This document shows, one piece after another, positions 1-38,989 of a stretch of DNA of 38,989 nucleotides. The notes beneath the pieces were generated by a model, which saw only the letters and a list, made by a program, of their open reading frames with translations, was not told where the DNA came from and made no database searches. A program made the position numbers and the translations under genes. The DNA is taken from positions 1 through 38,989 of IMG/VR virus record IMGVR_UViG_3300035211_000076, one strand, 5' to 3'. This DNA is from a virus. How positions within the stretch are numbered: the first letter of the stretch is position 1; every line of letters begins with the position of its first letter.

Positions 1-2
1 CT

Positions 3-194
3 TCAAAAAGAGGCCTATATCCTGGAAGCAGAGATTGGGATTTTGAAACTATAAGTGTAGATTGTGGTATGACTAATTGTGTAGCCAATTATAATAAAAG
101 ATGTACAATGCCTAGTTTAATAGCTATAAATTCAAAAGGTAGATGTGCTGGATATATTAAAAGAAAGCATAAGAAAAATGTCAATAAAACTTGA
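3..194 (+). CDS. Cys-rich small protein, C-terminal part (DUF1540-like)
   Basis: This frame is open from the left edge, so the start is missing. The visible 63 residues contain a compact cysteine pattern, DCGMTNC then C about ten residues on, a PxxIAIN strand and a final GRC. This resembles small zinc-binding phage and bacterial proteins of the DUF1540 type. A basic KRKHKK tail follows. The next gene starts inside its last codons, which fits the overlapping style of the region. The family match is by eye only and the function is unknown. Confidence 0.5.
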   Translation, partial: SKRGLYPGSRDWDFETISVDCGMTNCVANYNKRCTMPSLIAINSKGRCAGYIKRKHKKNVNKT

Positions 195-429
195 AATAAT
201 CTGGTGCGAAAATAAAATTATTAAACTGAGAATAGATAATGAAGATCTTTGGGAAACTACTGAAATAATTACTAACACTGAATTTAAATCACAATTTATA
301 GAATTTACAAATGAATCAGAATTAGTTTCATTCAGTACGATTTTAATTAAAGGCTTAGTTACTGATCTATTATCAAATTATATACTTATAGCAAACAAAA
401 TACACAAGAAATTGATGGGTGAATTATGA
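178..429 (+). CDS. hypothetical protein, 83 aa
   Basis: I do not recognise this protein. The ATG at 178 was chosen over an upstream in-frame ATG at 145 because 145 would give a long overlap with the preceding Cys-rich gene. The product is acidic with a hydrophobic C-terminal half (around LVTDLLSNYILIANKI), probably a small soluble mixed alpha/beta protein. It overlaps the preceding gene by 17 bases and a tiny downstream ORF by ATGA, as expected of a co-translated phage operon. Confidence 0.5.
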   Translation: MSIKLEIIWCENKIIKLRIDNEDLWETTEIITNTEFKSQFIEFTNESELVSFSTILIKGLVTDLLSNYILIANKIHKKLMGEL

Positions 430-491
430 TTTGGTGGTTTGAATATAGTATTAATGAATTTCTTTTGGATTGGTTTAATAATTCATTATAA
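426..491 (+). CDS. possible tiny ORF, 21 aa
   Basis: An ATGA overlap with the previous gene opens a 21-codon frame rich in aromatic residues (MIWWFEYS...). It ends 15 bases before the radical SAM gene. There is no independent support beyond the coupled start, and it may only keep ribosomes moving along the message. Confidence 0.2.
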   Translation: MIWWFEYSINEFLLDWFNNSL

Positions 492-506
492 AAGAAAGGA
501 AGAAAA

Positions 507-1394
507 ATGAAATTTCCATGGTATAAATACAAAGAATTACCATTATCAAAACGTAATACATTACAAATATTTATAACTAATGTTTGTAATTTAAAATGTG
601 ATGGGTGTTTTGCTAGAGAAGTTATGAAAAAAGATTCTAAAGCATACATTTCTATGGAAGAATATTGCTCTGCTATTAAAACTGCTATGAATAAAGGAGT
701 AAAACAAATAAATATATTAGGTGGTGAACCTCTATTACATAATAGCTTGCATTTAATGTGTGAATACAATAAACTCAATAACTTAAAAACTACGATTTAT
801 ACTAATGGAACATTACTTGGTAATAACTATCCAATAGAATATTTTCATGGTGCTAAATTACGAGTTTCATTAGATAGCTTTAAAACAACTAAAAAATGTG
901 TTGATAATTTAATTAAATCTAATTTCCCAATAAATAAAATAGATGCTAATTTTATGACAACTACCGAAACAACTCTTTCTGATTTATATAACTCTGCTAA
1001 TGTTTTAGAAAATTATGGTTGTAGGGTTTTCTTTATTTTTAATATGCAAGAATTAAAAAATAATAATCAAGAATTTTTTGATTGTTCTGGCAATAAACTA
1101 GTATTACCTGTATTAGATTATAAAAATTTAGTACATAAATTTTTAGAAGTTTACAACGGCGATATGGAAATCCATATAAGCAAACGTGGCGTTTTTGAAA
1201 GTACATTATCGCTTCCACATAATAAATGTAAATTTGCTAATTACTTTATTGGAGGCAAAATAATCCAGTGTCCTTATGATGTAATAAATTTAAAATATCA
1301 AGATGATTATGAATTTGATAAAAGATATTGTCAACAAAATTCTACTTGTCTAATGAGTAAGATTAAAGTACAAAGGAGAAAAGAATGTCAATAA
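507..1394 (+). CDS. radical SAM protein
   Basis: This 295-residue protein has the radical SAM signature CNLKCDGC (C27, C31, C34), which binds the 4Fe-4S cluster that cleaves S-adenosylmethionine. It also has the GGEP motif at 72-75 and a TNGTLL strand, as in the partial-barrel fold. The C-terminal third has further cysteines (CKFANYF..., QCPYD, YCQQNSTC, near the final ECQ) arranged like a SPASM or twitch region, so an auxiliary iron-sulfur cluster is possible. The start has a good ribosome site (AAAGGAAG). Its last bases overlap the next gene. The substrate is unknown. Family members modify peptides, nucleosides or cofactors, and neither flanking gene is an obvious precursor peptide. Confidence 0.88.
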   Translation: MKFPWYKYKELPLSKRNTLQIFITNVCNLKCDGCFAREVMKKDSKAYISMEEYCSAIKTAMNKGVKQINILGGEPLLHNSLHLMCEYNKLNNLKTTIYTNGTLLGNNYPIEYFHGAKLRVSLDSFKTTKKCVDNLIKSNFPINKIDANFMTTTETTLSDLYNSANVLENYGCRVFFIFNMQELKNNNQEFFDCSGNKLVLPVLDYKNLVHKFLEVYNGDMEIHISKRGVFESTLSLPHNKCKFANYFIGGKIIQCPYDVINLKYQDDYEFDKRYCQQNSTCLMSKIKVQRRKECQ

Positions 1395-2143
1395 TACCTT
1401 TATGTGTTGGAATATCAATTGGGGCTGGAATAGCAAGTATAATACAAGAACTACGATGGAGACTTATAAAAAAGATTGATAAATGCTGGGATGATCCACA
1501 ATATGACGCTACGGATTTCGCACATCCTGCTTTTTGGCGAGGCGAAAAATGGTCTTGTAATATGCTTTGTAAAATAATAAATAAAATACTTAACGGTGAA
1601 AAACCAAAAGGTAGGATGCGAGAACCACTTGATTCAATAAGAACTAAGATTTATGATTTAGTGCGTCAAAAACAAAACTGTTTTATATGGATGAATGACT
1701 ATCAACCAAATATAACAGGTGGAAATAATTTAGATGAACAAGTTTTAAAGCTGCTAATAAAGCTTGATGAAATGTCTAAATATAAAATGACCATCAAAGA
1801 TTGCTTTGAAGTTATAAATGGGTTTGACCCAAATGTTAAAAGAGTAGATAATTTAGAACAACAAATCGCAATAATATGTGAAAAATTAAATGCACATACT
1901 AAATATGAAGGAGGTGTTTCTATGAAATGTGGCCATCCTGAACAATGTGCTTACGCTTGTTCAAGAGTTGATGGTGGACCAGTACGATGTAGTATGTGTG
2001 ATATGAATGAAACTATAAAAAAATTAAAAGCATTTACAAAATATGTTGAAGAACAAATAAAAGATTGTAATAATTCTGGTGATTTACAGTTGAAAAATTA
2101 TAATACTTGGTTGGTATATGATTATAATGAGGATAAAGAATGA
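1385..2143 (+). CDS. hypothetical protein with N-terminal hydrophobic segment and Cys-rich C-terminus
   Basis: This is a 252-residue protein with an AAAGGAGA ribosome site inside the end of the radical SAM gene. Residues 2-22 are hydrophobic and could be a membrane anchor. The middle has a HPAFWRGEKW stretch and a leucine-rich helical part. Near residue 180 lies a cluster, MKCGHPEQCAYAC...CSMC, that looks like a small zinc site. That methionine (base 1921) follows an AGGAGGTG sequence, so an internal start making a 70-residue zinc protein from the same frame is plausible. The function is unknown. Overlap with the radical SAM gene suggests co-expression but does not prove a shared role. Confidence 0.65.
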   Translation: MSIIPLCVGISIGAGIASIIQELRWRLIKKIDKCWDDPQYDATDFAHPAFWRGEKWSCNMLCKIINKILNGEKPKGRMREPLDSIRTKIYDLVRQKQNCFIWMNDYQPNITGGNNLDEQVLKLLIKLDEMSKYKMTIKDCFEVINGFDPNVKRVDNLEQQIAIICEKLNAHTKYEGGVSMKCGHPEQCAYACSRVDGGPVRCSMCDMNETIKKLKAFTKYVEEQIKDCNNSGDLQLKNYNTWLVYDYNEDKE

Positions 2144-2376
2144 AAAATTTACAAGAAATGCTAGATTTAAAATTAAATTGTGTTCGCACAATTAAAAATG
2201 ACTCAACTTTTAAAACAGATGTAACAAAAGTTCCTGGTGGATGGATTTATACTACTTATTATAATGTAGGGACTACGAGCGGAAGAGGTTGTAGTGTTCA
2301 TTCAGTATTTGTACCAGAACCAACAGTAAATCCAGAATATAATTTTATAGAACCACGTTTATTAGAAGGGAAATAA
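2140..2376 (+). CDS. hypothetical protein, 78 aa
   Basis: I do not recognise this protein. It begins with an ATGA overlap on the preceding stop. It has a short helical start and then a beta-rich segment (GGWIYTTYYNVG, CSVHSVFVPEP). This looks like a small soluble phage protein. The minus-strand ORF across it is a shadow. Confidence 0.55.
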   Translation: MKNLQEMLDLKLNCVRTIKNDSTFKTDVTKVPGGWIYTTYYNVGTTSGRGCSVHSVFVPEPTVNPEYNFIEPRLLEGK

Positions 2377-2378
2377 TA

Positions 2379-2675
2379 ATGGGGACAATTAATTTTTCTA
2401 GTGGTGAAACTAAAAAACCAGAAATTAAACCCGATCCAAATTGGTATAATGAATATTGTCATAAATGTCCTTATTTTGTAGATGATGAACAAAACAAAAT
2501 AAGGAACTGTTTTCGGCCTTTTGGTGAATCTTGTTTAGTTGAAAGCCCTTTAGTTAGTAATTTAATTGTTAAAGAAAAATTAGAACTAATACAACGACTA
2601 ATCGCTAATCAAGAGCCTGTAAAGGATGGTAATAATTTGCCAAAAATACATAAAAAGATTAAACGGAGGAGATAA
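2379..2675 (+). CDS. hypothetical zinc-motif protein, 98 aa
   Basis: This small protein has CHKCPYF followed by two more cysteines (NCFRPF, SCLVE), a four-Cys pattern that could bind zinc. A basic tail (KIHKKIKRRR) ends the protein. It starts two bases after the preceding stop. The same CxxCPY type of motif recurs in two other small proteins of this region (about 3337 and 7190), so these may be related modules. The function is unknown. Confidence 0.55.
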   Translation: MGTINFSSGETKKPEIKPDPNWYNEYCHKCPYFVDDEQNKIRNCFRPFGESCLVESPLVSNLIVKEKLELIQRLIANQEPVKDGNNLPKIHKKIKRRR

Positions 2676-2677
2676 TA

Positions 2678-2767
2678 ATGATGATGAAAGAAACAAAAGT
2701 TATTATAATAACTTCCGCAATTATAATTTTAATGTGGTCAATTTTTATAATTATAACTATAAAATAA
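2678..2767 (+). CDS. single-span membrane peptide, 29 aa
   Basis: A strong ribosome site (CGGAGGAG) lies 7-8 bases before the ATG triplet run at 2678. The product is a short charged start followed by about 20 hydrophobic residues (VIIITSAIIILMWSIFIIIT), so it is one membrane helix and little else. It is the first of a series of such mini-genes up to 3555. The strong ribosome site is the main support. Confidence 0.5.
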   Translation: MMMKETKVIIITSAIIILMWSIFIIITIK

Positions 2768-2788
2768 ACTAGAGAGATAGAAAGAGTG

Positions 2789-2890
2789 ATGAACTTATTA
2801 GATATTTTAGAGATAATAATTAGAATAGAAATAATTATAATTCTATCTTGGGGTTTAATTGTAATGCGGAGTATAAAACGGAGAAGATAA
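2789..2890 (+). CDS. small amphipathic or membrane peptide, 33 aa
   Basis: The ATG at 2789 follows a purine-rich AGAGAGATAGAAAGAG leader. The product begins MNLLDILEIIIRIEIIIIL and ends with a basic KRRR tail. Its stop overlaps the next start (TAATG). It is probably a membrane peptide, and the function is unknown. Confidence 0.4.
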   Translation: MNLLDILEIIIRIEIIIILSWGLIVMRSIKRRR

Positions 2891-3129
2891 TGTCAGAATT
2901 TATTTATAATAATGCAAAAGAAATTATAATAAGCGTAATATTTCTTATTAGCTGGATAACTAGTTGGTGTTTTGGGTATAGATTCGCAGCTAAAAATATT
3001 ACGAAGAAGGATATAAAGATGGTTATGGTGATAGAAAATAAACTAAGAATAGGTGCTATAACAAAAATGTTTGGAGAAAAATATGATAACTTTATTTCAA
3101 ATCTTGTGTCTATGTATCTTATTTATTAA
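2890..3129 (+). CDS. small membrane protein, 79 aa
   Basis: The start is set at 2890 (MSEFIYNN...), coupled to the preceding stop as TAATG, because the longer frame from 2848 would run through the preceding mini-gene. One clear membrane helix (IIISVIFLISWITSWCFGYRFAA) is followed by a basic cytoplasmic-looking part. The function is unknown. Confidence 0.45.
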   Translation: MSEFIYNNAKEIIISVIFLISWITSWCFGYRFAAKNITKKDIKMVMVIENKLRIGAITKMFGEKYDNFISNLVSMYLIY

Positions 3130-3265
3130 TATATTAATAGGGTACAAAATAGGCAAAAGGAAAGGATACCAACAAGGATACGATGCTGGATATTTTAGTT
3201 GTTATAATTGCTATTGTTTAGTTGAAAAAAATATACAAGCGAGAAACAAAAAATGCAAATCATAG
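3083..3265 (+). CDS. small membrane protein, 60 aa
   Basis: The ATG at 3083 sits a few bases after GGAG and is preferred over the TTG at 3071. A membrane helix (ITLFQILCLCILFINILIGY) is followed by a GYxxGY-type basic region and cysteines. The arrangement of one span plus a short Cys-containing tail recurs in this stretch. The function is unknown. Confidence 0.5.
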   Translation: MITLFQILCLCILFINILIGYKIGKRKGYQQGYDAGYFSCYNCYCLVEKNIQARNKKCKS

Positions 3266-3414
3266 AGACTATCACAATAATAATTTTAATACTATGCTAT
3301 TTAATTTTATGCGTTAAAAAGCCAACTAAGAAAATCTGTAAAGATTGTCCTTATAAAAATGCAACTAATAGTAATAATTTTGATATGTGCATGTATTGTG
3401 AATTTGGGAGATAA
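3253..3414 (+). CDS. small membrane protein with zinc-like tail, 53 aa
   Basis: This ORF starts inside the end of the previous gene. It has an N-terminal membrane helix (IIETITIIILILCYLILC) and then a KICKDCPY...MCMYC cluster of four cysteines, which could be a membrane-anchored zinc knuckle. There is no strong ribosome site, so translation would be coupled. Confidence 0.45.
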   Translation: MQIIETITIIILILCYLILCVKKPTKKICKDCPYKNATNSNNFDMCMYCEFGR

Positions 3415-3417
3415 ATA

Positions 3418-3555
3418 ATGCGATGTTATAACGCACAAGAAGATGTTAATTTTTGCTTTAATAGAACTGATAATTCGCCAAATATATTACAATGTTTTAT
3501 AGTTGCGTTACCAATAGCATTAATCTTATCAATAGTATTTGTTTTGTTAGGGTAG
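3418..3555 (+). CDS. small membrane protein, 45 aa
   Basis: An N-terminal soluble part with three cysteines (MRCYNAQ..., NFCFNR) precedes one C-terminal membrane helix (CFIVALPIALILSIVFVLLG). It starts three bases after the previous stop. It is the last of the run of mini membrane genes. The function is unknown. Confidence 0.4.
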   Translation: MRCYNAQEDVNFCFNRTDNSPNILQCFIVALPIALILSIVFVLLG

Positions 3556-3557
3556 AT

Positions 3558-3577
3558 AAATAATGTATCATAAAAAA
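3558..3577 (+). repeat. 20-bp direct repeat, left copy, at a gene start
   Basis: AAATAATGTATCATAAAAAA covers the start of the MazG-like gene and recurs exactly at 4345-4364. The two copies bracket the MazG-like and aaRS-like genes. Confidence 0.7.
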
Positions 3578-3808
3578 GAAATATCCAAGGGCAAAATTGG
3601 TGAAGTATCTAAAATATTAGAAGAAGTACAGGAACTACAAGATGCATTTCAAGATGGGGATAGAATTTTACAGCTTATAGAATTATCTGATATTGTTGGT
3701 GCTATTAAATGCTTTTTAGAAAACTACTTTAATGATTTTTCTATAGAAGAATTAATATATTTTGCAAATAAAACAAATGAAAGTTTTAAAGATGGGACAA
3801 GAAAATGA
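3563..3808 (+). CDS. MazG-like nucleotide pyrophosphohydrolase
   Basis: This 81-residue, all-helical protein has the metal-binding pattern of the MazG/phosphoribosyl-ATP pyrophosphohydrolase superfamily: E20-E21xxE24 on one helix and E40xxD43 on the next (EEVQE, ELSDIVGA). Family enzymes hydrolyse nucleoside triphosphates to monophosphate and pyrophosphate. In phages they are thought to cleanse nucleotide pools or lower (p)ppGpp. The length matches compact phage versions. It overlaps the aaRS-like gene by ATGA. Its start lies in a 20-bp sequence repeated exactly at the start of the gene at 4350, so both proteins begin MYHKK. Confidence 0.75.
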   Translation: MYHKKEISKGKIGEVSKILEEVQELQDAFQDGDRILQLIELSDIVGAIKCFLENYFNDFSIEELIYFANKTNESFKDGTRK

Positions 3809-4350
3809 ACATTAATGTAAATTTAATTGAACAGGCTATTCAATTCTATAGAATATGCGGATATAAAGGTCTTTCTGTACCTATGATAGTTAATAAAGAT
3901 AGTTTAGATGTTACAAAACCAAATTGGGTAGAAAATGTTTATCATGATAAATATTTAGATAAATGCTACGTTGCATCTGCTGAACAAAGCTTTATACAAA
4001 TGGAAAAAGATGGAACATTACCAAAAGAAGGATTCTATTACGCTTTAACACCTTGTATTAGAGATGAACGTAGTTATGATGATTTGACTTATCATATTTT
4101 TCTAAAACTTGAATTGATATTTATTGGTGGTGATCAAATAGAACAAATAATACACGATGTAGGTGTGTTTTTTAAAACTATAAAATTAAACCCTCAAAGA
4201 GTTATGACTGATATTGGCGAAGATATTTATTGTAATGGTATAGAACTAGGCAGTTATGGAATAAGAAAAATGCCAAATGGTTTATTATATACATATGGTA
4301 CAGGTATATCCGAACCACGAACAAGTATTGCTTTAAGTAGGAACAAATAA
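3805..4350 (+). CDS. class II aminoacyl-tRNA-synthetase-like catalytic core protein
   Basis: This 181-residue protein has several hallmarks of the class II synthetase fold. SAEQSF (59-63) is followed by a motif 2-like TPCIRDER (R86, E88) with a downstream LKLELIF strand (E103). A conserved-looking IELGSYGIR (146-154) comes next, then a motif 3-like YGTGISEPRTSIAL (164-177). No anticodon-binding domain is present, and the whole is far shorter than a working synthetase. It could activate an amino acid for something other than tRNA, bind a nucleotide, or be inactive. The assignment comes from motif order and spacing, not a search. It is coupled to the MazG-like gene and the pair is flanked by short direct repeats. 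Confidence 0.6.
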   Translation: MNINVNLIEQAIQFYRICGYKGLSVPMIVNKDSLDVTKPNWVENVYHDKYLDKCYVASAEQSFIQMEKDGTLPKEGFYYALTPCIRDERSYDDLTYHIFLKLELIFIGGDQIEQIIHDVGVFFKTIKLNPQRVMTDIGEDIYCNGIELGSYGIRKMPNGLLYTYGTGISEPRTSIALSRNK

Positions 4351-4364
4351 TGTATCATAAAAAA
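4345..4364 (+). repeat. 20-bp direct repeat, right copy, at a gene start
   Basis: Identical to 3558-3577. It spans the stop of the aaRS-like gene and the first codons (MYHKK) of the zinc-motif membrane protein. Confidence 0.7.
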
Positions 4365-4586
4365 TTAAGATGTAAATTAGGTTTGCATAAATACCATAAA
4401 TTATATTGGACTAAAACGCTAAATTATGCAGGAGATAAAATTCACTACTGTGCTTATTGTGATGCTTTTTCCTTTGAAGAATCAGGGAATGAGTGGATAA
4501 ATCCAACTATTGGATTCTTTATTTGTATATTGATATTATGTTGGTTTATTGGCTTTGGGACTTTGATATATTATCTTATAAAGTAA
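4350..4586 (+). CDS. zinc-motif membrane protein, 78 aa (DUF1660-like N-terminus)
   Basis: The N-terminus CKLGLHKYHK followed by CAYC gives a Cys-His...CxxC site like the small prophage proteins of the DUF1660 type. The C-terminal third is one membrane helix (IGFFICILILCWFIGFGTLI). It starts as TAATG on the preceding stop. Its first codons and leader are identical over 20 bp to those of the MazG-like gene at 3563. The function is unknown. Confidence 0.55.
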   Translation: MYHKKLRCKLGLHKYHKLYWTKTLNYAGDKIHYCAYCDAFSFEESGNEWINPTIGFFICILILCWFIGFGTLIYYLIK

Positions 4587-4592
4587 AATAAA

Positions 4593-4751
4593 ATGAAGAA
4601 AATTAAAAATATTAACAAATGGCATAAATGGTTCGCTTGGTATCCTGTTAAAACAGTAAGTGGAGTTAAATGTTGGCTAAAATTTATTCAAAGAAGAAAA
4701 TACCATAGTATGTTTTTTAATTCATGGTGGATTTATAAACAAGAGGATTAA
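4593..4751 (+). CDS. small Trp-rich basic protein, 52 aa
   Basis: This ORF has a KKIKNINKWHKWFAWYPVKT start and a second aromatic-basic half (WLKFIQRRKYHS...WWIYK). There is no strong ribosome site. The coding pattern (lysine, tryptophan, FAWYPV) looks like the small basic proteins common in siphovirus accessory regions. The function is unknown. Confidence 0.5.
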   Translation: MKKIKNINKWHKWFAWYPVKTVSGVKCWLKFIQRRKYHSMFFNSWWIYKQED

Positions 4752-4754
4752 ATA

Positions 4755-5141
4755 ATGAAAGAAAATAAGTTTCAAAGTAAATTAATTAAAAAGCTTGAAA
4801 GTCAAGGTGCTTGGGTTCTTAATGTGCATGGCCATAAATGGCAAAAATCTGGAGTGTCTGATTCGCTAGTTATACATAAAAACTGGAAGGGGTTCTTAGA
4901 ACTTAAAGTTGGAAAAAATAAAGTATCGCCGTTACAAAAAGCCATAGCTGAAAAACTTATTAAGCGGGGCTTTCCGTGTTTCGTGGTTCGTTGTGTGCAG
5001 ATTGATGCATATAGTGGTATTATATTTGATGCTTATAATAAATTAATCATAGAAGACTATAATGGCAATATTTTGTGTGAACCAGCGGGTTTGGATAAAG
5101 TTTTAGACTGTTGTATTAGCTTGTCAAATGGTAACAATTAA
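4755..5141 (+). CDS. PD-(D/E)XK nuclease, VRR-NUC-like
   Basis: This 128-residue protein has the catalytic arrangement of the PD-(D/E)XK fold: D36 in SGVSDSLV, E49 and K51 in GFLELKVGK, and Q61 in VSPLQK. The order GAWVLNVHG-H-K then SGVSD is typical of the small VRR-NUC and Holliday-resolvase-like nucleases carried by many phages. Such enzymes cut branched or damaged DNA during replication, recombination or packaging. It starts a few bases after the previous gene, and its end overlaps the cysteine peptidase gene by 14 bases. Confidence 0.78.
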   Translation: MKENKFQSKLIKKLESQGAWVLNVHGHKWQKSGVSDSLVIHKNWKGFLELKVGKNKVSPLQKAIAEKLIKRGFPCFVVRCVQIDAYSGIIFDAYNKLIIEDYNGNILCEPAGLDKVLDCCISLSNGNN

Positions 5142-5511
5142 AACACAACATATTAAAAAACATATACAACAAAAGGAGAATGGTTGCGGACATGCCTGTA
5201 TAGCCATGATTCTAAATACATCTTTAGAATATATAGAAAATATAGTCGGGTATTCTACAGCATTAAATACAAAAGATGTAAAAATAATATTAAAACTATT
5301 TGGATTTAAATCTATTGAAATTAAATGGTATCCGCCAATATTACCTTGCTATGCAATTTTAATTATTAACGGTGATAATGATTCTTATCATGCTATGATA
5401 TTAGATGGTGAAGATATAATAGATCCTAATCGTCCTAATGAATTTTTAAATTTAAATTGGTTAGAAGATAATGATTATTCTATAGCTGGTCACATACTAC
5501 TTTTAAGGTGA
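5128..5511 (+). CDS. C39-like papain-fold cysteine peptidase domain
   Basis: This 127-residue protein has a QQKENGCGHACIAMIL stretch that matches the start of peptidase C39-like domains: oxyanion glutamine Q14 or Q15, then catalytic-position C20. H88 (SYHAMILDG) and D99 (IIDPN) complete a Cys-His-Asp triad at the usual spacing. Family members cleave double-glycine leaders in peptide export, but stand-alone phage copies have no known substrate. There is no membrane segment or ABC domain. It starts within the nuclease gene and has no clear ribosome site, so its translation is probably coupled. Confidence 0.7.
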   Translation: MVTIKTQHIKKHIQQKENGCGHACIAMILNTSLEYIENIVGYSTALNTKDVKIILKLFGFKSIEIKWYPPILPCYAILIINGDNDSYHAMILDGEDIIDPNRPNEFLNLNWLEDNDYSIAGHILLLR

Positions 5512-5516
5512 TTTAA

Positions 5517-5695
5517 ATGGATAAAATATCAGTAAATGGCAAAAATTTAAATTCATTAAAGAAGAAAATGGCTGGTTAGAATACCAATCTACAAATTTAT
5601 TTATAACAATATGTGAAACATTGTGTGAAGAATTAAAAATTGATAAACTTTGTAAGTGGCTAGAGGGCAAATTAAATGGTTTTAGAAAATTGTGA
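5517..5695 (+). pseudogene. frame-disrupted small gene
   Basis: The ATG at 5517 opens a frame that stops after 20 codons at 5579. The -1 frame is open from 5525 to 5695 and reads like a genuine protein (ISKWQKFKFIKEENGWLEYQ..., ETLCEELKIDKLCKWLEGKL) but has no start codon. Two explanations fit: loss of one A in the A-run after ATGGAT, or a -1 slip at the A-AAT-TTA heptamer at 5543-5549. Its 3' end overlaps the next gene's start, as intact genes here do. The product is an unknown, helical, acidic protein. Confidence 0.45.
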
Positions 5696-6035
5696 CAAAG
5701 AATTGGCGATGTTATCATTGCCTAACGGGAAATTTCAATTTAATGAATTGGGTATTATACTAGCACAGGAGTTTGGATTCAAAGAAGGTTGGAAAAATTG
5801 CTGCAAATGGGTATTAAAATTAATTGAAAAGAACACTTTTACTCATGATTCTGGTATAGACATGCTTGATTTGCTAGACTTTTTAGAAAGTATTGAAAAT
5901 GAATTAGGCATAAAAGAATCAAGAGATAAAAAGCGTAAAAAAGAAAAAGCAGAAAATTTAAAAAGCATATTAAATAATTTAATAAAAAGTGGTAATGTTG
6001 AGAAAGCAACAGACATAGTAGAAAATAGAAAATAG
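5676..6035 (+). CDS. hypothetical protein, 119 aa, helical
   Basis: The ATG at 5676 follows GAGGG at a suitable distance. The protein has a mixed N-terminal half with GWKNCCKWVLKLI, and a long charged C-terminal helix (residues about 75-119, KESRDKKRKKEKAENLKSI...) likely to form a coiled coil. It has no recognisable family. The ORF on the opposite strand is a shadow. Confidence 0.55.
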   Translation: MVLENCDKELAMLSLPNGKFQFNELGIILAQEFGFKEGWKNCCKWVLKLIEKNTFTHDSGIDMLDLLDFLESIENELGIKESRDKKRKKEKAENLKSILNNLIKSGNVEKATDIVENRK

Positions 6036-6089
6036 AAATATATCAAATTGATGAAATTATTAATGGAATTATAAATAAAGGGTAACAAA

Positions 6090-6356
6090 ATGAACACAAA
6101 GAAAATTGAAGAATTAAGCCGAGCTTGTAATGAATTAGAATCATTTAAAGATGTATTAAACAAAATTGGTCATCAGCATTTATACTTAACAATACAAAAT
6201 AACAGTATTGTAAGCTATTCATTAAGTGAATCCACAACATCTTTGCTTAAAACCGAATTGAATGCAATGATACTGCAAGTTTCTGAAACGTGGCAAAATG
6301 AACTACGAAAAGAAATCAGCGAAGGCATCAGTGTGACTTTTCGTGGTGGGGCGTGA
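6090..6356 (+). CDS. hypothetical protein, 88 aa
   Basis: This is a helical protein with an AAAGGG ribosome site. It begins MNTKKIEELSRACNELESFK and ends EGISVTFRGGA. It has no membrane segment, cysteine motif or known domain. It is probably a small soluble phage protein. Confidence 0.55.
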   Translation: MNTKKIEELSRACNELESFKDVLNKIGHQHLYLTIQNNSIVSYSLSESTTSLLKTELNAMILQVSETWQNELRKEISEGISVTFRGGA

Positions 6357-6359
6357 AAT

Positions 6360-6512
6360 ATGAAAATAGTTAAAAAATGTTCTTTGCTGAAACTCAGTGC
6401 TATTGAAAATCATAACAAATATAGATATAACCATTATTTTTATGGTATAAGTTTTAAAAATTTTGCTTTTGGTATTATAATTAAAAAATTAAAAAGAGAG
6501 ATTAGAAAATGA
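6360..6512 (+). CDS. small basic protein, 50 aa
   Basis: The ATG lies three bases after the previous stop and the stop overlaps the next start by ATGA. The product is basic and aromatic (NKYRYNHYFYGI, KNFAFGIIIKKLKREIRK). The support is coding-like packing only. Confidence 0.4.
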   Translation: MKIVKKCSLLKLSAIENHNKYRYNHYFYGISFKNFAFGIIIKKLKREIRK

Positions 6513-6691
6513 ATACATATTGCCCAGAATTTATAAAAGCCTTATTAAGTAATTCTAATTGTGCTGTGGGTAGAATTTTAGATGCTATTAATTATCCGTC
6601 AGAAAAGCTAAATCTTTTACCAAAATGTTTAAAAGAAAAATGTATGTGGTATGATGATTTGACTAATAGTTGCAAAAAGGTTAGAAAATGA
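6509..6691 (+). CDS. small Cys-containing protein, 60 aa
   Basis: Five cysteines are spread over 60 residues (TYCPEF, SNCAVG, PKCLKEKCMWYDD, NSCKK). The CLKEKCMWYD...C pattern resembles compact zinc-binding phage proteins. It has ATGA overlaps at both ends. The function is unknown. Confidence 0.5.
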   Translation: MNTYCPEFIKALLSNSNCAVGRILDAINYPSEKLNLLPKCLKEKCMWYDDLTNSCKKVRK

Positions 6692-6747
6692 ACTACGTAT
6701 TAAGTAACTTAGAGGTTCCATTGATTACTAGAGAGGATTTAGGGTAA
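6688..6747 (+). CDS. possible tiny ORF, 19 aa
   Basis: It starts by ATGA overlap and ends as TAATG on the next gene (MNYVLSNLEVPLITREDLG). It exactly bridges two genes, so it may serve translational coupling rather than make a useful peptide. Confidence 0.2.
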   Translation: MNYVLSNLEVPLITREDLG

Positions 6748-7337
6748 TGTATAATCCAAATGAAGATGGAATAAATCATATTAATATTTATTCAAAAGGT
6801 AAAACAGAACTTGGACGCTGGTTATCTAACTTTGCCTATGCTCCAATTAATATAGGAAAAGATGGCTGTTTTAATTCTATTGAAGGTTATTGGTACTGGT
6901 TAAGCTGCAAAGATCATAGATTACGATTGTTGTCAGGCTTTCAAGCTAAAAACTTTGGTAGAAAATGCGGAGGCAAAGATAGGATATTTGATAATAGCTT
7001 TAGAGAAAAAATAAAGAAAGCAATAACTATAAAATTAGAAACTTATCCTAAAAAATATCAAGAACTTAAACAATCAACTTTGCCCTTAGTACATTATTAT
7101 AATTTTAATGGTAAAATTGTAGTGCCTAATGATTGTGATTGGATTATAGAACATATTGAATTCCTTAGGAAAGTAGATCATAAAAACTGTAAGAATTGCA
7201 AAAATTATTATGCTATAACTTCTAAGATATCTAAAGATTGTCCTAATCGTGATAAAATTGAAATCTGTGATAATTGGGAACCTTTTACTATCGCTGATCA
7301 AGAAGATTTAGAAGATTATTGGGTATATGATTCTTAA
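6747..7337 (+). CDS. NADAR/YbiA-like domain protein with Cys-rich tail
   Basis: This is a 196-residue protein. Residues 12-75 carry the pattern of the NADAR (DUF1768, YbiA/RibX) fold: INIYSKG, then WLSNFA (25-30), a conserved glutamate in SIEGYWYW (44-51), then LLSGFQAKNFGR (61-72). LPLVHYYNFNGKIVV later matches the closing strands. Characterised NADAR proteins act as N-glycosidases, and some remove ADP-ribose from guanine placed by DarT toxins. The last 50 residues add CKNCKNYY...CPNRDK...C, a possible zinc site. In a phage accessory region a counter-defence role is attractive but unproven. The ribosome site (GGATTTAGGG) is moderate. The family match is by eye. Confidence 0.6.
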   Translation: MYNPNEDGINHINIYSKGKTELGRWLSNFAYAPINIGKDGCFNSIEGYWYWLSCKDHRLRLLSGFQAKNFGRKCGGKDRIFDNSFREKIKKAITIKLETYPKKYQELKQSTLPLVHYYNFNGKIVVPNDCDWIIEHIEFLRKVDHKNCKNCKNYYAITSKISKDCPNRDKIEICDNWEPFTIADQEDLEDYWVYDS

Positions 7338-7351
7338 CATTGAGGTGCATA

Positions 7352-7660
7352 ATGAATATCAATAGAATAAAAAGAGAAATACGAAAGTCACCAAACTGGC
7401 GGAGTGTCGCTGAAAAGTTTTTAAATAATTTGTCTGGAAGCAAGGTATGTTTATTTGATCTACAATGGTGGTGGGACGAAGATAGACATTTTTTAACAAA
7501 TTTAAAGAACGCTGAAAGATTTTTAGATATATTAATTGAAGAACGAGCGTTGATTCGTTGTTCGACGCAAGGGGTAGTATATAAAAAAACAGAAGAATTT
7601 ACTAATCTACTAGAAAATATGCTTAGATTAGATGATATACTACAAAGTAATAAAACTTAA
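7352..7660 (+). CDS. hypothetical protein, 102 aa
   Basis: The ATG at 7352 follows GAGGTG and is preferred over the TTG at 7340. It is a helical protein with a WRSVAEKFLNNL segment, a WWWDEDRHF motif and a leucine-rich end. The helices and the RALIRCSTQGVVYKK hairpin could form a winged-helix fold, but I do not recognise the family. It is the last gene of the left block, before the gene-free stretch. Confidence 0.5.
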   Translation: MNINRIKREIRKSPNWRSVAEKFLNNLSGSKVCLFDLQWWWDEDRHFLTNLKNAERFLDILIEERALIRCSTQGVVYKKTEEFTNLLENMLRLDDILQSNKT

Positions 7661-7990
7661 ATTAATAAATTATATGATTATACTTGTTAGTTAAGGGCTT
7701 TTCGTGTTACGGCAAGTTGTGTAAATTAAGAATTTAATGACTCCAAAATAAAGTGTGACTAGGAAAATACTTGGTTTTTAGCCTAAAAATAAAGGTTTTA
7801 CTACTATAACTGATACTTATTATATTATTATTATTACTTATAATAAAATCGCCATAAAGTAAAAGTGCCTTAACGTGCGTATAGGGGGCTTAATGATTGA
7901 AAAATTTTTATAAATAGACATAGGTCACTTTGCACGAATTAGCGTAAGAAAATTGCTATTAACTAATGGGTATAATTTAAGGTTGCTGCA
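7661..7990 (+). other. 330-bp stretch without a supported gene
   Basis: No ORF above 20 codons has a credible start here. The stretch is very AT-rich, with TTATTA runs around 7817-7845 and several TATAAT-like sequences without matching -35 boxes. A six-codon ORF (7893-7913, MIEKFL) follows a GGGGG run. I see no clear terminator hairpin or tRNA. It separates the small-gene block from the double-HTH gene, so promoter or operator sites would be expected here, but none stands out. Confidence 0.5.
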
Positions 7991-8815
7991 ATGACACGTA
8001 AGAAAAAAGAGCCGGATATATTTGATGACGTTAAAAGAAGAAAAAGGGATATTCTAAGGAGAGAAGAAACTTGTAGAAATAAAAAAGAAAAACTAAAAAA
8101 ACATGAACAAAATTTGAAAGACCCTATTTATTTTGAAACTCACAAAGAAAAAATTAGAAAAGTCGAACGAAAATTAACACAGGTCGCGAGAAATCAAACA
8201 ACCCGATTTCGGCTCATAGGCAGTTTAACTAATCAGTATAAGTGTCCATGTTGTGGAAAAGTAAAAACAAATCCAAGAAATTGGGTAATTTCAAAAGATA
8301 AGAAAAAAGTTCTTTGTAGAATGTGTTTTTCTATTTGCGGATGGGACTATCAACGAAAGTCAAAAATTGATTTTTCAAAAATAAAATTATTTACAGAAGA
8401 AGATGCAGAATTACGATTCCCTTTAGATTCTTTATCTCTTTGTAGGATGAGAGAAAATTTAAAATTAACAGTAGAAGATTTTTCATCCCTAATTGGATGG
8501 TCTGTTTCTTATCAATATAAATTAGAATCCGGTAGAGTTTCTACAATATCCCAAAAAATCATGGATGAAATTTGTACAGCATTTAAAAGAAAAGGCTTTG
8601 ATTTAAAAAATAATATTTGGGGCGAGCCTTTAATATACTATAAAGTAAATGGCAGTTTAATAAGATCTTATCGTAAATTAAAAAGAATCTCTCTAACTGA
8701 ATTATCTTCACTGACTGGGTGGTCTTCTGCTTATTTATCAAAATTAGAATCTGGGAAAGTAAGAATCATTTCACGAACTTCTGCAAAATTAATAAAAAAT
8801 ATTTTAACTAAGTAG
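7991..8815 (+). CDS. zinc-ribbon protein with two XRE-like helix-turn-helix domains
   Basis: This 274-residue protein likely regulates transcription. Residues 12-70 are highly charged and helical (probable coiled coil). A zinc ribbon follows (KCPCCGK at 84-90, CRMC at 109-112). Two related XRE-type helix-turn-helix segments come next, at about 150-200 and 222-272. The repeats share the core SLIGWSVSYQYKLESGRV versus SLTGWSSAYLSKLESGKV, which is internal duplication visible by eye. It stands alone between a gene-free stretch and a strong promoter overlapped by a palindrome, which would suit a phage repressor or late-gene activator. The ribosome site is weak. No close known regulator comes to mind. 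Confidence 0.65.
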   Translation: MTRKKKEPDIFDDVKRRKRDILRREETCRNKKEKLKKHEQNLKDPIYFETHKEKIRKVERKLTQVARNQTTRFRLIGSLTNQYKCPCCGKVKTNPRNWVISKDKKKVLCRMCFSICGWDYQRKSKIDFSKIKLFTEEDAELRFPLDSLSLCRMRENLKLTVEDFSSLIGWSVSYQYKLESGRVSTISQKIMDEICTAFKRKGFDLKNNIWGEPLIYYKVNGSLIRSYRKLKRISLTELSSLTGWSSAYLSKLESGKVRIISRTSAKLIKNILTK

Positions 8816-8839
8816 TATAATCAATTATAAATATTTTAC

Positions 8840-8867
8840 TTGCTTTTGTATATTATTTAACTATAAT
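8840..8867 (+). promoter_or_regulatory. sigma70-type promoter upstream of terminase genes
   Basis: TTGCTT at 8840-8845 and a perfect TATAAT at 8862-8867 are 16 bases apart, just downstream of the regulator gene and upstream of the terminase small subunit. It is the best -35/-10 pair I found in the window and would start the packaging and head operon. Background AT content makes single boxes common, but the pair and location are convincing. Confidence 0.6.
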
Positions 8868-8879
8868 AAAATTATAGTT
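8859..8879. promoter_or_regulatory. palindrome overlapping the promoter (operator candidate)
   Basis: AACTATAAT and ATTATAGTT form perfect 9-bp arms around AAA. The left arm contains the -10 box, so a protein bound here would block RNA polymerase. The upstream double-HTH protein is the obvious candidate. As RNA it would be a weak AT hairpin. Confidence 0.45.
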
Positions 8880-8894
8880 TATTGGAGATTTAAT

Positions 8895-8900
8895 ATGTAA
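8895..8900 (+). other. start-stop element ATG TAA with its own ribosome site
   Basis: TTGGAG lies seven bases before an ATG that is followed at once by TAA. The true terminase start (8910) has its own AAAGG ten bases further on. Minimal start-stop ORFs of this kind can hold a ribosome and tune downstream initiation, but it may also be chance. Confidence 0.3.
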
Positions 8901-8909
8901 AGGCTGATT

Positions 8910-9506
8910 ATGGCAGATAGTGATTATGCACAATGTATGGAAATAGTTGAAGCCGTTATGGAATGGATTGCTCGCCGATGGACTAAAAGCATGATAAAAG
9001 CAGAGTTAAGGGATTGGTTCCCGGGAATGTCTTCATTTGCTTGTGGTTTTATAATTAGTGCTGCTAGGAAAGAAATAAGAAAAAGGTACAATATCGACCC
9101 AGCAGAATACAAGGGAAGACAAATTGAATTTTATGAATCTATTATAAGAAGCAAAACTAAAGTTCGTGATAAATTAAGTGCTGCTGAAAGAATAGATAAA
9201 TTACTTGGACTTGAACATATTGTAAATGATAATCCAGATGCAGTAGCGGCAAAAATAAGAGCCGCTATTAATGAAATGGATAGTTCAATAGGAGCCACAA
9301 ATGGCAAAGAAAGTCAAAATGAAGGGGACAGCAAAGTTAATGCCAAATCCAGCACGGAAAGCAATGAACCACTACGGAGCGAGGAGCCCGCTAAGGAAAA
9401 AGAAATCATTAATGAAGAAGATATCGTGTTCCCTATTGACATTTCTGAGATTCCTAAAGATGCTTTAATTAATTTTGCAGCTAATCAGCGGAAGAAAAGG
9501 GCATGA
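8910..9506 (+). CDS. terminase small subunit (candidate)
   Basis: This 198-residue protein lies immediately upstream of, and overlaps by ATGA, the large terminase. Residues 8-60 look like a helix-turn-helix (IVEAVMEWIARRWTKSMIKAEL...FACGFIISAAR) of the DNA-recognition kind found in small terminases. Residues 65-120 are helical, suitable for oligomerisation. Residues 125-165 are a low-complexity Ser/Glu/Asn linker, and the end (FPIDISEIPKDALINFAANQRKKRA) is a likely contact for the large subunit. It would recognise phage DNA and start packaging. Assignment rests on position and fold impression. A second, out-of-frame ORF lies inside the linker-coding part. Confidence 0.72.
   Translation: MADSDYAQCMEIVEAVMEWIARRWTKSMIKAELRDWFPGMSSFACGFIISAARKEIRKRYNIDPAEYKGRQIEFYESIIRSKTKVRDKLSAAERIDKLLGLEHIVNDNPDAVAAKIRAAINEMDSSIGATNGKESQNEGDSKVNAKSSTESNEPLRSEEPAKEKEIINEEDIVFPIDISEIPKDALINFAANQRKKRA
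9301..9468 (+). CDS. overlapping basic ORF inside terminase small-subunit gene, 55 aa
   Basis: In the +1 frame relative to the terminase gene, an ATG at 9301 follows AGGAG by eight bases. It opens 55 codons beginning MAKKVKMKGTAKLMPNPARK, strongly basic and plausible as a nucleic-acid-binding peptide. The host frame here encodes a low-complexity linker with unusually many G/C-rich codons for this genome, as expected if two frames are constrained. It may also be chance. It is not visible in any single-frame view of the terminase. Confidence 0.35.
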   Translation: MAKKVKMKGTAKLMPNPARKAMNHYGARSPLRKKKSLMKKISCSLLTFLRFLKML

Positions 9507-10846
9507 TTCTTACTCCACGATGGACGGCACTAAAGCCACATGCTGAGCAACAAAGATTCTACTATTCATCTTGTAGATTTAACATCGCTCATGCTGGAAG
9601 ACGTGGTGGTAAAACAGAACTTGCAAAACGAAAAATAATAAAACGAGCATTAACTTTTCAATTACCTCAAGGACGATTTGTTTGTGGTGCTCCAACTCAT
9701 CGTCAAGCAGTTGATATTTTTTGGGATGATTTAATTGCATTGATTCCAAAAGATTTTTTGTTTACAAAAGACAATCGCTCTATCTCAACTTCATATCGGA
9801 AAATAAAATTAATAAATGGAGCTACAATAGAAGTTCTTGGACTTGATAAATCAGAACGAATTGAAGGTCCCCCACTTGATGGATTTGTCGGTGATGAGTT
9901 TGGTAATTTCAAAGCGGATTGTTGGGGTAAACATATCCGACCAGCGTTGTCAACTTTGGGCAGATTAGGATGGGCGGACTTAACTGGAGTCCCTGAAGGA
10001 AAGAATCATTATTATCAGTTAGCGGAAGATGCTAAAGATAAAGATGATTGGGACGTATTTACTTGGCATTCTAGAGAAATAAATCCTGAGGAAGCTGAAG
10101 CAGCGTTAGGTGATTTAGATTCTTTAACATATAATCAAGAGTATGGTGGCGAGTTTGTTTCCTTTAAAGGAAAATGTTATTATGCTTTTAATAGCGAATT
10201 AAATTGTCCACCGGAAGGTGAAAGAATATTATATAATCCAAACTACCCATTAATATTTAGCTGGGACTTCAATCGCATTCCAGGCAATTGTATTATATTG
10301 CAGGAACTTCCGGCTCCTGATTGGTTAATAAAAAGAAATCAAGGAAAGAATCGTGGCACTATAACTTGTGCCATTGATGAAATATTTTTAACACAAGATA
10401 GTAACACAGAAAAGATTTGTGATATACTAATAAATAGATGGCGACATCATAAGGGTCTAGTATTTTTGTATGGTGATGCAACAGGGGGAGCAAAGAAGAG
10501 TAGTGGAGTGAAGGGCAGTGATTGGGATATTATAAAAAATAAATTAAAAGGCGTATTTAATTATCATGAGAAATACAAAAAATCTAATCCACCTGTAAGA
10601 GTACGAATCAATTCTGTTAATAGTAGATTGATTGCAGCCGATGGATATGTTGGGACTATAGTTGATAAAAAATGCAAGTTCTTAATAAGAGACTTTGAAG
10701 GTGTAACTTGTGATGATACTGGTGATATTGAAAAAAGTGATATAAAAAGTTTACTAACACATATATCGGATGGCTTTGGTTATTTTGTAGAAGTTGAGCA
10801 TCCTTTTGGTGGAAAAGAAGCTTATTCGATAAGTAATTATGGTTAA
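9503..10846 (+). CDS. terL: terminase large subunit
   Basis: This 447-residue packaging motor has both expected domains. The ATPase has Walker A AGRRGGKT (31-38) and Walker B FVGDE (D131, E132). The C-terminal RNase H-like nuclease has acidic residues at D255 (FSWDFN), D325 (LYGDATGG) and D423 (HISDGFGYF). It cuts concatemeric DNA and pumps it into the prohead through the portal. The length is normal. The start overlaps the small subunit by ATGA. The portal is not next, as is usual, but about 7 kb downstream, with small genes and a cargo block between. Confidence 0.95.
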   Translation: MILTPRWTALKPHAEQQRFYYSSCRFNIAHAGRRGGKTELAKRKIIKRALTFQLPQGRFVCGAPTHRQAVDIFWDDLIALIPKDFLFTKDNRSISTSYRKIKLINGATIEVLGLDKSERIEGPPLDGFVGDEFGNFKADCWGKHIRPALSTLGRLGWADLTGVPEGKNHYYQLAEDAKDKDDWDVFTWHSREINPEEAEAALGDLDSLTYNQEYGGEFVSFKGKCYYAFNSELNCPPEGERILYNPNYPLIFSWDFNRIPGNCIILQELPAPDWLIKRNQGKNRGTITCAIDEIFLTQDSNTEKICDILINRWRHHKGLVFLYGDATGGAKKSSGVKGSDWDIIKNKLKGVFNYHEKYKKSNPPVRVRINSVNSRLIAADGYVGTIVDKKCKFLIRDFEGVTCDDTGDIEKSDIKSLLTHISDGFGYFVEVEHPFGGKEAYSISNYG

Positions 10847-10849
10847 ATT

Positions 10850-11053
10850 ATGGGAAAAACAAGAAGAAGCGAATTTAATACTAAAAAGAAATTAAAAGGA
10901 TTTAATAAACGCAAAAAATCTAATCGTTCAAAAAATAAAGTTGAATTAAAAAAGATAACTAAATTTTCTAATGATGATGGCTGTGATGATGGCCGGAGAC
11001 CAAATATGAAGCAACTCCATGCTTCTATTTATGGGGAGGATAGCAATGCCTGA
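10850..11053 (+). CDS. small highly basic protein, 67 aa
   Basis: The first 40 residues are lysine/arginine-rich (KTRRSEFNTKKKLKGFNKRKK). A short acidic turn (SNDDGCDDG) and a helix follow. It could bind nucleic acid. It starts four bases after the terminase stop and its end overlaps the next gene. No family is recognised. Confidence 0.5.
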   Translation: MGKTRRSEFNTKKKLKGFNKRKKSNRSKNKVELKKITKFSNDDGCDDGRRPNMKQLHASIYGEDSNA

Positions 11054-11324
11054 AGAAAAATATTTATACAGAAATATTTTTGTTTTAATTAATGGCGTAA
11101 TATTAGAAATATTAACAGATGAGTCATTAAATTATGAATTAAACAGATTCCATAATTCTTGGCATATAAAAGGATACATTATTAAAAATTATGATTTAAT
11201 TGAAAAGACTGTTGATATTAGAATTAAAGACATCTCAGCTTTAGAAATTACTAAAGAAAAAGAATCAACTGTAATAGGTTCATCTTATGAAGAGGATGTT
11301 GAATATCTTGGTTCTGGTGGATAA
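11046..11324 (+). CDS. hypothetical protein, 92 aa
   Basis: The ATG at 11046 follows GGGGAGGA and is clearly the start, rather than the in-frame ATG at 11019. The protein is beta-rich at first (YLYRNIFVLINGVILEIL) with an acidic, glycine-ended C-terminus. Unknown function. Confidence 0.6.
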   Translation: MPEEKYLYRNIFVLINGVILEILTDESLNYELNRFHNSWHIKGYIIKNYDLIEKTVDIRIKDISALEITKEKESTVIGSSYEEDVEYLGSGG

Positions 11325-11431
11325 TGCGTTTATTAAAGACAGATTACATATTCATTTTTTGGTTAGTTCTTAAGCTTGTAATTGACACATCAGCATTAAT
11401 TTATATTATTTGGAGATTAAATAATAAATAA
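11324..11431 (+). CDS. single-span membrane peptide, 35 aa
   Basis: It starts as TAATG on the previous stop. One hydrophobic helix (YIFIFWLVLKLVI...ALIYIIW) with basic ends makes up the product. No strong ribosome site is visible, so it is probably translationally coupled. Unknown function. Confidence 0.4.
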   Translation: MRLLKTDYIFIFWLVLKLVIDTSALIYIIWRLNNK

Positions 11432-11454
11432 AATTTTAATTGAGGAGACTTAAA

Positions 11455-12123
11455 ATGTCAAAGAAAATTTATACCAGTATTGTTGTACTAAGTATTTTGT
11501 TTGTGGTGATCGGCGTTGGGTGTTTACCTTTTTCTTATTACATTACTCCCGGTCGTTTAGATAGAGATGCTAAACTATATACGATAGACGCTGGGGTTGC
11601 AGAGCCAAATGATTATGATGGTTATCAAAATCTTGCTAAATTAGATTTACTTCAAAGAAATGTAGATAAAGCCTATGCAATAAAACAGCAAGAGTTAGAC
11701 CAATTAGCAGAAACAAATAATTTGAAATATAGTTTATGCAAAGGCACAGTTGCAAGTGATAAAGAATCAGCACTAAAAATGGAGGATTTCTTTTTTGGTG
11801 AAAAAGGATTAATATCTTTTGGTCTTGCTGCTGCTGGTTTAAGTTCTTTGTCAGGTGTGGTTTGTTTAATGCGTAAACGTCCTGGCGATATTACTTCATC
11901 AGAATATGAATCGGCTTTGGCACAAGCCCAAAATAAATCAGTTGAGGAACTTTCGGAGAAAGAAAAGCAGTTTATACAACTTGTAAAAACTATTGAAGAG
12001 TTTAAGAAATTATATAAGGGTGATGAAAACTATCAAGGAGTATTGGATAGTCTAAAAACTGTATGCAATGCGAATCAGGATTCTTCAACGCAAGTTGCAG
12101 TTGCTACAATCAAGAAATCATAA
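11455..12123 (+). CDS. membrane protein with two spans, 222 aa
   Basis: The ATG at 11455 follows TTGAGGAGA and is preferred over the TTG at 11440. Hydrophobic helices lie at about 6-29 and 119-139. The segment between them (30-118) is mostly charged and helical, and the C-terminal 80 residues are helical and Glu/Lys-rich (ELSEKEKQFIQLVKTIEEFKKLY). Both ends could be cytoplasmic with the middle outside. The length and topology do not match a standard holin or spanin. Unknown function. A structured intergenic region follows. Confidence 0.6.
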   Translation: MSKKIYTSIVVLSILFVVIGVGCLPFSYYITPGRLDRDAKLYTIDAGVAEPNDYDGYQNLAKLDLLQRNVDKAYAIKQQELDQLAETNNLKYSLCKGTVASDKESALKMEDFFFGEKGLISFGLAAAGLSSLSGVVCLMRKRPGDITSSEYESALAQAQNKSVEELSEKEKQFIQLVKTIEEFKKLYKGDENYQGVLDSLKTVCNANQDSSTQVAVATIKKS

Positions 12124-12150
12124 ATAAGTTTCCGGAGGGTAACTATAAAC

Positions 12151-12227
12151 GAGAGTCCTATCAGGTTAAACTAAATATTTACGATTAAGTTCGATTATTA
12201 TATAAAATGAACTTTGATGGGACTCTC
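12151..12227 (+). ncRNA. long-range RNA stem in intergenic region
   Basis: GAGAGTCCTATCA (12151-12163) pairs with TGATGGGACTCTC (12215-12227): 13 bp with one G-U pair, enclosing 51 bases. It lies in a 152-bp gap and is not followed by a T-run, so it is not a classic terminator. A TATAAA-like -10 (12201) sits in the loop. It could be a processing site, a leader structure or a small RNA. Confidence 0.4.
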
Positions 12228-12228
12228 C

Positions 12229-12241
12229 ATCATTAACAAAA
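12229..12241 (+). repeat. 13-bp direct repeat, copy 1
   Basis: ATCATTAACAAAA occurs here and again at 12679-12691. Each copy lies 20-35 bases before a gene in similar-sized (152-bp) gaps that flank the 94-codon gene at 12276. It could be a shared binding site or a trace of duplication. Confidence 0.4.
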
Positions 12242-12275
12242 TTCAGAGTATGAATTTAATTGAAAGGTTATATAA

Positions 12276-12560
12276 ATGAATAATGAAGAAAAAGTAATGG
12301 GTAAAGATGGCATAATAACTATTAAACTACCGGAAAGCTGCCAGGAACATCAACCAAAATACAAAGAAGGAATATGGCAAACATATTCTATTCATGAACT
12401 TGGGATGTGGGTGCATTTATTTTTAAAGAGAGCGTTGCATCGTCGTGATAAAATAAAAGCACGAAAAGATATTACTGATGCTCAAAATTATTTAAATATG
12501 ATGCAAGCAAAAATAGATGAGGTAAGACAAAAGTTGACTAAAACTTTTGATAAATCATAA
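12276..12560 (+). CDS. hypothetical protein, 94 aa
   Basis: The ribosome site is AAAGG and the start is MNNEEKVMGKDG. The C-terminal 60 residues form helices (HELGMWVHLFLKRALHRRDK, DAQNYLNMMQAKIDEVRQKL), likely a helical hairpin or coiled coil. This general type occurs in siphoviruses near terminase genes, but I cannot name a function. It is bounded on both sides by 152-bp gaps with matching 13-bp repeats. Confidence 0.6.
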   Translation: MNNEEKVMGKDGIITIKLPESCQEHQPKYKEGIWQTYSIHELGMWVHLFLKRALHRRDKIKARKDITDAQNYLNMMQAKIDEVRQKLTKTFDKS

Positions 12561-12564
12561 AATT

Positions 12565-12618
12565 AGTCTTTTGTCAGTAGTTAAAGACTCAGGGACATTA
12601 TTAAGTTAAGTTAAGTTA
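12565..12618 (+). other. hairpin followed by TTAAG tandem repeat
   Basis: AGTCTTT (12565-12571) and AAAGACT (12583-12589) form a 7-bp stem with an 11-base loop directly after the stop at 12560. TTAAG repeated three and a half times follows at 12601-12618. The stem has no proper T-tract, so a weak terminator or mRNA-stabilising hairpin is the most I would claim. Confidence 0.35.
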
Positions 12619-12678
12619 ATGGATGATGACTGAAAAATCATAACTATTGCGAAATGCCAATTATTATAATAATAAATA

Positions 12679-12691
12679 ATCATTAACAAAA
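12679..12691 (+). repeat. 13-bp direct repeat, copy 2
   Basis: Second copy of ATCATTAACAAAA (first at 12229-12241), here 22 bases before the start of the bifunctional glycosyltransferase gene. Confidence 0.4.
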
Positions 12692-12712
12692 CTTTTCTAA
12701 GGTGGCGACCAA

Positions 12713-14197
12713 ATGAAAGAAAAGATACGAGTTCTTATTGCTTCTGTAAAAGCAAGAGAAGAACAACTAAAAATTGTATTAAAAAGAATTTATGATAAAG
12801 TAGATGAAATTGATTTGGTATTAAACTGGTATGAAGAAGTTCCAGATTGGATAAAAGATAAAAGTAAAATTTTCGCTTATGTAAATCCAAATAATAAAAA
12901 TGCTCATGATGAGATTTGGAATTATAGTTGTGAAAATTTTAATGGTTATATATTTATTTGTGACGATGATTTATATTATCCCGATGATTACTTTGAAAAG
13001 TTAATAGATGCAATTGAAAGACATGATAGGAAGTGTGTTATAACGGCACATGGTTCTAATATCATACAACCAGTAAAAGATTATTTTAGTTGTCGGATTA
13101 CTTACGGCTTTTCAGATTGGATGCATCGTGATATATTTGTAGATATGGCCGGAGTTGGTTGTACAGCTTTTCATTCTTCTACGATAAAGCCAACATTGCA
13201 GGATTTTCCAATTCTCTATTGTAGAGACTTATGGTTTTCTATTTTATGTGCAAAGAAAAATATTAAAATAGTTTCATTGCAAAGACCAGCAGAATGGATA
13301 CGAGCGTTGCAGACATCAGGTGATACAGTTTATGAAATATCGCAGAATAATAAAAAACTAAAAACGCTTAAAGATAGAGTATTAAAAGAGCAATTGTTAC
13401 CATTGTTATTTTGTGATAAAAGCTGCAATGAATATGTTTGTATTACCGATTATGATTTTGACAAGCGTCTTTTGGATAAGAGTTTAAAAACATTGAATAA
13501 TGTCAATTATCGTAGCAATGTTGTTATATTTTCTAATAAGCAGAATAAATATATCCACACAATTGAAGGTGAAAATTTTAATAAACCAATAGAAAAGGAA
13601 TTTTTAACGCAATACGTTACTCCAGAAGATTATTCAATCGGAAGAATGGGTAGTAAAGTAATTACTCAATATCGTTTTATTAAAGGTTTGCCAACTGGCT
13701 CAAAAGTTATTTCCGCTGATGCTGATTTATATTATTTGAAAAATCCTTTTGAAGCTTTTGAAAAAGATTTTGATATTGCAGTCACTACTCGTGGTTACAA
13801 TTATAAATATCCAATTAACGCTGGAGTAGTTATGATGCGAGTAAATGATAAAGTTCGAGGGCTATTAAACTTTATTATGAATCAAATCTATGAGCGTAAC
13901 TGGGATAGGTTAATTGACTATCAAAATAAATTTAATCATTCTGGTAATGATTGGTATATCGACCAAGATATTTGGAATTGTTGCTGGTTGTATAGAGAAG
14001 CTATTGAAAAAACATTCGGAGTAAAAATAATTGACATTGGCCCAAAGTATAATTTTTGTCCTCATGCTGATGGGAATATTCATGTCATTAATGCTGCTAA
14101 ATATAAATTACTCATGGCATATCAAGATAAATCAGCACATATTTTACACCTTAAATCAAGGCTTAAGGAATTGGTTACTGACGGGAGTTTGGTATGA
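12713..14197 (+). CDS. two-domain glycosyltransferase
   Basis: This 494-residue protein has two GT-A-type units. Residues 1-230 begin IRVLIASVKAREEQL and reach a CDDDLYYPDDYF motif (D84-D86), the metal/nucleotide-sugar site of GT2-like enzymes. Residues 238-494 begin anew (YVCITDYDFDKRLL) and carry ADADLYYLKNP (D336xD338), with NAGVVMMR and WYIDQDIWN, resembling GT8-like nucleotide-sugar transferases. Two sugars could be added in series. The ribosome site AAGGTGG is strong. It opens the cargo block between terminase and portal. There is no signal peptide or membrane helix, so it acts in the cytoplasm. Donor and acceptor are unknown. Confidence 0.8.
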   Translation: MKEKIRVLIASVKAREEQLKIVLKRIYDKVDEIDLVLNWYEEVPDWIKDKSKIFAYVNPNNKNAHDEIWNYSCENFNGYIFICDDDLYYPDDYFEKLIDAIERHDRKCVITAHGSNIIQPVKDYFSCRITYGFSDWMHRDIFVDMAGVGCTAFHSSTIKPTLQDFPILYCRDLWFSILCAKKNIKIVSLQRPAEWIRALQTSGDTVYEISQNNKKLKTLKDRVLKEQLLPLLFCDKSCNEYVCITDYDFDKRLLDKSLKTLNNVNYRSNVVIFSNKQNKYIHTIEGENFNKPIEKEFLTQYVTPEDYSIGRMGSKVITQYRFIKGLPTGSKVISADADLYYLKNPFEAFEKDFDIAVTTRGYNYKYPINAGVVMMRVNDKVRGLLNFIMNQIYERNWDRLIDYQNKFNHSGNDWYIDQDIWNCCWLYREAIEKTFGVKIIDIGPKYNFCPHADGNIHVINAAKYKLLMAYQDKSAHILHLKSRLKELVTDGSLV

Positions 14198-14433
14198 GCA
14201 ACCATTGTTCAAGAGAAATTTGCAAATTATGTTTTAATATTATCCGTGTAGGATTTTGGGTTCCAAATGATATATGGAAGGATGTGGTAATTAGAAATCA
14301 TGGCGAAGAAACAATCTGTTTAGATTGTTTTACACGAATAGCTGATGAAAAGCAAGTTGAATGGGATAAAGAAATACAATTTTTCCCAGTTAGTTTTATA
14401 ACTCATACTGAAAGGATTTCAAATGATGGATAG
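14194..14433 (+). CDS. zinc-motif protein, 79 aa
   Basis: Two CxxC pairs, CKLC near residue 11 and CLDC near residue 42, frame a FWVPNDIWKDVV segment. The end is KEIQFFPVSF. This four-cysteine fold recurs in phages as small zinc proteins without assigned function. It has an ATGA overlap with the glycosyltransferase before it and overlaps the next gene by 11 bases. Confidence 0.6.
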   Translation: MSNHCSREICKLCFNIIRVGFWVPNDIWKDVVIRNHGEETICLDCFTRIADEKQVEWDKEIQFFPVSFITHTERISNDG

Positions 14434-15178
14434 AGCCTTTGTAATAGCGTCTTTCGGCAATAGGCAAATACAAGTCCAACGATTGATTAAAAACATTCGC
14501 CAGTATTCTGATTTACCTATACATATTTTGACAACACATGATTCTAATTTGGGGTTTCCTAAAAATACTTATACTCATAAGATTTATACTGAGTTTGTAG
14601 ATCGTATATGGCAAAAAGGATCACTAAGAGCAGATATTCGTAATTCAAATTATTATAAAGTTAAGTTTGCATTAGATCACCACTATCATAGCTTGTGTAT
14701 GCTGGATGATGATATGCTTATAGTTAATAATCAGTTTGCAGATGGATTTGCAATTGCAGAAAGATTTGGTTGTGCATTACCATTAAATCCAAGAATATAT
14801 GTTAGTTATAATATGATGGGAGCAGATGTACAATATAAAGATATTGATGAGACTTTAAAAACTCCAATATTTGCATCTGCTTGTAATTTTAGCCCATTCT
14901 TTGTTTATCCGCATTGTAATCACACAAGAAACTTTTTAAGTCAACTAGAAAAAGAATTGCGAGAAAATGTATGCCGAGGGACTTTGGCAATTTGGAAGGC
15001 AAGTTGGAAGTCACAAATTACTCCAGTTTATTTACCGGAGCAATGGTGCGTTTGTGGTGAGAATGCTGAATATATTAAAAATTATTCTGTATTATTACAA
15101 GGTAAATTAACACCAGTAAAACCAATAATGTTGCATTTAGGGCATGAAAAAGTTAAAGAAGTTTTTGGTATTGATTAA
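14423..15178 (+). CDS. glycosyltransferase-like protein, 251 aa
   Basis: It begins FVIASFGNRQIQVQRLIKNI, the first strand and helix of a GT-A fold, and carries LCMLDDDMLIV (D95-D97), the nucleotide-sugar/metal motif. Later ACNFSPFFVYP and a closing IMLHLGHEKV fit acceptor and C-terminal elements. It is shorter than typical GT2 enzymes but complete for the core. The paired ATGATG start follows AAAGGA. It is probably part of the same glycan pathway as the gene at 12713. The specific family is uncertain. Confidence 0.65.
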   Translation: MMDRAFVIASFGNRQIQVQRLIKNIRQYSDLPIHILTTHDSNLGFPKNTYTHKIYTEFVDRIWQKGSLRADIRNSNYYKVKFALDHHYHSLCMLDDDMLIVNNQFADGFAIAERFGCALPLNPRIYVSYNMMGADVQYKDIDETLKTPIFASACNFSPFFVYPHCNHTRNFLSQLEKELRENVCRGTLAIWKASWKSQITPVYLPEQWCVCGENAEYIKNYSVLLQGKLTPVKPIMLHLGHEKVKEVFGID

Positions 15179-15187
15179 GGATAAATA

Positions 15188-15403
15188 ATGAAGTATTTAA
15201 TTATGATAATGGCTTTAGTTAATGATTTTGTTTTATTAGCTGCTTTGACTATTGTTTATTTTAATATTAAATCAAAAATATTATTTATACTAATAAGTAT
15301 AATAGCTTATTTTATTTGGAAAAATTTAGGTGGTATAAATAATTGGAAATTGTCAACAATTAAAAGATTTTTAATTAATTGGGATAAAATAAATTTAAAA
15401 TGA
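15188..15403 (+). CDS. small membrane protein, 71 aa
   Basis: Two hydrophobic helices (MIMALVNDFVLLAALTIVYF and KILFILISIIAYFIWKNL) are followed by a short basic tail. It overlaps the following radical SAM gene by ATGA. In a glycosylation block it could anchor enzymes or a lipid carrier step, but nothing in it proves that. Confidence 0.5.
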   Translation: MKYLIMIMALVNDFVLLAALTIVYFNIKSKILFILISIIAYFIWKNLGGINNWKLSTIKRFLINWDKINLK

Positions 15404-16680
15404 AAGTAATTTTAGTATATCCAAATCAAACACGAGAATCTTTTATATCTATGGCAAGGAAGCATAGATATTTTAATATTAAGCCAAGACCGTTTCCAAT
15501 GATTAATCTTGGAATGCTTTATCTTTATAATGCAATAAAAGATATTTGTGAAGTAAAATATATTGATAACAATGTACATAAACTTTCAACGCAAGATTTA
15601 ACTAATTGGATAATAAATCAAGAGCCTGATATTGCAGCTTTTGGTGGAACTATAACTGAATGGACAGAAGCTAAAAATGTTTCTGCTGAATTACAAAAGA
15701 AAAATATCATAACAGTTTATGGCGGTTCAAATGCAACTGCAAATCCTGAGAAGCATGTAAAGTATTTTGATTTTGTGTTTCGTGGATGGGCGGAAGAAAC
15801 TTTACGGCAGTTTATTTTAACTTATGGCGAAAAATATTTTTGGCAAAAAATTAATGGTCTTTGTTGTAATAATATTATTAATAAACCAAATTTAAATTGT
15901 GATTTGCACAAATTAAAATATCCAGCAAGAGATCAAGTGGATTTAAATTGTTATCGTCGTAGTCAATTTGGTTTACCAGAGCCAGTTGATATCGTAGTGG
16001 CGAGCCGAGGGTGTCCTTTTGCTTGTAGATTTTGCTCAAGTAAAAGTATTTGGGATCAAAAATATTTAATGCGTCCCGTTGACGATGTACTATGGGAAGT
16101 AAAATATATGATGGAGGTTTTTGGCACAAAAACTATTCATTTTAGAGAAGATAATTTAACAGTAAATAAAAATTGGCTTGCAGAACTTTGTAAAGGGTTG
16201 AAGGAATTAAAAGTTAATTGGCTTTGTCAATCAAGAGTGACGGCTGTAGATAAAGAAACTGTATTAATGATGAAAGACACTGGTTGCAAAGTTATTTGTT
16301 TTGGATTTGAAAGTGCAAATGATTCTACTCTAGAATATATTAATAAAGGTTTTACTTTTGGTGATATTTGTAAACTTATTCAAACTATGGAAGAATGCCA
16401 GATGTTGTATTCTGGTGGATTTATGGTTGGGGTGTTAAATGAAGGCGAAAAGGAAATTTCAAAAACTTTAGCGTTTACAAGAACAATAAGTAAATATCCA
16501 CATAGTAAGATACCAAGAGGAGCAGGGCGATTTGTTGGATGGCCAATGTCGGAAACTTATAAAGAAATAATTGATAATGATTTAGTGGCTTTTAATTGGG
16601 AATCAGGTGAACAGTTGATTCCGCATACATATAAATTGAAAGCTAACAAAGTTGAAAATTGCATAGCAAGGTATTGGTAA
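15400..16680 (+). CDS. B12-binding-domain radical SAM enzyme
   Basis: This 426-residue protein has the class architecture of cobalamin-dependent radical SAM enzymes. Residues 1-150 form a Rossmann-like B12-binding domain (KVILVYPNQ, PDIAAFGGTI, ITVYGGSNATANPEKH, FDFVFRGWAEETL). A radical SAM barrel follows, with CPFACRFC (C205, C209, C212). FREDNLTVN, WLCQSRV and CFGFESAN are the usual strands after the cluster motif. The DxHxxG cobalamin-ligand motif is not evident, as in many of this class. Relatives methylate unactivated carbons or rearrange rings. The neighbours suggest a sugar or nucleoside substrate. The start is coupled by ATGA. Confidence 0.88.
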   Translation: MKVILVYPNQTRESFISMARKHRYFNIKPRPFPMINLGMLYLYNAIKDICEVKYIDNNVHKLSTQDLTNWIINQEPDIAAFGGTITEWTEAKNVSAELQKKNIITVYGGSNATANPEKHVKYFDFVFRGWAEETLRQFILTYGEKYFWQKINGLCCNNIINKPNLNCDLHKLKYPARDQVDLNCYRRSQFGLPEPVDIVVASRGCPFACRFCSSKSIWDQKYLMRPVDDVLWEVKYMMEVFGTKTIHFREDNLTVNKNWLAELCKGLKELKVNWLCQSRVTAVDKETVLMMKDTGCKVICFGFESANDSTLEYINKGFTFGDICKLIQTMEECQMLYSGGFMVGVLNEGEKEISKTLAFTRTISKYPHSKIPRGAGRFVGWPMSETYKEIIDNDLVAFNWESGEQLIPHTYKLKANKVENCIARYW

Positions 16681-16683
16681 AAT

Positions 16684-17325
16684 ATGATAAAGAAAAAAAT
16701 ATTAGGGATATTCTGTCATCCGGATGACGAAGTGCTTTTTGGCTGGCCGATTTTTCAAAGCGAAGAATATAAAAAGTATTTAATTATTCTTTGCGATGAT
16801 TCAACTCGTAATCGTCAAAATCGTTTGCCAGCATTAAAAGGAGTTTGTAAATCAGAAAATATAAATTTAGTAGAATGTTTATCTGAAGATAATAATTTTT
16901 ATGCTCTACCAACAAGGCGAGCAGTAAATTTATTAACTAATTCTGTAGATAGAATAAATAGAACCATCTCTAAATTTGTAGATGTGATAAAACCGGATTA
17001 TATATTCACACATAATCCAGTTGGTGAATATGGTCATGGTAGTCATCGTTTATGTTTTGAATTAGTAAGTCAACATCCATTAGTAAAAAATATTTTGTTT
17101 ACAGATATATGCCAAAAGAGTAATCATCGTAGTAGTGATAGAATACCATTATCAGTTATAAACGCTTATTATAGGGAAAGATTTGCTATTAGTTCTTATT
17201 TTGAAAACAAATTAGACATTAATTTTTATAATAGATGTAAAGCAATATATGATAAATATAACGCTTGGACTTGGAATCATGAGCCAGTAACAAATTGTAA
17301 TTTATATTTTTTAGAGAATAAATAA
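16684..17325 (+). CDS. PIG-L/LmbE family deacetylase
   Basis: This 213-residue protein has the zinc-site motif CHPDDE (H12, D15 with D14 as base) at the end of the first strand and the distal ligand H121 in HNPVGEYGHGSH (110-121). Both are diagnostic of the LmbE-like N-deacetylases, which remove acetyl groups from N-acetylglucosamine-type sugars in GPI anchors, mycothiol, bacillithiol and antibiotics. The length is normal. It lacks a signal peptide, so it acts on a cytoplasmic sugar intermediate. It lies between the radical SAM enzyme and an exported protease. Its last codons and the junction with the next gene are part of a 22-bp repeat. Confidence 0.88.
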   Translation: MIKKKILGIFCHPDDEVLFGWPIFQSEEYKKYLIILCDDSTRNRQNRLPALKGVCKSENINLVECLSEDNNFYALPTRRAVNLLTNSVDRINRTISKFVDVIKPDYIFTHNPVGEYGHGSHRLCFELVSQHPLVKNILFTDICQKSNHRSSDRIPLSVINAYYRERFAISSYFENKLDINFYNRCKAIYDKYNAWTWNHEPVTNCNLYFLENK

Positions 17326-17327
17326 TG
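17306..17327 (+). repeat. 22-bp direct repeat, left copy, at gene junction
   Basis: An A, six Ts and then AGAGAATAAATAATG are repeated exactly at 17995-18016. This copy covers the end of the deacetylase gene (FLENK-stop) and the start codon of the protease gene. Confidence 0.75.
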
Positions 17328-18014
17328 ATTAAAAGAAATATTTTATTAATAAGTTTAATTATCACTATTTGTATATTTTGTACAGCTAATTCTTATAATG
17401 ATGTTAAGAATGATAATATTGTACCAAGATTATATTCTTCGGCGGTTAAGTCATCAATATTTTTAAAAGCAACAGAAAAGAAGGAAGTTTTTCCTAATAT
17501 TTTTATAGATGAATATTATAGTGCTTCTGGTTTTGTTGTTAATAAGAAACTTGGTTATATTATAACTGCTGGTCATTTTGCAAAAGGTGGTAGATTTATA
17601 GAAACAAATATTAATAATATTTCTATACCGATAGAAATAATTAAAATAGATGAAAGTAATGATATTGCATTATTAAAAATAAATCCAGTTTATTTAGAAA
17701 ATAGAATCGAAATAAAATTTAATACTAATATTTATATTGGTGAATCTGTTTGTGTTATTGGTTCACCTTTGGGTTTATCAGATTCTATTACAATTGGTAT
17801 TATAAATAAAGATAGAGCAGATAATTTTGCTATTTGGGAAAAAGCTACAAATGGAGTCTGGTTTACTGATGCTGTTATTGCTTTAGGTAGCAGCGGAGCA
17901 CAAGTTATAAATTATGATGGTGAATTAGTTGGCATTGTTGTTGGTATTTTTGGAGATAAATTTGGTGTTATTATACCAGCAATAACTATACAAAATTTTT
18001 TAGAGAATAAATAA
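17325..18014 (+). CDS. exported trypsin-like serine protease
   Basis: This 229-residue protein has a basic start and hydrophobic core (residues 3-20) typical of a signal peptide, then a chymotrypsin/DegP-type protease domain. The catalytic triad is H84 (ITAGHF), D113 (SNDIALLKI) and S190 in GSSGAQV, where GNSGG is usual. The oxyanion-region glycine before the serine is kept. There is no PDZ domain. It would act outside the cytoplasmic membrane on an unknown protein. Its gene is exactly bracketed by 22-bp identical sequences, so it looks like an inserted cassette between deacetylase and portal. Confidence 0.8.
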   Translation: MIKRNILLISLIITICIFCTANSYNDVKNDNIVPRLYSSAVKSSIFLKATEKKEVFPNIFIDEYYSASGFVVNKKLGYIITAGHFAKGGRFIETNINNISIPIEIIKIDESNDIALLKINPVYLENRIEIKFNTNIYIGESVCVIGSPLGLSDSITIGIINKDRADNFAIWEKATNGVWFTDAVIALGSSGAQVINYDGELVGIVVGIFGDKFGVIIPAITIQNFLENK

Positions 18015-18016
18015 TG
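17995..18016 (+). repeat. 22-bp direct repeat, right copy, at gene junction
   Basis: Identical to 17306-17327. It covers the end of the protease gene (again FLENK-stop) and the start codon of the portal gene, so excision between copies would leave the deacetylase directly followed by an intact portal start. Confidence 0.75.
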
Positions 18017-19531
18017 GCTGTAACAAGTATTCACAATCAAACAGATTATTCATCTTCAGGGGTGTCATCTAATAAAGATGATGAAAAATCACCAGTAGCT
18101 ATTCCATGCACTGGCTATGAAGAGATGAAGGTCCATTGGGAATTGATACATGATTTATGTGGTGGAACACTGAGAATGAGAGAAGCTGGCACTAAATGGC
18201 TTCCTCAAGAATCAGCGGAGGATATAACTGCTTATGATAATCGTTTAAATAGAGCTATATTATTTAATGGATTCAATGATACTTTAAATAAATTAACTAA
18301 TAGGCCATTCATACATCCGATTCTAATTACAGATATGCCTGAGGAATTAATTTATTTATTGGATGATGTTGATGGAAACAAGAAGAGTTTGGAAACATTC
18401 TGCAAAGAAGTTTTAAAAAATTTAATTAAATATGGCATTGCTTATATTTTTGTTTCCCATTCAAGATTAGAAGATGTTGAAAATGGCAAAGAATTAACTA
18501 TAGCAGAAGAGAAATCTCTTGGTGCTAGAATATATTTAATAAATATTAGCCCTGCTGATTTAATAGGCTGGCAAACTGAAAAGATTGGAGATAAATTAGA
18601 ATTAGCACAAATAAGAGTAAAAGAAACAGCGACTGAAGCTAATGGTGATTATGGAGATATAGCAATAAATTATATCAATGTTTACGGGAAAGATGCATAC
18701 GAAATACATCAACAAGATGATGATAAACAAGATAAATATAATAAAATAGAAGAAGGCAGTTCTACTCTTGGTAGTATTCCTTTAGTATCTATTTATGCAA
18801 ATAGAACTGGTTTTATGACGGCTGACCCACCTCTTGAGGATTTAGCTTGGCTTAACTTAGCTCATTGGCAAAGTTATGCCGATCAAAGAAACATTTTACA
18901 TTTTACTCGTTTTGGTTTATTGTTTGGTAAGGGACTACCCCAAGAAATGGTAGAAGCTGGTTCATTGCAAGTCGGCCCAACAAAAGCTTATCTTGTGGAA
19001 CCTGCTGAAGCTGATTTAAAATATGTTGAGCATAATGGTAAATCAATTGATGCTGGTAAGAATGATGTTGAAGATATAGAACAAAAGATGAGAGTGCTCG
19101 GTAATCAACCTCTTATAAAAAATATTCCAAGTACAGCTACTTCTGAAAGAATAGATGAAGATAGGACTGTTAGCCAATTACAATCATGGGTGCATGCATT
19201 ACAAAAAGGTATTAAAGAAGCAATAAAAACGGCTTGTGATTGGAGAAAAATAATTCCTAAAGATACTTTTGATATTCAAATTTATAGCGACTTTGAGGCA
19301 TTCGTTTTAGGTGGAGGGGATAAACAATTATTATTAGATACTAGAAAGATTGGTGAAATAACAAGGGAAAGATTTCTTAAAGAATTACAACGTCGTGGAG
19401 TATTTTCACAAGAAATGAATGCTGAAGAAGAGGCGAAAGCTGCTGATGAGGAAGGGAATAAGGATTTAAAAGATTTTTTGCCAGAAGAAAATAATACTGA
19501 AGAAGAAATGGAAGAGGAAGAAGATGAATAA
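18014..19531 (+). CDS. portal protein (DUF4055 type)
   Basis: This 505-residue protein begins the head module. The central stretch PPLEDLAWLNLAHWQSYADQRNILHFTRFGLLFGKG is characteristic of the DUF4055 phage portal family. The segments before it (CKEVLKNLIKYGIAYIFV, INISPADLIGWQTEKIG) match portal clip and wing strands. It would form the dodecameric ring through which DNA enters and which docks the terminase. The C-terminus is a highly acidic tail (NTEEEMEEEEDE), common in portals. The start is TAATG on the protease stop and the end is TAATG on the next gene. Confidence 0.85.
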   Translation: MAVTSIHNQTDYSSSGVSSNKDDEKSPVAIPCTGYEEMKVHWELIHDLCGGTLRMREAGTKWLPQESAEDITAYDNRLNRAILFNGFNDTLNKLTNRPFIHPILITDMPEELIYLLDDVDGNKKSLETFCKEVLKNLIKYGIAYIFVSHSRLEDVENGKELTIAEEKSLGARIYLINISPADLIGWQTEKIGDKLELAQIRVKETATEANGDYGDIAINYINVYGKDAYEIHQQDDDKQDKYNKIEEGSSTLGSIPLVSIYANRTGFMTADPPLEDLAWLNLAHWQSYADQRNILHFTRFGLLFGKGLPQEMVEAGSLQVGPTKAYLVEPAEADLKYVEHNGKSIDAGKNDVEDIEQKMRVLGNQPLIKNIPSTATSERIDEDRTVSQLQSWVHALQKGIKEAIKTACDWRKIIPKDTFDIQIYSDFEAFVLGGGDKQLLLDTRKIGEITRERFLKELQRRGVFSQEMNAEEEAKAADEEGNKDLKDFLPEENNTEEEMEEEEDE

Positions 19532-21735
19532 TGGCAAAGAAGGGGCGAAGAAAATTAACAGTAAATAATGAATTGCTTAATAAGTATATTCGTCATTCAA
19601 TAAATATTGAGCAATTAAAAAATAGTGAAGCAAGAAAAATTGGTAGTTTTCTCAAAAAAGAAACTTTTCCACAGATCTATAAAAAGTTAATAACGGAATT
19701 AAGCAAAATAAAAAACATAGAAAGTCTTGGTAGTATTTATCGTATTAAACGCCTTAAACAATTATTAGCTTCTGTACAAAAAATTTCTAGTATTGGAATT
19801 GCAAAAGCTGAAGGGCGATTAGTTAGTAATCTTGAAAATATTTCTTTATATGAAGCTAATTGGAATTCAAAAACTATACAAGATGTAGTCCCACTTGATA
19901 TAGATTTTACAATGCCGAGTAATTCAGTTCTTAAACAGTTGGTAGTAACTAAACCAATGGAAGGCCATAAATTAAGTAGCTGGATTAAGTCTTATCCAAA
20001 AGCTGTTACTGCTAGAGTGAACAAACAATTGAGAACTGGAATTGCTGCTGGTGAAAGTTTACCAGCTATAGGACAGAGAATACGTTCTTCTTTAAAAGTT
20101 AATACAAAGCAAGCTGAATATATTGCTCGAACGGCTGTTAGTAATGTTGTTCATAATGCAAGAGAAGCAACTTTCAAAGAAAATAAGGACTTGATACGTG
20201 GAGTACAATGGATAGCAACTTTGGACGATAGGACTACTTTAGTTTGTATAAATTTAGATGGCAAAATTTTTGAAGTTGGAGAAGGTGAGCGTCCCCCTGC
20301 TCATTTTAATTGCCGAAGTACAACTGTTCCAGTAGTTAATTCTTGGTCTGAATACGGTATTGAAGATCCGCCACCAGCAACACGAGCGTCTATGGATGGA
20401 GCAGTTCCAGAAAAAACTAATTATCGTAAGTGGTTGAAAACTCAACCTAAAGCAATTCAAGATAAAGTTCTTGGAAAAACTAAGGCAGAGTTATTCCGTT
20501 CAGGGCGAGTTTCAATTAGTAAGTTTGTAGGCAAAGATTTAAAACCACTGACATTGAAACAAATTTCAAAGCGTGAAGGAATTAAATTAGAAGAAGCTGC
20601 TGTTTCTTTATCAGAAGTTAATGAAGTTAAAATTCTAATAAATAGTTACAAAACTTATATAAATAATAAGAATTTTATTGGTGCGAAATCAGTGGTAAGA
20701 AAGTTGGCTTCTAAAGGTGTGGAACTTGATAAAACTGGTAATATAATTAGTAGTAAAGTTCCAAATTTAAATGTGTTTTCTAATGAAGATTTAGAACTAA
20801 TTAAGAAATATAATTTTTATAGAAGGCGATTCGATGAACCTAATTTACGACCTTTACAAGCTGGAGAGATTAAAAAACAAAGAGATTTATATTTAAGTAA
20901 ATTAGAAAAAAGGGGCATAACAAGAAAAGAAGCAATAACAGGAACCCCAAAGGAAGTTGATAATTTAATTAATAAGGTTGAAAAAAATTCTACAAGTAAA
21001 GAAGCATTAGATATTGATAAAGATATTAATTTTAAAAAGAGATTTAGTGAATTTAAAGTTGAACTGCAAAAGAAAATGGGTGTAGATTTTGATAATATCT
21101 CTACAAAAGTAGGCAATAAGGATTATGAAGAAGCTTTTTTAAAATTTAAGAAAGCTATATTGCCAGAAGTAAAACCAACATTAGAATTAACAAAATACAA
21201 GGATTCTATTATTTATAATATTACTAAAGGGGATATTATCAAACAAACTAAATCAGCTATGAAACAAGTAGAAAGTCTCTTAGATAAAATTTCAAGTTTA
21301 AGTAGTGATTCTTTTTTAAATAAATTAAATAATTCCAGATTTGGTGGTATTAATATTGGGCCTACTAAGAGCGGTGGAGCTTATGTTAGAATGAATACAT
21401 TGTTTAGTCCTGATACTACGAGGAGAAGACTTTGGCATGAGATGGGGCATATTATAGAGAATGCTAATTATGAGATTAGAGAAAAATTAAAGCAATGGAT
21501 GATTGAAAGAAGCGGAGGGAAAAGAGTAAGTTTAGCTTATTTAGGAAAAACTGGCTATGCCTACAAGGGCAAGTTTATAGATAATTATGTTGGACGTATT
21601 TATCCAACAGGCCATACAGAAGTTATATCTATGGCCTTTGAACAATTCGTTTCAGATAGACAAATGTTTTTATTTGCTAAAAAAGATTTTGATCATTTTG
21701 CTTTAATATTAGGGATATTAAGAAATGTCTTTTGA
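19531..21735 (+). CDS. Mu F-like head protein with C-terminal zinc-metallopeptidase-like domain
   Basis: This is a 734-residue protein. Residues about 190-272 carry the Mu F/SPP1 gp7 minor head motif (YIARTAVSNVVHNARE...WIATLDDRTTLVC...RPPAHFNCRSTTVPV), expected directly after a portal gene. These proteins join the prohead and travel with the DNA. Residues 330-570 are helical and charged. The last 130 residues differ: LWHEMGHIIENA contains HExxH (H636, E637, H640), and later glutamates (E697 or E704 in TEVISMAFEQFV) could be the third zinc ligand. A fused zincin domain might process head proteins or be delivered into the host. The Mu F part is well supported, the peptidase activity inferred. 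Confidence 0.82.
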   Translation: MAKKGRRKLTVNNELLNKYIRHSINIEQLKNSEARKIGSFLKKETFPQIYKKLITELSKIKNIESLGSIYRIKRLKQLLASVQKISSIGIAKAEGRLVSNLENISLYEANWNSKTIQDVVPLDIDFTMPSNSVLKQLVVTKPMEGHKLSSWIKSYPKAVTARVNKQLRTGIAAGESLPAIGQRIRSSLKVNTKQAEYIARTAVSNVVHNAREATFKENKDLIRGVQWIATLDDRTTLVCINLDGKIFEVGEGERPPAHFNCRSTTVPVVNSWSEYGIEDPPPATRASMDGAVPEKTNYRKWLKTQPKAIQDKVLGKTKAELFRSGRVSISKFVGKDLKPLTLKQISKREGIKLEEAAVSLSEVNEVKILINSYKTYINNKNFIGAKSVVRKLASKGVELDKTGNIISSKVPNLNVFSNEDLELIKKYNFYRRRFDEPNLRPLQAGEIKKQRDLYLSKLEKRGITRKEAITGTPKEVDNLINKVEKNSTSKEALDIDKDINFKKRFSEFKVELQKKMGVDFDNISTKVGNKDYEEAFLKFKKAILPEVKPTLELTKYKDSIIYNITKGDIIKQTKSAMKQVESLLDKISSLSSDSFLNKLNNSRFGGINIGPTKSGGAYVRMNTLFSPDTTRRRLWHEMGHIIENANYEIREKLKQWMIERSGGKRVSLAYLGKTGYAYKGKFIDNYVGRIYPTGHTEVISMAFEQFVSDRQMFLFAKKDFDHFALILGILRNVF

Positions 21736-21985
21736 AAATTATTTTGATATATTTATATTAAAAGAAAAGAAAATAACTTTGAAAGAAGCTATTAAAATAG
21801 CTAAAGATAATGGTTTATCAGAATTTCCTTATGATCCGTTAGGTTATAATAATGAAAATAGTTACTATTATTGTATAAGTTTATTAGAATTATTACAACA
21901 AGAAGATTTAATTAGGGAGTTTGAAATAAAAAAGAAAATACCAAAAAATCAAATAGTCATAGAGGAACAAAATTCTTTATATTAG
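21725..21985 (+). CDS. hypothetical protein, 86 aa
   Basis: It overlaps the end of the Mu F-like gene by 11 bases. The product is acidic and helical (ITLKEAIKIAKDNGLSEF, ISLLELLQQEDLIREFEIKKK) with a tyrosine-rich turn. No family is recognised. Coupling to the head protein suggests a chaperone, immunity or accessory role, without direct evidence. Confidence 0.55.
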   Translation: MSFENYFDIFILKEKKITLKEAIKIAKDNGLSEFPYDPLGYNNENSYYYCISLLELLQQEDLIREFEIKKKIPKNQIVIEEQNSLY

Positions 21986-21994
21986 GAGAATGAC

Positions 21995-22246
21995 GTGCCA
22001 TATCCAAATTTCCATGCAGCAAGATTACGAGATCCGGATAGTTTTGTACGAATAAGAGTTATAAAAACAACACCAGATGGAATTTATTTTTATGGTGGTC
22101 CTTTAAAAAGTAAACCCAATGGCCCGATAGTATTACAAACTATAAGATTTAAAGTTTCAAAATGGACAGTAAAGCAAGCGAAAGAATGGCTTAAAGAACA
22201 TAAGCATAAATATATAATGTTTGAAAAAGCTTCAAACAAAGAATAA
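21995..22246 (+). CDS. small conserved-looking head-module protein, 83 aa
   Basis: GTG start with an AGGAGA ribosome site seven bases upstream. FHAARLRDPDSFVRIRV resembles a motif seen near prohead proteases and head genes of other phages, and GIYFYGGPLK and WTVKQAKEWLKEH follow. It is too short for a protease. It could be a remnant or small relative of such a domain. Confidence 0.6.
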   Translation: MPYPNFHAARLRDPDSFVRIRVIKTTPDGIYFYGGPLKSKPNGPIVLQTIRFKVSKWTVKQAKEWLKEHKHKYIMFEKASNKE

Positions 22247-22271
22247 TAAATTATATTTGAGGAGAACAAAT

Positions 22272-23126
22272 ATGGCTTTAAAAGCTAAATTAAAAAAAGA
22301 AGAATTTGAGAGCTTATCTGAAGAAATTAAATCTCATTATGTTGAAAAAGATGATAATTTTGTTTTAGATATTACTTCAGTAGACGGGATGGTTCTTGAA
22401 AATGTAGATGGTTTAAAATCAACTGTTGGTAAATTAAGATCTAGTGAAAAAACATTGACACAAAATTTATCTACTTTAGAAAGTTCATTAAAAGAAATGC
22501 AAGAAAAGTATAAGGATATAGACGCAGATCAAGCCAGAGATTTAATGTCTAAAGTTGACGAAATAAAAAATTGGAAGGGTGAAGATAAAGTCAAGGAAGC
22601 CGTTAAAGTAGCAGAATCAAGGTTGCAAAGTAAAATTGATGAATTAGTAGGACAACATAAAAAGAAGACTAGTGATTTACAAGATGAACTTGAAGATACA
22701 AGAGTCCAATTGCAAGATGCAATTGTTAATTCAAAAATTATAGAGTCTATTACTAAAGCTGGAGGTAATGTAGAACTATTAATGCCTCATGTCAAAAATA
22801 GTGTGCAAATGATCGCTGATAGCAGCGGAAAATTTAAACCACAAGTTATTGATATGAATGGTAATCCAAGAATTGGCAATGTTAATGGTGATGATATGAC
22901 CATTGATCAGTTTATTGGAGAAATGAAAACTAAAGATGTTTTTGCTGCTGCTTTTAATGGCACAAATTCTTCTGGTCCTGGAAACAGAGGTAGTGAGGAT
23001 GGGAAATCCAAAAATACTCCTTCTAAAGTTAAGACTATTAAAGCGTCTGATAGTCAAGCAATGTCTAAAAATTTAGAAGATATTGCTACTGGTAAAGTAC
23101 AAGTTGAAATGGATTCCAGCGATTAA
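22272..23126 (+). CDS. capsid scaffold protein
   Basis: The ATG at 22272 follows TTGAGGAGA and replaces the longer in-frame start at 22221. The 284-residue product is mostly charged coiled-coil helix (about 55-175: KSTVGKLRSSEKTLTQNL..., DELVGQHKKKTSDLQDELED), with a flexible Gly/Asn/Ser C-terminal part. That is the usual profile of internal scaffold proteins, and it sits directly before the coat gene. It would guide coat assembly and leave or be degraded afterwards. Confidence 0.78.
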   Translation: MALKAKLKKEEFESLSEEIKSHYVEKDDNFVLDITSVDGMVLENVDGLKSTVGKLRSSEKTLTQNLSTLESSLKEMQEKYKDIDADQARDLMSKVDEIKNWKGEDKVKEAVKVAESRLQSKIDELVGQHKKKTSDLQDELEDTRVQLQDAIVNSKIIESITKAGGNVELLMPHVKNSVQMIADSSGKFKPQVIDMNGNPRIGNVNGDDMTIDQFIGEMKTKDVFAAAFNGTNSSGPGNRGSEDGKSKNTPSKVKTIKASDSQAMSKNLEDIATGKVQVEMDSSD

Positions 23127-23214
23127 TTTGTATTGACGTTAGAGTGGGATACTCGACTGGACGGGATGTTCAGAGTAATTAACAAATAACAAAAATTTAA
23201 TAAGGAGTGTTTAT

Positions 23215-24432
23215 ATGGCAAATACACTTACTAATATAATGCCAAAAATTTTAGCTAGAGCACTTGTGAGTTTAAGAACTCGCTGTATAATGCCTAGACT
23301 TGTAAACAGTGACTATGGAACACAAGCTGCAATGAAGGGCACAACTATTGATGTCCCTGTTCCTGTTGCTGTTGGAACTACAACTGTTAGCCCTAGTAAT
23401 AGTTTACTTGCTCCTACTGATTTGACTCCTGCTGTTGTGCAAATCTCATTAGATCAGTGGTATCAAAATAATCCTATTGGTTTAACTGATAAAGAACTTT
23501 GTGAAATTGATGCTAATGAGCATTTCCTCCCGATGCAATTGCAGGAAGCAATCAAGGCTCTTGCTACTGTTGTTAATCAGCATATAATGAGCAAATATAA
23601 AGGCACAAGTCGCGGAGTCTATGGGTTTATTTCTAATCCTTCTAATGGTGCTGGCACTATACTTGATCCTTTTGGTGCAGGCACTACTGATACTTCTGGT
23701 GTAAGTGCTGCTACAGGTGCAAAGAAGGTATTAAATAAACAACTTTGTCCACGAACAGATCTTCGTGGGGTACTCAATTTTGATGCTGAAGCTGCTGCAC
23801 TTGATTTGAGTGCATTTAGTGATGCTGAAAAAATTATGTCAGCGGTTGTAAAAATGGAAGGCGAAATTGGACGTAAGTTTGGTATCAATTGGGTCGCTGA
23901 TGATGATGTACCGGATCATACTGTTGGAACTGCTTATGCAGCTAGTCCCGCCGATGTTACTGTAAAAGCTTCTGAAGCTGTTGGTTCTACAGCAATTGGT
24001 TTAGTTGATGTAGGTTCTGGAACTGTTGTTCCGGGAGACATTATTACTATTGCAGGGGATAGTCAAACTTATGTTGTTTGTGGTTCCTCTGCTTATACTC
24101 TTGATCCGTCTACTGCTGTGGAAGTTTCAATTCTACCAACATTGAAAGTAGCTTGTTCTGGAGCAGAAGTTGTAACGATTAAAAATTCACATGCTGTGAA
24201 TATGGTATTTCATAGGGATGCGTTTGCTTTTGCTACAAGACCACTACTTGATAATTCTCAATCTTATAGTCTCGGTAGCAAAATGCTTTCTATGCAGGAT
24301 CCAATTACTGGCTTAATTTTGCGTTTGGAAGTCAGTAGACAGCATAAACAAACAATTTGGGAATTTGATATATTGTGGGGAGCAGATCTTGTAAGACCTG
24401 AGCTTGCGATGAGAATCGCTGGAGCGGTCTAA
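23215..24432 (+). CDS. major capsid protein, P22 coat type
   Basis: This 405-residue protein has the P22 gp5 family pattern. It begins NTLTNIMPKILARALVSL with RTRCIMPRLV, then KGTTIDVPVPVAV and LTDKELCEID. Its end has HAVNMVFHRDAFAFATRPL and LRLEVSRQHKQTIWEFDILWG. The middle (about 250-315) is the inserted-domain region. Strong AAGGAG ribosome site. Its codons are richer in G and C than those of its neighbours, as is common for the most highly expressed phage gene. The strong palindromic terminator directly after it fits a separate abundant message. Confidence 0.9.
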   Translation: MANTLTNIMPKILARALVSLRTRCIMPRLVNSDYGTQAAMKGTTIDVPVPVAVGTTTVSPSNSLLAPTDLTPAVVQISLDQWYQNNPIGLTDKELCEIDANEHFLPMQLQEAIKALATVVNQHIMSKYKGTSRGVYGFISNPSNGAGTILDPFGAGTTDTSGVSAATGAKKVLNKQLCPRTDLRGVLNFDAEAAALDLSAFSDAEKIMSAVVKMEGEIGRKFGINWVADDDVPDHTVGTAYAASPADVTVKASEAVGSTAIGLVDVGSGTVVPGDIITIAGDSQTYVVCGSSAYTLDPSTAVEVSILPTLKVACSGAEVVTIKNSHAVNMVFHRDAFAFATRPLLDNSQSYSLGSKMLSMQDPITGLILRLEVSRQHKQTIWEFDILWGADLVRPELAMRIAGAV

Positions 24433-24474
24433 TTTACTTAGGGCATCGCCGCCGGAAAAGTCCTCCTCAAAGGG

Positions 24475-24500
24475 TCGGTGGGAGTTTAAACTCCCACCGA
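24475..24500. terminator. transcription terminator after the coat gene
   Basis: A perfect 26-bp palindrome, TCGGTGGGAGTTT followed by its reverse complement, forms a GC-rich 13-bp stem, then TATTTATAATTT. The T-tract is interrupted, so termination may be partial, reducing transcription from the coat gene into connector genes. Confidence 0.7.
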
Positions 24501-24531
24501 TATTTATAATTTAACACTAAAGGAAAATAAA

Positions 24532-24810
24532 ATGGCTCCGATTATGAAAACTGAAATAACCAAAGATGGCAGAAAAATAAAAGTAAATTCCAATCAAGTT
24601 TTAGAATATATTTCTAAGGGTTGGGAAAGAGTGAAACCAGAAGCAACTGAACCAGAAGCAACTGAACCAGAAGCAACTGAACCAGAAGCAACTGAACCAG
24701 AAGCAACTGAACCAGAAGCAACTGAACCAGAAGCAACTGAACCAGAAGCAACTGAACCAGAAGCAACCAATGATAATAAATCTTTTGAAGATATTATTGA
24801 ACATATTTAG
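24532..24810 (+). CDS. small protein with PEATE repeats, 92 aa
   Basis: It has an AAAGGA ribosome site. The first 35 residues (MKTEITKDGRKIKVN..., YISKGWERVKP) look like a small head-associated domain. Nine PEAT(E) units follow and then an acidic end. The repeats are flexible, negatively charged and exactly repeated in DNA, so copy number could vary by slippage. The position directly after the coat gene suggests a minor capsid or decoration protein. Confidence 0.6.
   Translation: MAPIMKTEITKDGRKIKVNSNQVLEYISKGWERVKPEATEPEATEPEATEPEATEPEATEPEATEPEATEPEATEPEATNDNKSFEDIIEHI
24640..24767 (+). repeat. 15-bp tandem repeat, eight full copies and a partial ninth
   Basis: GAAGCAACTGAACCA is repeated eight times without a change, then GAAGCAAC. 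It encodes PEATE units. The perfect identity implies recent expansion. The opposite-strand ORF across it is a shadow. Confidence 0.9.
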
Positions 24811-24823
24811 TTAGAGGTAGATT

Positions 24824-25351
24824 ATGGCTGCTACGTTCATAGTTGAAGATGGAAGTGGTGTCGAAGATGCTAATGCATATTTGGAAGTTGATGAAGCTAC
24901 ACAATTTATAGAAAATTATGGGAATTCCACAGATTGGTCTTCAGCTACTGGTGCTCAAAAACAAAATGCAATAAGAGAAGCAACTAGATATTTGGATTTG
25001 CATTATTCTTGGGATGGCTATAAAGTGTATGAAGGATACATATTACAATGGCCAAGATATGAAATGTATGATGAAGATGGTGATTATGTTGATGAAGATA
25101 TAATACCAGAAAGAATAAAACAAGCTTGTGCGTATTTAGCTTTAAAGGTTATAGAAGGAAATACTTTAATACAAGATTTTAGTGATGAATCGCCAGTGAA
25201 AAAATATAAAACAGTTATTGGCCCAATAACTGAAGAGAAAGAATTTACAACAGGTGAGAATCCAGATAAGTCATACACTATTGCTGATATGCTTGTTAAA
25301 CCTTTTTTAGCCATATATCCCTACGGAGCAGCAGAAATAGAAAGAGGTTGA
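24824..25351 (+). CDS. head-tail connector, DnaT-like head completion protein
   Basis: This 175-residue protein has VEDGSGVEDANAYLEVDEATQFIENYG at the start and REATRYLDLHY...LQWPRY, then IKQACAYLALKVIEG. This is the pattern of the putative DnaT-like (DnaT_2) head completion family that follows coat genes in siphoviruses. It would form the ring under the portal. The ribosome site TTAGAGG is adequate. Confidence 0.78.
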   Translation: MAATFIVEDGSGVEDANAYLEVDEATQFIENYGNSTDWSSATGAQKQNAIREATRYLDLHYSWDGYKVYEGYILQWPRYEMYDEDGDYVDEDIIPERIKQACAYLALKVIEGNTLIQDFSDESPVKKYKTVIGPITEEKEFTTGENPDKSYTIADMLVKPFLAIYPYGAAEIERG

Positions 25352-25353
25352 TT

Positions 25354-25584
25354 ATGTCTGATGAGTTCCCGAGTTTTGAAGAATTGCAAGGCATGAGTGA
25401 TCATGATATTTTGGTCATGGCTGTGCAAAAATTACATTCTATTAGTATAAATTTGTGCAGTCATTTAAAAAAACATGATGAGAGCAATAAAAGAAAATGG
25501 AAGTTTGCTTTTTTATGTTTTGGTATATTTTTGACAGGCCTCGTTAATTTTGGGTTTGCTTTGTTTTTAATGACATGTAATTAA
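25354..25584 (+). CDS. small XhlA-like membrane protein, 76 aa
   Basis: The ATG at 25354 after AGAGG is preferred over the TTG at 25348. A short amphipathic helix (ILVMAVQKLHSISINLCSHLKKHDESNK) precedes one membrane helix (FAFLCFGIFLTGLVNFGFALF). This topology resembles haemolysin XhlA-type proteins, which are often near lysis genes. Here it lies among connectors, so its role is unsure. Confidence 0.5.
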   Translation: MSDEFPSFEELQGMSDHDILVMAVQKLHSISINLCSHLKKHDESNKRKWKFAFLCFGIFLTGLVNFGFALFLMTCN

Positions 25585-25586
25585 TT

Positions 25587-25943
25587 ATGGATGCTCAATC
25601 TGTATATAATATCATAAAAAGAAATGGCGTAAGTTCAATTGCTAGAGTTTATGCTGATTCTTCTTTTAGCCCTTCAACTAATAAAACCACTAGAGGATCA
25701 GCTACTGATTATCCTGTTTATTTAGTGCCACCTTACAAGAATGTCGAAGGATATAAAAATACTGAATTAATAACTTCTGGAATTGGTACGACTGGAATTG
25801 CTAATTATCAATTAGAATTCGATATTAAAGCAGGTTTAGTGCTAGTAATAAATAATAAAATTTGGACAGTTACTAGTATAACTCCAATAAGTAATTCATC
25901 TGGAATAATTTTTTATTCTATGGAGATTGAATCTGGGAACTAA
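25587..25943 (+). CDS. head-tail adaptor (head closure) protein
   Basis: The 118-residue product is predominantly beta (VYLVPPYKN, FDIKAGLVLVINNKIWTVTSITPI, IIFYSMEIE), with the size and position of the stopper or head-closure protein between the head-completion protein and the gp10-like protein. Assignment rests on order and fold impression. Its 3' end overlaps the next gene. Confidence 0.6.
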   Translation: MDAQSVYNIIKRNGVSSIARVYADSSFSPSTNKTTRGSATDYPVYLVPPYKNVEGYKNTELITSGIGTTGIANYQLEFDIKAGLVLVINNKIWTVTSITPISNSSGIIFYSMEIESGN

Positions 25944-26343
25944 TTTATCACAATTTAATAAAGCTTTAGATAAAGCTTCAGAAAAAATACATGGTGATTT
26001 TGAAAAATTTTATAAACAAGTTTGTTTGGAAGTTTTAAAAAGAATTGTTTTAAGAACTCCAGTAGATACTGGGAGAGCAAGGGGTAATTGGCAAGTAGAA
26101 ATTGGCAGTCCTGCAACAGCTAGTTTAATTGTTGAAGGGGCTGAAAATGATATGGCCAATTATGCAATAGAAAATGGCTTAAGGGTGATTGAGAATATAA
26201 CAAGTTTTTCTATAGTACATATAACTAATAATGTTGAGTATGTTTATTATTTAGAATATGAAAAAAGAAGTCAGCAACATCCTGAAGGCATGGTAGAAAT
26301 TACTTTGTCAGAAATGGCTAAATGGATATTAATCGGTGCATAA
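25927..26343 (+). CDS. HK97 gp10-like neck/tail-completion protein
   Basis: This 138-residue product has VLRTPVDTGRARGNWQVEIG, the hallmark loop of HK97 gp10-type proteins, and NNVEYVYYLEYEKRSQQHPEGMVEITL. It would sit at the head-tail junction. No ATG start exists. TTG at 25927 is only one base after GGAG, whereas CTG at 25933 has proper spacing, so the true start is uncertain and may be non-AUG. The end is TAATG-coupled to the next gene. Confidence 0.75.
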   Translation: MNLGTNLSQFNKALDKASEKIHGDFEKFYKQVCLEVLKRIVLRTPVDTGRARGNWQVEIGSPATASLIVEGAENDMANYAIENGLRVIENITSFSIVHITNNVEYVYYLEYEKRSQQHPEGMVEITLSEMAKWILIGA

Positions 26344-26561
26344 TGAAAAATAAATCTTTTGCTAAAATAATAGCTAATTTAATAACTCAAGTTTGTTTTA
26401 AATACAGAAATAAGTTTAAATGCAAGATAGAAGATTTAAAAATAAAGCCTGTAGAAATAAATTTAATAGCCCAACTTATTTTTTATGAATATATTAATAA
26501 TAAAGAAGGTCAAATTTTATTGAGTGATATTATAGAAAAAAGAAAAGATGGCATATTATGA
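26343..26561 (+). CDS. hypothetical protein, 72 aa
   Basis: It starts as TAATG on the preceding stop (the in-frame ATG at 26322 would run through that gene). It is basic and helical (KNKSFAKIIANLITQVCFKYRNKFKCKI...). It overlaps the tail-terminator gene by ATGA. Not recognised. Confidence 0.5.
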   Translation: MKNKSFAKIIANLITQVCFKYRNKFKCKIEDLKIKPVEINLIAQLIFYEYINNKEGQILLSDIIEKRKDGIL

Positions 26562-26950
26562 GCTTTAAAGCTATAGCCAATAATATTACTGTATATTTTG
26601 AGAGTTTTGTTAATGATAAAAAATTAACTGTTAGATATGATAATGATCCAAGAGATACACCGGCATCTGGATTATGGTGTAGATTAAAAATAGAATTTGA
26701 TGAATCAAATAACAAAGAAATAGGTAATTCAAATTCATATAGAAATACTGGCAATGTAATTATTGAAGTTTATAATGATATAAATATGGGGCTAGCTCCT
26801 ATATTAAATACAATTGATTCTATAGTTTTATATTTTGCTGAAAAAATTGTTAGCACAATAAGGTTTTTAACTCCAAGTATAAATAATAATGGTAGAGAAA
26901 ATGACAATTATAAAATGAGCATAGTTTGTCCATTTTATATTGATAATTAA
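26558..26950 (+). CDS. tail terminator protein (DUF4128-like)
   Basis: This 130-residue protein lies between the gp10-like protein and the tail tube, the usual place of the tail terminator. The pattern fits the family: N-terminal helix, then LTVRYDNDPRDTP, LWCRLKIEF, GNVIIEVYNDINMGLAPILNTIDSI and MSIVCPFYID. It caps the tail tube and joins it to the head. A clearly related copy is fused to the end of the 999-residue tail protein at 33573. The two share the core VRYD-D-RDTP, LWC, NxG and VCPF. Confidence 0.75.
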   Translation: MSFKAIANNITVYFESFVNDKKLTVRYDNDPRDTPASGLWCRLKIEFDESNNKEIGNSNSYRNTGNVIIEVYNDINMGLAPILNTIDSIVLYFAEKIVSTIRFLTPSINNNGRENDNYKMSIVCPFYIDN

Positions 26951-26968
26951 TAAAGGAAAGGTTATATA

Positions 26969-27430
26969 ATGTCTGATCAAATAGAAAGACTGATAGAAGC
27001 TGTTAAAGCAATTAGTACAAATGTACAAAAAACAGCAACTTATATATCAGCCAATACATATTCATTAGATGCTGATTCGTTAATAGAAGTTATTGGTTTA
27101 TCTGGTAATTTAAGTGATTTGGATGTTCTTACTGAATTAATAAGTTCACTGGCTGGTTCAACTTCTCTTAGTGGTGTATTTAATATAAATAAACAATTAG
27201 ATGGATTGATTATTAGTTCTTCTGGAGAATCTGCTGTTATTACTAATTCTAAAGAATTGTTTGGGGCTATAGCTGCATTAAGTTCATTGTTGAGCAGATT
27301 GGAGGGAACTTCTAGATATGTTGCTGGTATTATAGGTGAATATTCTAGTGACATTGGATTTTTAAATATGTCCAATTCATTGGTAGGTAACAGCGGATCA
27401 GGTTCTGTTCTTTTTGGTTCTTTAGCATAA
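26969..27430 (+). CDS. hypothetical tail-module protein with Ser/Leu/Gly repeats, 153 aa
   Basis: Strong AAAGGA ribosome site. The product is rich in Ser, Leu, Gly and Ile, with loosely repeated units (VIGLSGNLSDLD, STSLSGVFNINKQLDGLI, AAISSLLSRLEG-like). These resemble the longer repeats in the 33573 tail protein. It probably forms a beta-rich fibrous element. No known family. Confidence 0.55.
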   Translation: MSDQIERLIEAVKAISTNVQKTATYISANTYSLDADSLIEVIGLSGNLSDLDVLTELISSLAGSTSLSGVFNINKQLDGLIISSSGESAVITNSKELFGAIAALSSLLSRLEGTSRYVAGIIGEYSSDIGFLNMSNSLVGNSGSGSVLFGSLA

Positions 27431-27463
27431 TAAATTAAATTATAAATTACAGAGAGGTTATTT

Positions 27464-28681
27464 ATGTCAGATGCAAATCGTGTTCAAATAAGCTATGTAG
27501 AAGAGTCAGATTTTGGTGAAAAAGTGACTGGTTCTACTTTACAAAAATTAAGATTTAATAATGATTCTTTAAAGCCTGATTTTAATACCACTATTAGTGA
27601 GGAAATTCGCTATGATAGGCAAATATCTGATATTGCTAGAATCGGTGTTTCAGCAAGTGGAGGCATAGGTTTTGAATTAAGTTATGGCTCGCATGATGAT
27701 TTTCTTAAAGCAGCATTATTGTCATCGGGGTGGTCTTCTGAAGTTAAAATTTCAAGAGCTTATACTATCAGTGCTTCTTCAACTGATAATTCAATAAGTG
27801 ATTCTGAAAGCCAATTTGGGAGCTTTGTTGCTAATCAGTGGGTTTATATTTCAGGATTTTCTAATTCTGGTAATAATGGATTCAAGAAAATACGTTCTGT
27901 CACTTCTTCTAAAATTATATTTTGGAATGGAACAATAGTTACTGAATCTGCTGGCCAAGCAGTAACAGTTCAAATGGGTGGACAAATAACTAATGGAACA
28001 ACTTTAGTTAGTTATAATATAGAGAAGGAATTCCAAGATTTAAGCAATGTATTGTCTTTATTTAAGGGTATGTGCATAAACAATATGTCCTTGGAATGCC
28101 CTGCTGATGGCATTATCACAGGTAGCTTTGATTTTATGGGTTCTGCTGAAGAAGGCTTAACTGCTACTGCTGGTTCTGGATACACAGATGAAACTACTAC
28201 AAATGTTATGACAGGTGCTAATCATGTAACTGATGTCTTGGAAAATCTCAGTGATGTTTCTATTTTGAGTTTAGCACTTTTAGTAAATAATAATTTAAGA
28301 ACAAGACTCAAAGTTGGAACTTTAGGTGTAGCTAGTATGGGTTCTGGTTCAGTAGAAATAACTGGAACTGTAACGATGCATTTAGCTGATGCAACTTTAT
28401 ACAATAAATTTTTAGATGAAGATGTTACATCTTTTGTTTTTGCAGTTAGAGATTCACAAGGAAATGGTTATTTGATAGAGTTACCTTCAGTAAAAATAAT
28501 TGATGGCTCGCGTGCTGCTGGAGGTATAAATACTGATGTAGTAGCAGATTTTGAAATACGAGCGTATATGGATGCTACTGAAGAAATTTCTATAAGGATA
28601 GTAAGATTTCCGATTATGAGTAACTTTTATGGATATATTGCTGGTTCAAGTAGTGTAACCGGAGCTTTAACTACTTCTTAA
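27464..28681 (+). CDS. tail tube protein
   Basis: This 405-residue protein lies before the tail chaperones and has a siphovirus tail-tube profile: VQISYVEESDFGEKVTGSTLQKLRFNNDSLKPDF, RQISDIARIGVSASGGIGFELSYGSHDDF and YNIEKEFQDLSNVLSLFKGMCINNMSLECPADGIITGSFDFMG. The C-terminus adds FYGYIAGSSSVTGALTTS, similar to the Ser/Gly repeat of the fibre proteins. AGAGG ribosome site. It polymerises into the tube around the tape measure. Confidence 0.83.
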   Translation: MSDANRVQISYVEESDFGEKVTGSTLQKLRFNNDSLKPDFNTTISEEIRYDRQISDIARIGVSASGGIGFELSYGSHDDFLKAALLSSGWSSEVKISRAYTISASSTDNSISDSESQFGSFVANQWVYISGFSNSGNNGFKKIRSVTSSKIIFWNGTIVTESAGQAVTVQMGGQITNGTTLVSYNIEKEFQDLSNVLSLFKGMCINNMSLECPADGIITGSFDFMGSAEEGLTATAGSGYTDETTTNVMTGANHVTDVLENLSDVSILSLALLVNNNLRTRLKVGTLGVASMGSGSVEITGTVTMHLADATLYNKFLDEDVTSFVFAVRDSQGNGYLIELPSVKIIDGSRAAGGINTDVVADFEIRAYMDATEEISIRIVRFPIMSNFYGYIAGSSSVTGALTTS

Positions 28682-28705
28682 TAAATATATGAGGAGGGCT
28701 TTAGA

Positions 28706-29113
28706 ATGGCGAATATTGAAAGTATAAAAACAGATTTGAATAAAGAAGAAAATGGTGTTTGGGTAACTTTTGTAAGTGGCATAGAGCTTTTAATTGCAAG
28801 GGCTAGAAATCCTAAATATAATGAATTGATGCGAAGATTGGCTGATCCTGTTATTAATAAGATAAGAGATGAAGATAAATTTTCTTCAGAAGATTATGCT
28901 AAATTATTAATGGAAGTTCGTGCTAAAACTATTTTACTTGGATGGAAAAACATTCAGGATAAAAATGGCAATGATATTAAATATAGTAGTGAGAAAGCTT
29001 TAGAATTTTTTAAAGATCCTGAATTAAAAGATTTTTATGCTTTTATAGTTGGTGTTTCTGAAAGTGCTGATCACTTTAAAAAATTAATTTTAAAGGCTTC
29101 TGAAAAAAATTAA
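28706..29113 (+). CDS. tail assembly chaperone (G-type product)
   Basis: This 135-residue product of the zero frame has VWVTFVSGIELLIARARNPKYNELMRRLADP and AKTILLGWKNIQDKNGNDI, typical of phage tail chaperones that bind the tape measure before tail assembly. GAGGAGG ribosome site. It ends immediately after A-AAA-AAT, where a -1 slip extends it into the frame at 29110-29430, as in the lambda G/GT pair. Confidence 0.83.
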   Translation: MANIESIKTDLNKEENGVWVTFVSGIELLIARARNPKYNELMRRLADPVINKIRDEDKFSSEDYAKLLMEVRAKTILLGWKNIQDKNGNDIKYSSEKALEFFKDPELKDFYAFIVGVSESADHFKKLILKASEKN

Positions 29114-29173
29114 TTGATCTACTGCTTTGGAAACTTGAATGGGGTCCTTATGAGGACAAACTTAAAGCAGTAG
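29104..29173 (+). promoter_or_regulatory. programmed -1 ribosomal frameshift signal
   Basis: A-AAA-AAT at 29104-29110 lies in the zero frame just before the TAA. A perfect 10-bp stem starts eight bases after it: CTACTGCTTT (29119-29128) with AAAGCAGTAG (29164-29173). Its loop holds a nested 5-bp hairpin, GTCCT-TATG-AGGAC (29144-29157). Slippery site, spacer and stem match known stimulators of tail chaperone frameshifting. Confidence 0.82.
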
Positions 29174-29430
29174 GTAAATTAAAAGATCAGCCAAAATTAT
29201 ATAAAGATTTAGAATATATTTGGGAAGCATTTTTAGCTCTTTCTAATACAAGAACTTCGTTAGAAAGTATTAAATTTTCTGAAATTGAATCTTATTTAAA
29301 TTTGAATTGTATTTATAATGAAGATATTAGAACAGAAGTTACTCATTTAATTCGCATAATGGATATAAAGTATATTGAATACATGGCTAAAAAGTTAGAA
29401 GAAACGAGAAAGAAATATGCCAAGTCTTGA
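29110..29430 (+). CDS. tail assembly chaperone frameshift extension (T part of GT)
   Basis: This frame has no start codon of its own but is open from the slip site to the tape-measure start. It reads LIDLLLWKLEWGPYEDKLKAVG and ends KKLEETRKKYAKS: 106 residues, coding-like. After a -1 slip the fused product is 241 residues. The T part contacts the tail tube in lambda. It overlaps the tape-measure start by 14 bases. Confidence 0.8.
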   Translation, partial: LIDLLLWKLEWGPYEDKLKAVGKLKDQPKLYKDLEYIWEAFLALSNTRTSLESIKFSEIESYLNLNCIYNEDIRTEVTHLIRIMDIKYIEYMAKKLEETRKKYAKS

Positions 29431-31753
29431 TGTTGCTATAAATGCTTTAAGAGCCGAGCATGGTGCTAAAAAGTTTGATGCTGCTGTAAAGAAAATTAAA
29501 AAAGGTGCATCACAAGTAGATTCAAGTTTAGAGAAGAATTCAAAAACTTTTAGTAATTTTAGTAGTCAACTTCAGAATGTTGTTGTTGGGTTTGCTGGGA
29601 TAGCTGGAGCATATAAAGCTTTTGGATTTTTTAAAGAAGGCATACAATTAGCTGCTGCCTACGAATTGGAGTTGGCTAATGTTAATACTATGTTAGATGA
29701 GCAAACTGCTCATTATTTACCACAATTTGAAAGAGAACTTTCAAATTTAGCTGTAAGATATGGTGAATCAACTACTTCTTTAACGAAAGGTTTGTATGAT
29801 ATTCTATCTGCAAGTATAGATGCAAGCAAAGCAACAAAAGTATTGGAAGTTTCTATTAAATCAGCTACAGGTGGTATGACTTCTGCTGCTATTGCTGCTG
29901 ATGCTTTAACTACAATTATTAATAGTTATGGCTTAGAAGCGGAGCAAGCAGAGCATGTCAGTGATATTTTATTTAATACGGTAAAAGGTGGAAAGATAAC
30001 TTTTGAAGAAATTGCAAGTTCCGTTGGTAAAGTTTCTGCTTTGGCTGCTTCTGCTGGCTTGACGATGGAAGAATTATCTGCATCTATAGCTACGATGACA
30101 AGAGCAGGTTTACAATCTGATATAGCTATGACATCTTTAAAAGCTATTTTAACAGCTTTTTTAAGTCCTACCAAGGAATCTGCTTTAGCTGCTAAAAATC
30201 TTGGATTTGAATTAAATACCACTACATTACAAACTATTGGTTTGATTGGAGTGATGGAAAAATTAAAAAGTGCTACTAGTGAAGAGGTAGCTGCTATATT
30301 TAGCAATGTTCGTGCTCTAACAGGCGTGGCAGCTATGAGACAGAATGTTACTGGGTTAATAAGAGATCAAGAAAGAGCCTTAAAGTCTTTAGGAGCTACA
30401 CAAGAGGCATTTAATAAAATTGATAGAACAACTAATCAACAACTTGAACAGACTTCTGAATTAATTAAGCAAGTAAAAAGAGATATTGGGAATGAGCTAA
30501 TTCCAACTCTAAATTTATGGGCCATAGGATTTCAAAAATTAGTAGAAGATTGGAAAAGAGGTTGGTGGTCGATAGAAGAAGAACAAAGAAAAGCAATGGA
30601 AAAAATAAATGAAAACATAGGAGGTTTAAAATACGCTAGATTAATACCTGCTTACGTTCTTTTAGAAGGTGGCATAAGAAAAGTAATGGGCTCAAATTTA
30701 GAATTTACAAGTTCATTAATTGAAGCTGATGAAGCTATACAAAAATTAGACAACTCTTCTAAATTACTTGGAGAAACATTAACTAAATTAGAAAATAAAA
30801 CTGTAAAAGTTGATGTAATACAGCCAGATGCAATAAAACCTTTTGTTGTAACTGATGAAATAAAAGATGCTAGAAAAGAAATAAATAACCTATTAAAAGA
30901 AATAGAAGTAGAAAAAGAACTAATAGGATTAACAACAGAAGAACGTGAACGTGCTATAAAAGTTATGGAGTTTGAAAAGCAAGCAAAGATTGCTCTTGGT
31001 GAAAATTCACAACAAGCTGTAGAAATGTATAAGAATGAATTAATAGCTATGGGTGAAGCATATAAAGAAGCAGCTAGAAATGAAGAATTTGCAAAAAATA
31101 TAGAAGATAGTATGCGAGCTATGATACATGCTCCAATTGAAGCTTTATTTGATGAATCGCAGGATATAGAAGATGTGTTAAAAAATCATTTAAGGAGTCT
31201 GGGACAAAGTATATTAGAACAAATGTACAAGGATGTTATAACAGACCCTCTAATGAATTCAATCAAAGCAGGTGTTCAACCAGCAATGAAAGAAGTGATG
31301 TCTATGATTACGAATGCTCTTAGTAGTGCTGCCGGTGGTATAACTCAAGGGATAGGTAGTTTTGTTGGTATGGCGGTATCTGCTTTATTTGGAGGATTTG
31401 GTGGCGGGGGTGCTGCTGTTGCTGCTGGACAAGGAGATGTTTTTAGTGGCAGAATGTTGAAGCGATTTGGAAAAGGCGGGGTATTAAATAGACCAACTTT
31501 ATTCCCTATGTCCAACGGTGGATTAGGATTAGGCGGAGAAGCTGGTGATGAAGGGTTGTTACCTTTAGGTAGAGATAGCAGAGGAAGATTAGGTGTAAGA
31601 AGTACTAATGGTGGGGAAAATAAATCTAATATTAAAATAATAAATATAGTTGATAAAAGCCAATTTTCTGAATATCTAAATTCTGGCGATGGTGAAAGAA
31701 CCATTGTGAATATTATGAATAGGAATAAATCATCACAAGAATTTTCAGGTTAA
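29417..31753 (+). CDS. tape measure protein
   Basis: The 778-residue protein starts inside the chaperone extension. Its N-terminal half follows the phage tape-measure domain pattern (VRYGESTTSLTKGLYDILSAS, GGMTSAAIAADALTTIINSYG, GKITFEEIASSVGKVSALAASAGL). The end is lambda H-like, with a glycine-rich stretch, then GRMLKRFGKGGVLNRPTLFPM and GGEAGDEGLLPLGRD. A hydrophobic segment near 53-71 could insert in the host membrane. It sets tail length and passes DNA into the cell. By the usual 0.15 nm per residue the tail would be about 115-120 nm, an inference only. Confidence 0.92.
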   Translation: MPSLDVAINALRAEHGAKKFDAAVKKIKKGASQVDSSLEKNSKTFSNFSSQLQNVVVGFAGIAGAYKAFGFFKEGIQLAAAYELELANVNTMLDEQTAHYLPQFERELSNLAVRYGESTTSLTKGLYDILSASIDASKATKVLEVSIKSATGGMTSAAIAADALTTIINSYGLEAEQAEHVSDILFNTVKGGKITFEEIASSVGKVSALAASAGLTMEELSASIATMTRAGLQSDIAMTSLKAILTAFLSPTKESALAAKNLGFELNTTTLQTIGLIGVMEKLKSATSEEVAAIFSNVRALTGVAAMRQNVTGLIRDQERALKSLGATQEAFNKIDRTTNQQLEQTSELIKQVKRDIGNELIPTLNLWAIGFQKLVEDWKRGWWSIEEEQRKAMEKINENIGGLKYARLIPAYVLLEGGIRKVMGSNLEFTSSLIEADEAIQKLDNSSKLLGETLTKLENKTVKVDVIQPDAIKPFVVTDEIKDARKEINNLLKEIEVEKELIGLTTEERERAIKVMEFEKQAKIALGENSQQAVEMYKNELIAMGEAYKEAARNEEFAKNIEDSMRAMIHAPIEALFDESQDIEDVLKNHLRSLGQSILEQMYKDVITDPLMNSIKAGVQPAMKEVMSMITNALSSAAGGITQGIGSFVGMAVSALFGGFGGGGAAVAAGQGDVFSGRMLKRFGKGGVLNRPTLFPMSNGGLGLGGEAGDEGLLPLGRDSRGRLGVRSTNGGENKSNIKIINIVDKSQFSEYLNSGDGERTIVNIMNRNKSSQEFSG

Positions 31754-31766
31754 TTTAGTAATGTAA

Positions 31767-31776
31767 GTCACGTGAC
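31767..31776. promoter_or_regulatory. short palindrome GTCACGTGAC
   Basis: A perfect 10-bp palindrome in the short gap after the tape measure. It could be a protein site or a small hairpin (AAGTC...GACTT extends it partly). Function unknown. Confidence 0.25.
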
Positions 31777-31796
31777 GACTTTAATGTTTTATTATT

Positions 31797-31808
31797 CCTT
31801 TATAAAGG
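31797..31808. promoter_or_regulatory. palindrome CCTTTATAAAGG overlapping a ribosome site
   Basis: The right arm AAAGG is part of the AAGGAG ribosome site of the gene at 31818, so in RNA the site could be masked by pairing with CCTTT. There is almost no loop, so a simple hairpin would be weak. Confidence 0.25.
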
Positions 31809-31817
31809 AGAATGCTT

Positions 31818-32228
31818 ATGGGTAGTTTCACTGATTATTTGGAGAATGCCTTGCTGGACCATATTTTTGGCACTGGCGAAGGCAAGTCGCTGAGTTATAC
31901 TCAGCCGGATAAATATATTGCTCTTTGTACTGTTGCAGTGACAGATACTGCTGATGGCAGTTCTATTACAGAACCAACAAGTCCATCTTATGCTCGTAAA
32001 GTAATGGCGACGTGGGATGCTGCTTCTGGTGGTGCAACAGAGAACACCAATGATATTCTGTTTGCTCAAGCGACTGCAAGTTGGGGAACCATCTTAGATT
32101 TTGCTATCTGTGATGCTATTACTGCTGGTAATGTTTTGGCCTATGGGTCTTTGACTATCAGCAAAAGCGTCGCATCTGGAGACACCCCAAAATTTGCAAC
32201 TGGCGATTTAGATATCACCTTGTCTTAA
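31818..32228 (+). CDS. tail-associated structural protein, 136 aa (Gp80-like)
   Basis: The ATG at 31818 is seven bases after AAGGAG. The in-frame ATG at 31812 is too close to it. The product (SFTDYLENALLDHIFG, KYIALCTVAV..., SYARKVMATWDAASGG, ASWGTILDFAICDAITAGNVLAYGSL) matches a small beta-sandwich family found in phage tails and fibres. Codons are richer in G+C than in flanking genes, hinting at high expression or a different origin. Confidence 0.68.
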   Translation: MGSFTDYLENALLDHIFGTGEGKSLSYTQPDKYIALCTVAVTDTADGSSITEPTSPSYARKVMATWDAASGGATENTNDILFAQATASWGTILDFAICDAITAGNVLAYGSLTISKSVASGDTPKFATGDLDITLS

Positions 32229-32284
32229 AAATTAATTTGAGAGATAATTCTGACGGCGATGTTTAGTTTTTGAGGAGAACTAAA

Positions 32285-33538
32285 ATGACGGATAAAAAAA
32301 TAAAAGTATATTTTGCGTTGTTAAATAATGGCCCGATAAGAAGAGAAATGTCTACTATAGTTATACCAGCTATGCAAAAAACTCCGGGAGTCGAATTGGT
32401 ATGGGAAAATCCTAGCGTGACTTGGGCCAATCCAATTTCAAGTAATCGTAATAAAATTGTCAAACGATTTTTAGAAACAGATTGTGATTATTTATTAATG
32501 ATTGACGATGATGTTGTACCATATCATAATCCGTGTGAATTGGTTTTTGCGGGCGGTAATACTGATGTTATTGGTTGTCCGGCTTTAGTAAGAGCTTCTG
32601 GTCAAACAATTGTTTGGACTGCATATATACCCCATTCTGATGGAATTGGCTATTCGGCGGTAGATTTAGATTCATTTGATGATATGTTTGATTTATTAGA
32701 AGTTGCTATAGTTGGCACTGGATGTATTTTGATAAAAAGAGCAGTATTAGAAAAAGTAAGAGAGCCATTTCATTCTGAATTTGATGAAGATGGTATCCAA
32801 ACTTATGGTACTGATTTTGCGTTTTGTAGAAGAGCTACAAAAGCTGGATTCCATGTTTATACAACTGTTCATAGACGTTGCGAACATTTTAAAACAGTTG
32901 GCTTAAATGATTTTGACGCTTGGGACAGCATAAACTATTTTTGTAGTGATAATGCTAAATTTGGCATTCCTTGGGGTGAATATAGCATAACTCAAAAAGA
33001 TTGGAATTTTATAAAAGCCATTATAAAAGGTTTAGGAGTTGAAAAAATATTGGAGTTCGGTTGTGGTTTATCTTCTTTATTGCTTTCTGAATTATGCGAA
33101 GTTATAAGTTACGAAACTGATAATGAATGGAAAGAAAAGATAGAAAGCAAAGTATTGCCCCAAAATAATTTAACTGTAAAGCTTTGGGATGGCGTTAATT
33201 TTCCAAGAGATTTAATCAAAGTAGATGCAAAACAAGGAGTAAAGACTCCTAAATTCGATTTATGCTTTGTTGATGGCCCAAAAGAAATAAGAAAAGGCGG
33301 TGCTGGTAGAAATATGTCTATTCATATTGCATCAAAATTATCGGATCATGTTATAGTACACGATGCTGGACGACCTGATGAAGAAAAATTTCAAAGAGCA
33401 CATCTTCGTAGTGTTTTTAAACTTGAAAGAAAAAGTGGCAATCACATGACAAGATGTAATTATTGGAAAAGACGACCACATCCAGTAACTCTTGAAGAAA
33501 TAAAAGCTAAAATGAAAAGCAGTAATATAAATAATTAA
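32285..33538 (+). CDS. glycosyltransferase-methyltransferase fusion
   Basis: This 417-residue protein lies inside the tail module. Residues 1-235 form a GT-A domain (YLLMIDDDVVPYHNP, D74-D76, then VAIVGTGCILIKRAVLEKV and a YGTDFAFCRRATKAGF stretch), as in GT2-like enzymes. Residues 245-400 look like a class I SAM methyltransferase: ILEFGCGLSSLLLSEL (motif I, 255-270), E277 in VISYETDNEW, and FDLCFVDGPKE. It could add and methylate a sugar on the virion tail or another target. The ATG at 32285 follows GAGGAGA and replaces the TTG at 32270. Confidence 0.8.
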   Translation: MTDKKIKVYFALLNNGPIRREMSTIVIPAMQKTPGVELVWENPSVTWANPISSNRNKIVKRFLETDCDYLLMIDDDVVPYHNPCELVFAGGNTDVIGCPALVRASGQTIVWTAYIPHSDGIGYSAVDLDSFDDMFDLLEVAIVGTGCILIKRAVLEKVREPFHSEFDEDGIQTYGTDFAFCRRATKAGFHVYTTVHRRCEHFKTVGLNDFDAWDSINYFCSDNAKFGIPWGEYSITQKDWNFIKAIIKGLGVEKILEFGCGLSSLLLSELCEVISYETDNEWKEKIESKVLPQNNLTVKLWDGVNFPRDLIKVDAKQGVKTPKFDLCFVDGPKEIRKGGAGRNMSIHIASKLSDHVIVHDAGRPDEEKFQRAHLRSVFKLERKSGNHMTRCNYWKRRPHPVTLEEIKAKMKSSNINN

Positions 33539-33572
33539 TAATGTAATTAAGCACTAATAAGCAAGGTAAATT

Positions 33573-36572
33573 ATGTCTCGTTTGTTTAATAACACTGTTC
33601 CTGAATACTTGTATAGAAATTCTGCTATACAAGCCACTCCTCCGTTTGCATGGAGTTGTTGGTGTAGAGTTAATGATAAAAGTGTTATTAATAATTTTTT
33701 ATGGCTAGGGGATAAAGATGCTACGAACCAATGCCATAGAATGGGATATTCTTCTGCTGGTTATTGTTTTATTAATTCTAATGATGGAACGAGTAAATTG
33801 GCAATAACTTCTGGTGATATAACTGAAAATGAATGGTTCCATCTTGTTGGCATTATTGCTTCAGATACCGACCGACGAATTATAAGGAATGCTATAGATA
33901 AAGGGACAGAATCTACTTCTATTTCACCTTCAGGTATTGATAGATTCACTATTGGTATAAGGGGGAATGATGAACAGCTTGATCAAGCCACATCTGGAAA
34001 TATATCAGAAGTGGCAATTTGGGACTTATCTTCTTGGCCGGGAGCTACTGCTTCAGATAAAGCAGATAGCTTTGAAGCTATAGTGTCTAATCTTGTTAGT
34101 GAGGATTATCTACCTAGTGATTATCCCACAGGATTAGTTTCTTATTGGGATTTATTGTGGAGCATAAGAGATAAAGTTGGTTCTAATGATTTAACTGCTG
34201 TTGGCACTGTTGAAGCACAACATTATCCGTATATATTTAGTCCCATCTCTTCTTCATCTAATTTTATAGGATCTATTGATTTTGAAGTTTCAAATTTAAT
34301 AGGTTCTATTAGTTCAGCTTCTAGTTTATCAGGTAATTTAAATTCTGCAATTACATTAATAGGCTCTATTAGTTCAGCTTCTAGTTTATTAGGTAATTTA
34401 AATGCAGCAACTAAGTTACTTGGTGCTATAAGTTCAGCTTCTAGTTTATCAGGTAATTTAAATTCAGCAATTACATTAATAGGTTATATTGCTTCTTCAT
34501 CTAGTTTATCAGGTAATTTAAATTCAGTAATTCAATTTACAGGTTCTATTAGTTCAGCTTCTAGTTTATCCGGTTCTTTTACAAATGAAGTTCCGCTGAT
34601 AGGTTCTATTAGTTCAGCTTCTAATTTATCAGGTAATTTAAATTCAGCAATTAAATTAGCAGGTTCTATTGCTTCTTTATCCAGTTTATCAGGCAATTTA
34701 AATTCAGCAATTACATTAATAGGCTCTATTGCTTCTTTATCCAGTTTATCAGGTAATTTAAATTCAGCAATTACATTAATAGGTTATACTGCTTCTTCAT
34801 CTAGTTTATCAGGTGTTGTTGAAATGCCAGTAAATTTAGTTGGTAATGTATTATCTAGTTCTGGTATAATTGGTGAATTAACAGTTATAAGATACAATAA
34901 TTTAGCAGGTAATTCGCTGTGTAGTACTAATTTGATCGCCCTATTGGAAGTTTATATTAATTTATTTGGCAATTGTGTAAGCGTTTCTATTACAGTAGGT
35001 GAAATCAGAGAACCTATTTATTTACAGGGAGCTATTTTTAATGACTCTAGTCATGATAATTGGTTATCTCCAACTAGTTTTATTGACAATGCCAATTGGG
35101 TAGATGAAAGTAGGGCATATGATGGTAATGTGAACACTTTTGCAGGACATTCATATATATTCCCTCGTAGTTGGTCTGGATTTTTGCAATTATTGCATTC
35201 TTCAATATGGTGCAACAAGATAAGATACTATGAAGATTTATGGCTTCCTAATGATTTATATGATTTAGATGTCTATTATAATAATTCTTGGCATAATCTT
35301 TATCAAGGTAAAGGATCTTTGACTGGGGTTTGGAAAACTCACAATCTTAATGGTATTTACAAAGTTTCAAGAGTTCGTATCAGAAGATATAATAGTGATG
35401 GAGAATATAGATCAGTTTATATCCATGAAGTTAATTTTAATGAATACATGGGGTCATTGCTATATGGACTATTAACATTCTTACTTGGATTATCTGGGAC
35501 TTGTGAAGTTAATTCTAGTTTGAACGCTGATTTACAAGTAATTAAATCCTTGCAAGATAGTATTAATAGTTACTCAAATATTTATAGTGATTTAAGTTTT
35601 ACTTATGATTATAGAGGAAGTATTTCATCAAATTCTAATATATCAGGAAATCTAACTGTAGAAAAGTCAATAAACTCGCAAGTATTTTGTTATTCTAGCG
35701 TGATTAGTTCTTTGCATCAATGCAAAGAACTGATAGGGCATTCGACTTCATTTTCTATATTATCTGGATTATTGACAAATATAGTAAGTTTAAATGGCTT
35801 GAGCTTGGGAGTAAGTTATCTTTCAGCGGATCGTCTAAATACCATAATATTAGAATCTGAGATATTAGGCATAACGCAGCCTCTAGGAAATGCATATGCT
35901 TCATTAGAAGTATTGACTAGTTTAGAATCTAGTATTTTAGATACTTCCAATTTATATTCTAATTTCAGTCTTATAATAAATTTAATAGGTGAAATTGATT
36001 CTGAATCTAATTTATTTGCTGATAGGCTAAATACTATAATATTAGATGGGTCAGTAAGTGGTGTCACTGAGCCTTTTGGCAATGCTATTGGTGCATGCAA
36101 AGTAGAAACTACTTTACAAAGTGTAATTAATAGCAAGTCTAATATAAATTCGTTACAACTTTTAGAATATTACATAGGATTCTATGAACGTTTAACTAAT
36201 CAAATTACTACTTATTTTCAATCTATTGCTGATTCTAATAATTTAATTGTAAGATATGATGATGATTGCAGGGATACTCCTTCAAATGAATTGTGGTGTT
36301 TTTGTAGTATAGATTATGGTAGCTGTAATAAGAGTAGTATTGGTGCTAATCGTTTTAGAAATATTGGCAATTTAAATATAAAAATAAAAAACCCAATAGG
36401 TTTAGGTATTAGCGAAATCTTGAGCACTGCTGACATAGTGGCTAATGCTTTTAGGAATATTAATTTAAATAATATTATTTTTGAAGTCCCCAGAGTTAGA
36501 AATGTTGGCAGAATAAAAGATGATCATCAATACAATGTTATTTGTCCATTTTTTTCGGATAGAATAGGTTAA
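33573..36572 (+). CDS. large repeat-containing tail fibre protein with fused tail-terminator-like domain
   Basis: This 999-residue mosaic has several parts. About 20-215 is a LamG/concanavalin-like domain (NEWFHLVGIIASDTDRR, ISEVAIWDLSSW, GLVSYWDLL). About 226-419 has nine to ten 20-residue repeats of the type SLSGNLNSAITLIGSISSAS. About 487-625 is a discoidin (F5/8C)-like domain (DNANWVDESRAYDGNVNTFA, SRVRIRRYN). More degenerate repeats follow. About 872-999 is a second copy of the tail-terminator domain of the gene at 26558 (LIVRYDDDCRDTP, LWC, YNVICPFFSD). Two carbohydrate-binding-type domains suggest receptor contact. Confidence 0.78.
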   Translation: MSRLFNNTVPEYLYRNSAIQATPPFAWSCWCRVNDKSVINNFLWLGDKDATNQCHRMGYSSAGYCFINSNDGTSKLAITSGDITENEWFHLVGIIASDTDRRIIRNAIDKGTESTSISPSGIDRFTIGIRGNDEQLDQATSGNISEVAIWDLSSWPGATASDKADSFEAIVSNLVSEDYLPSDYPTGLVSYWDLLWSIRDKVGSNDLTAVGTVEAQHYPYIFSPISSSSNFIGSIDFEVSNLIGSISSASSLSGNLNSAITLIGSISSASSLLGNLNAATKLLGAISSASSLSGNLNSAITLIGYIASSSSLSGNLNSVIQFTGSISSASSLSGSFTNEVPLIGSISSASNLSGNLNSAIKLAGSIASLSSLSGNLNSAITLIGSIASLSSLSGNLNSAITLIGYTASSSSLSGVVEMPVNLVGNVLSSSGIIGELTVIRYNNLAGNSLCSTNLIALLEVYINLFGNCVSVSITVGEIREPIYLQGAIFNDSSHDNWLSPTSFIDNANWVDESRAYDGNVNTFAGHSYIFPRSWSGFLQLLHSSIWCNKIRYYEDLWLPNDLYDLDVYYNNSWHNLYQGKGSLTGVWKTHNLNGIYKVSRVRIRRYNSDGEYRSVYIHEVNFNEYMGSLLYGLLTFLLGLSGTCEVNSSLNADLQVIKSLQDSINSYSNIYSDLSFTYDYRGSISSNSNISGNLTVEKSINSQVFCYSSVISSLHQCKELIGHSTSFSILSGLLTNIVSLNGLSLGVSYLSADRLNTIILESEILGITQPLGNAYASLEVLTSLESSILDTSNLYSNFSLIINLIGEIDSESNLFADRLNTIILDGSVSGVTEPFGNAIGACKVETTLQSVINSKSNINSLQLLEYYIGFYERLTNQITTYFQSIADSNNLIVRYDDDCRDTPSNELWCFCSIDYGSCNKSSIGANRFRNIGNLNIKIKNPIGLGISEILSTADIVANAFRNINLNNIIFEVPRVRNVGRIKDDHQYNVICPFFSDRIG
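34300..34815 (+). repeat. 60-bp tandem repeats in the fibre gene
   Basis: Units of 60 bp (about eight full, with partial ends), imperfect but in exact register, encode the 20-residue Ser/Leu/Gly repeats. Some adjacent units differ by only a few bases, indicating recent duplication or gene conversion. Length variation between relatives would be expected. Confidence 0.85.
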
Positions 36573-36573
36573 T

Positions 36574-38850
36574 ATGGCTTATAATTTGCAAGATTCTTAT
36601 ACTGACAATGATCAAATAATATTACCTATTAGTAATGATACAGTTATTGCACAGTCTTTTACAGCCAGTTCTAGTTATGAAGCTATAAAAGTAGAATTAT
36701 TATTATATCGCATAGGAACTCCTTCTAATATAACAGTAACAATAGAAGGTGTTTCTGGAGGTTATCCTGATAATAGCCCTTTGGCTTCAATTGAAGTAGA
36801 TATATCTAGTATCACTACTAATAGTTCTGGTGAATGGGTTGAATGTGTTTTTAGTTTTGGAGCTAAATTATCTAATGGCTCTCAATATTTTATTGTTGTG
36901 AGTGGAGGCTATGCAAGCGGTTCAGATTATTACAACTGGAAATCTGATTCTAATGATGCTAATTACGCTGGGGGAACTCAAGTTTGGTCATTAAATAATA
37001 GGGGCTCTTGGAATGGCCTTAATGATGATGGTACTTTTAAAGTTTATTCTGAAGACCCCTTATTTGAATCTTCGTCAAATATTACTTCAAATTTATCTGG
37101 AAGTTTAAGTGTCAATAATTTGTTTGAAGGTGGTATAAATATTAATTCGTCAATAAATGGCGAAATAATTATAAATGAAATTATAATATTAGGCACATTA
37201 TCTTATGAAACAAATATAAATGGTAATATTGGCATAAAATTTAATATATTAGGTTCTTTAAATAGTTTATCTAATTCATCCGGTTATATTAATAAATTAA
37301 TTGATATAAATTCTGAGATAATAGCTGCTTCTAATTTTATAGGTTCTATTTTAATTTCTATTGATTTATTTAGTAGTGCTGCCTCTTCTAGTAGTTTATC
37401 AGGATGGTTAGTACCTTATTTTGATGGCAGAAATGATTGTCTATCATCTAGCTCAGTAAGCGGTTATGGTACTGTAATTTGGGCTTTAAATGGTTATTCT
37501 AATGAAGTTGCAATTATACCAGTAGATTTTTGTATTTTAAATGCTGTAAAATTAGGTTCAAATATTTTGCCTAATAGTAGCTTGTTAGGATTTTTAAATA
37601 GAGAACAAGAATTGTATTCCAATGTGATTCAAGATAGTACTTTATCATCATTTTTAGATATAATACCAGATTTCGAAGCTGCTACTTTATATTATAGGCC
37701 ACAAAATAAAATTCTAGAAACAATGGAATGGAAGACTAGTATTTTAAAAGCTCGTGATGGTACAGAACAAAGGATTAAAATAAGGCAATCACCTAGACAA
37801 CATTTTAAGCTGAATATTTTATTTGAAACTAACAAAATAAATACAAAATTTGATGCTTTAATACATGGTTGGCAAAAATTAACTTGGTTGTTACCAATAT
37901 GGACTGAATACGTTATACATACAACAGATATAAATCATCATGATATTTACGTTGATGTTGACACAACTTTTGCTGATTTTAGAAATAATAGCAAAGCTAT
38001 AATCTGGCAATCGCCGGATTATTTTGAAGTAATAACTGTAGATTCTAAAACAGATAGTAGATTAAATTTAAATGCAAATTATACTGTATTAAATAATTTT
38101 ACTGGCTCTAAAATCATAGCCCCTGTAAGGACGGCATATTTAACATCTTCTATCAACAAAAAAAGATACAATTCAGAATTATCTTTAATAGAATTAATTT
38201 TTGAAGTTTATGACAATATAAATTTTGATGATTATACTCCAGAAATAAATTATGATGGGTTCGCTGTTTTAAATATACCTTCATTTATGGAAAATAGTCA
38301 TGATGAAACTAGTGATGCTGATATTATAGTGGTAGATTATGAGACTGGAATTTTTGATGTTAAGAGTTATAGCGATTTTAATTTCTTGTCCCAAGATCAT
38401 ATTTTTATTAATGAAACTAAACAAGAATGTTGGAATTTTAGAAAATTTTTGCATTCTTTAAATGGTCAACAAAAGACCGTGTTAATACCTACTTTTAGAA
38501 ATGATGTTGTTCAAATTTCTAATATTGATGCTGATGATATATATGTAGATATTGAAGAAATAGGCTTGACTGATAATATGGGTTTAAATGATTTAAGAAC
38601 TTATATTGGATTTTATTTCACCGATGGTACTTTAATAGTAAGAAAAATAATCGATATATCTAAAATTAATGAGACTAATTATGAAAGAATAACTTTGGAT
38701 AAACCATTAAATTTATCCACAATTTTAACTCCCGGTGATTGTAAGATAGGATTCGTTGATAAATGCCGTTTGGCTTCTGATAAAGTAGAATTGAAATGGG
38801 ATTTTGCCGGTAGAAATGAATGTAAAACCAGATTTATGAGAGTACCTTAA
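36574..38850 (+). CDS. tail hub/fibre protein, 758 aa
   Basis: Residues about 1-160 form a beta-sandwich resembling a carbohydrate-binding module (TVIAQSFTASSSYEAIKVELLLYRIG, GSQYFIVVSGGY, WSLNNRGSWNG). About 165-310 is Ser/Gly/Asn/Ile repeat sequence like that of the preceding protein. The remainder (from about 365) is a structured phage domain: ILETMEWKTSILKARDGTEQRIKIRQSPRQHFKLNILFE, then WQKLTWLLPIW. This is a pattern seen in distal tail proteins that link the tail tip to fibres. It starts two bases after the previous gene. Confidence 0.68.
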   Translation: MAYNLQDSYTDNDQIILPISNDTVIAQSFTASSSYEAIKVELLLYRIGTPSNITVTIEGVSGGYPDNSPLASIEVDISSITTNSSGEWVECVFSFGAKLSNGSQYFIVVSGGYASGSDYYNWKSDSNDANYAGGTQVWSLNNRGSWNGLNDDGTFKVYSEDPLFESSSNITSNLSGSLSVNNLFEGGININSSINGEIIINEIIILGTLSYETNINGNIGIKFNILGSLNSLSNSSGYINKLIDINSEIIAASNFIGSILISIDLFSSAASSSSLSGWLVPYFDGRNDCLSSSSVSGYGTVIWALNGYSNEVAIIPVDFCILNAVKLGSNILPNSSLLGFLNREQELYSNVIQDSTLSSFLDIIPDFEAATLYYRPQNKILETMEWKTSILKARDGTEQRIKIRQSPRQHFKLNILFETNKINTKFDALIHGWQKLTWLLPIWTEYVIHTTDINHHDIYVDVDTTFADFRNNSKAIIWQSPDYFEVITVDSKTDSRLNLNANYTVLNNFTGSKIIAPVRTAYLTSSINKKRYNSELSLIELIFEVYDNINFDDYTPEINYDGFAVLNIPSFMENSHDETSDADIIVVDYETGIFDVKSYSDFNFLSQDHIFINETKQECWNFRKFLHSLNGQQKTVLIPTFRNDVVQISNIDADDIYVDIEEIGLTDNMGLNDLRTYIGFYFTDGTLIVRKIIDISKINETNYERITLDKPLNLSTILTPGDCKIGFVDKCRLASDKVELKWDFAGRNECKTRFMRVP

Positions 38851-38989
38851 TGGCAGTTATTTATTTAGAATCAATTTTTTCTGTTTCTAGTTCACTAATT
38901 GGTGAGATTGAATTAGATAATTACCTTAATCTTGAACAAAGTCCACAAGATGGCAATCCAATAGAATTGTATTTATTTAATAATTCTGA
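38850..38989 (+). CDS. tail protein, N-terminal part (truncated by window edge)
   Basis: It starts as TAATG on the previous stop and remains open to the right edge (46 codons visible). It begins MAVIYLESIFSVSSSLIGEI, again the Ser/Leu/Gly motif, then NYLNLEQSPQDGNPIELYLFNN, which resembles the start of tail-tip proteins. Too little is visible to name it. Confidence 0.6.
   Translation, partial: MAVIYLESIFSVSSSLIGEIELDNYLNLEQSPQDGNPIELYLFNNS

Follow-up and report, generated by a model that had tools for sequence, protein, structure and literature searches.

We identified a conserved, modular cassette of four genes between the large terminase and portal genes of an uncultured phage, and its predicted function is sugar tailoring. 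The cassette encodes two glycosyltransferases (GT1 and GT2), a B12-binding radical SAM enzyme (rSAM) and a PIG-L/LmbE-type N-deacetylase (PIG-L). We regard it as modular because rSAM is replaced in one relative. The combination of GT1, GT2, rSAM and PIG-L is new for a phage, although cellular precedent exists for its logic.

Layout of the terminase–portal interval

The window, that is, the whole stretch of DNA analysed, is a phage fragment of 38,989 bases with about 30% G+C from a single IMG/VR virus record. All genes across the part studied, including every feature given here, lie on the plus strand. Early-type genes are followed by the small and large terminase genes (8910–10846), small open reading frames (ORFs) and the enzyme block (12713–18014), after which come genes for the portal, head morphogenesis, the major head protein (phrog_283), connectors, the tape measure and tail proteins. 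The large terminase (9503–10846; phrog_2) forms the left border of the interval and the portal protein (18014–19531; phrog_145, 1e-104) the right border. A preliminary description had placed the enzymes in a terminase–portal block of about 5 kb; the enzymes are there, but the true interval is 7.2 kb since the large terminase ends at 10846, and its first 1.9 kb consists of small ORFs. The accompanying premise, that in most siphoviruses the portal gene closely follows the terminase, needs qualifying: among phages whose portals are related to this one, the gap is itself variable, ranging from about 0.25 to 4.5 kb.

Within the block, GT1, with two GT-A domains (12713–14197), is followed by GT2 (14423–15178), a two-span membrane peptide of 71 residues that is mostly hydrophobic along its length (15188–15403), rSAM (15400–16680), PIG-L (16684–17325) and an HtrA/trypsin-like protease with a hydrophobic segment at its N terminus (17325–18014; PF13365, 8e-16). 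ORF calls, Pfam and PHROGs recovered every gene named in the preliminary description at these positions, and the couplings it reported (ATGA at 14194 and 15400, TAATG at the last two junctions) are present in the DNA. Its inventory had overlooked a Cys-rich ORF of 79 residues with a CxxC...CxxC pattern (14194–14433), which lies between the glycosyltransferase genes, overlaps both and was found in none of the relatives. An Rfam scan of the window gave no element, and therefore no B12 riboswitch there. Promoter-like sites in the window were no commoner than expected by chance.

Conservation and rarity of the cassette

One retrieved contig, L001, is the same virus: its 13.4 kb of alignment contain no mismatch and a single gap of 30 bases. 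L002 has the arrangement TerL–GT1–GT2–rSAM–PIG-L–portal at 60–77% amino-acid identity, with the four core genes at 60–67% and in the same order, and lacks the Cys-rich ORF, the membrane peptide and the protease. L023 carries GT1, GT2, several DNA-modification genes, rSAM, another DNA methyltransferase, PIG-L and the portal. L012, which has another sample code, carries GT1, GT2, an unknown 357-residue protein, a 245-residue protein that resembles a further glycosyltransferase and has no Pfam match, an FkbM methyltransferase and PIG-L, where the contig ends; the FkbM methyltransferase and the other genes stand in the place of rSAM. The order GT1–GT2–tailoring gene–PIG-L is kept in L002, L012 and L023, and rSAM–PIG-L is kept in L021 and L022, which begin within the interval and carry DNA methyltransferases, rSAM, GIY-YIG, PIG-L, the protease and the portal. 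L020 runs from PIG-L through the protease to the portal, and L015 holds the terminase and GT1 before its contig ends. The protease precedes the portal in L020 and L021, and not in L002 or L023. DNA methyltransferases or Mom-like genes occur in the interval in L020, L021 and L023, interleaved with the cassette in the last two. Remote relatives of GT2 and PIG-L (30–35% identity) lie in phage sugar islands, adjacent in L025 and L028 and both present in L024; the marine-phage islands with such distant homologues also carry DegT aminotransferase, cytidylyltransferase and SDR genes.

The genes thus recur in related phages as a unit and not scattered, the pattern that the preliminary description had named as evidence against its reading. 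That description had grouped the membrane peptide and the protease with the enzymes. GT1, GT2, rSAM and PIG-L are found at the same site in relatives; the membrane peptide and the protease are both absent from L002. We conclude that the conserved core consists of GT1, GT2, rSAM and PIG-L; the membrane peptide is not conserved, and the protease is a variable neighbour outside the core. Values of dN/dS of roughly 0.16–0.37 for the four core genes, compared with 0.26 for the portal and with dS near saturation, indicate that the core genes are under purifying selection comparable to that on the portal. Because relatives were retrieved with cassette genes as queries, the sample may under-represent members of the lineage that lack the cassette. 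The cassette is absent from the portal-found contigs L003–L008 (about 31–34% identical) and from isolate relatives.

A tblastn search of 50,697 isolate phage records detected no relative of GT1, GT2 or rSAM; the same rSAM query matched 115 plasmid records, and therefore the search itself works. PIG-L gave 4 weak matches in phage records, from Erwinia and Xanthomonas phages, and no PHROGs family matched GT2, rSAM or PIG-L with an E value of 1 or lower. A search of about 700 genomes from three phyla with rSAM returned hundreds of generic B12-rSAM matches (at most 175 bits, 22–29% identity), none with an adjoining cassette within short flanks, and no cellular source or substrate can therefore be named. 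In about 85,000 cellular genomes PIG-L matched 42 loci at no more than 31% identity, none of them beside relatives of GT1, GT2 or rSAM, and GT1 had one weak match in 299 genomes. We rejected the core as a defence system, PADLOC giving no match above 0.01 for GT1, GT2 or PIG-L and a weak result for rSAM. The B12-rSAM enzyme class is itself not new in viruses, because its genes were noted earlier in viruses of methane-cycling archaea (PMC9723712).

Predicted activities of the four enzymes

The N half of GT1 matches PF00535 (7e-5) and the C half weakly matches PF03407 (Nucleotid_trans; 1e-4, 22.6 bits against a cut-off of 22). In profile comparisons the N domain resembles the GlcNAc-transferase domain of heparosan synthase B (PDB 8vh7, 1e-33, with a two-sequence profile) and KfiA (PDB 5z8b, 1e-12). 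The homology spans the whole heparosan synthase/KfiA glycosyltransferase domain (GT1 residues 5–226, of which 5–217 align with the GlcNAc-transferase domain), and the DDD motif is present. Residues D84-D85-D86 are invariant in 5 relatives, and D336/D338 in 4 full-length relatives. We conclude from these profiles that the N domain is homologous to the KfiA/heparosan synthase GlcNAc-transferases; any use by GT1 of their UDP-GlcNAc donor and GlcA acceptor would be a prediction. GT1 has this domain in common with heparosan synthase B and KfiA but differs in its fused second, distinct GT-A domain, and the phage lacks the glucuronosyl partner of that family. GT2 matched no Pfam family; Foldseek assigned its AlphaFold model (pLDDT 84) to the GT-A fold, nearest to retaining enzymes of GT6/GT8 (BoGT6A, glycogenin and LgtC), and D95 and D97 are invariant in 7 relatives. 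Structure modelling, which the preliminary description had recommended, was informative for GT2 but not for rSAM, whose model, built from 4 sequences, has a pLDDT of 49 and is too poor for judging the active site.

rSAM belongs, by profile score and motif, to the B12-binding radical SAM superfamily. It passes the Pfam cut-offs for both PF02310 (1e-10, 41.7 bits against 32.1) and PF04055 (3e-15, 57.4 bits against 29.5), and its CX3CX2C motif is formed by C205/C209/C212, cysteines that are invariant in 4 relatives. Among NCBIfam models, BchE and HpnJ score highest, but each far under its curated cut-off, and we rejected membership of both families (BchE, TIGR02026, 107.4 bits against 481; HpnJ, TIGR03471, 106.2 bits, E 2e-30, against 577.6). 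The top PDB match of the rSAM profile is AprD4 (1e-12), a remote match common to many rSAM families.

We assign the deacetylase to the PIG-L/LmbE family on a score above the cut-off (PF02585, 1e-7, 32.8 bits against 28.2) and an intact HPDDE metal-binding motif, which is invariant in 10 relatives; the HxxxxH region is also conserved. PIG-L enzymes typically deacetylate alpha-GlcNAc units, as in GlcNAc-PI, precursors of mycothiol and bacillithiol, and N-acetylparomamine, and this preference is consistent with a KfiA-type transferase that supplies alpha-GlcNAc. The heparosan-type homology of GT1 and the deacetylation of GlcNAc by PIG-L enzymes together make a GlcNAc-to-GlcN pathway credible. No membrane spans were detected in GT1, GT2, rSAM or PIG-L.

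Proposed pathway and its acceptor

We propose that the core cassette is a cytoplasmic set for building and tailoring a glycan, expressed with the late genes. GT1 and GT2 would decorate a phage macromolecule with one or several alpha-linked residues of a GlcNAc-type sugar, PIG-L would strip the N-acetyl group and so expose the free amine, and rSAM, as a cobalamin-dependent enzyme, would then C-methylate or rearrange that sugar. The acceptor would be a virion protein, yielding a particle with an unusual amino-sugar coat. We advance this full scheme tentatively as the best explanation, its chance being not far short of even, with the sugar, the order, the chemistry and the acceptor all predicted. 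The sugar pathway suggested in the preliminary description gained in its GlcNAc part from the heparosan synthase B/KfiA homology, whereas methylation and rearrangement are indistinguishable from sequence. We place deacetylation before the rSAM step because HpnK acts before HpnJ in hopanoid biosynthesis (PMC12583986). L012 retains GT1, GT2 and PIG-L but has FkbM in place of rSAM, which suggests constant sugar transfer and deacetylation followed by an exchangeable final tailoring step; this exchange predicts that the sugar diversifies and not the acceptor.

Phages are known to glycosylate their virions and DNA, but for the most part with plain sugars. A heparosan-type GlcNAc-transferase together with a deacetylase and a B12 rSAM would extend viral glycan chemistry to free-amine, radically remodelled sugars, and the cassette could explain host-defence resistance or receptor choice in uncultured phages and offer a source of new sugar-tailoring enzymes. 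That this lineage remodels an amino sugar by radical chemistry, through C-methylation or an HpnJ-like ring contraction, and places it on its own virions or DNA is possible but on balance doubtful; none of the papers found describes a viral pathway to a glycoconjugate with B12 radical chemistry as its last step.

The preliminary description knew of no named system with this exact set. Its composition is new for a phage, but the hopanoid HpnI–HpnK–HpnJ pathway to the BHT cyclitol ether runs the same three reactions in the same order, GlcNAc transfer, N-deacetylation and B12-type radical SAM remodelling (PMC12583986), and the logic therefore has precedent. The systems differ in that the phage rSAM lies far under the HpnJ cut-off (106 of 577 bits), the window shows no hopanoid genes and the cassette sits in a late operon. 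The deacetylases also differ in fold, the phage enzyme being of the PIG-L type and HpnK of the YdjC type. Mycobacteriophages likewise use phage-encoded glycosyltransferases, in their case for virion glycosylation with structural proteins as acceptors (Freeman 2023, via PMC12619734). The passages on them in PMC12619734 mention no deacetylase or radical SAM tailoring, which sets the cassette apart.

A cytoplasmic acceptor is favoured by the absence of membrane spans in the core and by the fact that no genes for a lipid carrier or a flippase were seen. We slightly favour virion protein over DNA because of the late structural location, the soluble enzymes and a further glycosyltransferase beside the tail genes. 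This possible further member of the set (32270–33538), in the tail module, combines a GT2-like domain with a C half judged by eye to be methyltransferase-like, and adjoins tail genes including one for a Ser-rich repeat protein with a lectin-like domain. The unrelated phage L017 has a KfiA-like glycosyltransferase domain in its head module, which also counts for virion protein. The alternative is DNA hypermodification, in which GT1 and GT2 would attach sugar to a hydroxymethylated base and PIG-L and rSAM would then tailor that sugar, blocking restriction. We consider it unlikely, yet the TS-family, HMUDK-type and TAGT proteins encoded by a close relative make it a serious rival. In this relative, G002 (the phage of L012; terminase 75–76% identical), the TS-family protein has CMP 5-hydroxymethylase as its top PDB match and carries LPYD at the site of the Asn of thymidylate synthases. 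Asp at that position goes with dCMP substrates. G002 also encodes an HMUDK_hel protein (6e-45), a TAGT glycosyltransferase (6e-10) and dCMP-deaminase-like and pyrophosphohydrolase-like proteins. Phages with related portals are Mesyanzhinovviridae, in which deoxyuridylate hydroxymethyltransferase is general (PMC11946847), and phage glycosyltransferase clusters acting on 5hmC are reported (Pyle 2024, as cited in PMC12619734). The DNA methyltransferases and Mom-like genes that share the interval in L020, L021 and L023 point the same way.

However, the DNA-type genes of G002 lie about 20 kb away on the replication side, with their own glycosyltransferase. The cassette resembles phage DNA glycosylation of the TAGT and T-even type in having phage glycosyltransferases in a multi-gene cluster, and one relative has TAGT, but GT1 and GT2 show no kinship to TAGT by profile (hhalign probabilities of 4.9 and 0.2 percent), and PF20691 (TAGT) has no match in the window. 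G703 (L023), with the whole cassette, shows no PF00303, PF18723, PF20691 or Tet_JBP in its 45.6 kb. PF00303 and HMUDK_hel were seen in G002 only; the window holds just 9.5 kb to the left of the terminase, which makes their absence there uninformative.

It is improbable that the cassette alters a host-envelope glycan, for example to block superinfection. Phage glycosyltransferases that change O-antigen are well known, and the membrane peptide and exported protease adjoin the enzymes in the window, but neither is conserved with the core, whose enzymes are soluble; neither a flippase nor an enzyme for a polyprenyl carrier was seen, and the location is late and structural. Lysogenic conversion by a temperate phage was judged unlikely, since we noticed no integrase and the search of about 85,000 cellular genomes gave no close copy. 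Still less probable is a free small molecule, such as an aminoglycoside-like or a signalling or protective sugar, in place of a glycoconjugate. Aminoglycoside-type pathways also use GlcNAc transfer, deacetylation and radical SAM chemistry, through a GlcNAc transferase, a PIG-L-type deacetylase and AprD4/GenK-type enzymes acting on an alpha-GlcNAc unit, and the rSAM profile finds AprD4 as its top PDB entry. That match is a remote one shared by many rSAM families, however, the window shows no cyclitol, aglycone or other scaffold-making genes, and the phage glycosyltransferases come from other families. Loose, unrelated cargo in an insertion hot spot is equally improbable, and we rejected chance cargo on conservation grounds: the interval does vary among related phages, where it can also hold genes for DNA methyltransferases, Mom and GIY-YIG proteins, but the same four genes occur in the same order in separate contigs under purifying selection, and the GT2–PIG-L adjacency persists even at 30–35% identity.

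A C-terminal tail on DNA-modifying enzymes

A C-terminal tail resembling QLSxxDFxDLII-stop recurs on DNA-modifying enzymes that are unrelated to one another, and also on one unknown protein. The tail-bearing ORFs were found in three related-phage loci that carry all or part of the glycan cassette, namely L020 (1-401 and 404-1135), L021 (1-714 and 1355-2182) and L023 (3600-5174, 5213-6022, 6672-7721 and 9117-9992), and in locus L108 (12455-12976, minus strand). The enzymes are methyltransferases (four N4/N6, one C5) and Mom or Mom-like proteins, two of them called as Mom by Pfam and the third, cut at its 5′ end, judged Mom-like by eye. The tail lies outside the Pfam domains of its proteins, its codons differ between copies, and it is absent from all of the glycan enzymes. 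Since the capsid proteins of Mesyanzhinovviridae, phages with portals related to that of the window, are similar to Family 2A encapsulins (PMC11946847), one idea, by analogy, is that the tail is a candidate capsid-loading peptide.

DNA hypermodification and a second radical SAM protein

The phage of L012, a related locus with an FkbM methyltransferase, also carries a DNA hypermodification cluster (L109; 323-1135, 1606-2517 and 2956-3975, minus strand) containing TAGT, HMUDK_hel and a TS-family protein with LPYD. The window encodes a second radical SAM protein, which lacks a B12 domain (507-1391). Its residues 20-129 match the PADLOC pVip (viperin) models (2e-18), and the product could be a viperin-like or QueE-like phage enzyme.

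Glycosyltransferases in structural modules

In the tail module, window 32270-33538 encodes a GT2-like domain fused to a putative methyltransferase domain, the latter assigned by eye, and is flanked by a phrog_240 head-protein family member and a large tail protein. A 999-residue protein (33573-36572) has a C-terminal part matching tail terminator phrog_179, a second copy of which (37% identical) forms its own gene at 26558. The N-terminal part is lectin-like, and Ser-rich repeats (LIGSISSASSLSGNLNSAI) are numerous. In L017, from a phage unrelated to that of the window, a KfiA-like glycosyltransferase domain (9857-10510) and an adjoining ORF (together 9348-10510) sit within the head module. The adjoining ORF has a P-loop resembling those of sulfotransferases and gave no match in Pfam.

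Other features of the window

A protein similar to phrog_4806, annotated as histidyl-tRNA synthetase, is encoded in the early region (3805-4350). Over the 13.4 kb aligned, the only difference between the window and L001, two copies of one virus, is a gap of 30 bases within repetitive sequence in the region of window 24745.
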